A stretch of DNA of 48,551 bases. It comes from a virus. The translations under genes and the position numbers were made by a program. This document shows, piece after piece, positions 1 to 48,551 of this stretch. The stretch is taken from the IMG/VR virus record IMGVR_UViG_3300044960_000334, positions 1 to 48,551 of that record; one strand, 5' to 3'. The stretch's first letter is position 1, and every line of letters begins with the position of its first letter. Below the pieces are notes generated by a model, which saw only the letters and a list, made by a program, of their open reading frames with translations, made no database searches and had not been told where the DNA came from.

Positions 1-2
1 TA

Positions 3-137
3 ATTTCCTTGCCGGCGGATGCCGTTGTTCATGTTATTTTTCCGGAGTGTATTATTTACTGGAGAAACGGCTATCACCTTCTTTCGTTGACAGACAATCA
101 AGTAATCTACGTTCCGGACCTTAGTATAAATACTTGA
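3..137 (+). CDS. 3' end of an unidentified protein (cut by the window edge)
   Basis: An open frame enters from the left edge and ends at TGA 135-137, giving about 44 residues that start ISLPADAVVHV and end VPDLSINT. Its amino-acid content looks like coding sequence, with alternating hydrophobic and polar residues typical of beta strands, while the other two frames give stops or Cys-rich nonsense. The stop codon overlaps the -35 box of the promoter for the next gene. No family can be named from so short a piece. If the window were a closed circle, the RNA ligase at the right edge would run into a different frame here, so this is probably the tail of a separate gene. Confidence 0.5.
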   Translation: MSLPADAVVHVIFPECIIYWRNGYHLLSLTDNQVIYVPDLSINT

Positions 138-163
138 CAGCTCTCGACTCTGGTATATATACT
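134..163 (+). promoter_or_regulatory. Sigma70-type promoter for the first plus-strand genes
   Basis: A perfect -35 box TTGACA at 134-139 is followed after 18 bases by TATACT at 158-163; the overlapping TATATA at 156-161 would give a 16-base spacer. Transcription would begin near 170, just upstream of an AGGA ribosome binding site and the ATG at 182. This is the cleanest host-type promoter in the window and suggests that the left arm is read early by the host RNA polymerase. Confidence 0.7.
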
Positions 164-181
164 AAAAATAGGACAAACAAA

Positions 182-577
182 ATGGCATTGAAAAGACTAG
201 TACAGGTATCGGACTTCGTGTTCGTCAGCGCGAAACACGAACCAGAGATGAGGAAATCGGTTAGATTTACCCTGCGTTGGGGCGTAATAGATACTGATCC
301 CGGCGGTAAGGCATTAGTGATGGAAACTCAAGGATGCCTGGCATCCTGGTCCATGAAAGAAAAAAAATTCTTCTGGACAATGCCGTTAACCCGCGTTGGA
401 AACAGACTGAAATCCATGACTACCGTGAGTGATGACTTAAAAGAACTGGTTCTTTTAGCCTTAGAAAAATCGCGGGCCTTGGCGGAACTTCAGGCCCGCA
501 CCGAGGAATTACAGAAGAATCAAGAACTTGAAAAGAAAGAATTCGTCAATGCCGATACGATAAAACTCCTAGAGTAA
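182..577 (+). CDS. Hypothetical protein, first gene of the replication arm
   Basis: A 131-residue protein of unknown function. I chose ATG 182, which has AGGA about 9 bases upstream, over TTG 134, because 134 lies inside the -35 box of the promoter. The first 80 residues look like an alpha/beta domain (FVFVSAKHEPEMRKS, RFTLRWGVID, KALVMETQG). The last 50 residues are a charged, probably coiled-coil helix rich in Leu, Glu and Lys. The stop is one base before the ATG of the next gene (TAAC ATGG), so the two are likely co-translated. No recognisable catalytic motif is present. Confidence 0.75.
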   Translation: MALKRLVQVSDFVFVSAKHEPEMRKSVRFTLRWGVIDTDPGGKALVMETQGCLASWSMKEKKFFWTMPLTRVGNRLKSMTTVSDDLKELVLLALEKSRALAELQARTEELQKNQELEKKEFVNADTIKLLE

Positions 578-578
578 C

Positions 579-1073
579 ATGGATCAGGAAAAGGATCTAA
601 TAATCGGAGGCAAAAGTAAAAGCCCCACAAAAGTGATGGTTAAGAAATTAGCCGAACTAATATCAACTGGTGTACAACCCGAAAAGGCGGCAATCCTGTT
701 AGGCCACGATCACGCAATTTTAAAAAACCAAAAAATTCAAGAATACCTTAGGGTTTTGTTATCCGAGAATTACGTTGCCGCGGACATTCAGCGCGAAGTT
801 ATCCGGGCCGGGCGGTTTAAATTGTTTTTAAAGGCCTTACAGAATTCCATTCGCCTAAACGAAGACGGTACTGAAGAAATAAACCTTGATTTCGCAAAGT
901 TGGCCAATGAGCTTTCTAAGACCATTGGTTCCGACCCAGCAATTGGTCTAAATCAGCCACCGGCGTTAACGTTAAATGTTGATCTGACGGCAGTTAAGGA
1001 CATCTTTGAAAAGCTAGACCAAGAACCTCTACCGATTATTGACGTCGAGACAGAAAATGAGGAAGAGAAGTAG
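579..1073 (+). CDS. Helix-turn-helix-like protein, possible terminase small subunit
   Basis: A 164-residue protein. Residues about 18-60 (KVMVKKLAELISTG, then EKAAILLGHDH) look like an N-terminal helix-turn-helix of the kind found in phage terminase small subunits, followed by long helices (about 60-120) and an acidic tail ending in ENEEEK. The size and the order of DNA-binding head, helical middle and acidic tail fit a small terminase. No other small-terminase candidate was seen next to the large terminase at 32 kb. Against this, the gene sits in the early plus-strand arm, 30 kb from the large subunit and on the other strand. It could equally be a DNA-binding regulator. The function is an inference. 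Confidence 0.6.
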   Translation: MDQEKDLIIGGKSKSPTKVMVKKLAELISTGVQPEKAAILLGHDHAILKNQKIQEYLRVLLSENYVAADIQREVIRAGRFKLFLKALQNSIRLNEDGTEEINLDFAKLANELSKTIGSDPAIGLNQPPALTLNVDLTAVKDIFEKLDQEPLPIIDVETENEEEK

Positions 1074-1155
1074 TAAAAAAAATAAAGTTTTTAATTTACA
1101 AGAACAACAATAAGTATTACTGGCTTGCCTGTACCTCGGGGTGGATTGTTCGGAC

Positions 1156-1239
1156 GATACTTTTATACCCTGGTTCCTTGGGGAAGTATCCTCATTACCG
1201 CCCGAGCAATTACTAAATCGATTGAAGCTGATAATGAGG
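1156..1239 (+). promoter_or_regulatory. Structured 5' leader that can hide the ribosome binding site
   Basis: The 173-base gap before the ATG at 1247 holds two helices that compete for one base. GATACTT at 1156-1162 can pair with AAGTATC at 1184-1190, enclosing a smaller CCC/GGG hairpin. CCTCATTA at 1190-1197 is perfectly complementary to TAATGAGG at 1232-1239, and the latter contains the GAGG ribosome binding site of the gene at 1247. Forming the second helix would block translation. The arrangement resembles an attenuator, riboswitch or autoregulated leader. No known riboswitch class was recognised. Confidence 0.45.
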
Positions 1240-1246
1240 TTTAATC

Positions 1247-1435
1247 ATGGTTGATGATGAAAAGGATAAAGAGCTTTTTTTCCAACGATGTATAAATGAC
1301 CCGGCCTTAAGACCTCACCGGGATCGCCTTAAGTCAATCTTAAAATTAAACCACGATCACTTAACGATTCGTAACAAGTGGCGACTTTCCCGCGAAAAGT
1401 TAAGGAATTTACTAACTGAAAGGAATTCAGAATGA
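1247..1435 (+). CDS. Small charged protein of unknown function
   Basis: A 62-residue, mostly helical, highly charged protein (DDEKDKELFFQRC at the N-terminus; SREKLRNLLTERN at the C-terminus). It starts with ATG and has GAGG 7 bases upstream; that site can be masked by the leader hairpin at 1190-1239. Its stop overlaps the ATG of the PD-(D/E)XK nuclease gene by four bases (ATGA), so the two are translationally coupled. Small partners of this kind often assist the nuclease, but no family is recognised. Confidence 0.7.
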   Translation: MVDDEKDKELFFQRCINDPALRPHRDRLKSILKLNHDHLTIRNKWRLSREKLRNLLTERNSE

Positions 1436-2292
1436 CATTTTCTGATCTTCTGGTCCGTGTGGATCCAGAGAAAGTGATAAACGCGATTAGAAAAACTGAC
1501 GGCCCTCCACTACCAGATTATGATGAGGCCGATGCTCGGGAACTAGTTTGGGCCACGCTGGAAAAGTATTTACTCCGGGATTACGAGGAATTCGAAATTA
1601 CGGGTGTTGAAGATGCCTGTCAAATGCTGGGCCAACCCGGATTGCGGGCAATTTTTGACTTAACGGGCCGCATGCGGGGGAATCACGCAAGATTTCGAGA
1701 CTACAAAAATCAGGTGTTTATCCTTGACTGGAAAACATCCCGTCGAGACTTAGACAAGACTTGGGTTGAGGGTTATATCGACTCTTGGCAATGGCGTATA
1801 TATGCTTACCTGTCTGGGGCCAAGTTGTTTTTTTACCGAGGTTTACGCCGCCCACAAAAAGTTGGGGGCTTTCCGGAATTTCGAGAAATTATAATTGAGG
1901 TTCCCGATTCTGTTTTTAGCGAGGTATCGAGCCTTGTGGAACAAGTGAGCCAGCAAATTAATTCCTTACTCTCCAATCCCGGCCCTTGGCCCCGCGTCAT
2001 GAGGCCGAACCTGTGTAAGCCTTACGGCAAGCCGTGCTTTGCTTACGATGATTGCCGGGGCGGGACGATACCGGAGCAATTAATAAAAACCCCGACGCTC
2101 TCTTATACGAGAATTCAGCAATTTATGGAGTGTAATGAAAAGTTCAGAAGAATAATTTTATCTCGTATGAACGAAGAAGAAGATCCAGAAACATCGGAAG
2201 CTACGATATTCGGGAACGCGGTCCATCGTGGACTCGCAGCGGCATATAGTCAAGTCTTCGGGCTTGACTTCTTATCAGAGGAAGGACAATAA
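1432..2292 (+). CDS. PD-(D/E)XK (RecB/Cas4-like) nuclease with motifs in unusual order
   Basis: A 286-residue protein carrying the signatures of the RecB/Cas4 nuclease family: an acidic helix ELVWATLEKYLL (about 37-48), FDLTGRMRG, the catalytic strand FILDWKTS (about 96-103) with the D...(E/D)xK pattern, and the QxxxY helix WQWRIYAYL (about 119-127). A cluster of cysteines follows (CKPYGKPC...DDC, about 189-202) that could bind an Fe-S centre. The segment LSYTRIQQFMECNEKF...GNAVHRGL (about 220-265), normally the N-terminal helix pair of this fold, here lies after the catalytic core. The protein is therefore either circularly permuted or the first domain plus a truncated second one. It probably processes DNA ends with the ATPase and SSB-like genes downstream. 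Confidence 0.8.
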   Translation: MTFSDLLVRVDPEKVINAIRKTDGPPLPDYDEADARELVWATLEKYLLRDYEEFEITGVEDACQMLGQPGLRAIFDLTGRMRGNHARFRDYKNQVFILDWKTSRRDLDKTWVEGYIDSWQWRIYAYLSGAKLFFYRGLRRPQKVGGFPEFREIIIEVPDSVFSEVSSLVEQVSQQINSLLSNPGPWPRVMRPNLCKPYGKPCFAYDDCRGGTIPEQLIKTPTLSYTRIQQFMECNEKFRRIILSRMNEEEDPETSEATIFGNAVHRGLAAAYSQVFGLDFLSEEGQ

Positions 2293-2311
2293 TTAAAAGA
2301 GAGAGCAAAAC

Positions 2312-3298
2312 ATGAATACAGTAACACCTAAACCGGTCGTAAAAAACCAAAGTGTTGAAAACCGAGTAAAAGAAACAAAAGAAAAGCTAGTATCAAGACC
2401 CAGTACTATTACTCCCCCGCGTAAGAAGGCCTTTACGCTAAACGAACCAGAAGTTGATTACGCCAAACTTTTATTTTTCGGCCCAACGGGTTCTGGAAAG
2501 ACATATACATTTGGCCAACTGGCGGCCCTAGGTTACAAGGTAGCAATCATGACCACAGACATCGGGGACACGGGCCACTTAACCATTAAGGCCTACCTGA
2601 AGTCCATCGGAAAGTCGGAGCTTCTTAAAAATGTCTTAATCATCCCCCTGGAAGACTATAAAGAAGTAACCACGTTTCTGAAAGCTCCCGAAAAAGTTGT
2701 CGAGGGTATTTATGAATTTGATCCTGACTTTCTAGGGTGGGATGGATTCCATGGGTTTCAGCAGGTTCATTTGTCGGAGTACGTAGGAGAAATGACGGGA
2801 GCCCGTGATAAGGATCGCGGGGACTTTCGCGAGTCCGGCCTGGTCCTGGAAATGCAAGACTGGGGCGCGATTAGAAATGCTACCATTCGAGTCACAAACG
2901 ACTATTTCCGTCTTCACAATCGTTTAACCGGAAAGCGTTGGCACAAAATCATGACTTGTGCCGAACAACTTACTCAGAAACAGATGGCCGACAGGCTTGG
3001 AAATGCCATTGTTGTGGAGGCTCACAGGCCGGCATTACAAGGTATGGGCGGACAAATGCTCCTCGGGGGTTTTGACCTTATCCTGAAGACTAAGGTTAAG
3101 GTAACGAAGGCTGATGATGGTGCACAACGGGAGTACTTATATATCGCTGAAGGCTCCGAGAACCTGATCGCGAAAAAACGGGGGATTAATATTCCGCCCC
3201 AAATTCCAGCGGACATGAGTTACGTCTGGGCAAAGGTCCAAGAAATTCTTTCTCCCGAGGAAAAGATAATTTCCGAAGAAGACCTTGACCAGGAATGA
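2312..3298 (+). CDS. AAA_24 / Sak4-like recombination ATPase
   Basis: A 328-residue RecA-fold ATPase. The Walker A motif GPTGSGKT is at residues 57-64 after the strand KLLFFG; a second acidic strand YEFDPDFLGWDGF (about 137) is the likely Walker B. The family (AAA_24, 'phage nucleotide-binding protein', including Sak4-type single-strand annealing proteins) is common in phage recombination modules, and here it sits directly between a PD-(D/E)XK nuclease and an SSB-like protein, the classic nuclease-recombinase-SSB trio. The first 45 residues are a charged, Pro-rich linker. The start ATG 2312 has an AAAGAGAG site upstream. Annealing or strand-exchange activity is inferred from family and context. 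Confidence 0.8.
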   Translation: MNTVTPKPVVKNQSVENRVKETKEKLVSRPSTITPPRKKAFTLNEPEVDYAKLLFFGPTGSGKTYTFGQLAALGYKVAIMTTDIGDTGHLTIKAYLKSIGKSELLKNVLIIPLEDYKEVTTFLKAPEKVVEGIYEFDPDFLGWDGFHGFQQVHLSEYVGEMTGARDKDRGDFRESGLVLEMQDWGAIRNATIRVTNDYFRLHNRLTGKRWHKIMTCAEQLTQKQMADRLGNAIVVEAHRPALQGMGGQMLLGGFDLILKTKVKVTKADDGAQREYLYIAEGSENLIAKKRGINIPPQIPADMSYVWAKVQEILSPEEKIISEEDLDQE

Positions 3299-3328
3299 CT
3301 TGATGTGTTATATTGGTTTTGAGAAAAC

Positions 3329-3348
3329 GAGGAAGACGGTTTCCTCGC
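3329..3348 (+). terminator. Short hairpin between the ATPase and SSB genes
   Basis: CGAGGAA and TTCCTCG form a 7-bp perfect stem with a 6-base loop in the 99-base gap after the AAA_24 gene. The following T tract is weak (CATTTCTT), so it could be a partial terminator or an mRNA-stability hairpin. Confidence 0.4.
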
Positions 3349-3397
3349 ATTTCTTAGATTAAAAAAAAAAAACTAAAAACGGAGAGACAAAAATTAA

Positions 3398-4045
3398 ATG
3401 TTTGCAAAAGCAAGTGTTAGAAAGAAACCCACGGTAGCATGTATTGGATACGTTTCCGACATTGGTGAAGCCAAACCGACTCGTGTAAATGAATACGGAT
3501 TCAATTACATCATGATTCCTATTCAGTTGGCGGGCTACGGGGCCTCTTTGCCGATTAAAGTTAATTTCATGTTCCGTCCCGAGTGGCTTCAGCCCGGTTT
3601 TGATCCGGAGAGTCTCCACGAGCTGGAACACGGATCAACTCTATACTCTCAGTACTCCCGACACATTAATCAGGCCGGCGGGGGCATTTCCACACTGTTC
3701 GGTCTGGTTGGGGCCGATGACGAGAAATTTAATCAACTCGCTGAGGCCTTACAGGAAGTGGCACCTGAGGCGGAGTCTGATCCGGAAATCGTTGCTAATG
3801 TTCTTCGGGAAAAACTGGTTGACGAGGAACTCGGAAAACTGGTTGGATACGTTCTCTCACAGCAAAAGGAGAAGTCCGTCGATCCCGAAACGGGAAAGGT
3901 GACCTATCTCCTGACTCCCTACTACCAAGTCGATTCCTTTTTTGTCCCGGATGAAAAGGGCCGCGCCCGACAAATTCGCCGGGCCGAAAAGACAACTGAT
4001 GGATCTTTTCGGGTTTACTTTGCGGAAGAAGATGTTCCGTTTTAG
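3398..4045 (+). CDS. ssb: Single-stranded DNA-binding protein-like
   Basis: A 215-residue protein that ends in EEDVPF, the acidic tip with terminal Pro-Phe used by bacterial and phage SSBs to recruit partner enzymes. Several beta-rich stretches (PTVACIGYVSDIG, NYIMIPIQLAGYG, LPIKVNFMF) at residues 10-65 fit an OB-fold, with a helical insertion at about 110-145 and a final strand (RVYFAE) before the tail. It lies directly after the Sak4-like ATPase and before uracil-DNA glycosylase and DNA polymerase. The core sequence is not a close match to E. coli SSB, so the call rests on the tail, fold pattern and context. The ribosome binding site is CGGAGAGAC, a sequence that also appears at 34.7 kb. 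Confidence 0.65.
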   Translation: MFAKASVRKKPTVACIGYVSDIGEAKPTRVNEYGFNYIMIPIQLAGYGASLPIKVNFMFRPEWLQPGFDPESLHELEHGSTLYSQYSRHINQAGGGISTLFGLVGADDEKFNQLAEALQEVAPEAESDPEIVANVLREKLVDEELGKLVGYVLSQQKEKSVDPETGKVTYLLTPYYQVDSFFVPDEKGRARQIRRAEKTTDGSFRVYFAEEDVPF

Positions 4046-4090
4046 TGCCTAGTCTGTTGTTCCTTTCCTTTCTTTTACTTACAGCCGTTT

Positions 4091-4119
4091 GCCGAGGCTT
4101 TGTATCGGCTTTTTTTTTA
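4091..4119 (+). terminator. Rho-independent terminator after the ssb-like gene
   Basis: GCCGA at 4091-4095 and TCGGC at 4105-4109 form a stem with a 9-base loop, followed by an uninterrupted run of Ts. It ends just before the ATG at 4122 of the glycosylase gene, so it separates the recombination operon from the DNA synthesis operon. Confidence 0.65.
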
Positions 4120-4121
4120 TT

Positions 4122-4904
4122 ATGAAACCCGATCCTGTTAAGTTAAAAAAACAAAAACCGATTTGTTTCGCACAGGCTCCGGTCCAAATTGGGGTGGCCA
4201 AGAAGCCGGATTATTGCTTAAATTCTTGCTGGCGCGGTAATACGTGCTCTGGTTTTGTTCCGGATACCGTTCCGGAATCCCCGCGTGTGGGGATTTTATT
4301 ACCAAAGCCCACCAAGGAATCGGCCCTGGAAAGTAAGGCCCTTGCCGGCGGACTTGGGGATTTCTTTTGGTATAAAATCGCCGACCCGGCGGGACTTAAG
4401 GAGCGGGACGTTTTAATTTCTCATGTTCTTCGTTGTTACTCTTCTGATTTTCCCGTAGGAGAGGAAGCGAAGAAGGCCAAGCGGGCTTGTCGATACTGGG
4501 ATGATTACTTTAGGGATTATCGTGGTTATCCGGCCACTGGTAGGGGTTTATGTACCTGGGAGCCTAATTTATTTATCCCAACCTTCGAGCCGTTGGATTG
4601 TATTAAAACTGGAGCTATGCTTGCACTGGCGGTAGAGGATTTTCGGAAGGCTGTGCGATTTTCGGATCGAGGTTTTAGGCCGTTATTACTTTTAGGACAA
4701 GAGGCCCTGAAGTTAATGGCTCCTTGGTTGCCTGGGGGCGTTAAACGTTGGCGGGGGCATTACTGGGTGGGTGAGTATCGTTGGTACGTGGAGGATCAAG
4801 AACAGCAGGTGCCGACATACAAAAAACTAACAACTCGGATAAAAAAATTAAAGGCCGTTCCGCTCAATAAGAACGTAAAACAATTAACTCTTTTCGGAGA
4901 ATGA
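4122..4904 (+). CDS. Uracil-DNA glycosylase-like protein, Fe-S family 4 type
   Basis: A 260-residue protein with the outline of family 4 uracil-DNA glycosylases: an early cysteine pair (CLNSC), a strand PRVGILLPKPTKES corresponding to the substrate-binding loop, ERDVLISHVLRCYS and KKAKRACRYW supplying two further cysteines for a 4Fe-4S cluster, then PLLLLGQEALKLM and KRWRGHYW matching the lG..A...RG region. It would remove uracil or act as a processivity factor for the polymerase. The canonical GExPG-type loop is not intact, so activity may differ. ATG 4122 is preferred to TTG 4089, which lies in the terminator. The stop (TGA) abuts the polymerase ATG, with GGAGA inside this gene serving as its ribosome binding site. 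Confidence 0.7.
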   Translation: MKPDPVKLKKQKPICFAQAPVQIGVAKKPDYCLNSCWRGNTCSGFVPDTVPESPRVGILLPKPTKESALESKALAGGLGDFFWYKIADPAGLKERDVLISHVLRCYSSDFPVGEEAKKAKRACRYWDDYFRDYRGYPATGRGLCTWEPNLFIPTFEPLDCIKTGAMLALAVEDFRKAVRFSDRGFRPLLLLGQEALKLMAPWLPGGVKRWRGHYWVGEYRWYVEDQEQQVPTYKKLTTRIKKLKAVPLNKNVKQLTLFGE

Positions 4905-6968
4905 ATGAAAAAGCACATTGCTACGCCGGATGAAATAATAGCACAACAGGATTACATTGCCCTACCGCCGGGCATAAAAAAGGAAGACTTTGTTTTTTAT
5001 CCACCAATAGAATTTACAGAATCCGCATTAGAAAAAATCCTTACACCAACTCGTGAGAAAAAAGAACTCCGGGGGATTGATTTAGAATTTACGGAAAACT
5101 TAAAACCGACGATTGTTTCCGTGACTACGGAAGACTTAATCGTAACAGTCCCTTGGTCGCAGCGCGTTGCCGAGTTACTGAGGGGTGCTGTTGAGAAACG
5201 ATGTTTTTCCTGGGTTGCACACTCGGGAGTTAGTGCCGACAAGCCCGTGATTGATAAGGCCTGCGGGATTAACATGAGTCTGGAAGACCTCGAAGATTCG
5301 ATGTTAACACACTATCTAAACAATCAGCACTTAACTAAGGCCCCGGCCAAGGAAGAATCTGATGATGCCGGAGCCCTAGGATTTATGGACCTTTGGACGG
5401 CGGCTTCATTAGTGGTAGATGTTCCAAATTGGAAACAGTGTCGAGGACGAGTTTGTTACGGTCCTTGCCCAACACATAAACCCTTGGAGTATTGTGGTCT
5501 TGACTCCTGGGCGGGGCTTAAAGTCTATTTGTCCAACATAAAAGATTTTAAGGAAAAGAAAATTAATTACAATCTTTACCGAGAATTACTTGAACTCACA
5601 CACGTTTGTTATTTAATGGAACAAAACGGAGTGTGCGTAAATGTTGAATACGTAAAGAATTTCGAAAAAGAGTCCGAGGCCCGGAAGGCCGCGTTATTCC
5701 CGGATAATAAACCTTTTAATCCCCGTAGTCCTCAGGCTGTTATTGATTGGTTTAAGGAACAAAAATTTAAACTACGAAAAAATGATAAGAAAACCGTTCG
5801 GGAGGCACTGGAGTCCTTGGTGAAAAAAGAAGGATACACTCTAGAAGAATTAGACGAGGCCGAAAATCTCTCACCAATTTTAGATGCGCTTTATAAGCTC
5901 GATGTTTATAAGACAGAGGGAAAAGGATTAGATCCTTGGTTCGGGGAAAAATATTTACAAGGACGATTCATCCACCCCCGCTTTATTACCGTCGGAACTT
6001 CTACTGGACGATTAGCTTCTTCATCGCCTAATTGTCAAAATATCCCGGCGCGTGGGTTTGGAGATTTCGTGCGCCGAGCAATTATTCCACGAGATTCAGA
6101 CTTGATTATCCTAAAGGCCGACAAGAAACAACTTGAACTTCGAATGTGTCTATATTTGGCTGGCGTGGACGTAAGTAAAATCTCCGATGATGCCTTCTCT
6201 TGGTTAGTAGAACAGTCTGGGGATTTATTTTTTAAGGCCGCGGAGTTTTATGACAAGGCTAAGTATGAAAGGGACCCTAAAAAGGCGGCCCGTGATATTG
6301 CGAAGCGCGTTTCTCACGCCTCAGACTACCTGGAGGGGTTTAAGCTGTTTGATTACGAAGAACTGGGAACGCGTCGCATTAAGACTCTAATTGATGCCGG
6401 CGCGTTAGTAGTTTATTCGAAGAAATTTAAACCGGAACTTAAAAAAGATTGGACCTTTTACGGTAAAGTAGTTGGTTTCACGGGAGTTAATCTAGCCCAG
6501 TCTTTGTTTAACGATACATCTTTTGAATCAAGGAAAAAAGCACTTTGGATTCAAGAACAGATTTATTTTCAACGCTTCGGTGTCATACGAGATTGGCATC
6601 GCCGATTGACTGAAGAGATAGAATCCAAAGGGGCGATTAATACGCCTACAGGGCGATATGTGCGCCTATATGGTTCTCCGGAGGACCAAGCAAAGGCCGG
6701 GGCCGCGGTCTTGGGTCAGGGTGTTTCTGCGGATCATATGCAGGCCGTCATGTTACGCTACTGGCGGGAACATCGTGCGGTTCCGTTACTTCAGGTTCAC
6801 GACGAATTAGTATTTGAGCGTCCCCGCGGGTATAGTAAACAACAACATATTGCCTTCTTGCGTCTAATGACGGAAGAAACATGGCGCTTGCCGGGATTCC
6901 GGGCTCCGATTGACATGAAAATCGGAGAAAACTGGAAAGACTTGGTTCCTCTTGACGAAGAGGACTAA
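4905..6968 (+). CDS. polA: Family A DNA polymerase with 3'-5' exonuclease domain
   Basis: A 687-residue replicative polymerase. The exonuclease domain has DLEFTE (D59, E61) and YCGLD (about 196-200). Polymerase motifs follow: TSTGRLASSSPNCQNIP (365-381), motif A ADKKQLELR with D406, motif B RDIAKRVSHASDYLEG (463-478) and motif C QVHDELVFE (H632, D633). In motif B, Arg463, Lys467 and Tyr475 match E. coli R754, K758 and Y766, but His471 replaces the Phe762 equivalent and YLEG replaces YG. All catalytic residues are present, so it should copy the phage genome. No 5'-3' nuclease domain is attached. The ATG follows the glycosylase stop directly, with GGAGA at 4894. Confidence 0.95.
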   Translation: MKKHIATPDEIIAQQDYIALPPGIKKEDFVFYPPIEFTESALEKILTPTREKKELRGIDLEFTENLKPTIVSVTTEDLIVTVPWSQRVAELLRGAVEKRCFSWVAHSGVSADKPVIDKACGINMSLEDLEDSMLTHYLNNQHLTKAPAKEESDDAGALGFMDLWTAASLVVDVPNWKQCRGRVCYGPCPTHKPLEYCGLDSWAGLKVYLSNIKDFKEKKINYNLYRELLELTHVCYLMEQNGVCVNVEYVKNFEKESEARKAALFPDNKPFNPRSPQAVIDWFKEQKFKLRKNDKKTVREALESLVKKEGYTLEELDEAENLSPILDALYKLDVYKTEGKGLDPWFGEKYLQGRFIHPRFITVGTSTGRLASSSPNCQNIPARGFGDFVRRAIIPRDSDLIILKADKKQLELRMCLYLAGVDVSKISDDAFSWLVEQSGDLFFKAAEFYDKAKYERDPKKAARDIAKRVSHASDYLEGFKLFDYEELGTRRIKTLIDAGALVVYSKKFKPELKKDWTFYGKVVGFTGVNLAQSLFNDTSFESRKKALWIQEQIYFQRFGVIRDWHRRLTEEIESKGAINTPTGRYVRLYGSPEDQAKAGAAVLGQGVSADHMQAVMLRYWREHRAVPLLQVHDELVFERPRGYSKQQHIAFLRLMTEETWRLPGFRAPIDMKIGENWKDLVPLDEED

Positions 6969-6991
6969 ACCTTGATACGATAAAAACAGAC

Positions 6992-7314
6992 AGGAGAAGA
7001 CTGGATGAATGCGTAGAAAAAATGAAACTTTTGGAAAGCGAGAAATTGCGATTGCGATAAATAATGCCTTTCAAATGGCCCTGCGTCCAAGTTCTGGACG
7101 CGAAGTGACTGAGGAGCGGCTACGAAGGCTAAGAAATTATGCACAGGCCTTGTTGGAGCCGCTGGGAGCGGAAATAGAGGAAGAATATATTACCCCTGAA
7201 GAAGGTGTGGTTATCGCCCTGGCTGGCGCGCTGTTTGTTCACCAGCGATATGTGAGTTGCACAGAAAAAATTCCGGCAGTAAAAATTTCACGAGAACTTC
7301 TGGAGAAAAGATGA
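6992..7314 (+). CDS. Hypothetical protein
   Basis: The coding part runs from ATG 7009 (101 residues); the feature includes its ribosome binding site AGGAGAAG at 6992-6999. The protein is basic at the N-terminus and contains two amphipathic helices (NKRE-IAIAINNAFQM and VTEERLRRLRNYAQALL). The upstream sequence GATAAAAACAGACAGGAG resembles the element found before most minus-strand blocks. The stop codon overlaps the ATG of the phosphoesterase gene (ATGA), so the two are coupled. No family is recognised. Confidence 0.65.
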
Positions 7315-8051
7315 AACTAGTTTGGTTGGGGGACCAACACGTCCCGGATCATGACGTAAAAACAAATGCCGCAGTTTTTCGATACCTCAAAGAGGAGAGG
7401 CCGGATTACGTTATTCTCGGCGGCGACATGTTGGATTTTAGCTGTATCTCAAGTCACAACCGGGATAACTTGCGGCGCATAGAAAGCCGCCGGCTACAAA
7501 AAGAATTCGATGCCGGCAATAAGTACTTGGATGCCCTACAACGGGCAGTTGGTAATATTCCGATTGTGTATTTAGAGGGAAATCATGAATTTCGTGTAGA
7601 AAGGTACATTGATGTTAATCCTCAACTAGAGGGGTTGTTTACAGTTCCGGAAAAACTTAAATTAAAGGAACGTGGGATAAATTGGATTAAATCCTGGTCT
7701 GAAACCAAGCCGTTTAGGGTGGGAAAGGCGTTGTTTTTGCACGGTCTGTATCACAGCAAGAATCACGCAAATCTGATGGTCCAAAATTTTGGGTCTAACA
7801 TTTTTTACGGTCACACACACGATACCGACTGTGCCTCACTGATAACCATGGGCGACAGCACCACAAAAATCGCCCAAGCCTTGGGATGCCTGTGTAATTA
7901 TAGACAATACTATCTAAAAGGTCGCCCCACACGTTGGCAGCAAGCATTTGGGGTGTTCTGGTTTCGTAAAGACGGGTATTTTAATCATTCTGTGGTAAGA
8001 ATATTTGAACATCGTTTCGTAGCCCCGAGCGGGGTGTTGTATCGGTTCTAA
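7311..8051 (+). CDS. Metallophosphoesterase
   Basis: A 246-residue calcineurin-like phosphoesterase with all five signature blocks in order: GDQH (7-10), GGDMLD (37-42), GNHE (90-93), HGLYH (144-148) and GHTH (167-170). These bind two metal ions and hydrolyse phosphomono- or diesters. The N-terminal strand KLVWLGD begins the fold, so ATG 7311, with GGAGAAAAG just upstream and overlapping the previous stop, is preferred over an upstream TTG. Between polymerase and nucleotide-pool genes it may act on nucleic acid ends or cyclic nucleotides; the substrate cannot be told from sequence. Confidence 0.9.
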   Translation: MKLVWLGDQHVPDHDVKTNAAVFRYLKEERPDYVILGGDMLDFSCISSHNRDNLRRIESRRLQKEFDAGNKYLDALQRAVGNIPIVYLEGNHEFRVERYIDVNPQLEGLFTVPEKLKLKERGINWIKSWSETKPFRVGKALFLHGLYHSKNHANLMVQNFGSNIFYGHTHDTDCASLITMGDSTTKIAQALGCLCNYRQYYLKGRPTRWQQAFGVFWFRKDGYFNHSVVRIFEHRFVAPSGVLYRF

Positions 8052-8075
8052 GTTTATCGTGGAGTTATCACTTAA

Positions 8076-8390
8076 ATGGCACTACACTATTCCAGACCTA
8101 CAATAATTAACGCAGTTTCTTATGAAGAGCGCTGTAAGGCTGTATTTAAAAGTATTTTGGAGGCGTTTAATTCGTTCCGCAAAGAATTGAGTCCTGAGCT
8201 AGGAAAACAGGTGGGGCCGATTATGGAGAAGGCCTATGGGCGTCTAGTGCCATTATTAACCTCTTCGCACGAATTGCACGAACTTGATTCGGTGATCGAT
8301 GCGACTTCGGATATTCTTAAGAATACCCACAAGGAACTTTTGCGGTTATACGAGAATCTAGAAAAAGGAGAAAAAAGAAAACATGAGTAA
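8076..8390 (+). CDS. Helical hypothetical protein
   Basis: A 104-residue, almost wholly alpha-helical protein (CKAVFKSILEAFNSFRKELS; HELLRLYENLEKGEKRK). It starts at ATG 8076 with GGAG upstream and its end overlaps the start of the next gene by eight bases. It may be a small partner of the diphosphohydrolase-like protein encoded next, but it has no recognisable motif. Confidence 0.7.
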   Translation: MALHYSRPTIINAVSYEERCKAVFKSILEAFNSFRKELSPELGKQVGPIMEKAYGRLVPLLTSSHELHELDSVIDATSDILKNTHKELLRLYENLEKGEKRKHE

Positions 8391-8844
8391 GGATAGCGTA
8401 TTTGTAAGGTATAAAAGCGGTATGAAGCGCGGGGATCACAAGCCTCGCTGGCGGGACGTTGAGCCACGATTTATTCGGCGTATTGCTGAGGCTTTTTTCG
8501 AAGGCGCGGCAAAGTACGAGCGTGACTTGCCCCCGTATGAAAAAAACTGGCACAAGGCAGACCTTGAGGCCGCTCTGGATGTTTTGGATCATGCCTTTGA
8601 ACACTTGGCGGCATACTCGGAGATTATTCTAAACACGCTCCGAGGAACTCCTGAAAACATACCGACCTGGGTGGACCAGAGTGAAGACCACCTGGGTCAT
8701 TTGGGAGCAAATTTAGCAATGCTGGCCAAATTTGAGGAACTGGGTCTCTTTGATCAACGGCCCGCAGTTCAGGAAGAAAGTGAGGACGTGAATACCGAAA
8801 AACTATCAGAAAAGATAAAGGAATTTTTTGGTTTTAATAAATAA
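8383..8844 (+). CDS. dATP/dGTP diphosphohydrolase-like protein
   Basis: A 153-residue protein matching the phage family annotated as dATP/dGTP diphosphohydrolase N-terminal domain (DUF5664): KPRWRDVEPRFIRRIAEAF, then FEGAAKYER...NW, ADLEAALDVLDHAFEHL and a C-terminal DHLGHLGANLAMLAKFEE. These Asp, Glu and His residues would bind the metal and triphosphate. Such enzymes lower a chosen purine dNTP during infection. It is one of two nucleotide-pool genes here, the other being the HD hydrolase at 45.9 kb. The ribosome binding site AAAAGGAG lies inside the previous gene. Confidence 0.75.
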   Translation: MSKDSVFVRYKSGMKRGDHKPRWRDVEPRFIRRIAEAFFEGAAKYERDLPPYEKNWHKADLEAALDVLDHAFEHLAAYSEIILNTLRGTPENIPTWVDQSEDHLGHLGANLAMLAKFEELGLFDQRPAVQEESEDVNTEKLSEKIKEFFGFNK

Positions 8845-8850
8845 GAACCA

Positions 8851-9732
8851 ATGAGCCTCTCAGTTCATCAGCGTGGGCGGCTCGTTGATCTTATTTCAGC
8901 AGAACTACCTGAAATACCGACTTGGGTATCAGGGGGGTTGTTGCCAAAAAATTCAAAATTACTTTTTGGAGGCCCGGCTAAAAGTGGTAAGAGTTTTATT
9001 ATGCTCTCCCTTGGTCGGGCCTTGGTTTTAGGTGAAAATCCCTTCGAATGTCCAAATTTTCAGACACTTAGACCAACGCGGGTTCTGCTGCTAGATCAAG
9101 AGCTAAAACCCTTTGGGTTGCAAAAGCGGGTCAGGCCGCTTTTTCAGGACGTGGATCTAAAGAAAATAGAGGACCTGTTTTTCTATGAATCCGGAAATGT
9201 GGACTTGAATTTTTCCACATACTCAGGTCGAAAGGAAATTGAAGCCCTCGTGAGGGACGTAAAACCAGAAGTTTTGCTTTTAGATCCAATTGGTAAAATG
9301 CACTCTTTTGATGAAAACTCGAATTCGGAAATTAATCGATTGTTTACGTACTTAGATCATATTATTAAAATCGGCTTCGACTGGGGGCTTTCAATTGTTT
9401 TGTCGCACCATTTCGGGAAGCCCCCGCGCGCGGACGGAAAGGCCTTGGAGGCCTATGATCCACTCGATATTAATAATTTCCGGGGCGCGACGAAGTTTAA
9501 GGACGACCCGGACGCAATTATGTGTGTTCATCGAATGAAGAACCTTCCAACACCACACCAGGCCTGGAAAATGAAGACTCGATTTATTTTTAGGCATGCC
9601 GAGGAGCCAGAGGATATGGTTTTTACTGTTAATGAGTTCGGGGACGGTCGTGTCCGGTTTAAACATCATGAATGTCAACCGATAACACTAAACCCCGTCC
9701 TGCCTCCGCCTCTGAGTTTTAAGCCGGCATGA
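8851..9732 (+). CDS. RepA-like RecA-fold ATPase (AAA_25), probable helicase
   Basis: A 293-residue ATPase with Walker A GPAKSGKS (41-48), a Glu-containing strand VLLLDQELKP (78-87), Walker B VLLLDPIGKMH (141-151) and a sensor-like LSHHFGKPPR (about 188). This pattern is that of the RepA/AAA_25 hexameric helicase group used by plasmids and phages. Since no other replicative helicase (DnaB or SF1/SF2) is visible, it is the best candidate to unwind DNA for the family A polymerase. A late substitution of basic residues (KFKDDPDAIMCVHRMK) fits the DNA-facing side. The C-terminus is Pro-rich. Helicase activity is inferred. Confidence 0.8.
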   Translation: MSLSVHQRGRLVDLISAELPEIPTWVSGGLLPKNSKLLFGGPAKSGKSFIMLSLGRALVLGENPFECPNFQTLRPTRVLLLDQELKPFGLQKRVRPLFQDVDLKKIEDLFFYESGNVDLNFSTYSGRKEIEALVRDVKPEVLLLDPIGKMHSFDENSNSEINRLFTYLDHIIKIGFDWGLSIVLSHHFGKPPRADGKALEAYDPLDINNFRGATKFKDDPDAIMCVHRMKNLPTPHQAWKMKTRFIFRHAEEPEDMVFTVNEFGDGRVRFKHHECQPITLNPVLPPPLSFKPA

Positions 9733-9739
9733 GGATAAC

Positions 9740-10243
9740 GTGAAGATCAGGGAAAGGAAAATAAAGATTAAACTTAAGAGAAAAGAAGGATTAGTTTTTA
9801 TCAACAATAAACCATGGATTATTGTTTCTGATCGAAGTCGTATTGTCTGTTTTTCCAGAAATAGAAGGTACGTCTGTAAGATTGACGTGAATTTTAAGAA
9901 AAGAAACGACTGGAATTCTCTTTACTGTCAAACGAGAACAGAAGTTACGATTTATCTAAAGGTATCAAAAAAGTTTCATAGATTTTTACCGAGATTGCGT
10001 TACTATGGACAAGAGGGTAATTATTTTTGGGCCATCTACGAGTATGTTCCTATTGTGCTTTGTGCGAACATGAACACACAACAAAATAAGAAGTACAAGG
10101 GTGGAATAATAAAAATTTGTCGTAAATTTTCGGAAGAAATTTCTAAACTTCTTCCTGGTTATGACTTACGAGACTGGCATTTGGATAATGTTGGAATAAA
10201 CCGGAAAACTAAAAAGCCGGTTATTGTTGATTTTGGGTACTAG
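9740..10243 (+). CDS. Minimal protein-kinase-like protein
   Basis: A 167-residue protein with the core of a kinase fold: a beta-3 lysine in YVCKIDV (K47), a helix-C glutamate in RTEVTIYLKV (E68), a hinge-like WAIYEYVPI (98-106), the catalytic-loop pattern LRDWHLDNVG (143-152; HxDN instead of HRDxxxxN) and a closing VIVDFGY (161-167), equal to the DFG metal site. The protein stops right after DFG, so the activation segment and C-lobe helices are absent. It could be a tiny active kinase or a regulatory pseudokinase. GTG start with GAGGA upstream. Its last 23 bases overlap the end of the convergent virion gene. Confidence 0.65.
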   Translation: MKIRERKIKIKLKRKEGLVFINNKPWIIVSDRSRIVCFSRNRRYVCKIDVNFKKRNDWNSLYCQTRTEVTIYLKVSKKFHRFLPRLRYYGQEGNYFWAIYEYVPIVLCANMNTQQNKKYKGGIIKICRKFSEEISKLLPGYDLRDWHLDNVGINRKTKKPVIVDFGY

Positions 10244-12098
10244 TAGGTTCGGACCTTGGGGCAAGCGGAACCCCCGGTTCGTAAAGCCTAACCTCAGTCT
10301 CCTGTGGTCCCGCGATTTCTCGAAAGCGCCGGGATTCTTCACCGGGTCCGAAGAATATGTTTAGTGACTGACCTAGTGGACGAGTTAAGTCTATTTTTCT
10401 TGCCCCCAGCCGATTGGCAGTGCGGTCAAGAAAATTAACTAAAAACCGAACTCCCTGTCCCGCGGATAGCGGATTGTCTAGTAGTTTTCTTGCATAAGCC
10501 GCACTATCGGCCCAGTCGTCTGCATGGCGTCCAAGCACGAGATTTGCGAGTTGTTCTGTATCCAGAATGACCAATAAATTCTTTGCCCGGACCCACACAC
10601 CGGCTCCTGGAACCACACCGCCGGCCCACTCCGGATGTTGAACGTTTACTAGATCAGAGAGGCCACGCACTAAGGCTTTTAAATTTTTAGATCCTTCCGG
10701 GCCGAATAATTCATTGAAGATATTAACCTGACGCTCCGAAAGGACATTATAAATTCGCTCAACACCCTTCGTTGCTGGGCCAAATTCGCCACCTCCGAAT
10801 CGGTTAATTACAAAATCTAAAACCCCGCTTCGTAAGGCCTTTCTTTCCTCGGGGCGGTCGAATAATTTAATGACATCCATGAACCTTTGTGCCCGCCGGC
10901 GTATAATTCCGGTTTTCTGGGCTTCCGGTGTTTCTCCGAGATGAAATAGATCATCTAGTTCATCCTGAATAAAAGTCCGGGGATCTTCTTTTACGCGTTT
11001 AAATATTTCTTTTTGTTTTCTCGGTAAGTCTTCCAAGGACTCAATGCCGTATTCTTGCGCTTTTGTTGTAAGTTTTTTCTTTTCTTTTTCCGCCTCCTCG
11101 ATGGCCTCGTAGACCTTACGGTATTTACCGAGCATCTTGTTGCGATAGGTGTGATAAATACTGCCGGCAGTATCGAGATCGCCTTGTCGGAGTGCGTCTA
11201 TAAACTGAAATTGAAAGTCCGCGACAGGACTTTTTTCGTCAAAAGAACCAAGGAATTCTTTTATTTCTTTCATCAATTCCTTGTCCTGTGCCTTAAATTG
11301 TTCCCGAAAAGAGAGAATGTCTTCTGCGCGGGGTTTAAGCGCACTGGCATCAAAGCCCCGATCCTTGAATTTTTCCAGGGACCGCTCCACTCGGATAGGT
11401 GCAGAGCGAGCAATGCCTCGTTGAGCGCGTCCAGCCCAATATGCCGGTCCGCCCAATAATGCCCCGCGAATGATGGCGGGGGTTAAGTTTAGTTCTTCGT
11501 CCTCCTCAGCGGGGCGACCTAACAACTGCCCGCCGATATCGGAAACGAGACCCTCCGTGAATCCGGTAGTTCCGGGGTGCCGCATCATCAGACCGAAGCC
11601 GCGTCTGATTATTTCTGGAGTCTGAGCCGCCTCCGCCAAGGGCCGGGCTCCAATACGCAATAGATTAGCCGCGGCGCCAAGGCCTTGCGTTACGGACTCC
11701 CGTCCTCCGAATTCCGGGGGAGAAAAAATATCTGATGCCACCGAGGCCCCGAGAATACCTCGTGCCAATTTTCCACCAAGTCCAATTTTTCCACCAGGGC
11801 CGGGGGTTAACGCAGAAAGAATGTCTAATGTTATTGCTGGAATTCGGTCTTTCCAATAGTCAATAGAAGTAATCGGTGTAACGGCCTCTTTCTGTTGAGC
11901 GATTATTTGTTTTTGTAGTTGCTCTTTTTTTAGCCGACGCTGTTCCTCGGTTTGTTTAATAAGCTCATCAAGGTCTTCGATCTCTCCCGCCTCCAGCGCT
12001 GCCTGGACTTCTGGTAGTTCCCGTGCCTCCAAGTACAGGGCCGTTGGATCGTCGGCCTCAAGCTCAGAGAGTCTTTTTCTAACGTCCTCGATAGGCAT
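10221..12098 (-). CDS. Large virion protein, probable internal/ejection protein
   Basis: A 625-residue protein encoded last in a three-gene minus-strand block after two other large, Ala/Gln/Glu-rich proteins. It has coiled-coil stretches (about 40-70; 320-345), a Gly/Ala-rich, membrane-seeking region (GLGGKLARGILGASVASDIF and neighbours, about 105-165) and a helical C-terminal half. Position after the nozzle gene, size and composition are like the internal virion (ejection) proteins of T7-type podoviruses, which form the DNA channel in the host envelope. There is no detectable enzymatic motif. The assignment is contextual. Confidence 0.6.
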   Translation of the reverse strand: MPIEDVRKRLSELEADDPTALYLEARELPEVQAALEAGEIEDLDELIKQTEEQRRLKKEQLQKQIIAQQKEAVTPITSIDYWKDRIPAITLDILSALTPGPGGKIGLGGKLARGILGASVASDIFSPPEFGGRESVTQGLGAAANLLRIGARPLAEAAQTPEIIRRGFGLMMRHPGTTGFTEGLVSDIGGQLLGRPAEEDEELNLTPAIIRGALLGGPAYWAGRAQRGIARSAPIRVERSLEKFKDRGFDASALKPRAEDILSFREQFKAQDKELMKEIKEFLGSFDEKSPVADFQFQFIDALRQGDLDTAGSIYHTYRNKMLGKYRKVYEAIEEAEKEKKKLTTKAQEYGIESLEDLPRKQKEIFKRVKEDPRTFIQDELDDLFHLGETPEAQKTGIIRRRAQRFMDVIKLFDRPEERKALRSGVLDFVINRFGGGEFGPATKGVERIYNVLSERQVNIFNELFGPEGSKNLKALVRGLSDLVNVQHPEWAGGVVPGAGVWVRAKNLLVILDTEQLANLVLGRHADDWADSAAYARKLLDNPLSAGQGVRFLVNFLDRTANRLGARKIDLTRPLGQSLNIFFGPGEESRRFREIAGPQETEVRLYEPGVPLAPRSEPTSTQNQQ

Positions 12099-13879
12099 TA
12101 TAGTTTTCCTCGTTTATAGCGGTTGATTTCCGGCTCAAAGATTAAAGACATGTTAAACCGATTTTCTTTTGGCGGGTTGCCGGATAAGAATTGTTTGGTT
12201 AGGTACTTGGTATAATTGAGTAGTTTCTTGTCTACCTCGTCTTCACGTTCTAGGAGTTTAGTTCGAAATTCGGGGTGAAGTTTATAATCAGTGAAGTATT
12301 TATATTCTGTGTACAGGCGGGTCATGAAGACCTTAGAGATGAGTTCTTCTAGTGAGTCAGTCGGGTTCGCCGATGCCATTGCTGTCCAGCGCCGGTCCTG
12401 TTCGTTAGATTGTTTTCCCGTCGCTCTTAGGAGTTCTTCAATGTAGTTTCGGGAAAGGAATTGATTAAGAATGGCACGGGAGGCATTAACATTATTCCCC
12501 ATGCGTTGTATTTTGACCATCCAGTCACTACCAAGAATAGGACCGAGATAGCGCTTTAATTCCGGGGCTTCTAGAGACATGACTGCGGTAGTCATCATTC
12601 TGTTTTCTCGAAGCGACTTGAGTGCCTCCATTTCTTGTTGTGCCGCTCGAGGCGTGCGGATATTGGCCAGTGGATTCGGGTCCTCGGCAGCGAAGGCGTA
12701 GCGTTTTGGAGCCTCTTTAATGGTTATTTTTCCTAGGGGTGTTGGAATGGCGGTCTTGGGTTTTTCAAACTTGTCCGGAACCTTTGTGGCCGGTTGAAGT
12801 TCTGGGTCTTTAGGATCAGTTCCAAGTCGCGGACCAAGAACCTTTTCAGGTGGCGGTTCGGGGACCGCCGGGGCTCTGGTTTCCGCGGTGCGGGGAATAC
12901 CAAGGAACTCCATGAAAGACTGCTGTAACGGACTTGGAATTTCTGCGGTTCGGGATTCCGGTGCTTCTAGCGGGCGACTGATTGTCGTGATGGGTACGGC
13001 CCGCATTGTAACGCGACCCGAGACGGGATCATGGTCAGGAATCAGCCTTATTGTCGTAGTTCTTCGACCCTGCGGGCCGACTCCCGTCTGGCGTGGTTCT
13101 AGTGCCCGAAACAAGGCCGGGGCTTGTCGGGTTAGCCAATAGCGTGTGTGTTCCTTGGCAAACTCCGGATCCTCCAGGCGTGCCTGAGTCGCTACCACTT
13201 CACCTGGGGCTGTTCCGGGGCGGTATCCGTGGGTTTCCAGAAAGTCCGCCTCCAGTTGCTTTAGGGCCGTTTCCGCCCCCGCCCGCCTAGCCACGGCGCG
13301 GTATTGATCCGCGCGGGCTTCCAGGAGTTGGCGTTGTTCTGGGGTCATTTTGGCCGCATAATTAAGCAAGGCCCGATCAAAGGCGGCCTCTTGTCGCATG
13401 GACTCGATTTCTCGCTTTGCCTCGGATCGAATTTCTTCGGCTTCGGCCCGCTGAATGTGTGGGGCCTGGGCTTTGTAGATGTCCAAAACTTCTTCTCGGA
13501 TCCGCCCCCGCTTACCGCCGCGGGCGCGGTATTCGGGGCTAAAAAGATTCTCCAGTAATTCAATCGCCCACCTGGAGCCGCGCGTAAACTTACCCCGCCC
13601 GACACCCATTTCCTCTTGATAACGCCGGGCTATTTCTTTTTCTAGGTCCTGAAGAAGATACTCCTGTGCCCGACGCCCTGGTTCTCGCTGGCCCAATGGG
13701 TCCGATGCCGCACGGGCTGCCGCACGCCGGCGGGCCTCAATTGCCTCCACTCCGAGACCGCGTCGAATTAGTTCGTCTACCGAAAGACGTTCTTCGCCGA
13801 CGGGAATTTGCTCATCCCAAGAGCGGGCATTTTCTAGGCCGGAACGAATGTTTTGAAGTAATGTTTGTAGTAAGGCCAT
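12098..13879 (-). CDS. Large charged virion protein, probable internal/ejection protein
   Basis: A 593-residue, very Arg/Glu-rich, mostly helical protein with a Pro-rich middle (VPEPPPEKVLGPRLG, about 335-375). The start ATG at 13879 overlaps the stop of the preceding gene by one base (TAATG), so I prefer it to an upstream start inside that gene. It also overlaps the next gene at 12098. The trio resembles the set of internal virion proteins of short-tailed phages. I see no lytic transglycosylase motif. The function is inferred from order and composition. Confidence 0.55.
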   Translation of the reverse strand: MALLQTLLQNIRSGLENARSWDEQIPVGEERLSVDELIRRGLGVEAIEARRRAAARAASDPLGQREPGRRAQEYLLQDLEKEIARRYQEEMGVGRGKFTRGSRWAIELLENLFSPEYRARGGKRGRIREEVLDIYKAQAPHIQRAEAEEIRSEAKREIESMRQEAAFDRALLNYAAKMTPEQRQLLEARADQYRAVARRAGAETALKQLEADFLETHGYRPGTAPGEVVATQARLEDPEFAKEHTRYWLTRQAPALFRALEPRQTGVGPQGRRTTTIRLIPDHDPVSGRVTMRAVPITTISRPLEAPESRTAEIPSPLQQSFMEFLGIPRTAETRAPAVPEPPPEKVLGPRLGTDPKDPELQPATKVPDKFEKPKTAIPTPLGKITIKEAPKRYAFAAEDPNPLANIRTPRAAQQEMEALKSLRENRMMTTAVMSLEAPELKRYLGPILGSDWMVKIQRMGNNVNASRAILNQFLSRNYIEELLRATGKQSNEQDRRWTAMASANPTDSLEELISKVFMTRLYTEYKYFTDYKLHPEFRTKLLEREDEVDKKLLNYTKYLTKQFLSGNPPKENRFNMSLIFEPEINRYKRGKL

Positions 13880-15432
13880 TATTTTTTGTCCCCAATAGCC
13901 GAACCGACAGCCCCCCACTGACTACCTGGGGCGCGATTTGGGTCAATACCAGAGAACGGGGCAGCAATATTCTGCGCCCACGTGCGGGTGAAGTCCATTG
14001 CCTGACCGCCCAATTGACCCAAAGATCCCATGCCGGTTTGCCAAACGTTACCGACACGCCCGTAGGCATCCATTAGGTTTTGATAGGCACGATTTTGAGC
14101 CTCGGCTAAATTGGTGGCCCTCTGAACGCCCAATTGGCCGGCCCCTAACAGGTTGCCGAAGCCGGTACTCAGCATACCAGATTGTTGACCCAACATACGA
14201 TTATACATGTCCCCCAAACCCAAGGCATACTGATTTTGGGATGCCATTGCCTGATTCCAGAGGTTACCGAAGTCTCGCTGGGATTGTAACAAATTCTGCG
14301 CCATTTCCGCCCCCAGACCCATACGAGACAGCTCCGCCTGAAGACCGCCGGTAATTCCAGCATTTAGGTATGCTTGTAGGTTCTGTGTTGCGGCCTGTTG
14401 AATATCGGGAATCATTCCGAAGCCAAGCTGTTCACGACCTAGGGCCGATGCGATGCCCTGTCGCATTAATTCCGCACCAAGTTGTTGCTCTTGCTGCATC
14501 AAGCCTTGTTGTTGGAACATAGCTTGACGCATATTTTCCGCCGCCGCCCGCGCCGCCTGATCGGCGAATTCCGCGGCTAGTAAATTTTGCTGCCCCGCTC
14601 CAACGACCGCACCCGGACCCCCGCCGCGCGCCATAGCACGACGGTATATATCTTCCGCCCGCTGTTGCCAAACGTCCTGGGCCGATTCGCGGGCAAAGGT
14701 TGCGGCCTGATCGGGAGTCATGAGGGCCTCACGGGATAGAAATTCGGCCCCGCGATCTACCATACCGGCGGTTTCTGGCGTATATCCTTGCCAGCTTAGT
14801 ATGTCCCCTGCCGTCCCCGCCGCCGCCGAGAGCAACGGATTATATCCCCCAGTTTGGGTGGCATACCAGGCCGCGTCCTGTAGGCCTTGGGTCAACCACG
14901 TCTGTCCGCGCTGACCAATGAGATTCGGACCCACGTCTCCTAGGGCAAGCTGGGCATTAGAACCCCAGCCGGCCATGTAGGGCTGAAATCTGTCGAATGC
15001 TTCTTGGTATTGTGGAGTCCAACCGCCGCCGGCAAAGCCCTGGGCCGCAATGTTGGCAACCGGAGACATTTGCTGTGCCAGTTGCGGTTGAGCCATGGCC
15101 ATGGCTTCCATTTCAGGTGTGAGGTACAGACCCCCGGCTTGGCGGAACAAGTCTGTCATACCACCGAGCTGTTGTTCCCCGTAACCCAAGTACCACGGGG
15201 CTAGGTCTATTAGTGGACGCCGGAGCGTATCGGTGACATCAAGGGCTGACTCCCGTAGTGGCTCGGCCATCATACCCCAGAGAAATCGGCCCATTTCTTC
15301 GCCAATTTCGGACCGGTTGAGTAAATGCATTAGTGCATTTTGCTGCCATTCGCGGGGATTTTGGCCAATTCCGAAGGCTCCGAAAATTTGAAATAAACCC
15401 CCTAGGGCATTTGCAATAGAAACGGGGTCCAT
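13879..15432 (-). CDS. Gln/Ala/Gly-rich virion protein, probable ejection protein
   Basis: A 517-residue protein rich in Gln, Ala, Gly and Met (AAENMRQAMFQQQGLMQQEQ), with many repeated heptad-like segments and no charged catalytic motifs. The N-terminus (DPVSIANALGGLFQIFGAFG) is a hydrophobic stretch. Such low-complexity helical proteins directly upstream of the two large virion proteins are typical of the DNA-ejectosome set. The gene starts a transcription block, with the shared element TTATAAT-TAAAATAGG at 15451-15466 and AGGAAAGG as ribosome binding site. Confidence 0.6.
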   Translation of the reverse strand: MDPVSIANALGGLFQIFGAFGIGQNPREWQQNALMHLLNRSEIGEEMGRFLWGMMAEPLRESALDVTDTLRRPLIDLAPWYLGYGEQQLGGMTDLFRQAGGLYLTPEMEAMAMAQPQLAQQMSPVANIAAQGFAGGGWTPQYQEAFDRFQPYMAGWGSNAQLALGDVGPNLIGQRGQTWLTQGLQDAAWYATQTGGYNPLLSAAAGTAGDILSWQGYTPETAGMVDRGAEFLSREALMTPDQAATFARESAQDVWQQRAEDIYRRAMARGGGPGAVVGAGQQNLLAAEFADQAARAAAENMRQAMFQQQGLMQQEQQLGAELMRQGIASALGREQLGFGMIPDIQQAATQNLQAYLNAGITGGLQAELSRMGLGAEMAQNLLQSQRDFGNLWNQAMASQNQYALGLGDMYNRMLGQQSGMLSTGFGNLLGAGQLGVQRATNLAEAQNRAYQNLMDAYGRVGNVWQTGMGSLGQLGGQAMDFTRTWAQNIAAPFSGIDPNRAPGSQWGAVGSAIGDKK

Positions 15433-15450
15433 TTTGAGGTTAATTCCTTT

Positions 15451-15466
15451 CCTATTTTAATTATAA
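15451..15466 (-). promoter_or_regulatory. Shared promoter/RBS element before the ejection-protein block
   Basis: Minus-strand TTATAATTAAAATAGG: a -10-like box joined to the ribosome binding site, as before eight other minus-strand blocks. No -35 box is evident. Confidence 0.5.
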
Positions 15467-15476
15467 CAGGGTCTTT

Positions 15477-16793
15477 TTAGCCCGTAACTGAAAGGAAACC
15501 CTGGGTGATTGTTAGAGAATTATCAATGTCCGCCGCTGACCACTCTATGGTTATTTCTAAGTTATTGTTAACCGTTGTGTCAATCGTAACGGGAGATAGC
15601 GTGGTATTTTGCTGTAAGGTTCCGTTAAATGAGGTTTCTAGAAAAGAAACTAAAGTTCCGTTACTTCCCAGCGTGCGAACAGTTAGCGTTGCAGAAATGG
15701 AGATGGGGACATTAGTTACGGCTAGTGTTGGAGAAGAGAGACTTAATATCGTTGTCCCACCATATTTTAGTCGAATTGTGAAGTTATCTGTTGTGTTTGA
15801 AGAATAATGGCCGAATAGTTTTAGGTTAAAAACTGTGCCAATGTTAACACTATTTTCCGGAATTTCCTCTAAAAAAACCGCGGTCTCTGTAATTGTGTTT
15901 GTTACTGAAATATTCGACGTACGGGCGGGGCCGGTTAATGTAAAGTTTTTTCTTTTTCCGGATAAAGTAAAAGATAGTTTTTTTCCGTTAAATTCGGTTA
16001 AACCATTTTCTAAAACAGTAACGTCTGTTTTTTGAGGAAGTTTTAAAGAATGATCTAAGTTAATCGAATCCCCGTCATCAACAATTCCAGCCTCTGTAAT
16101 AAAGCCCGGCGTTGTTCCGACCATTACTAATCGCCCGGCATTAATAAGATTACTTCGACCTTCAGGAATATTTAGCCCCGCCTTAGAGCTAAAGGACGGG
16201 GGACTTCCGGAGCCATTACCGCGCAAAATTGCCTCATTTGCCCCCGTCGGTATTGTTGTTATAATCCCGCTGGAATTCCAGGTTATTAATTCGCCGGCAA
16301 TACCGTTTGCCAGTGCATTTAGTGGAATAGAGCCCACTGGATAATCTTCAGATAGAAACGAACCGGCAAAGGTGGTGCTTGATATCGAGGGCGAGTCTTC
16401 TAGTGAAGACATCATACCAGACAGTAAAACTGTTTGGACTATAAAAACAATAGGCGTTGGTTCTTGTGTTTGAACGCGCAAAATGGCCGGCGAGCGCCGA
16501 GTAGAGTATGGGCCAATAGGTTGTTGGTTTTTAGAAAGAAGACCGATGATGTATACATTAAAGTGAGAAATCCTGTCATTCTGTATATCAACCGGCTCTT
16601 GCCAGGCTATAGAGAACTCAGTGCCCCCGAAGTAGCGCTTTTTCTCTAAAAGTCTTAGGCTATCAACGACAGGAACCCGCCTGCCTCCAATAACCCGCGG
16701 GGGTAGATTAGTTCCGCCGCCTGTGTTGTTTTTATTAATAATTCTCTGTAATGCCTGGTCATCATCTAAACCTCGCCCCCATTTTGTTGCCAT
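15477..16793 (-). CDS. Probable tail fibre or receptor-binding virion protein
   Basis: A 438-residue, Thr/Ser/Asn-rich beta protein. Residues 45-110 look like a small sandwich domain (EFSIAWQEPVDIQN, SHFNVYIIGLLSK), the middle (150-240) has the loose Gly/Asn repeats of fibre shafts (GSIPLNALANGIAGELITW), and the last 140 residues resemble a jelly-roll tip (NFTIRLKYGGTTILSLSSP). It is encoded right after the nozzle gene, with only three bases between stop and start, as expected for an adhesion protein attached to the tail. The receptor is unknown. Confidence 0.6.
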   Translation of the reverse strand: MATKWGRGLDDDQALQRIINKNNTGGGTNLPPRVIGGRRVPVVDSLRLLEKKRYFGGTEFSIAWQEPVDIQNDRISHFNVYIIGLLSKNQQPIGPYSTRRSPAILRVQTQEPTPIVFIVQTVLLSGMMSSLEDSPSISSTTFAGSFLSEDYPVGSIPLNALANGIAGELITWNSSGIITTIPTGANEAILRGNGSGSPPSFSSKAGLNIPEGRSNLINAGRLVMVGTTPGFITEAGIVDDGDSINLDHSLKLPQKTDVTVLENGLTEFNGKKLSFTLSGKRKNFTLTGPARTSNISVTNTITETAVFLEEIPENSVNIGTVFNLKLFGHYSSNTTDNFTIRLKYGGTTILSLSSPTLAVTNVPISISATLTVRTLGSNGTLVSFLETSFNGTLQQNTTLSPVTIDTTVNNNLEITIEWSAADIDNSLTITQGFLSVTG

Positions 16794-16795
16794 AA

Positions 16796-19120
16796 TTAAG
16801 CCCCCGATTCTGGTGTCCAGATGATTGCGTAAGAATGAATTTCGATAATAAAATCAGACTTTATGTATTGAATTCGAAATGAGAATCGATAGGCGACAGT
16901 ATCTATTTGGGCACAAATGGTTTTATAGGCCGTTGACTGTTCTCGCCGGGCCGGGTCTTCAAGGTACAGGACGGGCTGCGGATTAGACCAAAAATCATCA
17001 GTGTAATAATAAATCTCCGGATCATCATCACCTGGGGTTATGGTGCGTTCAAGGACAACGTATTGTACGACGGGAGTCAGTCCGGGAACACGTAACATAT
17101 TTACATGATTACCGGCGGGGTTACGGTGTAGGTTAATGTCTACATAGAAATCAATTCCCGTAATACCGGCGGATACGGTAGAATTAACCGTCACGTCCGT
17201 TGGGTGCCTTCCAGTGGAATCGATTCGGACTAAACGTCCGTAGGGTATTGTTTGATCGAAAATCCAGAAACACAGACGCCGCTGTCGTTGGAGTTCTGAG
17301 ATATGACTGGACAGAACCGCCGTCGATGAAATCAACCACGGCACGAACCAAAAGGCCCGCGCGCCTTGGGTTTTCTTTAAGTCTAACACCCAATGTTTGG
17401 ATAAACCAGGCTCTAGTTTATTATGTCCCGAAACAATGAGCCAATCTTTTTCTAGATCTCCCCAGTATTTGAGTTCAAATTCCATATTAACTGGTTCGAT
17501 ATTATAATGATCAATTAAATCAGTAAAAAGAGGATCCGAAACAATGGTCGGCTCTGCATCGCCCTCAATAACGGCAACCCGGAAGTCTTGGGTCAGGAAA
17601 TAAATTGCCTTGCCGCGCCCTATGACGGCCCGCGGATGTCCCGCCGGTGTTCCGATTTCATCATATAGTGGTCTCAGATTAAAAGTCTCTCTATTATTTC
17701 CTGTAACGACGTGAATACTGCGTTGAGTAAAAACAAATAACGCATTATCTGTCGCAAAGAGATTCTGTATTGGAAGTTCCAGCCGATAAAAGTTCCCTGT
17801 TAATCCGGTAGGAAAGGATTCCTCCGGAATTCCCAGTTGTATCTCTTCGGAACCAGCGGAATAGAACAAAACATTTCCTATGGCATACCAAATTCGCCCC
17901 GCAAAAGTTACGAGCGGCGTTGCGGGCTCCACAGGATCAACGCCGGTAACCTTGGGGGCCAGTGTAGTCGGCGGGGGTGAATTAGAAACCAGACTTGGGG
18001 CAACGGCCCTACGCTGAAGAACAACATCGGGTATTGGGTCATTAAAGACACCCCCCGTGGGGCCTGATTCCAGTTTTGTATCAAGATACGTTATATTTCC
18101 TGCGCCGGTATTGGGAATAGTATCAAGTTCATAAAACGTCCCGCCGCCATCGGAGGTTCGAAATATAACAATATGTGTGATATTTGTTGTATCTGCATGG
18201 CCCTGTACTGTAATAGACGGAATAAGATCAAAAAATGGGCCGGTAGAAGAGGGTAATAAGTCAGGATTAGTTTCTAGCGGGGCACGATTCGAGATGTGTC
18301 CCGTCACTGATTTCCATGCATAGGAATATTGCCACGTAAAATTAACATCTACCCTGTGCGCAGAGGTGGACCAACCGCGATACAACACTAACTGGCCTGC
18401 ATCATGTGGGGTAGCAACGGTTCCATTTATACCTCGAACTACGGTCCAGTTTGTTCCGCCGCCGGTTGAAGTAACACTCATTAACTCGCGATCAATTTGT
18501 ATCGTAAAAGGCGCTGTTAATGGGGGGCTAAAGTTGGCCGTTACATTTAATGTCGTTTGAACTGCGTCAATAGTATTAGCTAAATAAGTAACCCGCCCGG
18601 TAATTCGGGCCGGTATTGTAGGGGCTGGAAGTCCCCACAACCGGGCAGTAATAGTGCCCGCGGTTCCATCTAGAATCGAAGTTCCGTATTTATCAGAGCT
18701 ACTGGGATCTGGAAATGATTTAACAAACGCCAGGCCGCGGCTGAAAGTGACTTCATGCGGCCTTGTTGAGTTGGCCAAGGATCTTATTGTTCCTGCCGGC
18801 TGCCAAGTTGATGTGTTCCCAATGCGCTGATAATATAACTTCCATCGATTAGTACTTGGGTCCCAGAAAGACCCCAGAATATAAACCTTAGACGGGCTTT
18901 CCATGGTTTCGTAAACCCACAATCGATCACAACGAAACCCGAAGCCAAAATTTTCTATTTCTATTGTCCCCGGACGTTTTGCAAGTTTTCCGCCTAAGGT
19001 TACGTAGGCATTAAGTCCACGCACAAAGCGTGGTGCTTCAGATAATTCCGCTTCAATTCTATTGTACGGAAAATCGAATTTTTCTATCTGAATGCCGTCG
19101 AATTGTTGGTTCAGTGGCAT
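16796..19120 (-). CDS. Tail nozzle protein (T7 gp12-like tail tubular protein B)
   Basis: A 774-residue beta-rich protein close in length to T7 gp12 (about 790). The N-terminal FVRGLNAYVTLGGKLAKRPG (about 32-51) is the hallmark of this family, followed by repeated beta-propeller-like strands (DRLWVYETMES, KLYYQRIGN, ALFVFTQRSIHVVTGN). It forms the tip of the short tail and, with the adaptors, defines this as a podovirus-like particle. The shared promoter/RBS element at 19133-19149 precedes it. Confidence 0.8.
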   Translation of the reverse strand: MPLNQQFDGIQIEKFDFPYNRIEAELSEAPRFVRGLNAYVTLGGKLAKRPGTIEIENFGFGFRCDRLWVYETMESPSKVYILGSFWDPSTNRWKLYYQRIGNTSTWQPAGTIRSLANSTRPHEVTFSRGLAFVKSFPDPSSSDKYGTSILDGTAGTITARLWGLPAPTIPARITGRVTYLANTIDAVQTTLNVTANFSPPLTAPFTIQIDRELMSVTSTGGGTNWTVVRGINGTVATPHDAGQLVLYRGWSTSAHRVDVNFTWQYSYAWKSVTGHISNRAPLETNPDLLPSSTGPFFDLIPSITVQGHADTTNITHIVIFRTSDGGGTFYELDTIPNTGAGNITYLDTKLESGPTGGVFNDPIPDVVLQRRAVAPSLVSNSPPPTTLAPKVTGVDPVEPATPLVTFAGRIWYAIGNVLFYSAGSEEIQLGIPEESFPTGLTGNFYRLELPIQNLFATDNALFVFTQRSIHVVTGNNRETFNLRPLYDEIGTPAGHPRAVIGRGKAIYFLTQDFRVAVIEGDAEPTIVSDPLFTDLIDHYNIEPVNMEFELKYWGDLEKDWLIVSGHNKLEPGLSKHWVLDLKKTQGARAFWFVPWLISSTAVLSSHISELQRQRRLCFWIFDQTIPYGRLVRIDSTGRHPTDVTVNSTVSAGITGIDFYVDINLHRNPAGNHVNMLRVPGLTPVVQYVVLERTITPGDDDPEIYYYTDDFWSNPQPVLYLEDPARREQSTAYKTICAQIDTVAYRFSFRIQYIKSDFIIEIHSYAIIWTPESGA

Positions 19121-19132
19121 TTATTTTTAATA

Positions 19133-19149
19133 CCTGTTTTGTTTTATCT
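19133..19149 (-). promoter_or_regulatory. Shared promoter/RBS element before the nozzle gene
   Basis: Minus-strand AGATAAAACAAAACAGG: a GATAAAA box joined to an AGG ribosome binding site, in the 23-base gap between the preceding stop and the nozzle ATG. Confidence 0.45.
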
Positions 19150-20337
19150 GAAAAACGTCGGATAATACCACTGATTAGAGAAACCACGGGATCCAAATGG
19201 ACCCCCACCCAGCGTGGGATGGACGGGGCGACGAAATGGGGCCGTGGCTCCCGCAAAACCGCCCATTGAGCCGGGAGTCGTCAGGCTGCCGAAGTTCCAA
19301 ACAGGATTAAATCCCCCGCCACCAACACTGGAAGGCGGAGTCCATCCTAGGGGCTGTTGTCCGCCCCCAGGAATCCAACCAAAGCCCTGCTGGATGCCTC
19401 CATCGCCGGTGAAGTTAATTCCTCCGCCCCCGGTAATACCGCCCGGGGTCCATCCAGCACCGCCTCCAGTCGTGCCCCCACCGGGAAGTCGGGTTCCGGG
19501 AGGGGGCTGCTGACCACCGCCGCCACCAGTTATCCCGCCCCCACCGCCGGTACCGCCGGCACCACCAGTGCCGTCAGTACCACCGCCATAAGGAGGAACG
19601 GTAGAGGTAATGAACTTACCCTCCGGAGAAAGGCCTGTGATTACATCCCTACTCGCTCCCGGAGAGAATGCGAGTCCGGAAAGATCTTGTGGTTTAATCG
19701 TAGAGCCCTGACCTAGAAATTGGGCGTCCTCCACTTTTTCCTGAAAGGCATAGGCCGCCGGATCCTTTGGTGCGGCCTGAATTCGTGCCCAAATGTCTTG
19801 AATCGGATCTCCGCGCTGGAGCCAATAGGCAATTTGGCCGGCGGTGAAGGTTCTCCCGTCCCCGAAATCTAGGGAATAGATTGGATGACTTGGAGCCCCG
19901 GCGGGGCCATAATCGCCCCCGAGCGCCTGTGCCTGTAGGTTAGCCCCGAATAGGCGCGCGACCTCACGGGCCGCGTCTTGTGTAAGATAATTTACGTTCG
20001 GCTGCTGGGGCGTCGAAAAAGGAACCGTGCCGGCGGGGGCGCCCGTTACATCTACGGTTCCGGCAGTTACGTTTCTTTGCCACGGGTCCTTATTGCCAAA
20101 TAATTGCCAGTTTGTATCCCATGCCTGCTGATCAAAGACTGTGGTCCTGCCGTACGGATCCCCCGGTACGGGCAGACTCCCACCTGTAGTTGTGTCAATG
20201 GCCCCGTGAAGACCCCCGCCAGTAGTTCCCGCGGGGGCCTCTACCCAATTACCACTAGAATCGACAACCCAACGTACTCCGCCCACGGTGGCCGATGCGC
20301 CGGGTACGGGTTTTAGTCCAAGATCCTCAGGAGTCAT
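19144..20337 (-). CDS. Gly/Pro-rich virion-associated protein
   Basis: A 397-residue protein. Its first 250 residues are globular (VGGVRWVVDSSGNWVEAP; repeated WQ and Asp/Gly turns). From about 250 to 375 it is a low-complexity run of Gly, Pro, Thr and Gln (repeated GGGG, TGGGGI and PGG units), then a Tyr/Phe-rich end (NQWYYPTFFR). This could be a flexible structural or adhesion component. It follows the gene at 20340 with two bases between them. No family is recognised. Confidence 0.6.
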   Translation of the reverse strand: MTPEDLGLKPVPGASATVGGVRWVVDSSGNWVEAPAGTTGGGLHGAIDTTTGGSLPVPGDPYGRTTVFDQQAWDTNWQLFGNKDPWQRNVTAGTVDVTGAPAGTVPFSTPQQPNVNYLTQDAAREVARLFGANLQAQALGGDYGPAGAPSHPIYSLDFGDGRTFTAGQIAYWLQRGDPIQDIWARIQAAPKDPAAYAFQEKVEDAQFLGQGSTIKPQDLSGLAFSPGASRDVITGLSPEGKFITSTVPPYGGGTDGTGGAGGTGGGGGITGGGGGQQPPPGTRLPGGGTTGGGAGWTPGGITGGGGINFTGDGGIQQGFGWIPGGGQQPLGWTPPSSVGGGGFNPVWNFGSLTTPGSMGGFAGATAPFRRPVHPTLGGGPFGSRGFSNQWYYPTFFR

Positions 20338-20339
20338 TT

Positions 20340-20879
20340 TTAAGCTCCGTGTATTAACATGTTATCCGCAGTTTCTACTGGATATTTGGCATACAATAAC
20401 CGAACCAAGCCTGCATTTCGCGGACCAACGTAAAAATGCCGACGCTGTTCGCCCCGCCAGTCAATACGAGAAAAGGGATTTTGTGGCATAATTTCACGAA
20501 GAATCAAATCATTAGGGTCTTCGTTTTTCAGAATATTATTAAGGTGCGAGAAGACCCACGCCGCCTGGGAAAGACTAGTCAGGTGTCTCGGGGACATAGG
20601 TGTTACACGTCCGGAAAGATTGTCAATCCAGACGGCGGGGGTCGGAACTAGTGCGCGCTCGGATCTTTGATTGGTGAAATATGCAGGATCAATAAAGTGT
20701 CGTAAATTGTCTTGTGTAAAAACGCGCTCTGTTTCCAACCACTGTGGATTAGCATCGATCATTTCATTAGTAATCCACGGCCTTCCGACGGTCTTATATT
20801 CCGGAAGTTCTGACAAGTACTTAGGCGGCGTCAGAGTGGGAGGAAAAATCCAACGGCGAATTATATTAAAAGGATTCAT
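20340..20879 (-). CDS. Hypothetical virion-region protein
   Basis: A 179-residue protein with an amphipathic N-terminus (NPFNIIRRWIF) and many Pro, Trp and Arg residues, soluble by composition. It starts a block, with the shared element GGGATAATATTATTAGGAG just upstream at 20889-20907. Its position between adaptor and nozzle genes suggests a structural or assembly role. No domain is recognised. Confidence 0.65.
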   Translation of the reverse strand: MNPFNIIRRWIFPPTLTPPKYLSELPEYKTVGRPWITNEMIDANPQWLETERVFTQDNLRHFIDPAYFTNQRSERALVPTPAVWIDNLSGRVTPMSPRHLTSLSQAAWVFSHLNNILKNEDPNDLILREIMPQNPFSRIDWRGEQRRHFYVGPRNAGLVRLLYAKYPVETADNMLIHGA

Positions 20880-20888
20880 TAAGACTTT

Positions 20889-20907
20889 CTCCTAATAATA
20901 TTATCCC
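20889..20907 (-). promoter_or_regulatory. Shared promoter/RBS element before gene at 20340
   Basis: Minus-strand GGGATAATATTATTAGGAG, the same -10-like box fused to AGGAG found at other block starts. Confidence 0.5.
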
Positions 20908-20939
20908 ACAGGAGAAAAGTCTTAATAACCGGATTTAAA

Positions 20940-21218
20940 TTATGGATTTGAAAGAATATTTGCCGCCCCCTTTGCGGGGCCTTTCTTGGCTTCGCTTTCC
21001 AGTTTCTTTTTTCGTTCCCTTTCAGCCTGGGCCTCGGCCTGCTTACGAACGTAATCCACATTTTGTGGACCCTTCGGCGGGGGACTTTTAGTTTCGCCCT
21101 GTTTCGCCGCCTCCCGAAGGGCCTTACGAGCCATTATAAAATCCATGAACGTTTCCCACATTGTGGGGGCTTTTTGTTCAGTCTTTTTGTCTTTTTCTTC
21201 CTGATTTTGATGGAGCAT
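20940..21218 (-). CDS. Lys/Glu-rich small protein
   Basis: A 92-residue, strongly charged helical protein (RKQAEAQAERERKKKLE), disordered or coiled-coil by composition. Its start lies inside the small gene at 21178-21324, with AAGGTG as a weak ribosome binding site, so translation may depend on the upstream gene. No function can be assigned. It could be a scaffold or assembly helper. Confidence 0.55.
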   Translation of the reverse strand: MLHQNQEEKDKKTEQKAPTMWETFMDFIMARKALREAAKQGETKSPPPKGPQNVDYVRKQAEAQAERERKKKLESEAKKGPAKGAANILSNP

Positions 21219-21324
21219 TTCTCACACCTTGTGGTTTTATTATTTCTATTTTATTCCGTTCGTCATAAGACAAACGTTCTTTGGGTTCGTATTTTTTCTT
21301 TATTCTTCCGGGGCGAAAGGCCAT
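21178..21324 (-). CDS. Very small basic protein (48 residues)
   Basis: A short reading frame MAFRPGRIKKKYEP...GRKRQKD, pI clearly high. Its ATG lies two bases after the stop of the adaptor gene (TAATATG) and has a strong AGGAAGG ribosome binding site inside that gene. The end overlaps the start of the next gene by about 40 bases in another frame, a pattern typical of real phage genes. It might bind nucleic acid, but this is only composition. Confidence 0.55.
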   Translation of the reverse strand: MAFRPGRIKKKYEPKERLSYDERNKIEIIKPQGVRNAPSKSGRKRQKD

Positions 21325-21325
21325 A

Positions 21326-22072
21326 TTAGAACCTTCCTGTCGGCCATTCTGGGACTCCCGAGGTAGGACTTACCAAAGAACCGTCGGGATGTATATGATC
21401 ATCACCGTCTTGGAGTCCTTCTTGTTTGGCCATTAGGTCTATGGCCCCAAGGGCCTTGGATAGAGCACCGGTTGGAATAAAGAATGCACCATTGGATTGA
21501 AATTGTCCCGCCTCTGGGGAGCCGGAGGCCTCTAGTGCGGCCCAGCGAGCGGCGGCTAACCAGACGGGTAAATACATATCGTCGAAGGGTAGCAGCGTTT
21601 CTAGAGTACTGTTAGTTATTAACGCCGGGCGTTTTTTGTAGGACCCCACAACTTGCCATTGCGGGGCGGCCATGTTTTCCGGAACTCGAGGAAAGAGACG
21701 AAATGATCTTGTTTCGGCATTATAAGAAATTGCGTGGGGAATAGAACATAGGTGCGTTATTTCTAAATTTTTCATGGGTGCGAGTTTATAAACCGTTGGT
21801 TCTGTGGCGTTTTCAGGAATATGGAGTAATTCTGTTTTCCGAAACCCATGAAAGTCCGCGGGAACCTGAACTAGTGGCGGCCCATGATCCTGCTCTTTGG
21901 GGATTAAGTAAAACGGCGGAAGTTCCGCCAAGGACTCGCGCCAGTCATATGCGTACCAAATTAAGTCTGTTGCTAAGTTAGCAATAACAGACGCAAAGTG
22001 ATTTTCAACTGCGCGGGGGAGGTTTTTGGAAATAATTGAGATTACATTAGCATAAGTTAATGTTCTCGGCAT
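21326..22072 (-). CDS. Tail adaptor-like protein (T7 gp11-type), second copy
   Basis: A 248-residue protein similar in plan to the one encoded just upstream: an N-terminal helical bundle (SIISKNLPRAVENHFASVIANL), a Trp-rich WYAYDWRESL segment followed by Leu-Pro-Pro-Phe and a beta region, and then the pattern TLLPFDDMYLPVWLAAARWAALEA near residue 165, which matches ALMPFDDEWFSVFEEGVLWQAYL in the neighbour. These adaptors form the ring between portal and nozzle. Two adaptor-like genes side by side suggest duplication. The end is unusual, His/Pro/Gly-rich. Confidence 0.6.
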   Translation of the reverse strand: MPRTLTYANVISIISKNLPRAVENHFASVIANLATDLIWYAYDWRESLAELPPFYLIPKEQDHGPPLVQVPADFHGFRKTELLHIPENATEPTVYKLAPMKNLEITHLCSIPHAISYNAETRSFRLFPRVPENMAAPQWQVVGSYKKRPALITNSTLETLLPFDDMYLPVWLAAARWAALEASGSPEAGQFQSNGAFFIPTGALSKALGAIDLMAKQEGLQDGDDHIHPDGSLVSPTSGVPEWPTGRF

Positions 22073-22773
22073 TATTTCTTAACCTCCCTTTGGTCTCGTT
22101 CGAAGATATTTACTACTCCGAGCTTTTCTCGCTCCCGCATGTGTACTAGGGCGGCCTCAAAGTTTGCTCGCTGGTCGGAGAATCTTATTTGTCCAGAATT
22201 AGGATCTGCCTGCGCCCCACCGGCGCGGCGATCATCAGCATAGAGATAAGCCTGCCAAAGAACGCCCTCCTCGAAGACGGAAAACCACTCATCATCGAAG
22301 GGCATTAGGGCGGAAAAAATAGTTTGGTTGGTATATGGTGTAAAAGCCTTTTTGTATTTCGCAATAACTGTTTGCGTCCCGTTAATTTGTGCAGGCCGGG
22401 GCATTACCCGTACAAGGCCCGCGCTATCTCCCGCATTTCCCATGTAAGCAATGTGATTTACTTGGCCAACAAAACCGACATTGGGCTCTAAAATCGGCTC
22501 CACCCAAAGGGGGCGCTCATCAAGAGAGCCGTCACTCAAAAAGGCCTCAATTGTGTACAAAAAATCCGACGGATAAGCTATTGTGTAGTCTTGTTGATTT
22601 GCCGATAAATTGAAGGTCGGCATACTACCGATTGTCCAGCGCCAGGGGGCGTACATCCACATATAGGCGTGTACACGATTAATTATCTCCGTCTGCACGG
22701 TCTCTATGGGCATGTTTTTTATGAAGCGCTTGGCGTAAATAATAGCTTCAATTGGATTTTTTGTACGCGCCAT
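22072..22773 (-). CDS. Tail adaptor-like protein (T7 gp11-type), first copy
   Basis: A 233-residue protein. It has an N-terminal helical pair (IIYAKRFIKNMPIETVQTEI), a WMYAPWRWTIGSMPTFNL segment typical of phage tail adaptors, beta strands in the middle, and the MPFDDEWFSVFEEG motif near 155. The stop overlaps the next gene's ATG at 22072. With the nozzle gene downstream it fits the ring that joins portal to tail. Confidence 0.65.
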   Translation of the reverse strand: MARTKNPIEAIIYAKRFIKNMPIETVQTEIINRVHAYMWMYAPWRWTIGSMPTFNLSANQQDYTIAYPSDFLYTIEAFLSDGSLDERPLWVEPILEPNVGFVGQVNHIAYMGNAGDSAGLVRVMPRPAQINGTQTVIAKYKKAFTPYTNQTIFSALMPFDDEWFSVFEEGVLWQAYLYADDRRAGGAQADPNSGQIRFSDQRANFEAALVHMREREKLGVVNIFERDQREVKK

Positions 22774-23130
22774 TTATTTAATGCCTACGTATTCCATGGA
22801 GTAATGATTTCCGTCGGGGTGGCTAAAGTGCCCGCCCCAATAAAGGGGGAGCTTGTTTTTTCGACCATAACTTACCCACCACTCTCCCAAAGGACGATGG
22901 TCTTCGGTTCGGGTTAAGTATTTGCCGTCCTTGAACAAATTAAGGTCTATTGCCAGGCGGTATGTGTGGGCAGAGTTAACCACACCAAGTCCTAGTTTTG
23001 CTAGGCGCTCCGCCTCTGCCGGGGAGCGATAAACTTCTCCTAGCGTGACTTCAAAGCCCATAGAAAAAGCCTTGTCTATCAGCCGCGCCACACATTTCGT
23101 AAACTCGACTTGTCTTTGCCGAAGGGTCAT
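22774..23130 (-). CDS. Endolysin: M15-type L-alanyl-D-glutamate peptidase
   Basis: A 118-residue M15C/VanY-like peptidase, about the length of T5 endolysin (137). It starts LRQRQVEFTKCVARLI, has the yRs motif GEVYRSPAEA (31-40), zinc ligands in SAHTYRLAID (H55, D62) and a second site in WGGHFSHPDGNHY (H109). It cuts the peptide stem of peptidoglycan at the end of infection. No signal peptide, so it needs a holin for release; the candidate is the two-helix membrane protein at 30190. Its start overlaps the stop of the previous gene. Confidence 0.9.
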   Translation of the reverse strand: MTLRQRQVEFTKCVARLIDKAFSMGFEVTLGEVYRSPAEAERLAKLGLGVVNSAHTYRLAIDLNLFKDGKYLTRTEDHRPLGEWWVSYGRKNKLPLYWGGHFSHPDGNHYSMEYVGIK

Positions 23131-23612
23131 TATGCCTCGGGACCCCCCACGACATCAAGGGAAATTCTGAGATGAGGCGGAACCTGATCATTTTTCCACA
23201 TTTTGTTGCAGAATTGACATAAGTACAAATAATTCCGCGAGTGGTCCCATTGCCCAACGAGGGCCGACATGCCATTGGGCTTGGTGTGGGGGCACTGGGA
23301 TTGAATATACTCATCCTCTCGCATTTTTCTTTCTGCGAGTTTCAGATTATTCCGCCGAACCTGATCCTTTCGGGCCTTTTCGGCCTGTTCGGCCTGTCTC
23401 TTTTTTAGAATATCCTGAAGTTGTTCAAGAATTAGCAATTTCTGAACTTCTTCGAGCGAAAGGCTTTTCGGGTCAGGAAGACTACTGGCGCTTGGAACAA
23501 AACTCGTTTCCACTTGGGAAGCGACGTCTTGTTTTTCATTCTCTTCCTCGGAGCCCATGAGATCTCCGACTTCTTTCAATAATTCCTCTCTAGTAAATTC
23601 TCTTTTTGCCAT
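23130..23612 (-). CDS. Coiled-coil protein with a C-terminal zinc-ribbon-like motif
   Basis: A 160-residue protein. The N-terminal half is acidic and disordered, a long coiled coil runs from about 60 to 105 (LEEVQKLLILEQLQDILKKRQ...), and the last 50 residues contain CPHTKPNG...YLCQFCNKMW, a C-x-H...C-x2-C zinc-binding pattern. The start at 23612 has GGAGAG upstream and was chosen over a start 33 bases earlier. It begins the block that contains the endolysin. Function unknown; it may be an assembly protein. Confidence 0.6.
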   Translation of the reverse strand: MAKREFTREELLKEVGDLMGSEEENEKQDVASQVETSFVPSASSLPDPKSLSLEEVQKLLILEQLQDILKKRQAEQAEKARKDQVRRNNLKLAERKMREDEYIQSQCPHTKPNGMSALVGQWDHSRNYLYLCQFCNKMWKNDQVPPHLRISLDVVGGPEA

Positions 23613-23620
23613 TAAGGTCT

Positions 23621-23643
23621 CTCCTATATTAATTTTATCACCC
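23621..23643 (-). promoter_or_regulatory. Shared promoter/RBS element before the endolysin block
   Basis: Minus-strand GTGATAAAATTAATATAGGAG: a GATAAAAT box followed directly by AGGAGAG. Confidence 0.5.
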
Positions 23644-23645
23644 AA

Positions 23646-24356
23646 TTACCAAGGTCTTGTCTTTTCCCGGCGACCACTTAGTGCTGCCCATTCGGGGGTA
23701 TCGTCCGGACCAAAGGCGCTCTCTGCCTGGGCGATGGTTAATACGCCGGCGGAAACGAGAATCGCTAACATCGTTCGGTAGCCCCGAATTTTTTCATTCC
23801 AACCCATTCTAATTCGTGTCATTCCAGGACGAAGCGCCGTATCGTCAAAAATAACGTCACCCAGCTTTTTTACATCTCCGGTATTTTTATCAAACTCGTG
23901 AGGAATAATTTCGTATTTAGGAAGGTCTTTCCTGTCTAGATGAAACGGTTTGGTGGGGTTAAAAAAATCTTTTGTGAAAACCTCTTTATAGACCGGCTGC
24001 ATCCAAGAGCGTTCCGGAATTAAACCCAGTGTTTCTGACATTTTTCCGGATTCGTAAATCATTAACTTTTGTTTTTGGCCGTTTCGGTTGATGTACATTA
24101 TTTTCTTTGTGGGGTTCGTTGGGTGATTTTCAAAAATCAAACGCGGTTCGAGTCTTTTTAATTTCTTTTCTATTTCCTCGACCGGACGGGGCCGACCAAG
24201 ACGTTTTAAGAAGACCGTGGGATCGTTTTCAGATTCGTCGAAATAGGCCGCGAGTTTAAATTCCTCCGCAACCCAGTTCATCAAGGCCTGTTTTTCTTTT
24301 TCTTCTTTAGCCTTTTTAATATGTTTTTGTTGTAATTCTTCTGTTGCGATCAGCAT
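23646..24356 (-). CDS. Hypothetical protein of the virion/lysis region
   Basis: A 236-residue protein, Lys/Glu-rich at its N-terminus (KHIKKAKEEKEKQALMNWV), with a middle that may be alpha/beta (KKIMYINRNGQKQKLMIYE) and a C-terminal helix pair (RTMLAILVSAGVLTIAQAE, about 190-210) that is hydrophobic enough to touch a membrane. Its start overlaps the end of the membrane protein gene upstream by about 40 bases. No family is recognised. It could be structural or part of lysis. Confidence 0.55.
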   Translation of the reverse strand: MLIATEELQQKHIKKAKEEKEKQALMNWVAEEFKLAAYFDESENDPTVFLKRLGRPRPVEEIEKKLKRLEPRLIFENHPTNPTKKIMYINRNGQKQKLMIYESGKMSETLGLIPERSWMQPVYKEVFTKDFFNPTKPFHLDRKDLPKYEIIPHEFDKNTGDVKKLGDVIFDDTALRPGMTRIRMGWNEKIRGYRTMLAILVSAGVLTIAQAESAFGPDDTPEWAALSGRREKTRPW

Positions 24357-24609
24357 TATATGCCTCAGTATTTGATCTAACTGCCGCCTCCAGGCGACTC
24401 ATAGAAATCATTAGTTCGTTTATTTTATCTTCAAACTTTTCTATTTTCTTCACGTGTTCCTCAATTTTTTGTTCCGCCGCAATCAGGCGTTGGGAATTAT
24501 TGCCCTGCACGATACCAAAAGAGTACGCCGTGGCCGCAAGACCAACCAGAATGGAAAACAGGGAGGCCCAAGCAATTTGTAGTCCATCTCGGGTGATTTT
24601 GAGGGGCAT
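24316..24609 (-). CDS. Membrane-anchored coiled-coil protein (possible spanin or holin helper)
   Basis: A 97-residue protein with one transmembrane segment near the N-terminus (IAWASLFSILVGLAATAYSF, about 13-32) followed by a coiled coil (IAAEQKIEEHVKKIEKFEDK, about 43-62). This layout is shared by inner-membrane spanins (Rz-like) and some holin-associated proteins (XhlA-like). It lies within 1.5 kb of the endolysin, consistent with a lysis function. No matching outer-membrane lipoprotein was seen, so the spanin reading is tentative. Confidence 0.55.
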   Translation of the reverse strand: MPLKITRDGLQIAWASLFSILVGLAATAYSFGIVQGNNSQRLIAAEQKIEEHVKKIEKFEDKINELMISMSRLEAAVRSNTEAYNADRNRRITTKTY

Positions 24610-24614
24610 TGTTG

Positions 24615-25025
24615 CTACTCCGGAGGTTGGGGTACGTTTGTTCCGGGACTCGGGGCCGGAAGAGTATAAACGGGCGGGACTATTGTTGTTTGATTAACTA
24701 CGAAAAAGTCCCCTGGGCCTGAGGGAGAGCCGACTCTTTTAAATGCCGCGTCATAGTAATAAACCGCATACTTCGAATTCGGGGGCGTAATGTCGGCATT
24801 AAATAAAAGACCAACATGCGGGTTAAAGCGTCCTTGATAAATTGGTGCGGTGATAAAGAGCGGAATTTGAACGCGCGAGGAGGATTGATTTGGTTCCAAA
24901 TTGAGTTCCGGCCAGACATTCGAACTTCCGTCAACCGGCAGAACAAGACAGAACACCGCGTAACCAGAGAACGGTTCCCCGTTGTTCCAGTTAACTGTAC
25001 CGCTTAGTTTTCCAAATCTTGCCAT
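24615..25025 (-). CDS. Small beta-rich virion protein
   Basis: A 136-residue protein with strands GTVNWNNGEPFSGYAVFCLVL, IPLFITAPIYQGRFN and SKYAVYYYDAAFKRV, the outline of an Ig-like or fibre-base domain found in phage structural proteins, and a Pro-rich C-terminus (PAPSPGTNVPQPPE). I chose the ATG at 25025 over one 12 bases upstream. The likely role is virion decoration or part of a fibre; no specific family was recognised. Confidence 0.5.
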   Translation of the reverse strand: MARFGKLSGTVNWNNGEPFSGYAVFCLVLPVDGSSNVWPELNLEPNQSSSRVQIPLFITAPIYQGRFNPHVGLLFNADITPPNSKYAVYYYDAAFKRVGSPSGPGDFFVVNQTTIVPPVYTLPAPSPGTNVPQPPE

Positions 25026-25205
25026 TTCTAATACCATTTTCTCACAAAACGAAAGATTTTTTATGAACGTATTACATAAACTTTTTGTGATTTCGGATAT
25101 TAGAGTCTTTTTCTGGGGTTTAAACTTCGGGACTAATGATGCCAGCGGGGGTTTTGTTTTTAGGGAAGGTAGCGTTGGCGGAGGACTTTGTTTTTATCGT
25201 GGATT

Positions 25206-25239
25206 ATTATTGTTGTTAAAAAAAAAAAAACAACAATAA
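25206..25239. repeat. 12-bp perfect hairpin with an A10/T10 loop
   Basis: ATTATTGTTGTT (25206-25217) and AACAACAATAAT (25228-25239) are perfect complements around a loop of ten A (ten T on the minus strand). It lies in the 255-base gap between two minus-strand genes. A terminator would need Ts after the stem rather than in the loop, so the role is unclear. The rest of the gap holds no convincing gene. Confidence 0.7.
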
Positions 25240-25280
25240 TCTCAATTACCTAAAAGCGCACAGAATAAACGCGGTCTTTA

Positions 25281-25553
25281 TCAGACCCCGATAATAATAA
25301 CTTCCGTGGATCCAAGATTTTCGGATGTTCCGTTCTGCATAAAAGACACGGCCAGTTTATTTTTTGCAGCCACGTAGCCTCCAAGAGGGAATGATGCCGT
25401 CGAGGACCAATTAGGCCAGGCTAGAATAATACCAAACTCCGGCCTTAGGCCCGGCACAGTAAATTCCTGCTTAACCACACCTGGGGTGTTAGGAAAGGCA
25501 CTGGGATCGATTTTTGTCCTCAAAAAAAATTTCGGAACAGACGAAAACGCCAT
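25281..25553 (-). CDS. Small virion-region protein
   Basis: A 90-residue beta-rich protein (EFGIILAWPNWSSTASFPLGG; KLAVSFMQNGTSENLGS; EVIIIGV) encoded directly downstream of the major capsid gene and its terminator. Small proteins at this position often decorate the head, but nothing in the sequence proves this. RBS AGAGGAAA. Confidence 0.55.
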   Translation of the reverse strand: MAFSSVPKFFLRTKIDPSAFPNTPGVVKQEFTVPGLRPEFGIILAWPNWSSTASFPLGGYVAAKNKLAVSFMQNGTSENLGSTEVIIIGV

Positions 25554-25570
25554 TTTATTATTTCCTCTAT

Positions 25571-25606
25571 TAAAAACAAAGGGCCAAGGTTTTTCTCGGC
25601 CCTCTG
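25571..25606 (-). terminator. Terminator after the major capsid gene
   Basis: On the minus strand AGGGCC and GGCCCT form the stem, with GAGAAAAACCTT as loop, followed by TTGTTTTTA. It lies just beyond the capsid stop at 25619. Confidence 0.75.
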
Positions 25607-25618
25607 TTACGTAGTTTT

Positions 25619-26614
25619 TTAGGCAACCGTAGATTTAACGTCCAGAGTCCGGAATCGGTAAGTTCCGCCGATGCCAGCAGGACCGTCCAGAACGACCGTG
25701 GTTGTCGCAAAATTGTACGAGACCGCCCCGCCAATAACTCCTTCGGGATCAGCAATTTGCGGCTCGCCCTTAATGACGTTAATATTAAACCGTTGCTTCT
25801 TGGGGTCTCTAACCTTAGCCGGTGCTTTGCCGGCTAGGTCCACCGAACCAACGGCTCCCTTACCGAAGACATACACGCGATAGAAATTATCACCGCTGCT
25901 CTGGTAAGTGAACGCATTGGTTGTTTCGATGACTCGGCAACCGGCAATTGTGGCCACATGTCCGCGGTCTTCGTACTTTACGAGCGGGGTTTCGCGGACA
26001 TTGGTGTTATACTTAAAGATATCCGCCAATCCGCCCGCCGCGGGGTCATTAACCAGGTCATACGTGGCAAACGGGGACGCAAAGCACAAGAATTCGCCAT
26101 CCTCAAACGGCTGGACGTCCTGAGCCTGAAGGCTGTGTCGGGCATGACGCAAGTCCTCGACCAGCAAGTAACCAGACAGGGCCGCCTGATTGGTATTCGG
26201 GGCCTCGGTGTCAATAATGTTACGAGACATTGTGTCCACCGACAGGCCGCCGCGATAGCCCAAAAGTTCCGCCGCCGAGACCAGAATTGGATCAATGGCC
26301 GTATCAACCAGGAGATCCGAGACCGTAATAAATGCGGTATACTGAGACACAGTTGCCTGCAAATAGCGAGAAGTCATTTGCAGTCCAGTGCCCACATTGC
26401 CTTCAGTCGTGGGGGCAACGCCGGGACCAAAGTTCGAATAGCGGAAAAACTGAACCGTCCTTCCGGACTGTTTTTCCAGCACGTCCGGCTCACAGGCCAT
26501 ACGGTAGACAAACTTTTTCTCTAGCCTGTCCAGGCCCTTTTTGCGATAAAGCACCTGAGCAAGGTGGGCCAGAGTTGGCGTCCCTGTGGTGTTAGAAGCG
26601 GGTGAATAAGGCAT
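25619..26614 (-). CDS. Major capsid protein (N4 gp56-like)
   Basis: A 331-residue protein with features of the N4 gp56 capsid family (an HK97-fold capsid): GRTVQFFRYSNFGPG (about 51-65), an EG turn, QYTAFITVSDLLVDTAIDP (about 92-110), DTMSRNIIDTE, and the late FKYNTNVRETPLVKYEDRGHVATIAGCRVIETTNAFT. It is encoded after the scaffold-like gene and has its own leader and terminator, so it can be made in excess. The upstream gap (26615-26700) is AT-rich, with GTGCTATTATTAAAT as a possible promoter part. Confidence 0.85.
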   Translation of the reverse strand: MPYSPASNTTGTPTLAHLAQVLYRKKGLDRLEKKFVYRMACEPDVLEKQSGRTVQFFRYSNFGPGVAPTTEGNVGTGLQMTSRYLQATVSQYTAFITVSDLLVDTAIDPILVSAAELLGYRGGLSVDTMSRNIIDTEAPNTNQAALSGYLLVEDLRHARHSLQAQDVQPFEDGEFLCFASPFATYDLVNDPAAGGLADIFKYNTNVRETPLVKYEDRGHVATIAGCRVIETTNAFTYQSSGDNFYRVYVFGKGAVGSVDLAGKAPAKVRDPKKQRFNINVIKGEPQIADPEGVIGGAVSYNFATTTVVLDGPAGIGGTYRFRTLDVKSTVA

Positions 26615-26704
26615 AGTGACCTATTTTTTCCTTTTTCTAAGCGACCGTGCCCTTATCGCGGAGTAATTTTTCTTTCAATTTAATAATAGCACAAAATTCA
26701 AATA

Positions 26705-26750
26705 AAAACCCCGTTATTCCCTGGGCACTAGGAAAGTAACGGGGTTGTTT
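26705..26750 (-). terminator. Strong bidirectional terminator after the scaffold gene
   Basis: AACCCCGTTA (26707-26716) and TAACGGGGTT (26737-26746) form a perfect 10-bp stem, extended by TTCC/GGAA, with T runs on both outer sides. It separates scaffold from capsid transcription. Confidence 0.85.
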
Positions 26751-26771
26751 TTCCGAATAAATCGGAAAACT

Positions 26772-27644
26772 TTATCCTTGGAGCTTTCTGATAATCGCTT
26801 CGAGTTGTTCCGTTGGGAGCTGTTCGGCCTGTTCAAGGATATTCGGCGCCGGAGAGGTGTGCCCAGAGCGTCCCAGTGCCGGCGGAATTACCGGACTGGA
26901 GCCGGGAGTTCCGGGAATTACTTGATTTCCGGGATTTACTGGGGGTGCGTTATTAGGTCGAATTGCCCCAAGCTGTGTCGCCATGGCGTAAGACGCCAAC
27001 CAGGACTGGGACTCGGTGCTCGGCAGGCCTAGGCGCTGACGTATTTGGTCCAGGATCATGAAATTCTGCGGCGAGGCCGGAAAGTCGGGAACCATTTCGC
27101 GGAATTGATAGGCCGCGAGTTGTTCTTTTATCGTTGTTATCGTTTCTGCCTGCTGAAGTTTTTCTTTTAACGTTTGGGCGGCATTTTCGACCTTACCATC
27201 GAAGAGCATGTGGGAGAGAAGGTAATCAATGCCCTTTATGGGGTCATTACCGACTAATTCAGCAAATTGTTCCTTGGAAAAGGTATTTTTCTTGTCTTCT
27301 GTTCCGCCGGTTGGGGAATTTTGAGTATTATTTTGTCCAGAATTATACGATGCCTGAACCTGTAGAGCATTCACGGCATTGCGAATATTGTCTTGAACGG
27401 CCCGCATAATTTGGTTCAATTCTGCCTGATTTTGGGCCGTGAATTTTTGTCCGAGGAACTCGAATTCAATGGGCTGGCTTTGTGGGACAACAACAGGTGC
27501 GTTGTTGCTATTCTGCTGTAGCTGCTGCCGCTTCAGTTGTTCCTGTACGGCAGCAGTAACGAGGCGTTCCAGGTCTTGGGACTCAACGCCGGTAAGTTCG
27601 ACGCCCGGAGTTCCGGTTCCGGGATTAACAGGACTAGTTGCCAT
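26772..27644 (-). CDS. Scaffold-like head assembly protein
   Basis: A 290-residue protein, Gln/Asn/Pro-rich and mostly helical: an N-terminal coiled coil (ESQDLERLVTAAVQEQLKR, about 20-40), a central helix region (FAELVGNDPIKGIDYLLSHM, about 127-146; AETITTIKEQLAAYQFREM, about 167-185), disordered Pro-rich linkers and a C-terminal helix (AEQLPTEQLEAIIRKLQG) fit to bind capsid subunits. The order portal - scaffold - major capsid is the usual one in tailed phages. The shared promoter/RBS element lies upstream. Confidence 0.7.
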   Translation of the reverse strand: MATSPVNPGTGTPGVELTGVESQDLERLVTAAVQEQLKRQQLQQNSNNAPVVVPQSQPIEFEFLGQKFTAQNQAELNQIMRAVQDNIRNAVNALQVQASYNSGQNNTQNSPTGGTEDKKNTFSKEQFAELVGNDPIKGIDYLLSHMLFDGKVENAAQTLKEKLQQAETITTIKEQLAAYQFREMVPDFPASPQNFMILDQIRQRLGLPSTESQSWLASYAMATQLGAIRPNNAPPVNPGNQVIPGTPGSSPVIPPALGRSGHTSPAPNILEQAEQLPTEQLEAIIRKLQG

Positions 27645-28011
27645 TTTTTGTCTCTCCTGATTCTATTATATCGTTTTTTAAGTACCTCTTAAAATTAAAG
27701 GTCTGATTTTGCCACAAAAGATTTTTTAGTGTTTCTTCGGTTTTGGGATCATTTTCCAGCCTTTTTTCCAAAGAAACCTGGTCTGCGTAATCCTTGTGGG
27801 TATTAACCAAGTTATCAATGTGCCCCACAACGGCCCGAACGGCCCGCCAGTGGGCCAGGGCGCGGCGTTCTTCTTCGTCGGTCTTTGCGTTATCAACGTC
27901 GGTTAGAAAATTGTCCATTAGGGCCGTTAAGGAATCCCGGAGAATCGTATAGCCGGGATTAAAATATAAGGACCCTAACAGGGCGGCCTCTTCTTGTCCT
28001 AAGAAAGCCAT
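27634..28011 (-). CDS. Small helical head-region protein
   Basis: A 125-residue, mostly helical, charged protein (EEAALLGSLYFNPGYTIL; DEEERRALAHWRAVRAVVGHIDNL). It begins four bases after the portal stop and its end overlaps the start of the scaffold gene in another frame. It may assist portal or capsid assembly. No family is recognised. Confidence 0.65.
   Translation of the reverse strand: MAFLGQEEAALLGSLYFNPGYTILRDSLTALMDNFLTDVDNAKTDEEERRALAHWRAVRAVVGHIDNLVNTHKDYADQVSLEKRLENDPKTEETLKNLLWQNQTFNFKRYLKNDIIESGETKNGN
27653..27673 (-). promoter_or_regulatory. Shared promoter/RBS element before the scaffold gene
   Basis: Minus-strand CGATATAATAGAATCAGGAG. The perfect TATAAT sits 7 bases from AGGAGAG. 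Confidence 0.55.
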
Positions 28012-28015
28012 AGAA

Positions 28016-30190
28016 TTAAACCTCAGGCTCCAGGCCGGCGGAGCGCGGCATTCTCACGGAGGCTACCTGAAGGGCCATTGGGGTTCGGGTTGTTTCCTGT
28101 TTTCGTTCCTCCAGGGCCGCCTCAGCAATTTTTGTTTGTAGTTTGGTAGACTCGGTTTGGTTTTTAAAGAACAATTTCATTTGTGCCTCTTGTTGTTTGA
28201 GTTGCATCTCAAGTTGTTTCATGGCTAGGTCCATTTGATTCTTTTGGCGCTCAAACTCCAGTTTTTGCTGTTCGGCCTGGAGTTTCATTTGTTCGCGGAG
28301 CATTTCTAATTCAAGCCTTTGTTGTTCGCGCTGTTGTTCCAGCGGGTCGGGCTGTTTTTGAATTAGTGCCTTTTGAATTTCGGTTTGGGACTTTATTTGG
28401 CCCATTTGCAATCTAATTTGGGCACTCTGTTGGGCCTCCTGTTGTTTTGCTATTAATTCGGGATTCGGCTGATTCATTTTTTGAATTTCTTCCGCGGTAA
28501 TCGGACGGACTAATTGATACAACTTTCCAATTCCGGTGGAATCTTGGATCATTTGTAGAAGCTCCGCCCAATTAACCGTTTGCCCAATTTGTGACAGTGC
28601 TTCTAGAAGAGGCCCCGCCGTCATGTACTGAATCAAAAACGGAACGATTTCCGCCAGGCGCTCCCGTGTGACCATTTGGGAGGCCGCGACCATTTTAAAG
28701 CGAACCGGGGCACGAAATGATTTGGCCGAAACGACATCAGTTATGCCCGTGGGTAGCATTCCGGGTAAAAATGCCTCATCGGAAACGTGAATTTGAATCA
28801 TTTTGTACAACTTGTACAAAAGTGGAACTATTAGATAGTCCTCAATGTGCTTTACCAGCAATTGAAGCCGCATGGAGCCGCCTTGGAGCTGCATGGCCAT
28901 GCCGGATGCCGTTCTGTTGGCATTAGAGGCTCGAGGAATTCCTTGGGTTAGGGAATTAATGCCCGATCTTTTTTCGGACATTAAGTTAATAAATTGAATT
29001 TCGTCCCAAATTGAAATCGGAGGACCCTCGGGGGACAGAATGGAAATATCACTGCGTGGATCAGCAACCTTAAAGATTGCGCCCGGCTTCCAACGTTGCT
29101 GTGCCGGCGTCATGAAGCTAGATGCCTTCTGAACGCGGGGCGGGTGAAGTCGAATATGTAATTCGTCTATGTGTGCGTTGAGCAAGGCCTCGGCATATCG
29201 TTGATTTGATTCTTGGATATCAGCCAGGGACATTGCGTAAAAGCGGCCCGGAATGACGTAACACGGGGCGAAAACAAGCGGAATAAAGCCGTAAGGATTA
29301 TCCCCGACAAAGGCCACCCACTGTCGATTGAGGACTACGATTATTCGGGTCTTTGAGTAATAAGTCAAAACTTCAATTTGCCTATCCGACGGATTAGGAA
29401 TAACGTCATCTGTTGAGGGGTTGTAGGTTATTTTATGTAACACATTCTGAACCTGTTTTGTTCTGTCCCCGAAAGTAATAGGGACGTTCTTTGCCATTTC
29501 CCAAAGAATTGCATCTTCGGGAATTTTCATATTAGGATTGTTACGCCACTCTGAGATCTCTTCTACTGTCTTTTTCGTACGGCGAATAATAGACCGGCAG
29601 TGATCAACTGATGGTGAGGAGGCCCCCGGATCAACGTAAATATCCCTAATATCCACCCAAGAAACCGCCGGGCGGCCCGTGGCGATGTCCCATTCTATAG
29701 CCAGGCCCCCGTTTCCATATAACAGTAAAGACTTAATCGCCAGTTCAATATCATTTCTAATCGACAAGCCAAACTGGTTTTTGTCGTGATCCAGAAGGTA
29801 TAACAGCGCGGCTTGAATATCTCGGGCCTCCTTTTGTGAAGCCCCGTACTCGGCCTCAACTTGAAACCAGTCAGAGCCCGTTCCAAATAGGGCCTGTGTT
29901 ATGGCCGGTAGGGCAGTCTCGACTTGATCAAACACCAACGGCATCGGCAGTGCCGACCGAGGGATATTCGTGCCCTCCCAGACCTTGGGCTGTACGTAAC
30001 CAACATACAGCATGTCAGCGGTATTCCAGCGAATGTCATGATTCCGTTGACGGTCGTTTTCGTATTGAAAGAAAGTTTGATTGACTAAGGCCAAGGCATA
30101 CTGGTCCTTCATTTGCTGAAGGGCCATGACAAAGGCCTCAGCCTCAAGATTCGCCTCGTGAATTTGGGGAACGGGCTTACCCTCGGGCAT
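28016..30190 (-). CDS. Portal protein
   Basis: A 724-residue portal. The first 500 residues have the portal plan: MPMPLVFDQVETALPAITQALFGT (about 80-105), a wing with RPAVSWVDIRDIYVDPGAS (about 176), NRQWVAFVGDNPYGFIPLVFAP, and a stem/crown with NAHIDELHIRLHPPRV and GIPRASNANRTASGMAM (about 420). Residues 570-690 are a long Gln/Lys/Glu coiled coil (about 120 residues), longer than in T7-like portals and likely forming a barrel inside the head. It follows the holin-like gene and overlaps its stop. It is the gate for packaging and ejection. Confidence 0.9.
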   Translation of the reverse strand: MPEGKPVPQIHEANLEAEAFVMALQQMKDQYALALVNQTFFQYENDRQRNHDIRWNTADMLYVGYVQPKVWEGTNIPRSALPMPLVFDQVETALPAITQALFGTGSDWFQVEAEYGASQKEARDIQAALLYLLDHDKNQFGLSIRNDIELAIKSLLLYGNGGLAIEWDIATGRPAVSWVDIRDIYVDPGASSPSVDHCRSIIRRTKKTVEEISEWRNNPNMKIPEDAILWEMAKNVPITFGDRTKQVQNVLHKITYNPSTDDVIPNPSDRQIEVLTYYSKTRIIVVLNRQWVAFVGDNPYGFIPLVFAPCYVIPGRFYAMSLADIQESNQRYAEALLNAHIDELHIRLHPPRVQKASSFMTPAQQRWKPGAIFKVADPRSDISILSPEGPPISIWDEIQFINLMSEKRSGINSLTQGIPRASNANRTASGMAMQLQGGSMRLQLLVKHIEDYLIVPLLYKLYKMIQIHVSDEAFLPGMLPTGITDVVSAKSFRAPVRFKMVAASQMVTRERLAEIVPFLIQYMTAGPLLEALSQIGQTVNWAELLQMIQDSTGIGKLYQLVRPITAEEIQKMNQPNPELIAKQQEAQQSAQIRLQMGQIKSQTEIQKALIQKQPDPLEQQREQQRLELEMLREQMKLQAEQQKLEFERQKNQMDLAMKQLEMQLKQQEAQMKLFFKNQTESTKLQTKIAEAALEERKQETTRTPMALQVASVRMPRSAGLEPEV

Positions 30191-30405
30191 TAATTTTCCT
30201 TTTTATTGTTGTCTAAGTTACCAGAGACGGCATTTATCCCAAATGCCGCGAGGCCCCCGGAAAAGGTATATTTTGCAATATCATACAAAATCGGCCAGCG
30301 GTCAAAATATTCCGGAGCAAACAGAATAAATCCGGAAATTGCTGAAACTAAAGCCGGAATTGTCGTTTTCCAGTCCTTAATTCGACATTTTGTTTCTTCG
30401 TTCAT
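30190..30405 (-). CDS. Small two-helix membrane protein, probable holin
   Basis: A 71-residue protein with two hydrophobic segments (TTIPALVSAISGFILFAPEYF, about 14-34; AKYTFSGGLAAFGINAV, about 45-61) and charged ends (MNEETKCRIKDWK; NLDNNKKEN), the form of a small class II holin. It would open the membrane for the endolysin. It lies between terminase and portal rather than beside the endolysin, as in several podoviruses. Confidence 0.65.
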   Translation of the reverse strand: MNEETKCRIKDWKTTIPALVSAISGFILFAPEYFDRWPILYDIAKYTFSGGLAAFGINAVSGNLDNNKKEN

Positions 30406-30417
30406 GGTATTCTATTT

Positions 30418-30435
30418 TCCTGATTTTATTATACC
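30418..30435 (-). promoter_or_regulatory. Shared promoter/RBS element before the holin-portal block
   Basis: Minus-strand GGTATAATAAAATCAGGA: a perfect TATAAT joined to AGGA. Confidence 0.55.
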
Positions 30436-30443
30436 GCCCCTGT

Positions 30444-32198
30444 TTAGGCCTCTTCTTCTTGAAACGGATCTTCGGTTTTTAGAAACTTATTCCAGAGTAA
30501 AACTTTCTCCTGTTCCGGCGTAGGCCGAGCCAATTCACGACCAAACCAGTCTTTTCCCTGAAATTGGTCGGCCAGAGCGTCAATTATATCATCCGTATCG
30601 GGGCGTGGGAACGTTCGGAGTTCCTCCAGGCAGTGAAGATAGGCCCTTTTGTGTTCTTTATCACGCTCCGTTAGGGGAGGGTCGCGGGGAATTACGAAGC
30701 GGATTATACCTTGGTTGTAATAAGGCTCTAGTGTGTTCTGAATGCGATCTATTTTTCGCTGCTGGTTATCTACGGGGATTAATTCTATTGGCAAATAGAT
30801 CCCCTTAGTGTCCATGTCTCGGCTTATTCCGACCATAAGGCCGTCAACGAAGGCAGTTTTTTCGATTTTTATAACTCTCGGTTTGTACGTATGCCAGACG
30901 TACCAGATTTTTTCTATTAATTCATGTGGTAGGAATTTACCATGGATTATGTCTTCGACATACATGCGCCCATAACTGTCCCATGCGGCAACAACGATGG
31001 CTGTATAGTTAGATCGGACGTTTTTCGTTTGGGCAGTATCTATAGAGACCGTTCGATAGGCGACTCGAACATTCTTTTTGAAGTTTTCCTGAGAAATTTT
31101 CGGCGGAAAGACGTCATTTACGGGGAAAATTTCACGTCCGTCGGCCCCGCCCTTGGGGTTGTTTAATTTTTGACACGCAAATATGTATGGATCTCGTTTT
31201 TCGTCCAGCTCCAAGCGTTCCAGAGTGAAACGCTCCTGTCCGCGGCGATCAACGGGCCACCAGGGGATTCGTTTTTTGTTTTCGTCCAGGAGATAGGGAA
31301 GATTTAGTTCAGTCGGATCAAACTTTTCCGGAGATCCGTCGGGGGTTTTTTTCTTATAAACCCCCCGAATGTGGATTTTATATTCTGGTGATATACCAGA
31401 CTGGCGCTCGTTAAGCCATTGATTAATTAAACGACCGTATAAATCCCCGAAATCATAACGAGTTCCCTCAACATCGACCCAGTAGGCCGGGGATACGAGG
31501 AGTTCCAGGGCCATGTAAAAGGAATCAATGATTCCCTTTCTTCGTTCCGGGGTCTTTACGTTCTCGGGTTCCACAATATCTGAGAACTTCATGACATCGA
31601 AGTGAAGCCCCGCGGTTCCTTTCTCGATGGACAGTGCCATTACCGACGGTTCTTTTCTGGTAACGGACGCCGGGCGGGCCTCCGTAGTGAAGGCCCCCTT
31701 AGTTCCCCAATCTAGAATCTTTTTTTGCGGACAGTGTTCGGGAAATAAGGCCCGAAATTTCTCGTTGAATTGAAAATGCTTCTTAATTTCGCCGAGAATC
31801 ATTTCGGCCTTTTCGATATTAGACTGAAAAATGGCTATTGCCGTATCGGGATAGTTTAGCAACCACTGAATAACATGGGCCTGGGCGTTTATTGTGGTCT
31901 TAAGGTGCCCGCGGGGGTCGAGAATTAAGACTCTGCGTTTGCCCTTAAGTTCTAATTTCGGACAAATAGGTCTGTATTCCCACGTACTGCCGGTCCAGAT
32001 GTCGTTGTTATAATACTGTTCGCGCGTGGGTTTTTGAAATTGTTGTAAGGCCTGAATGATTGGACCGTGGACTCCCTCCTCTACGTCCTCATAACCTAGG
32101 ATTCTTTGACATAGAAATAATAAATCAGTCCTAGCCCGCCACCTTGCCCGCCGCCAGGAATCAATTTCTTCCGCCGAGTACTTTTTTTTGGTACTCAT
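30444..32198 (-). CDS. terL: Terminase large subunit
   Basis: A 584-residue packaging motor. The ATPase has a variant Walker A DPRGHLKTT (94-102; RGHLKT form), an adenine/Q-like entry at about 48, and a Walker B region FDVMKFSDIVEPEN (about 205-218). The nuclease has VSIDTAQTKN (first Asp), VIKIEKTAFVDG (Glu) and DTDDIIDALADQFQG (last Asp) at about 375, 450 and 545. It cuts and pumps DNA into the head through the portal. The small subunit is not adjacent; the best candidate is the HTH protein at 579-1073. Confidence 0.9.
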   Translation of the reverse strand: MSTKKKYSAEEIDSWRRARWRARTDLLFLCQRILGYEDVEEGVHGPIIQALQQFQKPTREQYYNNDIWTGSTWEYRPICPKLELKGKRRVLILDPRGHLKTTINAQAHVIQWLLNYPDTAIAIFQSNIEKAEMILGEIKKHFQFNEKFRALFPEHCPQKKILDWGTKGAFTTEARPASVTRKEPSVMALSIEKGTAGLHFDVMKFSDIVEPENVKTPERRKGIIDSFYMALELLVSPAYWVDVEGTRYDFGDLYGRLINQWLNERQSGISPEYKIHIRGVYKKKTPDGSPEKFDPTELNLPYLLDENKKRIPWWPVDRRGQERFTLERLELDEKRDPYIFACQKLNNPKGGADGREIFPVNDVFPPKISQENFKKNVRVAYRTVSIDTAQTKNVRSNYTAIVVAAWDSYGRMYVEDIIHGKFLPHELIEKIWYVWHTYKPRVIKIEKTAFVDGLMVGISRDMDTKGIYLPIELIPVDNQQRKIDRIQNTLEPYYNQGIIRFVIPRDPPLTERDKEHKRAYLHCLEELRTFPRPDTDDIIDALADQFQGKDWFGRELARPTPEQEKVLLWNKFLKTEDPFQEEEA

Positions 32199-32205
32199 TG
32201 GTCAT

Positions 32206-32553
32206 TTATTTCCGCTTTTTTACCAGATTTTGGGCAATTATGTCCAAACCACGCTCATAGTTTGGGTCATAATTTCTTTTTTCGGAGGAATAACCTTCTA
32301 GAAGAAGGTGAAGAAGTTCATGTACGAGGGTTTCTTCGATGTCCGGGGCCTCATGGGTTTCGTCATAACTCTCTGGGTCGGCAATATAAATCGCCGCCGT
32401 TCGATATTCGGTTTGCCAAAGACACATGCCGGCATTCTTTTCCAGTTCTTCGTGGTCCCGGAATTCAAATGTTATTTCTTCCCAGGCCGGCGGCTGTAGT
32501 TTTAGCAACCTAATCCACTTTTTCCCAAGTCTCTCCAGTTGGGATTGAGTCAT
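32206..32553 (-). CDS. Small zinc peptidase-like protein (HExxH)
   Basis: A 115-residue protein with a clear HExxH zinc-binding motif in DIEETLVHELLHLLLEGY (helix at about 72-89) and beta strands before it (EITFEFRD, RTAAIYIADPES). The downstream ligand could be in YERGLDIIAQ. The layout is that of minimal gluzincin or IrrE/SprT-like phage peptidases. It sits immediately before the terminase gene, so it might process a head protein or act on a host target. The substrate is not known. Confidence 0.65.
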   Translation of the reverse strand: MTQSQLERLGKKWIRLLKLQPPAWEEITFEFRDHEELEKNAGMCLWQTEYRTAAIYIADPESYDETHEAPDIEETLVHELLHLLLEGYSSEKRNYDPNYERGLDIIAQNLVKKRK

Positions 32554-32565
32554 GGTTAGTATATC

Positions 32566-32910
32566 CTAGGAATTTAATGTCGTGGCATCCGGGCGGGTTT
32601 GGGCGAAGACTGAACCGACAAGGCCTGCCCCGGATGCCTGCCAGCCGATTCCTTTGTTAAAAAACGCACCCTTCGGTAGATTTACTACAAAAGTCGAATT
32701 AGACGCAACAGCTTGTTGAATTATATTCTTCGGCGTTCCGTTCGGATTGTCAAAAACCGAAACAACCAAAGACCCGGCTGTTGGGTTTGAGACAACCAAA
32801 TGATACAAAACACTATCTTTATCACTCAAAACCTGGGACGAGGCTGGAATATTTTGCGCCGCCCGAAGAACGTCCTTCGAAAATAACGTATTATTTGGTG
32901 CGTTAGCCAT
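32566..32910 (-). CDS. Small beta-rich protein, possible virion decoration
   Basis: A 114-residue beta protein (SVLYHLVVSNPTAGSLVVSVF; STFVVNLPKGAFFNKGIGW; GLVGSVFAQTRP). This pattern is common in phage head-decoration or tail-associated proteins. It is the first gene of the block that leads to the terminase. RBS AGGAAACCC. Function not certain. Confidence 0.6.
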   Translation of the reverse strand: MANAPNNTLFSKDVLRAAQNIPASSQVLSDKDSVLYHLVVSNPTAGSLVVSVFDNPNGTPKNIIQQAVASNSTFVVNLPKGAFFNKGIGWQASGAGLVGSVFAQTRPDATTLNS

Positions 32911-32914
32911 GGGT

Positions 32915-32936
32915 TTCCTACTTCTATTTTATCCCC
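32915..32936 (-). promoter_or_regulatory. Shared promoter/RBS element before the terminase block
   Basis: Minus-strand GGGATAAAATAGAAGTAGG followed by AAACCC and the ATG. Confidence 0.5.
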
Positions 32937-33110
32937 TCAGGGCTTTGAAACATTTGATTGGATAAAATCATGATCCTCAACGCCGGTCCTCGGGTTTTTG
33001 TAATCAGTAACGAATGCAACGGGCATATTGTACTCCGTTGTTGCCTTTGGATTATCGTACGACACAATCTGTCCGTCAGGTTGTTTAGTTTTTTGATCTA
33101 AAACAGGCAT
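32937..33110 (-). CDS. Short gene of unknown function (57 residues)
   Basis: A short frame MPVLDQKTKQPDGQIVSYD...FIQSNVSKP. The ATG is five bases after the stop of the previous gene, a spacing that suggests translational coupling, though no strong ribosome binding site is visible. The codon use fits its neighbours and the frame fills exactly the space between two genes. Polar, probably a small virion or linker protein. Confidence 0.55.
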   Translation of the reverse strand: MPVLDQKTKQPDGQIVSYDNPKATTEYNMPVAFVTDYKNPRTGVEDHDFIQSNVSKP

Positions 33111-33115
33111 TGTTT

Positions 33116-33736
33116 TTAACTTGTAGTTATATCTGGAATAACAAGAATTTTGCCCAGAAGAACGGTATAAACCTCCCCGGCTGAATTAACAAATTCCACA
33201 TCGTAATTTAATGGAACTCGATACGGGGGCAGAGAGGCTGTTTTGGTGGCAGAAATAGTTATTTGTGCTTCACCCTGGGATGGATTCGTAAACACAATAC
33301 CATCCGGGGGGCTGGAGGTACACGTAAATACCGAGGCCGCCTGGGAGTCCTTGGGGTGCCACTTGGCCGTTAATTTTAGTGTCCCTCCGGTTAGGGACAC
33401 TGGATTTCCGTTTTGTGTTATTCGGATTGTAAACTTTAGGGTATTACCACGAACGATTCTTAAATTCTGTCCCACGTTGTCTCTCCCGTAGAGAATAGAA
33501 GTATTCCAATTAAAAGGCCAAACTGGCGGAAAAGGCGGATCAGCAAGAAACGGCAGTAATGTTTGTGGAGCAAAACAAGAACTGATGTTACCGAGGGATA
33601 AAATACCAAGATATCCTAACCACGCCGTGGAGCCTCTGATGTTAGTTGTATTTGCGGTTCCGGTTAAACTTGAACTGATTCCCGGAAACTCGGATTCTTC
33701 GTCAAACTTTAAAATTGTTCTTTGAAAAGATGGCAT
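33116..33736 (-). CDS. Virion protein with C-terminal Ig-like beta domain
   Basis: A 206-residue protein. The first 75 residues are of low complexity. From about 85 on (GQNLRIVRGNTLKFTIRITQ, LTGGTLKLTAKWHPKD, GEAQITISATKTASLP, NYDVEFVNSAGEVYTVLLGKILV) it is a seven- to eight-strand beta sandwich of the BppU-N/Ig type common in baseplate and fibre proteins. The ATG at 33736 is two bases after the preceding stop. Likely a fibre-attached or decoration protein. Confidence 0.6.
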   Translation of the reverse strand: MPSFQRTILKFDEESEFPGISSSLTGTANTTNIRGSTAWLGYLGILSLGNISSCFAPQTLLPFLADPPFPPVWPFNWNTSILYGRDNVGQNLRIVRGNTLKFTIRITQNGNPVSLTGGTLKLTAKWHPKDSQAASVFTCTSSPPDGIVFTNPSQGEAQITISATKTASLPPYRVPLNYDVEFVNSAGEVYTVLLGKILVIPDITTS

Positions 33737-33738
33737 AT

Positions 33739-34638
33739 TTATGTAACTGCAACACAAAGTGTTCCGGGTAAATTAAAAGTACCTGTTCCACTAGATCCAT
33801 TATTTGCGTTAGTTATAACCCAATAAGTCCTGCCGTCAAAAGTAAAAGTAGTATCTGCTAAAAGACCTTTATTAATTAAAATTGCATCCCAAAGCTGCCC
33901 GCGTATTTTTGCGGGAAAAGAACCAGTACTATCATGCCAAGCTATAAGAGGCTCTGTAACTAAAAAAGAATCAGCAGAATCAGAAAAAGACATGGAATTT
34001 TTTTCGGGCTCCGTTGTTGTAATAAAACCGGGAGCAATAGCAAACAATGTCATATACGCCGAAGATATTCCGGGGCTTGTTGTTGTCCAAAAACTGTTGT
34101 TATAATTTGCATAATTAACGCCGCCTCCACCGGCAGAAGTAGATATTGACCCCAATCTTAATCTAAATGAACCTTTGGCTGTTGAGTCTGTATCAGACGT
34201 CGCATTACAATGCCCCCAAATAGCCGTTTCCGGCGCAGAAAAATATGAAGGAACAGCCGGAACACCCCAACACGCAACGCCTCTGTCAACAGGAGCTCCG
34301 GGAGTAAAAACAAAAGCTTGAAATCTGTTGGCAATTATTCGATAACTTCTGTTGGGCAATAAAAACAAATTTGTTGTCGCCGCTTGTGAGCCGTCTTCTT
34401 TTGAAAGAAGAATTCCGGCGCAATTTGTTGGTGTTGTGTTTAAATTAACCCGCATTCTGAGGTTAAACGGCGGTGCGGCGTCAGAAGTAACGTTCCAGTT
34501 TCCAGAACTGCCGGTCCTGGTCCACCCGGCATTCACCAGCTGGGCCGAAATCCAGTCAACGAGGGCCGTTTTTGTACTTAAATTCGCCGCCGTTTCTATG
34601 GCATTAACAATCGTTCCGCCCGCGTACTGTATTGGCAT
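33739..34638 (-). CDS. Virion protein, probable fibre or decoration
   Basis: A 299-residue protein with an N-terminal helical half (NAIETAANLSTKTALVDWISAQL), a WTRTGSSGNWNVTS motif often seen in phage structural proteins, and a large beta-rich, Asn/Ser/Thr/Gly-rich remainder (FRLRLGSISTSAGGGGVNYANYNNSFW). It starts a three-gene block, with the shared promoter/RBS element upstream. No enzymatic motif. Confidence 0.6.
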   Translation of the reverse strand: MPIQYAGGTIVNAIETAANLSTKTALVDWISAQLVNAGWTRTGSSGNWNVTSDAAPPFNLRMRVNLNTTPTNCAGILLSKEDGSQAATTNLFLLPNRSYRIIANRFQAFVFTPGAPVDRGVACWGVPAVPSYFSAPETAIWGHCNATSDTDSTAKGSFRLRLGSISTSAGGGGVNYANYNNSFWTTTSPGISSAYMTLFAIAPGFITTTEPEKNSMSFSDSADSFLVTEPLIAWHDSTGSFPAKIRGQLWDAILINKGLLADTTFTFDGRTYWVITNANNGSSGTGTFNLPGTLCVAVT

Positions 34639-34649
34639 TTTATCCTTGT

Positions 34650-34670
34650 TCTCCTGATTTAATTATATCG
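34650..34670 (-). promoter_or_regulatory. Shared promoter/RBS element before the fibre block
   Basis: Minus-strand CGATATAATTAAATCAGGAG: a perfect TATAAT and AGGAG, almost identical to the copy before the scaffold gene. Confidence 0.55.
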
Positions 34671-34671
34671 A

Positions 34672-34712
34672 AAAAAAACCGCCGGGACCGATTGAAATCC
34701 CGGCGGTTTTGT
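34672..34712 (-). terminator. Strong terminator after the gene at 34762
   Basis: AACCGCCGGGA and TCCCGGCGGTT form an 11-bp stem with T8 on the minus strand and TTTT on the plus strand, so it works in both directions. Confidence 0.9.
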
Positions 34713-34721
34713 TATCAATAG

Positions 34722-34742
34722 ACTAAAAACGGAGAGACGAGG
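34722..34742 (+). repeat. Second copy of the ssb-gene ribosome binding region
   Basis: ACTAAAAACGGAGAGAC here is identical to the sequence upstream of the ssb-like gene (about 3371-3387). Here it is followed by GAGGAAGAGAATG, a plus-strand start without a usable gene, antisense to the gene at 34762. Confidence 0.5.
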
Positions 34743-34761
34743 AAGAGAATGTCTATTGATT

Positions 34762-35226
34762 TTACGCAGACTCAATTCTTGCCTTATCGTTCAAGACGGC
34801 CTTCATTGCCGCCGCCAAGGCAATATGGAACGACGGGGCTTTCTCCAATTTCGTCAATCGCGCCGAGTTTGCCATATAAGTTCCGGCGGAGGCCGACCCA
34901 ATCAAAGTAACATCATTCCCCGAGACCGAAACGAAAAATGTCCCATTAATCCCAGGATCTCCGGTCCCCTTGCGAACCCGAACCACGTCCCCGGTCTGAA
35001 GGCCGTGCCCCGCCGGCACCGTGGCAACAATAGGGGTGGCTGCCGTGGCCGCCGTCACAACGAGTTCTTTGTTTCCTTTCGCATTATCGGTAAAATATGG
35101 AATCTCGACGCGATTGGGAGCCCCGCTGGTGGCATCGACGATATTAGTTGTCGAATTTCTGGAAACAATAGCCGCCACACCATCGGCGGTTTGTTCAATT
35201 CTAATGGAATAGTTCGTATTAGGCAT
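34762..35226 (-). CDS. Virion protein with an FCCH-like beta domain
   Basis: A 154-residue protein. The middle (PIVATVPAGHGLQTGDVVRV, then NGTFFVSVSGNDVTL, then GSASAGTY, residues about 62-118) matches the small beta domain related to the E1 FCCH region that occurs in many phage virion proteins. The N-terminus (SIRIEQTADGVAAIV) is also beta. It is a single-gene block with its own terminator, suggesting an abundant product such as a head or tail decoration protein. Confidence 0.6.
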   Translation of the reverse strand: MPNTNYSIRIEQTADGVAAIVSRNSTTNIVDATSGAPNRVEIPYFTDNAKGNKELVVTAATAATPIVATVPAGHGLQTGDVVRVRKGTGDPGINGTFFVSVSGNDVTLIGSASAGTYMANSARLTKLEKAPSFHIALAAAMKAVLNDKARIESA

Positions 35227-35279
35227 AAAAAATCCTTTCTCTTGTTTTAAGTTACCATAAAATCAGGAACCGTTACCTT

Positions 35280-35537
35280 ATGATCAAGAGAAAAAAATTA
35301 ACCGATTCCGATAAAAAGGGAATTATTTTTGCTTATAACGACGGAATGAGTCTCGGGGCTATCGCCGCACTATACGGAATCTCTAAGACTCATACCTGGA
35401 GAATAGTAAAAAAAAATCAAGACCCTCAAAGTGCTACGTCGCTTCGCTCCGAGCACTTGTCCCCACAAGCCAGAATGACTGACCGCCGGTTTGCGGTGTG
35501 GTTAAGAAAACTAATTAACGCCGCCGACGAACACTAG
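35280..35537 (+). CDS. Small helix-turn-helix protein on the opposite strand
   Basis: An 85-residue protein with a resolvase/homeodomain-like HTH: KLTDSDKKGIIFAYNDG, then SLGAIAALYGISKTHTWRIV (about 24-43), the form of a DNA-binding regulator. It is the only plus-strand gene among the minus-strand virion genes and is divergent from the one at 34762, so it could regulate the virion promoters. The codons after the HTH include a perfect AAGTGCT/AGCACTT inverted repeat, perhaps an insertion that changed the C-terminus. Its end overlaps the convergent gene by 23 bases. Confidence 0.55.
   Translation: MIKRKKLTDSDKKGIIFAYNDGMSLGAIAALYGISKTHTWRIVKKNQDPQSATSLRSEHLSPQARMTDRRFAVWLRKLINAADEH
35429..35458. 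repeat. Inverted repeat inside the HTH gene
   Basis: AAGTGCT (35429-35435) and AGCACTT (35452-35458) flank the sequence ACGTCGCTTCGCTCCG. The short GC-rich palindromic unit is unlike the surrounding AT-rich coding sequence and resembles small bacterial palindromic repeats. Confidence 0.6.
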
Positions 35538-35913
35538 CGCCGGCCAGGGGATTGGAGAGAATAGCCACTACCTCGGGAGGAACGGCGGGACCTCCCAAGG
35601 TATTCGGGACTCTTGTCCTCTGGGCATTATCAATACCGGCACGGGTCATGTTATTCATGATGAATTGCAGCAAGGTAGGATTCATGGCCGCTGTGGTCCC
35701 CACCGGCATGGCGCCCCCGACTGGAGGGGCCATTCCGGGGCCTCCAGGGCCTCCGGGAGCGACCGGAATGCTTGGGGCCATACCCGCACCGCCCGGAGCC
35801 CCTATCGGGCCTCCAGGGGGCAAATTTGGGGCCATTCCGAAACCGCCGGGGCCTCCCATCATACCGCTGGGGCCGCCCGCAGCGCCCAAAAGACTCATCA
35901 AGAACGGATTCAT
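35515..35913 (-). CDS. Gly/Pro/Met-rich low-complexity protein
   Basis: A 132-residue protein with a collagen-like middle (repeats of GGP, GAPGGAG, GGPGGPGMAPP) between a hydrophobic N-terminus (NPFLMSLLG) and a helical, basic C-terminus (GASVRRRR). The start at 35913 has GGAGA upstream. The repeated Met-Ala-Pro units suggest tandem expansion. It could be a flexible virion component. It is the first gene of the minus-strand arm. Confidence 0.55.
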   Translation of the reverse strand: MNPFLMSLLGAAGGPSGMMGGPGGFGMAPNLPPGGPIGAPGGAGMAPSIPVAPGGPGGPGMAPPVGGAMPVGTTAAMNPTLLQFIMNNMTRAGIDNAQRTRVPNTLGGPAVPPEVVAILSNPLAGASVRRRR

Positions 35914-35930
35914 TTCTCCAAACTTCCTTT

Positions 35931-35957
35931 CCTGCAACTACTTCCATTTTACCCCAA
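35931..35957 (-). promoter_or_regulatory. Shared promoter-like element at the start of the minus arm
   Basis: Minus-strand GGGTAAAATGGAAGTAG followed by TTGCAGGAAAGG: a weaker match to the shared box. Confidence 0.4.
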
Positions 35958-36073
35958 CCGAAGACTCATTTCCCCAAAACACGCCCGGAACCTTCTTTTT
36001 ACAACACCACAACCCATCCCCGCCCCCAAAAATCCCAAAATTCTCCACAAAATCCCAATTCTCAAAAGAAACC

Positions 36074-36110
36074 CCGAAACACCTAGTGCTTGCGCACTAG
36101 CCTTTTTCGG
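36074..36110. repeat. Long hairpin at the left end of the iteron region
   Basis: CTAGTGC (36083-36089) and GCACTAG (36094-36100) form a 7-bp stem around TTGC, and CCGAAA (36074-36079) with TTTCGG (36105-36110) extends it. A T5 run follows the inner stem, so it could also stop plus-strand transcription. Confidence 0.65.
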
Positions 36111-36112
36111 TG

Positions 36113-36258
36113 GTACTAGTACCAAAGTACTAGGGGTACTAGTACCCCGGTACTAGTACTCCGGAACCTTCGGTACTAGTACTGAAGTACTAGTACTTTG
36201 GTACTAAGGTGTTTGGGAAGAAAATTTTTTTCTGGGGGTACTAGTACTTTGGTACTAG
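36113..36258. repeat. Cluster of GTACTAGTAC palindromic iterons
   Basis: Six perfect copies of the 10-bp palindrome GTACTAGTAC start at 36113, 36136, 36150, 36173, 36187 and 36238; half copies (GTACTA) lie between them at 36127, 36201 and 36252. A seventh full copy is at 36547. Start-to-start spacings are 23, 14, 23, 14 and 51. The last two units share a 29-base direct repeat with one mismatch (36187-36215 and 36238-36266). Likely binding sites for an initiator or regulator. Confidence 0.85.
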
Positions 36259-36480
36259 GGTGTTTGCCTGAGTACTAGGACTCAGTAGGAGGGAGTACCA
36301 GAATAGGAAGTGGTTTGTTTTCAGCAAGTTACGCGGGAAAGTTCAAGTGAATTCTCGGGAAGTTTTTTCCGGAGTGGTTTTCGGGCCTAGGGCGCGAGGT
36401 TTAGAATTTTGGGTACTAAGGGTACTATGGGCGGTTTGTTTTAGTACTGGAGTACTAGGACTTGGGGTGTGTGTGTTTGT

Positions 36481-36683
36481 TTTAATGAACGCAGTTTTAC
36501 TTGAGGTTTGTGGTGGTAAGTTGTTGATTTTAAAGGGCGATTTTTGGTACTAGTACGACGCATGGTACGTTAATGGGTTAATGTTTGGGGGAATTAAGTG
36601 GAGAATTGGGTTAATGAAGGAAGTTTTAGGTGAGGTTTGGGTGTGTAAGTTATTGAGAATGTTGGAGTGATTTTGGGTGCTAG
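36481..36683 (+). repeat. Degenerate GT-rich direct repeats, period about 130
   Basis: The block beginning TTAATGAACGCAGTTTTA at 36481 and the block beginning TTAATGAAGGAAGTTTTA at 36611 align over about 70 bases (shared TGAGGTTTG, GTAAGTT, TTGA, GATTTT, GGT(A/G)CTAG). A third, weaker copy lies around 36708-36780. Confidence 0.5.
36547..36556. repeat. Seventh GTACTAGTAC copy
   Basis: An isolated perfect copy of the palindrome 309 bases from the previous one. Confidence 0.75.
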
Positions 36684-36871
36684 AGAATTAATGGGACTTT
36701 GTGGGTTTAATTTAGGTGTGTTTAATTGCTCGTGAAACTTTGGGTGTGTGGTTTTTGTAGGTTGTAAGTTGTTGTTTGGTAAGGACTTGATGCCAATGTG
36801 AGACTTAGCTATTTCGGATATTAGGGTCTTAATCGGTTTTTGTCTTATATATCAGGGATATGCTAGCAGGA

Positions 36872-36915
36872 TGTTGTGACTATGTTGTGACTATATTGTG
36901 ACTATGTTGTGACTA
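36872..36915. repeat. Four tandem 11-bp repeats (TGTTGTGACTA)
   Basis: Units at 36872, 36883, 36894 and 36905; the third differs at one base (TATTGTGACTA). The 11-base period equals about one helical turn, so a protein could bind all copies on the same DNA face. They lie next to an AT-rich patch and 20 bases before the parS-like site. Confidence 0.85.
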
Positions 36916-36935
36916 TATTACGAGACTTGGAGCAC

Positions 36936-36949
36936 GTTTCACGTGGAAC
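36936..36949. promoter_or_regulatory. parS-like partition site
   Basis: GTTTCACGTGGAAC matches the central 14 bases of the bacterial parS site recognised by ParB (TGTTNCACGTGNAACA); only the two outermost bases differ (C and G). No ParB or ParA gene is visible in this window, so it might be read by the host ParB. Confidence 0.55.
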
Positions 36950-37042
36950 GTTGGGTTAATTAGGGTTAAGCGGTGTTAAGTGTGGTTAAGTGGGGAACTA
37001 TTATTGAGCGGTAGATTAAGGAACTTTAATTTGACTTGGGGC

Positions 37043-37071
37043 TTGACAGGAGAATTGATGTGTTCTATCCT
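37043..37071 (+). promoter_or_regulatory. Possible promoter at the start of the accessory arm
   Basis: TTGACA at 37043-37048 followed after 17 bases by TATCCT at 37066-37071. It overlaps the ribosome binding site and start of the gene at 37060, so either it is fortuitous or the mRNA would begin at the in-frame ATG at 37078. Confidence 0.35.
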
Positions 37072-37425
37072 TTAGGTATGAACAATTCCACATACTCGCT
37101 TCGCTTCTCATTTTTTGTCGGTACTGAGTTCGACCAATATAAACAGCCGATTGACCCACAGCGAGCTTCTTTCGCGCTTCAGCAAGCGCGAGAGAAATTG
37201 ATTTACTACTTCGGTGGTTTCACCGAAGTACAGACCAAGGGCGGATATCTTCTCAGTGACGGTTCGACCGCCATTGAGGAAGGCGTGTGTTTCATCGTCG
37301 TTTGTGATGACGATGAGGCAAAACGGACGTTCGCGCACCAATTGGCGCGTGAGTTTGCCGGAGCGCTTGAGCAGGAAAGCGTTCTTTTGACTGAAGAACG
37401 CGTTCTTGCACATTTCGTTTCCTGA
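37060..37425 (+). CDS. Small conserved-looking protein of unknown function
   Basis: A 121-residue alpha/beta protein (SLRFSFFVGTEFDQYKQPID; FTEVQTKGGYLLSDGSTAIEE; VCFIVVCDDDEAKRTFAHQL; ALEQESVLLTEERVLAHFV). The order of strands and the final QESVL are like DUF3574-type proteins, but this is a distant likeness. GTG 37060 has AGGAG 7 bases upstream; ATG 37078 is an alternative. Base composition (many GCGC) differs from the virion genes. It begins a short operon that ends at a strong terminator. Confidence 0.55.
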   Translation: MFYPLGMNNSTYSLRFSFFVGTEFDQYKQPIDPQRASFALQQAREKLIYYFGGFTEVQTKGGYLLSDGSTAIEEGVCFIVVCDDDEAKRTFAHQLAREFAGALEQESVLLTEERVLAHFVS

Positions 37426-37431
37426 GCGCCA

Positions 37432-37581
37432 ATGATACTTAGCGCTTGGGTTATCTTGTATGGGATTAATCTCATACAGGATGCGGCAGACCGAGAGTTT
37501 TCCCCCATCATCGCCCAAGCAGCGATGAATGCGGGTTTGTTATTACTAGAAGCGCTGCGAAGGCGCTTTCAGCAACGATAA
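37432..37581 (+). CDS. Short gene (49 residues) before a terminator
   Basis: A frame MILSAWVILYGINLIQDAAD...EALRRRFQQR, with a hydrophobic first half and a basic helical end. It begins six bases after the preceding stop; no good ribosome binding site is visible, so translation would be coupled. Its codon use is like that of its neighbour. The terminator at 37602 follows 20 bases later. Function unknown. Confidence 0.45.
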   Translation: MILSAWVILYGINLIQDAADREFSPIIAQAAMNAGLLLLEALRRRFQQR

Positions 37582-37601
37582 TTCCTAACTTCTTTCCCTC
37601 C

Positions 37602-37650
37602 AAGGGGAAAGGGACGGCTTTACGCCTGTTCCCTTTCCCCTTATTTTTTT
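37602..37650 (+). terminator. Very strong rho-independent terminator
   Basis: AAGGGGAAAGGGA (37602-37614) and TCCCTTTCCCCTT (37630-37642) form a perfect 13-bp stem followed by ATTTTTTT. Confidence 0.95.
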
Positions 37651-37705
37651 CCCGCGCGTACATCACAAACAACAACGAAACCAAGCGTGGACTAATCGCG
37701 TCAAC

Positions 37706-38362
37706 GTGAACGTGAAACAATCCCGCTGGTTACCTGATGCATCGACAATGGTACGGAACATAGTGGTCATGTGTCAATGCGCCACCGAGGAACAATGGGA
37801 ACAAGGTATGCAATGGTATTCTCGCGCCCATACCATAGCGCGCGGGTTGTCTCAACGCTATGGCTATCCTGTTCCGGTTTGCTCCGCAGTGATAGCAGTA
37901 TTGTCGCCACGGAATAAGTGGGAACAGAATGTCATAGACGCAAATCACTTGATTCGTGAGCACGTATTTGGCGTCGTAGGCGCACGCTATGGCGCATTCC
38001 ATAAGAACGTGTGCAAGGCGCTAAGTATTCTTCGCGCCTATGACGTAGGCGCGCCTTGGGACGAATACTTGTGCGGTCTCAAGGTCCGCGCCTTTGCGGA
38101 AACAATTACGAACCCAGATGTCAATCACCGTATGGCAGTGATCGACAAGCACGCAATAAATGTAGCGTGCGGACGTCATTTGCCGCAACTAAGCGGTCTT
38201 ACGACGTCACAGTATGGTTATATTTCAGCCGCTTATAGTGAGGCGGCTGAATATTTAAGGCTGAAAACCCACGAGACCCAAGCAATAACTTGGATAGCGT
38301 GGCGAGAAAGAAAGGAAATGCTATCCCAAGGCGTGCGCATATTGCGGTTGTGTGTCCTGTGA
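37706..38362 (+). CDS. Conserved phage protein with SPRNxWExN motif
   Basis: A 218-residue helical protein. The central pattern YSRAHTIARGLSQR ... SAVIAVLSPRNKWEQNVIDA (about 38-80), a later KALSIL and LKVRAFAETI, and VIDKHAINVACGR (about 144-156) are typical of a family I recall from actinobacteriophages and other phages, function unknown; the helical layout and conserved Asp-Lys/His are somewhat like a DNA-glycosylase (HhH) fold, which is a guess. The GTG at 37706 has no clear ribosome binding site; GTG 37712 or ATG 37748 could be used. GC-richer than the virion genes. Confidence 0.6.
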   Translation: MNVKQSRWLPDASTMVRNIVVMCQCATEEQWEQGMQWYSRAHTIARGLSQRYGYPVPVCSAVIAVLSPRNKWEQNVIDANHLIREHVFGVVGARYGAFHKNVCKALSILRAYDVGAPWDEYLCGLKVRAFAETITNPDVNHRMAVIDKHAINVACGRHLPQLSGLTTSQYGYISAAYSEAAEYLRLKTHETQAITWIAWRERKEMLSQGVRILRLCVL

Positions 38363-38397
38363 AGGCACGCGCGGCGGGTTATGCGAGGAAGATTAAC

Positions 38398-38592
38398 ATG
38401 ACACTGCGTTATAAAAAAATTCCAGTGAACCGATACGACAGCACTGATTTCCAGGAAGTACTAGTTTACTTACCCAGTACCGCGGTATATGAGATACCGC
38501 GATCCGACACAGACTGCCCAGAGCGACAGAAGTTCATTGAAACTATGGTTAAAAGGATTAGAGAAAGAAAGAAGGAAAGTATTGATATTTGA
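38398..38592 (+). CDS. Small hypothetical protein
   Basis: A 64-residue charged protein (KIPVNRYDSTDFQEVLVYLP; KFIETMVKRIRERKKES), a strand-strand-helix layout. ATG 38398 has GAGGAAG upstream and is preferred to a longer frame that would overlap the previous gene. Its 3' end contains the AAGGAAAG ribosome binding site of the next gene, so the two are coupled. Confidence 0.5.
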   Translation: MTLRYKKIPVNRYDSTDFQEVLVYLPSTAVYEIPRSDTDCPERQKFIETMVKRIRERKKESIDI

Positions 38593-38887
38593 AGACAAGA
38601 CTCCAAAAGTACCGCGCCATCCTAGGCGCGGCAAGTACAAAGACGAAAAAATCACGAACGTCCGCGGAACGTGCGGAACGTGGGTTGAGTCAATCAAATT
38701 TTTGTTCAGCCCCAAAAACCTGAGGCGCTATGCTCGGGTTTGGGTTCCGGAAAAACAAGAACTGGAAACATTAGAGATTGGGTTCAATTTCTATGTTTAC
38801 CGAAATGGTGTTTTGTACGTAATAAAAAAAGACGAACAAGGGCGGTTTGTCCTTGTAGAGCCCAGCAAGGACGAAGATAGTGAATAG
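38582..38887 (+). CDS. Small protein, paralogue of the one at 41053
   Basis: A 101-residue protein. From residue 30 on it aligns with the product at 41053: GTWVESIKFLFSPKN (here) and GTWIESIKFLLAPQN, then RARVWVPE / YARVWVPE, ETLEIG.. / ETIHLG.., and a C-terminal NGVLYVIKKDEQGRFVLV / NGRVYHITEDENGRFTLV. The start is a TTG 6 bases after AAGGAAAG. The beta-rich fold suggests a small barrel or sandwich. Function unknown; two copies in the accessory arm point to duplication. Confidence 0.6.
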   Translation: MIFEDKTPKVPRHPRRGKYKDEKITNVRGTCGTWVESIKFLFSPKNLRRYARVWVPEKQELETLEIGFNFYVYRNGVLYVIKKDEQGRFVLVEPSKDEDSE

Positions 38888-38910
38888 AAGGAAAAGAAAG
38901 GAAAGGAAAA

Positions 38911-39120
38911 ATGTTAAAAATTGCAGAAGCAAGAGAAAATATATTTTACTACGACCTAGATAGCGGATATGTATATTTAAGTGGTTTGGGTCAAGCCCCG
39001 TATCGGGCATATAACACCATGCCCGAAAAATTCGAAACCGTGAATAGCGCCAAGTTGGCGTTACAGGAACGCTGGGGAGAGGTTGTAGGATTTAGGCTAC
39101 TTGACGATTTGGAAAGGTAA
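38911..39120 (+). CDS. Small protein of the FYYD family
   Basis: A 69-residue protein with the pattern IFYYDLDSGYVYLSG...PYRAYNTMPEKF...SAKLALQERWG. A similar layout (FYD...FYF..., PYDDYVSAETALKRY) occurs in the product at 45643, and degraded relatives occur at 39598 and 40861. Strong ribosome binding site AAAGGAAAGGAAAA. Function unknown; small size and multiple copies suggest a fast-evolving regulator or inhibitor. Confidence 0.6.
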   Translation: MLKIAEARENIFYYDLDSGYVYLSGLGQAPYRAYNTMPEKFETVNSAKLALQERWGEVVGFRLLDDLER

Positions 39121-39124
39121 GGGT

Positions 39125-39598
39125 ATGAGTTTATTTAAAATTGAAAAAAACAAGAAAATAAAGAAAAGCGGGATTTACTATAAAATATTCGATGAACTGA
39201 ATCATGTTTTTCTCGTTCCGCCATTTTTTTTTAATCTTGTTCCTCCTATTGACAAACGTCAATTGCCAATTGTTCTAGACAATGCGATGCGAGGTCATCG
39301 AATTAAGGTTTATGGTAAAAAAGCAACCTATCCAGCGGGATTCCATTGTTTCCGTAGTCTTGAGCACGCTAGAACCTATCGACACATTGTTTTACATGGA
39401 AAAGGTTTAATTTATCGAATTAAGATAAAACCGGCTGATGTACTAGTTTCAGGAACTTGTTTCTTTGGATTTTCAGTTATCGTTGTGGACAAGATAACAG
39501 TCTTGAAAAAAGTTGAGGAAGACGAAGAGGACGATGACAAGTATGAAGACGAATATGAATACGAAGACGAAGACGAAAACGAAGAGAGGAAAAAATAA
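39125..39598 (+). CDS. Protein with a very acidic C-terminal tail
   Basis: A 157-residue protein: a basic N-terminus (KIEKNKKIKKSG), a globular alpha/beta middle (FHCFRSLEHARTYRHIVLHG; LIYRIKIKPADVLVSGTC) and about 30 final residues consisting almost only of Glu, Asp, Tyr and Lys (EEDEEDDDKYEDEYEYEDED). The middle pattern, with a TYR..VL.GKG turn, resembles phage DUF7666-like proteins that may be ADP-ribosyl or stress-related, but I am not confident. Its stop overlaps the ATG of the next, broken frame. Confidence 0.5.
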   Translation: MSLFKIEKNKKIKKSGIYYKIFDELNHVFLVPPFFFNLVPPIDKRQLPIVLDNAMRGHRIKVYGKKATYPAGFHCFRSLEHARTYRHIVLHGKGLIYRIKIKPADVLVSGTCFFGFSVIVVDKITVLKKVEEDEEDDDKYEDEYEYEDEDENEERKK

Positions 39599-39771
39599 TG
39601 AAAGCTTGGGTATTTAAGGAAGTCGCAAAAAGACCGTCATTCTACTTGTACGACTAAGACACTTGGGTATATTTAACAAAAACCCAAGGCTTTGTGAAGA
39701 CATCGGTGTATAACCGAGTCTTCAAGGAACCCACGATAGAACTGGTACTGGAAAGTGCCGGAGAACCATAG
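39598..39771 (+). pseudogene. FYYD-family frame interrupted by TAA
   Basis: Starts MKAWVFKEVAKRPSFYLYD, then a TAA at 39655-39657, then continues in the same frame DTWVYLTKTQGFVKT...ELVLESAGEP to a TAG at 39769-39771. The stop lies where the intact relative at 38911 has a Leu (FYYDLDS). A good GAGGAAAAAA ribosome binding site precedes it. It is most simply a decayed copy; recoding of the stop is less likely because neighbouring broken frames contain other stop codons. Confidence 0.5.
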
Positions 39772-39784
39772 AAAGGAAAAAACT

Positions 39785-39985
39785 GTGGAAACTTGAGTAT
39801 TTAAGGAAGCCACGAAAAGTCCCCCGCGTCATGAACGTCCCTTGATAGTCCCAGTCACTTCTTTGATATAACCTTACGAGCATCCTGTATTGATTCACGG
39901 GATGCCCGTTCACGGATAATGACTTTAGCATAACGAGTTCTGGTAGGCCCTAACTACCCCAAGACTTACTGCCGGGCAACTTGTG
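39785..39985 (+). pseudogene. Second decayed copy with several stops
   Basis: Begins GTGGAAACTTGA: after the start it is nearly the same as the frame at 39598 (VFKEATKSP against VFKEVAKRP) but its fourth codon is TGA where the first copy has TGG. Further stops (two TAA, one TGA, two TAG) follow in the same frame. The frame then runs on into the ATP-grasp gene. The repeated AGAAAGGAAAAAAC-type ribosome binding site and start region suggest tandem duplication followed by decay. Confidence 0.45.
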
Positions 39986-40036
39986 TGGCCCTGGTGGATT
40001 AAGCTCGAACAAGAAAAAAATTACTTTGTAAAAAAA

Positions 40037-40864
40037 ATGGAAAACAAAAAACTTCGCATACACTGGTATGGGATAAAGGACGTCCCGTGCTTACAACGTT
40101 TCCTAAAACGAGGAATGCCGGGGATTCACGATTGTTCCCTGGTAGTTCCGGTTACTGAAGAAAATGCGGTTTCGCTAGTACACCAATATCCTCGATACGG
40201 GACCAAGTGTGGTTACCTGAATGTCATCGACCGCGCTAGGTTTAGGACCTTACTGCCCCGTGCCTTCAGCCCACGGTTTCAGGTAGTCTCGGTCTATAGG
40301 AGTCTAGACCTAAGTGCGGGCCTTTGGACCAAGGCTGTATCAAGTGGTCTTAACGACGGCGTGACGTTTATACGACCGTCGGAGTTATTAGGAAAACTTA
40401 TGACTTCTGCGGGACTTCCGATTAGACGCGTGGTTCTAGAAGAAACGGTTTTAGGCCCGCAATTTGAAATCAGTGGCCTGCGAATCGACTCGCAATTCCT
40501 CTTCTTTCCCGTAGTACGACAGTACTGGTGGGGGACGAAAATTGTGCGGTACGGACTACCGACTTCCGCGGAATTCAAAGAAACCACAGGCCTATCGGTC
40601 GCGGAATTGCGGGAACAGGTCAAGACCGCGTTAAGAAAAGTAAAACTTAACTACGCAACATTCTGTGTTGAATTTCGCGTTCCGCGGAACACGCAGAACC
40701 AAAAAATAATAAAAATCATCGAAATAAACCCTCGACTGGGAATAGAGCCCCAAAGACCGGAGTACTATACTTGTGCCTTCGGGGGCAAGAATCCCCTGAG
40801 GGCGTGTGAGACATTCGTGGCGGATGTCATTAGAGCGGGCCACGAAGTTCCGCGGTTATCGTGA
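40037..40864 (+). CDS. ATP-grasp family enzyme
   Basis: A 275-residue protein. The ATP-grasp core is visible: KAVSSGLNDGVTFIRPSELL (about 98-117; lysine and Gly-rich loop), VVLEETVLGPQFEISGLRID (about 130-149; hinge glutamates and the E..v.G.e pattern), a long insert with HxxWWG-like basic residues, and FCVEFRVP...IIEINPRLGIEPQ (about 200-225), where EINPR supplies the metal-binding Glu and Asn. Such enzymes join a carboxylate to an amine or thiol using ATP. Neighbours are small, quickly changing genes, one with an acidic tail. The start could also be GTG 39983. Confidence 0.7.
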   Translation: MENKKLRIHWYGIKDVPCLQRFLKRGMPGIHDCSLVVPVTEENAVSLVHQYPRYGTKCGYLNVIDRARFRTLLPRAFSPRFQVVSVYRSLDLSAGLWTKAVSSGLNDGVTFIRPSELLGKLMTSAGLPIRRVVLEETVLGPQFEISGLRIDSQFLFFPVVRQYWWGTKIVRYGLPTSAEFKETTGLSVAELREQVKTALRKVKLNYATFCVEFRVPRNTQNQKIIKIIEINPRLGIEPQRPEYYTCAFGGKNPLRACETFVADVIRAGHEVPRLS

Positions 40865-41013
40865 TTTTTTATTACGACTGTAAGACACTTCGTGCAATCG
40901 CGTAGCACGAAAAGTACAAGGAAGGGCTGGGACTTAAAGTTCAAGGTCTGTCGGAGCAAGATTTTTGTACCCGTAGAGTCAAGTTAGACGTCCCTAGGAA
41001 CAACCTAGGATAA
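40861..41013 (+). pseudogene. Short FYYD-like frame interrupted by TAG
   Basis: A GTG overlapping the stop of the ATP-grasp gene starts MIFYYDCKTLRAIA, followed by TAG at 40903-40905, then the frame stays open as HEKYKEGLGLKVQGLSEQD...NNLG to a TAA at 41011. IFYYD is identical to the start of the protein at 38911. The 188-base gap to the next gene contains nothing else. Confidence 0.4.
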
Positions 41014-41052
41014 AAAGAAGGTAACTGGAAAAAACGAAGAAAGGAACAAGAC

Positions 41053-41400
41053 ATGCTACCTCTGGAAGAAATCATCGCCAAGAATAACGACTTAGAAGTA
41101 ATGAAACCCCCCGTCGCGGGCAACGAAGTGCCCCGGAGTGCCTACTTTCGGGGAGAAAAAATCAAGAACTACATTGGGGCTGGCGGAACATGGATCGAGT
41201 CGATCAAGTTCCTGTTAGCCCCGCAGAATCCGGAACGGCGGGCGCGAGTGTGGGTTCCGGAAACAGGGCAACTCGAAACGATTCACCTAGGACTAACGAA
41301 GTACGTTCAAAGAAACGGGCGGGTTTATCATATCACTGAGGATGAAAACGGACGTTTTACCCTCGTTCCCGTCCCCGTAGATGTTATCGACGAAGTTTAG
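41053..41400 (+). CDS. Small protein, paralogue of the one at 38582
   Basis: A 115-residue protein. Its first 40 residues (EEIIAKNNDLEVMKPPVAG) are unique; from residue 45 on it aligns with the product at 38582 (GTWIESIKFLLAPQNPERR, ARVWVPETGQLETIHL, RNGRVYHITEDENGRF). It has a strong AAAGGAACAAGAC leader like several genes of this arm. Function unknown. Confidence 0.65.
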   Translation: MLPLEEIIAKNNDLEVMKPPVAGNEVPRSAYFRGEKIKNYIGAGGTWIESIKFLLAPQNPERRARVWVPETGQLETIHLGLTKYVQRNGRVYHITEDENGRFTLVPVPVDVIDEV

Positions 41401-41532
41401 TGCCGAAGCCATAGACCCAATACACACAAACATCGTGCTTTTTACGTCGCCCAGAGTGGTAAGCCAGAACGCCCATTCCGGGCGGAACATCAGGAACAAA
41501 AAGGTAGAATAAAACCGAAAGGAAAGGAAAAA

Positions 41533-42600
41533 ATGAAACCCGAACCCGCGACGGTGAAACCGCTACTAGTGTCTTATCACGTACCGGAGTTTCTTGAGGT
41601 ATTTAATCGACAGGTCATAGGCTATGAGAAGTTGGGACAAAGTATTTCAAAAAGACTTCTGAACAAAAACCAAGGCCTACTTCCAGCAACACGCCCAATT
41701 GGGTCTTGGTTCCTAGCCGGGCCTACAGGTGTAGGAAAGACACACATCGTCCGGGCCGCGGCTAAAGCCTTGCACGGAAATGCCAAGCAATACTTACACA
41801 TTAACTGCGGAGAATACACCCACAGCCACTACGTCGCGAAACTAATCGGTGCACCGGCAGGATATTTAGGACACGGTTCCACCGCGCCCGTTTTTAACGT
41901 ACAAAAAATCAGTTCCTTATCTTCTGAACGGTGTTTGGCCACCATAATTCTATTCGATGAAATCGAAAAGGCCCATCCGGAACTGTACGATCTATTACTC
42001 TCTCTCTTATGGGACGCTGAGATCCAAAACGGCAACGGCGAAACGGTTAATTTTTCCCATTGCTTGATTTTCTTCACGTCCAACATCGGAGCTACAGGAA
42101 AGACCACGGGTTTTCAGACTTCAGACAGAACGACCGTAAAGAGACAGTCTTACCAAGAAGCAATAAAAGAGCACTTCCGTCCAGAATTTCTGAACCGAAT
42201 CGACTATGTTTACATTTGTAACGAGCTGTCAGAAGACCAAGTCAGATTGATCATTAAGAAAGAAATAAACGACCTCGAGTGTCGAATCAGGGACCGACAT
42301 TACAACGCCCTAACCAGAACATTGAAGAAAATTGAGGATGATAAAGTCCTACCTTGGGCCCCCATTGTGTCCCTTACTCCGGCGGCAGAAGAATATCTAG
42401 TACGTGCGTCCCGCAGTAACCAGTACGGGGCCCGCGAGATTCTACGCCACATCTACGGCGGCTCAAATATCGAGGAAACCGGAAATTCAATCATCGATGC
42501 CTTCCGAGAATTCTTCGAACAAAACCCCAACGTATACTATCCCTTCGTAATCGACCGCGACAGGGACACATGGGTAGTTAAAGCTGGGAACGTAGGATAG
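41533..42600 (+). CDS. Stand-alone AAA+ ATPase like the second domain of ClpB
   Basis: A 355-residue AAA+ protein with Walker A GPTGVGKT (63-70), Walker B ILFDEIEKAHP (139-149), sensor 1 FTSNIG (181-186), arginine finger region FRPEFLNRID (215-224) and sensor 2 QYGAREILRHIYG (near 322). These are the marks of the Clp/HSP100 D2 module, but the N-terminal domain, D1 ring and coiled-coil of ClpB and the IGL/IGF loop that binds ClpP are absent. It probably unfolds or remodels a phage or host protein complex. Its substrate might be the virion, the initiator or a repressor, which sequence alone cannot show. Confidence 0.85.
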   Translation: MKPEPATVKPLLVSYHVPEFLEVFNRQVIGYEKLGQSISKRLLNKNQGLLPATRPIGSWFLAGPTGVGKTHIVRAAAKALHGNAKQYLHINCGEYTHSHYVAKLIGAPAGYLGHGSTAPVFNVQKISSLSSERCLATIILFDEIEKAHPELYDLLLSLLWDAEIQNGNGETVNFSHCLIFFTSNIGATGKTTGFQTSDRTTVKRQSYQEAIKEHFRPEFLNRIDYVYICNELSEDQVRLIIKKEINDLECRIRDRHYNALTRTLKKIEDDKVLPWAPIVSLTPAAEEYLVRASRSNQYGAREILRHIYGGSNIEETGNSIIDAFREFFEQNPNVYYPFVIDRDRDTWVVKAGNVG

Positions 42601-42639
42601 TGTTCAGGCGTCTAAGTAAGCAAAGAAAGGAAACAGAAC

Positions 42640-43158
42640 ATGGTAGAACGAGTCCAGGTAATAGAACAAGACTTAACAGGCTGGGCACGCGAAGATATCG
42701 TCAAAAAACTCGCGGACCTAATGCCAGCAATCCATTACCGTTGGCAAGGGCAGGTCGCTGACCAAGTTTTGTCTTGCTTAAACGGCGGGGCTCACGTGAC
42801 CTATGCCGTAAGTAAGGACAACCTAGGCCCCGACTATCCTGGACACTACGTCGGTGGTTGGGCATCGGTCAATGAAGACGGACGGCGCATTTGGGTTTAC
42901 GCAAAGTCCGCATTTCTGTTCGGTCACCGAAGGCCCCCGAAGTACAAAATTTTCGAAACCGTCCTAGGCCCCGACTTTCGGGATGCCTTCGACCTAAGAA
43001 AACGAGTCCGGGCCTCAAGTCAAAAAGTCCTGAAACTCTGTAAAATCTGGGGAGTCTCTTGGTCTATAAGCCGCACGGTAAAGGACTTCGCCCTCACAAG
43101 CCCGGTCTTCGGTAATGGAAAACAATATCGGATCCTATTCCGGCCATACTGGCTTTAA
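42640..43158 (+). CDS. Hypothetical protein
   Basis: A 172-residue protein of alpha/beta type (IVKKLADLMPAIHYRW; HVTYAVSKDNLGPDYPGHYV; RIWVYAKSAFLFGHR), basic at its C-terminus (SRTVKDFALTSP; YRILFRPYWL). ATG with AAGAAAGGAAACAG upstream. It follows the AAA+ gene by 39 bases and may be its partner. No family recognised. Confidence 0.6.
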   Translation: MVERVQVIEQDLTGWAREDIVKKLADLMPAIHYRWQGQVADQVLSCLNGGAHVTYAVSKDNLGPDYPGHYVGGWASVNEDGRRIWVYAKSAFLFGHRRPPKYKIFETVLGPDFRDAFDLRKRVRASSQKVLKLCKIWGVSWSISRTVKDFALTSPVFGNGKQYRILFRPYWL

Positions 43159-43242
43159 TATCCTTGCCTTATCCAAGAAAGGGGGCCACTCCGTGGGTGC
43201 GGTTTGTAGGGTTATGGTTTATCATAAGATTAAGAGGGCATT

Positions 43243-43659
43243 GTGAGTATAAGAAAAACAATAACATCTCCGTCGTTAAAACTTGAATTTTATTTGATTG
43301 TGCGACTAGAAAAGAAAAACGGAACCTATGTGGCCCGCTTTGGCCCCGCCGCGTCTTACAATGCCCCGTCTTATGAGGCCGAGGCCGGTGTTTCCGGAAT
43401 GGCGTTAAGTCGTATTTTTACGGAACCGTACCTGGAGTCAGTCGCGTTAACCGGCCACCTCGCAACGTCGCCGCGTCCCAACGCGCGAGTGATCAGGTTG
43501 GCGCGCAAGCAGATGTCGCCCTCTCCACTCGGCACACGTCACAGATCAGGCTCTTACGGCAGCGGCCTCTTTCAGGAACTCATCAGTCTCACAGACCGCT
43601 TGTTCTGCCTCGGGGATCGAAACATGCGGCTTCAACGCGTTGATCTTTGCCGCGCGTAA
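43243..43659 (+). CDS. Protein apparently truncated by the inserted cassette
   Basis: A 138-residue frame with a GTG start. The first 70 residues (KLEFYLIVRLEKKNGTYVARF; YEAEAGVSGMALSRIF) look like normal phage coding sequence. From about residue 75 on (HLATSPRPNARVIRLARK...) composition changes, and residues after 101 are read antisense to the Panacea-like gene. The most economical reading is that a foreign cassette entered this gene near 43450-43500 and replaced its end. The protein may be nonfunctional. Confidence 0.4.
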   Translation: MSIRKTITSPSLKLEFYLIVRLEKKNGTYVARFGPAASYNAPSYEAEAGVSGMALSRIFTEPYLESVALTGHLATSPRPNARVIRLARKQMSPSPLGTRHRSGSYGSGLFQELISLTDRLFCLGDRNMRLQRVDLCRA

Positions 43660-44088
43660 GTCCTGAGGCGTTTTGAGATCCATAGTCACGTAGACCGCCG
43701 TGGCGAACCTCTCCAACGCCTTCACATCCTTACTGCCGAGTTTCTTCGCGACGAATTCAATCTGCTTCTTGTACTGCTCCGCCGCAGCCGAAAACTGGCT
43801 CTTTAAGGCCGGTCCGAGATCACCCTGTTTGAGACTGGGTCCGTAGGGAAACGGCCGCACTTCCCAGGCCATGAACCCCTCAGCTCGCATCGCGCTGAGC
43901 TTGTCCCGCAGATCGAAGGAGAACGGGCCGTGCTTGTAGAGGACGAACTCGTAGTCCAGAGGCACGCCGAGCACTCGCGTGAGGACGTACGCGGCCTTTT
44001 GAACGTGGGTTTCACCCGTCCAGTTTCCTTCCCTTCTCAGCTGCTCAGTCAAGGACAACAGCACGCTGGCTGATTCTAAACGGTTCAT
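43546..44088 (-). CDS. Panacea/YwgA-like domain protein (possible antitoxin)
   Basis: A 180-residue helical protein. THVQKAAYVLTRVLGVPLDY (about 25-44) followed by FVLYKHGPFSFDLRDKLSAM (about 46-65) matches the pattern LQK..Y......G....Y.F.LY..GPfS..L of the Panacea/SocA/YwgA proteins, many of which neutralise adjacent toxins and some of which act as clpX adaptors or regulators. The rest is helical and acidic. GC content and codons differ from the phage, so it was probably acquired. It is the last gene of a three-gene unit. The start could also be TTG 44127. Confidence 0.55.
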   Translation of the reverse strand: MNRLESASVLLSLTEQLRREGNWTGETHVQKAAYVLTRVLGVPLDYEFVLYKHGPFSFDLRDKLSAMRAEGFMAWEVRPFPYGPSLKQGDLGPALKSQFSAAAEQYKKQIEFVAKKLGSKDVKALERFATAVYVTMDLKTPQDLRAAKINALKPHVSIPEAEQAVCETDEFLKEAAAVRA

Positions 44089-44104
44089 TTTAAGATAGGA
44101 AAAA

Positions 44105-44383
44105 CTAATACCGATAGGCCTCATCAATAAAGCGTGAAACGTCTTTCCAGCGCCGTTTAACGTCCCGCCACATGCGGCGCTCTTGTTCCGCGATTCTAAC
44201 GTCGAACGTTCCTGGTTTTTTCGTGTTCACCAGCTTAACCCAGCTATTCCAAGCCTTGACGAAACGCCGCACCTTGACGTCCCCCGGAGAGGAATTTTCG
44301 GGCACCTGGTTCTCATCCTGGGAAAGAAGAGTCGCTCCCAGCATGGAGGCGACTCCGAGTAAAAATCTTCGACTAACGGTCAA
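44105..44383 (-). CDS. Small protein with a twin-arginine signal
   Basis: A 92-residue protein starting TVSRRFLLGVASMLGATLLS, i.e. an S-R-R-F-L-L Tat motif with a hydrophobic stretch, which predicts export through the Tat pathway or membrane anchoring. The rest is charged (KVRRFVKAWNSWVKL; EQERRMWRDVKRRWK). TTG start with GAGG upstream, overlapping the previous gene's stop by four bases. Next to a Panacea-like gene it is a candidate toxin or periplasmic effector; this is inferred from position. Confidence 0.5.
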   Translation of the reverse strand: MTVSRRFLLGVASMLGATLLSQDENQVPENSSPGDVKVRRFVKAWNSWVKLVNTKKPGTFDVRIAEQERRMWRDVKRRWKDVSRFIDEAYRY

Positions 44384-44637
44384 TTGATTAACCTCGTTTT
44401 TTGTTCTGTAATAACCCGCTCCTCGTGGGGACGTATCATTTCAATGGTTCCCAATTCTTCGTCGATTTCAAAATCAACGTTATTCAGGTTGTTAACAAAG
44501 CCCATAAAGACTTCTGATAGCCAGTTCCGGACTAATCTCTTCTGTTCCTCAGGTTGTCCCTCGGGCAATACAATTTTACCGCGCAACAAAAGCGGAATGT
44601 GAAAAAAACCTACAAATTCTTTTTCGTTTTCAGTCAT
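44380..44637 (-). CDS. Small protein of the inserted cassette
   Basis: An 85-residue soluble protein (EFVGFFHIPLLLRGKIVLPEG; NVDFEIDEELGTIEMI), beta-rich. First gene of the cassette, with AATAGGAGAAAC upstream. No family recognised. Confidence 0.5.
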   Translation of the reverse strand: MTENEKEFVGFFHIPLLLRGKIVLPEGQPEEQKRLVRNWLSEVFMGFVNNLNNVDFEIDEELGTIEMIRPHEERVITEQKTRLIN

Positions 44638-44905
44638 TAGTTAGTTTCTCCTATTGTGTGTACTTTAGAAACATGTAAAAACCAAGTGCGGTGACAAAGC
44701 CCCGCAGAAAGGCCCACATGATTACTATGACGTGCTGGAACGCTGAATCGTTTCGGCGTAATGGGGGCTGTCCCGCTACCTACGGATCGTTCTTATTGGG
44801 ACGGCTTTGGCAAGTTCTGAAAAAAAAAAAAACGAAACTTATCTCGGTCGGATTACATCTATCTATCTAGATAGATAGATATAAGGAAAGGAACAAGACA
44901 AAAAC
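44638..44905. other. Gap between the cassette and the right arm
   Basis: It holds a possible 22-residue membrane peptide on the minus strand (MWAFLRGFVTALGFYMFLKY..., start near 44721) ending at the next gene's ribosome binding site, a 12-13 A run at about 44820, and the 24-bp palindrome at 44857. No other gene is seen. Confidence 0.5.
44857..44880. repeat. 24-bp perfect palindrome (ATCT)3(AGAT)3
   Basis: Three ATCT units followed by three AGAT units form a perfect 24-bp palindrome immediately upstream of the AAGGAAAGG ribosome binding site of the gene at 44906. It may be an operator, a hairpin in the mRNA leader or a slippage-made repeat. Related AT-rich motifs (TCTAGATC..ATCTAT) appear near 46585. 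Confidence 0.8.
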
Positions 44906-45133
44906 ATGAAGCGAGAAGAGTTAGTAAACTGGGCAGTACAGCAGGGATGGAAATTCGACCGCTGGGGGCATCTTCAAAAAGAATTCGGGCAAAAACGATA
45001 CCGCCTCAAGATTAGCCGCATTGCGGCGCGCTACGAAGTCCGGACCGAGTGTGGTTGGGTTCGTCTATACAGCGGATACTTAAAGAACCTAAAAGTAACG
45101 CCGGAAAATAAAATTGCCGGCATGACGAGGTAA
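44906..45133 (+). CDS. Small conserved phage protein
   Basis: A 75-residue protein: REELVNWAVQQGWKFDRWGHLQKEFG then RYRLKISRIAARYEVR and a final SGYLKNLKVTPENKIAGM. This plan (helix, GW..D..GHLQK, strands, SGYLKNL) is familiar from hypothetical proteins of many phages. Strong AAGGAAAGG ribosome binding site. Function unknown. Confidence 0.65.
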   Translation: MKREELVNWAVQQGWKFDRWGHLQKEFGQKRYRLKISRIAARYEVRTECGWVRLYSGYLKNLKVTPENKIAGMTR

Positions 45134-45137
45134 AACA

Positions 45138-45656
45138 ATGAAGGCATACAATATTCATCCAATAACAGAAGAACCATCTTCTGGGAATTTGTTGTGTCTT
45201 CGTTTGGGGGAAAAAGGTCAGGGACGAAAACTGACACTAGTTCCTTGTGTCCGTGATTTTAAGGATGGCGAGACAGCGGGGCTTGGAATTACGCGATCTG
45301 GGGCTCCTAAAATTATTGAGTTAGGCGAGAATGATGACGGTCTTTGGCCGGCGTGTATTTCTACGCGGGGTCTCTATGAGCGTAAGGTTGTGGGGCATGT
45401 TTATTATCGGCATTACAAACCTACTGTGATTGCTTTTGGCAGTGGCGCCTTCGGCGATGCAGGCCGTGTTGGGTTTTGGAAAGACTATCTCTTATCGGTT
45501 CCTGTGGGAACAGTTCTTAGAGTAACGCCCACACGAGGTCCGACATATTTTCTTCATTTTGATACAGACCATGTGTACAAATTGGGAGTTGAGGAGGCCC
45601 TGATTTATCCTTTGATTGAAGTTCCTATTATTCGAGAGGAATATGAAGAATTATAA
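45138..45656 (+). CDS. Hypothetical protein
   Basis: A 172-residue beta-rich protein (GNLLCLRLGEKGQGRKLTLV; VVGHVYYRHYKPTVIAFGSG; GTVLRVTPTRGPTYFLHFD). It starts four bases after the previous stop, and its last 14 bases overlap the next gene. No family recognised. Confidence 0.6.
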   Translation: MKAYNIHPITEEPSSGNLLCLRLGEKGQGRKLTLVPCVRDFKDGETAGLGITRSGAPKIIELGENDDGLWPACISTRGLYERKVVGHVYYRHYKPTVIAFGSGAFGDAGRVGFWKDYLLSVPVGTVLRVTPTRGPTYFLHFDTDHVYKLGVEEALIYPLIEVPIIREEYEEL

Positions 45657-45840
45657 AATATCGAAGTTCTCGGAAGTTGGGGAGTCTGAATATCTAAAAC
45701 CAATAAGTCCTCATATTTTTTATGACGTCCGCAAAGAAAAGTTTTACTTCGCCGACGAAACTGAAGACCTTATAGGGCCATATGATGACTACGTTAGTGC
45801 CGAGACGGCACTAAAAAGGTACATTCGTGCCCTCGGTTGA
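45643..45840 (+). CDS. Small protein, possible distant FYYD relative
   Basis: A 65-residue protein, IFYDVRKEKFYFADETEDLI followed by GPYDDYVSAETALKRYIRAL. The layout (F-Y-D, a hairpin of strands, then P-Y-x(2-4)-SA..AL) is like the product at 38911. ATG 45643 has GAGAGGA upstream. Function unknown. Confidence 0.6.
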   Translation: MKNYKISKFSEVGESEYLKPISPHIFYDVRKEKFYFADETEDLIGPYDDYVSAETALKRYIRALG

Positions 45841-45864
45841 AAAATTCTACAAGAAAGGACTTTC

Positions 45865-46482
45865 ATGAAAACACTAATCCAAACCGTATCGGGTATTATA
45901 ATCGATCCATTAAATCCAGATCCAAATAAAATTAACATCCACGATATCGCGTACGCACTATCCCACATTTGTCGCTTCACGGGCCACACGCGGCGTTTTT
46001 ATTCTGTCGCGGAGCACAGTATTCGTCTTTTTCGGGCCATTAATTCCTGGTATGCCCCGGTAACGACACAATTTGTTCCTATACTGTCCTGGGCACTCCT
46101 ACATGATGCCCCGGAGGCGTATGTGGCGGACTTAGCCAGTCCACTGAAACATAACTCTGTCCTTGGAGAAAATTATCGACCAATCGAGGAAAACCTTAAA
46201 CGTACCATTGCCTATAAATTCAACCTACCTCTTCCAGAGCCCCCGATAATAAAGGCCTGGGACCAACTCATGCTCCGGGCGGAACAAAAACTCCTGATGG
46301 CTCCGCGAAGAAAAGACGAAGATCCTGAATTCTTCAACGACCTAAATACCTACGAATTCGAAATAGAACACATCTGTTCTTTATTCCGCTCCAATCCCAT
46401 GCGACAACCATCTTTCAAAGAAACAAGAGAAGAATTTATTGACTTAGCTTGTAAACTTAATCTTCTTGGCGAAAATCAATAA
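45865..46482 (+). CDS. HD-domain phosphohydrolase (YfbR/DatZ-like)
   Basis: A 205-residue HD-domain hydrolase: DIAYALSHICRFTGHTRRFYSVAEHS (about 27-52; three conserved His), ALLHDAPEAYVADLASPLK (about 77-95; HD H80-D81) and KAWDQLML (final Asp). This order is that of 5'-deoxynucleotidases and of phage DatZ, which removes dATP. The protein is longer than S-2L DatZ (about 175). No PurZ-like gene was seen in this window. It could supply deoxynucleosides or help tune the dNTP pool together with the protein at 8383. Confidence 0.8.
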   Translation: MKTLIQTVSGIIIDPLNPDPNKINIHDIAYALSHICRFTGHTRRFYSVAEHSIRLFRAINSWYAPVTTQFVPILSWALLHDAPEAYVADLASPLKHNSVLGENYRPIEENLKRTIAYKFNLPLPEPPIIKAWDQLMLRAEQKLLMAPRRKDEDPEFFNDLNTYEFEIEHICSLFRSNPMRQPSFKETREEFIDLACKLNLLGENQ

Positions 46483-46739
46483 CCCCAAAGTATACCACCG
46501 CGCCAGGGTGGCGAAGTGTAAACGAAGCCGCCCGTCGGCGCGGTTAGATACGATATGCTAGATAATCTGTCTTTCTACTCTAGATCATCTATACTATCTA
46601 TATATAGCGCCTGGGGAAAAAAATTTAGGATAACTTGGAGTACACGTATAACAAGTGTTATCTGTGCTTTTCGGGAAATCGAGAAAATGGAAATTTGGGA
46701 TTAAGGTTGAACGTCTAACACGGAAGGAAGAATTCTTTG
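46483..46739. other. Gap with AT-rich repeats and a dyad
   Basis: No gene. It contains a GC-rich stretch (GGTGGC...GGCGCGG) near 46510-46550, AT repeats (GATATGCTAGATAATC, TCTATACTATCTATATATAG) at 46550-46610 and a dyad GATAACTTG...CAAGTGTTATC at about 46630-46665, probably regulatory sites for the next gene. Confidence 0.5.
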
Positions 46740-47090
46740 ATGCGTGTTGATTCTAACTTGACCGCCGTGATATATACAGACGGTTGGATAAAGAAAAACG
46801 ATTTTTGGATATTTAACGTCCGCCTTATTTTTCCTGGGAATTCCGGAGAGGTATTAATTAGTGGCCTTCGTCTATGGGACGGCTTTGTACATCTTCCGGT
46901 GACCCAAAGCCGGAAAAATTACTACAACGTCATTTGGTTAAGCCCCCAGTTGGCGCGTGTTTTACACGACACGCTATTAAAAGAAAAACCTGAAGAAGCG
47001 GAACTTTGTACAGACTGGGAAAAGGCAACCACACCATTGTTGATAATGCCCGAGGTCGCTAGAAAAAAATTTCCGAGGTCTTTTAGGTGA
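46740..47090 (+). CDS. Hypothetical protein, weakly SpoVG-like
   Basis: A 116-residue protein. NLTAVIYTDGWIKKNDFWIF, then ISGLRLWDGFVHLP (about 40-53) and LSPQLARVLHDTLLKE (about 68-83) are in the order of SpoVG-type proteins (strands, GlfV.mP, helix), but individual residues are not well conserved. SpoVG proteins bind DNA or RNA. ATG 46740 has GGAAGGAAG upstream. The assignment is uncertain. Confidence 0.5.
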   Translation: MRVDSNLTAVIYTDGWIKKNDFWIFNVRLIFPGNSGEVLISGLRLWDGFVHLPVTQSRKNYYNVIWLSPQLARVLHDTLLKEKPEEAELCTDWEKATTPLLIMPEVARKKFPRSFR

Positions 47091-47473
47091 TGAAAATGCA
47101 TATTATACGGGAACGTTTTATTTTTGATCAAGAACCGGCTGTTGGAAAGTACGTAAACACTTTTGTTTGTGATCGAGAATATAAGATTTTTTACATTACT
47201 TTCGGTAGGCGTCTTGGTGCCCAATTCCTTTATGTTCCTGTAGGACGTCAGGGCGATTGTCTTTTTATACCACACAATCTGGGGCTTTGTAAACTTGGCA
47301 ATCACCACACAAATATGCTTAGTTGCGGAACCCTAGGAAATCACAGCTATGATGCTGCTACGCGATTGTTAACCCACCCGCGCCATAGGGTCGCAGTAGT
47401 TCCAGAGTCTTGTGAAAGTCTGGTATTGTTGCCGGGCACATCTAGGCCATTTCAAAAATCGGAGAATTTCTGA
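47090..47473 (+). CDS. Hypothetical protein
   Basis: A 127-residue protein rich in His, Gly and beta strands (KYVNTFVCDREYKIFYITFG; QFLYVPVGRQGDCLFIPHN; LGNHHTNMLSCGTLGNHSY). It begins at an ATG that overlaps the preceding stop and its own stop overlaps the RNA ligase start (TGATG), so three genes are co-translated. Its His/Cys residues could bind a metal. No family recognised. Confidence 0.6.
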   Translation: MKMHIIRERFIFDQEPAVGKYVNTFVCDREYKIFYITFGRRLGAQFLYVPVGRQGDCLFIPHNLGLCKLGNHHTNMLSCGTLGNHSYDAATRLLTHPRHRVAVVPESCESLVLLPGTSRPFQKSENF

Positions 47474-48551
47474 TGCAAGTATATGAACACCTTGATAAGC
47501 TTGTTAAACTAAGCCTACATGGTCATGTATGTAAAAACGTGCATCCGGAGAAAAAATTAATAATCTATCACCACTCGCTAAAGGCTAAAAAAATATTCTC
47601 TGATGTTACTTCGTGGCCGCCGGTGCTACGTGATGCCCGCGGACTGGTCTTGGAGGCCGATACTGGTCGAGTCGTACTCAGGGGTTTTCAAGTTTTTGAG
47701 AAACTGAACTTCGATCAGGTCGAGGAATATGTAAAAGTAAACCCCGGAGTTTATATTTCTGAAAAACTCGATGGGGTACAAATTCAGGTGGGCAGGTACG
47801 GCGATGAGATTTTAGTTACAACGAAACAAAGTTTTATTTCAAAATATATTTCGTTGGCGAAGAAACTTTTGCCGACCAATTTTCGTCCTGTTCCGGGTTT
47901 TACTTATTGCTTTGAACTGATTCACCCGAAGAGTCTAAGTATTATTGATTACGGAGAAAGGGAAGAGCTTGTTCTGTTAGATGTTATTGAAAATAAGACG
48001 GGCCGCGGGTTGATTTTTGAAGATTCGGACATTAGTTTAACTTGGCCGGGAACGCGGGCGAAATGCTATCAACTTTCATATCTCCATAAAGCACTTGCTG
48101 CTGGAAAGCGATTCCTCCTTGGAGAGGGTTTCGTTCTGTACAATCCAAAAACAAAAACACGTCTTAAATTAAAGTACCCGTTGTATCAACAAATTCATAG
48201 ACTATATTGGTCCGACAGTGACATACCTCTCTGGAAGGCCGCGCAAGATTGTGGGGAATTAATACAAGTCTTGAGGAACTCCGATGTTTTAAGAAAGGAA
48301 ATAAAGACGATTTTAGAGGAACAGTTAAAATACTTTTGTGATCGAGCAAGACAGAAGAATGAGGACTTGATTAAAATTTTTAATGAAATTATAAACCACA
48401 ATAATGAGTTCTTGAAGAATCGAGAAAAGTTTGTGGCCTATGTAAAGAAAAACATTCCGTCGCCTTATCAAGAATTTATGTTTGATTTCTTTACGGGAAA
48501 GAACGAAGGTAAAAATTTTAAACAACGCCTGTGGAATTTGGTGAAACCAAT
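47473..48551 (+). CDS. T4 Rnl1-like RNA ligase (3' end beyond the window)
   Basis: At least 359 residues, still open at the edge. Nucleotidyltransferase motifs are clear: RDARGLVLEADTGRVVLRGF (about 53-72; upstream ARGxxxE), motif I SEKLDGVQIQV (K98, D100, G101), TYCFELIHP (motif III-like), GEGFVLYNPKT (motif IV) and LKLKYPLYQQ (motif V). It seals broken RNA, as T4 Rnl1 does for cleaved tRNA, with a helical C-terminal domain (about 260-359) for substrate recognition. A polynucleotide kinase partner is not visible. The length (T4: 374) suggests that only a few residues are missing. Confidence 0.85.
   Translation, partial: MQVYEHLDKLVKLSLHGHVCKNVHPEKKLIIYHHSLKAKKIFSDVTSWPPVLRDARGLVLEADTGRVVLRGFQVFEKLNFDQVEEYVKVNPGVYISEKLDGVQIQVGRYGDEILVTTKQSFISKYISLAKKLLPTNFRPVPGFTYCFELIHPKSLSIIDYGEREELVLLDVIENKTGRGLIFEDSDISLTWPGTRAKCYQLSYLHKALAAGKRFLLGEGFVLYNPKTKTRLKLKYPLYQQIHRLYWSDSDIPLWKAAQDCGELIQVLRNSDVLRKEIKTILEEQLKYFCDRARQKNEDLIKIFNEIINHNNEFLKNREKFVAYVKKNIPSPYQEFMFDFFTGKNEGKNFKQRLWNLVKP

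Follow-up and report, generated by a model that had tools for sequence, protein, structure and literature searches.

Repeats and composition of the locus

The window, by which we mean the whole stretch of DNA analyzed, is a linear IMG/VR record of 48551 bp from an uncultured phage (G000). Its leftward late arm and its rightward arm diverge at the longest stretch without genes, some 1.1 kb (~35948-37078), and this stretch contains an array of palindromes, which bears out what a preliminary description of the sequence had placed there between opposed gene arms. The seven perfect copies of GTACTAGTAC (36113, 36136, 36150, 36173, 36187, 36238 and 36547) and their start-to-start spacings (23, 14, 23, 14 and 51, then 309) agree with that description, and the 29-base direct repeat with one mismatch that it reported was recovered at 36187-36215 and 36238-36266. 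Allowing at most one mismatch, 11 sites were found in the window, compared with a mean of 0.50 and a maximum of 3 in shuffled sequences, and GTAC occurs 17 times between 36100 and 36300, where 0.6 copies are expected. The GC skew, which the same description had proposed to inspect around 36 kb, flips sign at the array, with -0.67 immediately left of it and values of up to +0.89 on its right. The features of the locus, together with two genes discussed below, are as follows.

8851-9732, plus strand: AAA_25 hexameric-helicase-type protein, kept in the four long relatives
35280-35537, plus strand, antisense to the late arm: small HTH_23-type protein, candidate regulator or binder
36028-36063, minus strand: A/T-rich, G-punctuated tract, possible unwinding element, in the position where the relatives have AAAAATTTT
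36083-36458, unstranded: seven CTAGTAC-N4-GTACTAG dyads (at least 12 of 14 arm bases), proposed protein-binding unit
36083-36100, minus strand: hairpin II, late sense CTAGTGC-GCAA-GCACTAG, about 50 nt from the centre of hairpin I
36113-36247, unstranded: six perfect GTACTAGTAC palindromes within 135 bases
36133-36148, minus strand: hairpin I, or central element, GGGGTACTAGTACCCC, matching GGGGGTAC..ACCCC of the relatives
36163-36171, minus strand: GAAGGTTCC block common by sequence comparison to the window, G009 and G011
36220-36232, plus strand: second A/T tract, GAAAATTTTTTTC, within the array
36260-37040, plus strand: G/T-rich, C-poor (9% C) gene-free stretch, from composition and skew
36547-36556, unstranded: seventh GTACTAGTAC, isolated, from the motif count
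36871-36914, plus strand: ATRTTGTGACT 11-bp tandem repeats, four copies with a degenerate fifth (to 36925)
36935-36950, plus strand: parS-like CGTTTCACGTGGAACG, matching the chromosomal parS core at 14/14 positions

Scans of the region for sigma-70 promoters and terminators gave no excess over shuffles, and GenBank phages, searched with the DNA of the array region, returned no match. We also considered a DnaA box cluster in the window and rejected it, as just two one-mismatch sites were found; the 11-bp ATRTTGTGACT repeats do not form such a cluster either.

An 18-bp dyad as the repeated unit

The pattern is described better by the 18-bp dyad CTAGTAC-N4-GTACTAG than by the 10-mer palindrome. 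When CTAGTAC and GTACTAG were scanned with gaps of 0 to 11, a gap of 4 was strongly favoured over all others, and eight gap-4 dyads had at least 12 of 14 matches, seven of them between 36083 and 36458 (at 36083, 36116, 36139, 36176, 36190, 36241 and 36441) and one elsewhere. The outermost copies, at 36083 and 36441, keep the dyad while the 10-mer palindrome is absent, and at 36083 (CTAGTGC-TTGC-GCACTAG) both arms are altered with the dyad retained. Spacing between dyads is irregular, from 14 to 200 bp. The centres of the two half-sites are separated by 11 bp, or one turn, a geometry that would fit a dimer bound on one face of the helix.

Conservation of the element in related phages

Using large-terminase profiles, we found about 20 contigs, none of them from bacterial genomes; host genomes carrying the GAAGGTTCC..GGGGGTAC..GACCCC core were not found either. 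The comparison was made with G001, G008, G009 and G011 (62-65 kb), which have the replication and structural genes of the window in common, and with G007, a 20-kb fragment that includes the late arm, all from uncultured phages. The preliminary description had staked its reading on related phages carrying the palindromes at the same place and not scattered at random in genes, and it withstands this comparison, the element being present where the late arm begins in all five relatives. At the corresponding place G001 has 20 copies of AGTACTA in 600 bp. Same-sense alignment with the window core gave a score of 79 for G001 (shuffle maximum 35) and of 48 for G009 (shuffle maximum 31), while the alignments of G007, G011 and G008 were not above shuffles. 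The repeat sequence is different in G008 and nearly lost in G011, and a further phage, G006, has no such array.

Beyond the repeats, the window and the five relatives share a layout, which in the orientation of the late genes runs from the AGTAC-type repeats through hairpins I and II to the A/T tract. We anchored the six regions on the central GGGGGTAC..ACCCC element, for which they had been selected. In 5/6 phages the top-scoring downstream hairpin has its centre 49-51 nt away from that of hairpin I, and in G011 the hairpin at about 49 nt is the second-best. The joint hairpin score at one offset was 86.6, compared with a maximum of 62.4 in shuffled sets (0/1000 reached the observed score), and with the window left out the outcome was still 0/300. 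As the sequences of hairpin II are entirely different among the six phages, it is the structure or the dyad symmetry that is conserved, not the sequence. The A/T tract follows at about +88 to +105 from the central element; it is clear in the five relatives, while in the window it is broken by G and weaker. Early-side skew has the same sign in 6/6 phages, weaker in the five relatives than in the window, and late-side skew has the opposite sign in 5/6.

Two hairpins conserved in position, one of which alters its sequence while keeping its pairing, might also act at the RNA level if a transcript runs through the region, as part of a structured RNA or as a terminator, and read in the early sense the window has TTTTT after hairpin II. 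We consider this very improbable. The relatives have no T-tract after hairpin II, what appear to be the late promoters are found downstream of it, and the AGTAC repeats are dyads that need no RNA. Moreover, an Rfam scan of the region gave no family at gathering score, only weak, chance-like matches.

Replication proteins and candidate binders

The conserved replication gene set consists of PolA, a helicase, Sak4, an exonuclease and an OB-fold/SSB-like candidate. Among the window proteins that we scanned, none matched a known initiator, whether O-like, DnaD-like or of another kind. The protein encoded at 3398-4045 was considered as an initiator and set aside, since its structure looks, with weak support, OB-fold/SSB-like instead.

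The preliminary description had named two candidates for binding the repeats, a RepA-like ATPase and a HTH protein. The former (8851-9732) has a RecA fold and an AAA_25 domain, its profile resembles the T7 gp4 helicase and is weakly and distantly similar to RSF1010 RepA (E 0.0025), and its gene lies 27 kb from the array on the linear map. Being a RecA-fold protein of helicase type, it would be the target of a loader rather than an iteron binder, and as a binder it is less well supported. For the HTH protein (35280-35537), probable homologues occur in 5/5 relatives, as found with a profile whose seeds from G007, G009 and G011 were picked by eye (E 7e-5 for G008 and 4e-4 for G001), and it shows PHROG similarity to a late activator; nothing, however, ties it to the dyads.

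GTACTAGTAC clusters in unrelated phages

We also looked for GTACTAGTAC clusters in other viral sequences, in a survey that started from this palindrome and was made by eye and partly post hoc. Clusters were present in 69 viral contigs, compared with 8 for the control palindrome AGTCTAGACT of the same composition. Most coding clusters were set aside, as they are trivial, arising from Ser/Thr-repeat codons or from repeats in the proteins of structural-type genes. Among the others, 14 lie inside replication-initiator-type genes, at codons ~105-214 and, where an N-terminal DNA-binding domain was identified, after it, as in lambda O. The carriers include a Phage_rep_O gene (L035), replication initiation or O-like genes (L008, L041, L045 and L066) and initiation or DnaD-like genes (L010 and L074), the calls resting on PHROG/Pfam matches of representatives with near-identical members assigned by sequence. 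Six further clusters adjoin AAA_25 or DnaB-type helicase genes (L028/L050, L031/L037, L034 and L046), where L050 and L031 were included because they are nearly identical to L028 and L037. Among the 10 clear AAA_25 records, 5 have a cluster within about 1 kb, where a rough estimate predicts about 0.8 (Poisson p 0.0017). The initiator- and helicase-linked clusters represent about nine lineages in a grouping by eye, which does not amount to a formal test. Among the neighbours tested, none of the 8 control clusters was in or beside a replication-initiator or helicase gene. The literature searched reported no function for GTACTAGTAC in phages.

Two side observations were made in this survey. The AGTCTAGACT clusters (L131-L138) lie mostly near terminase genes and are possible late operators or packaging sites. 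In L008, L027, L041, L045 and L062, 18-bp GGTACTAGTACCAAAAAC-type repeats occur in replication-initiation genes, where they fall in the linker that follows the HTH domain and resemble the lambda O iterons.

Operator and packaging readings

A phage regulator, such as the conserved HTH protein, could use the dyads as operators in a transcription-control region that would switch between the early rightward and the late leftward arm. The window array is positioned between opposed arms, the 18-bp dyad would suit a dimeric HTH repressor, the HTH gene lies beside the late arm, and the control clusters beside terminase genes suggest that arrays can be late operators too. The skew and the layout likewise fit a transcription-control region, and this counts against an origin. 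We nevertheless regard the operator reading as unlikely. In G001 the array is flanked by two early-sense genes, and in G008 a late-sense gene and its terminator precede it, so that in neither is it found between divergent promoters; what the array keeps in both is its proximity to the late arm. In addition, the window has no GTAC site ahead of the HTH gene, and elsewhere GTACTAGTAC clusters are in or beside replication genes.

Some pac/cos sites contain repeated motifs, and the late arm with the large terminase starts near the array, which could on these grounds be a packaging site of pac or cos type read by the small terminase subunit. The protein encoded at 579-1073 is possibly such a TerS-like subunit, given a helical, HTH-like structure model of low confidence and conservation in G001 and G008, with no reliable match. 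This gene, however, is distant from the array, a pac site is not expected to have hairpins or a tract resembling an unwinding element, and the palindrome recurs elsewhere in initiator genes, not in terminase genes. Packaging is, in our judgment, quite improbable.

A parS-like site beside the array

A perfect chromosomal-type parS core (GTTTCACGTGGAAC, 36936-36949) lies 0.8 kb from the array. G008 also has one (GTTCCACGTGGAAC, L104 1131-1144), about 190 bp from the central element. By chance, 0.008 perfect cores are expected in the 533 kb of relatives, and none within one mismatch was found in 600 kb of other phage DNA. G001, G009 and G011 have no perfect core, and a parS-like site in G006 was not counted because it lies in a probable small gene.

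These sites raise the question of a partition centromere, at which dyads and parS-like site would bind segregation proteins and maintain a plasmid-like prophage. The ParB_N domain (PF02195) had no match over the cut-off in the window and relatives, including G000 and G008, there was no ParA match among the proteins scanned, and the palindromes are unlike parS; together with the lack of a core in three relatives, this makes a centromere the least probable of the readings considered, with hardly any weight in our estimate. If real, a parS without a detected parB beside an origin in two phages would point to phages borrowing the chromosome segregation proteins of the host, for which no precedent was found in the open literature searched. 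The extrachromosomal mycobacteriophages offer a comparison, as Miko (RepA) and RedRock (parABS) have a phage origin region with parS nearby (PMC7157519), which resembles the arrangement proposed for the window. They encode ParA/ParB and have a repeat-type parS, whereas the window has a chromosomal-type parS and no ParB was detected.

A candidate replication origin

Considering the hairpins and the A/T tract, and the occurrence in unrelated phages of the same palindrome within initiator genes or next to helicase genes, we favour the reading that the array is the core of a phage replication origin with dyad iterons, working like lambda ori, and we consider it reasonably probable. It is preferred to a simple operator on account of the layout kept in relatives, the two relatives in which the array is off divergent promoters, and the recurrence at initiator and helicase loci. 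The preliminary description had noted that such iterons bind replication initiators or partition proteins; its first half is the one that we retain, since partition finds no support in the palindromes.

Initiator binding, melting, hairpin function, helicase loading and origin activity are what we infer for this locus. A dimeric initiator, encoded by the phage or by the host, would bind several CTAGTAC-N4-GTACTAG copies and bend the DNA, after which the A/T tract on the late-gene side would melt. Hairpins I and II may then form in the opened strand, or guide loading there, and the phage AAA_25 helicase and PolA-type polymerase would begin synthesis at that place.

The candidate origin was compared with known systems. 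Like lambda ori it has a number of nearly symmetric dyads, each a putative site for one dimer, and possibly an adjoining A/T-rich unwinding stretch as well (PMC5043065), and the palindrome of the window is found inside O-like genes of other phages. The seven dyads correspond to the multiple initiator-type sites with dyad symmetry of a lambda-type origin. Such an origin lies inside the gene of its O-like initiator, whereas the window array is gene-free, its spacing is irregular and it has two extra conserved hairpins; as no O-like initiator is encoded around the array, we do not class it as a lambda-type origin.

The RSF1010 oriV (RepA/RepC/RepB') combines iterons, hairpins (ssiA/ssiB) and a RepA-type AAA_25 helicase (PMC4234260, PMC8965321), a set that may have its counterpart in the window, where hairpins I and II at their conserved spacing recall the ssi sites. 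Its iterons are regular direct repeats bound by RepC, whereas the window has irregular dyads, no RepC or RepB' homologue in our scans and a helicase just distantly similar to RepA. In the pRN1 and BIP-1 stem-loop origins, stem-loop structure is likewise kept while sequence varies (PMC4234260), and in L028 the palindromes directly follow a Prim-Pol-AAA_25 gene. Unlike these, the window element is away from the helicase gene and its hairpins are short.

The origins of most uncultured phages are unmapped, and this locus, with its palindrome code, two hairpins at fixed spacing and A/T tract, offers a testable candidate in a group of phages that is unclassified and has no isolate. Palindrome clusters could help to locate origins in other phages. 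A bolder and rather doubtful extension is that GTACTAGTAC-type dyads are a widespread origin code across unrelated initiators, to which these phages would add two hairpins at fixed distance and sometimes a parS that recruits host ParB to newly replicating DNA without a parB gene.

Promoter-like hexamers and small early proteins

In the window, a -10-like hexamer at 37043-37079, where TTGACA with a 17-bp spacer also occurs, ends about 6-7 nt ahead of a start codon. The same placement was seen at L089 583-597, L091 983-995, L092 ~1790-1801 and L095 ~2220-2229, and suggests leaderless transcripts.

The early-arm proteins encoded at 38489-38887 and 41053-41400 look like paralogues, sharing GTWVESIKFL..P.N..R.ARVWVPE... 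The early arm of G001 (L087) encodes at least six related small proteins (3306-3662, 11788-12162, 14278-14634, 15212-15607, 15543-15998 and 16011-16364) with the pattern W..ALRSG.Y..K..LK...GYCCLGVLCDLY.
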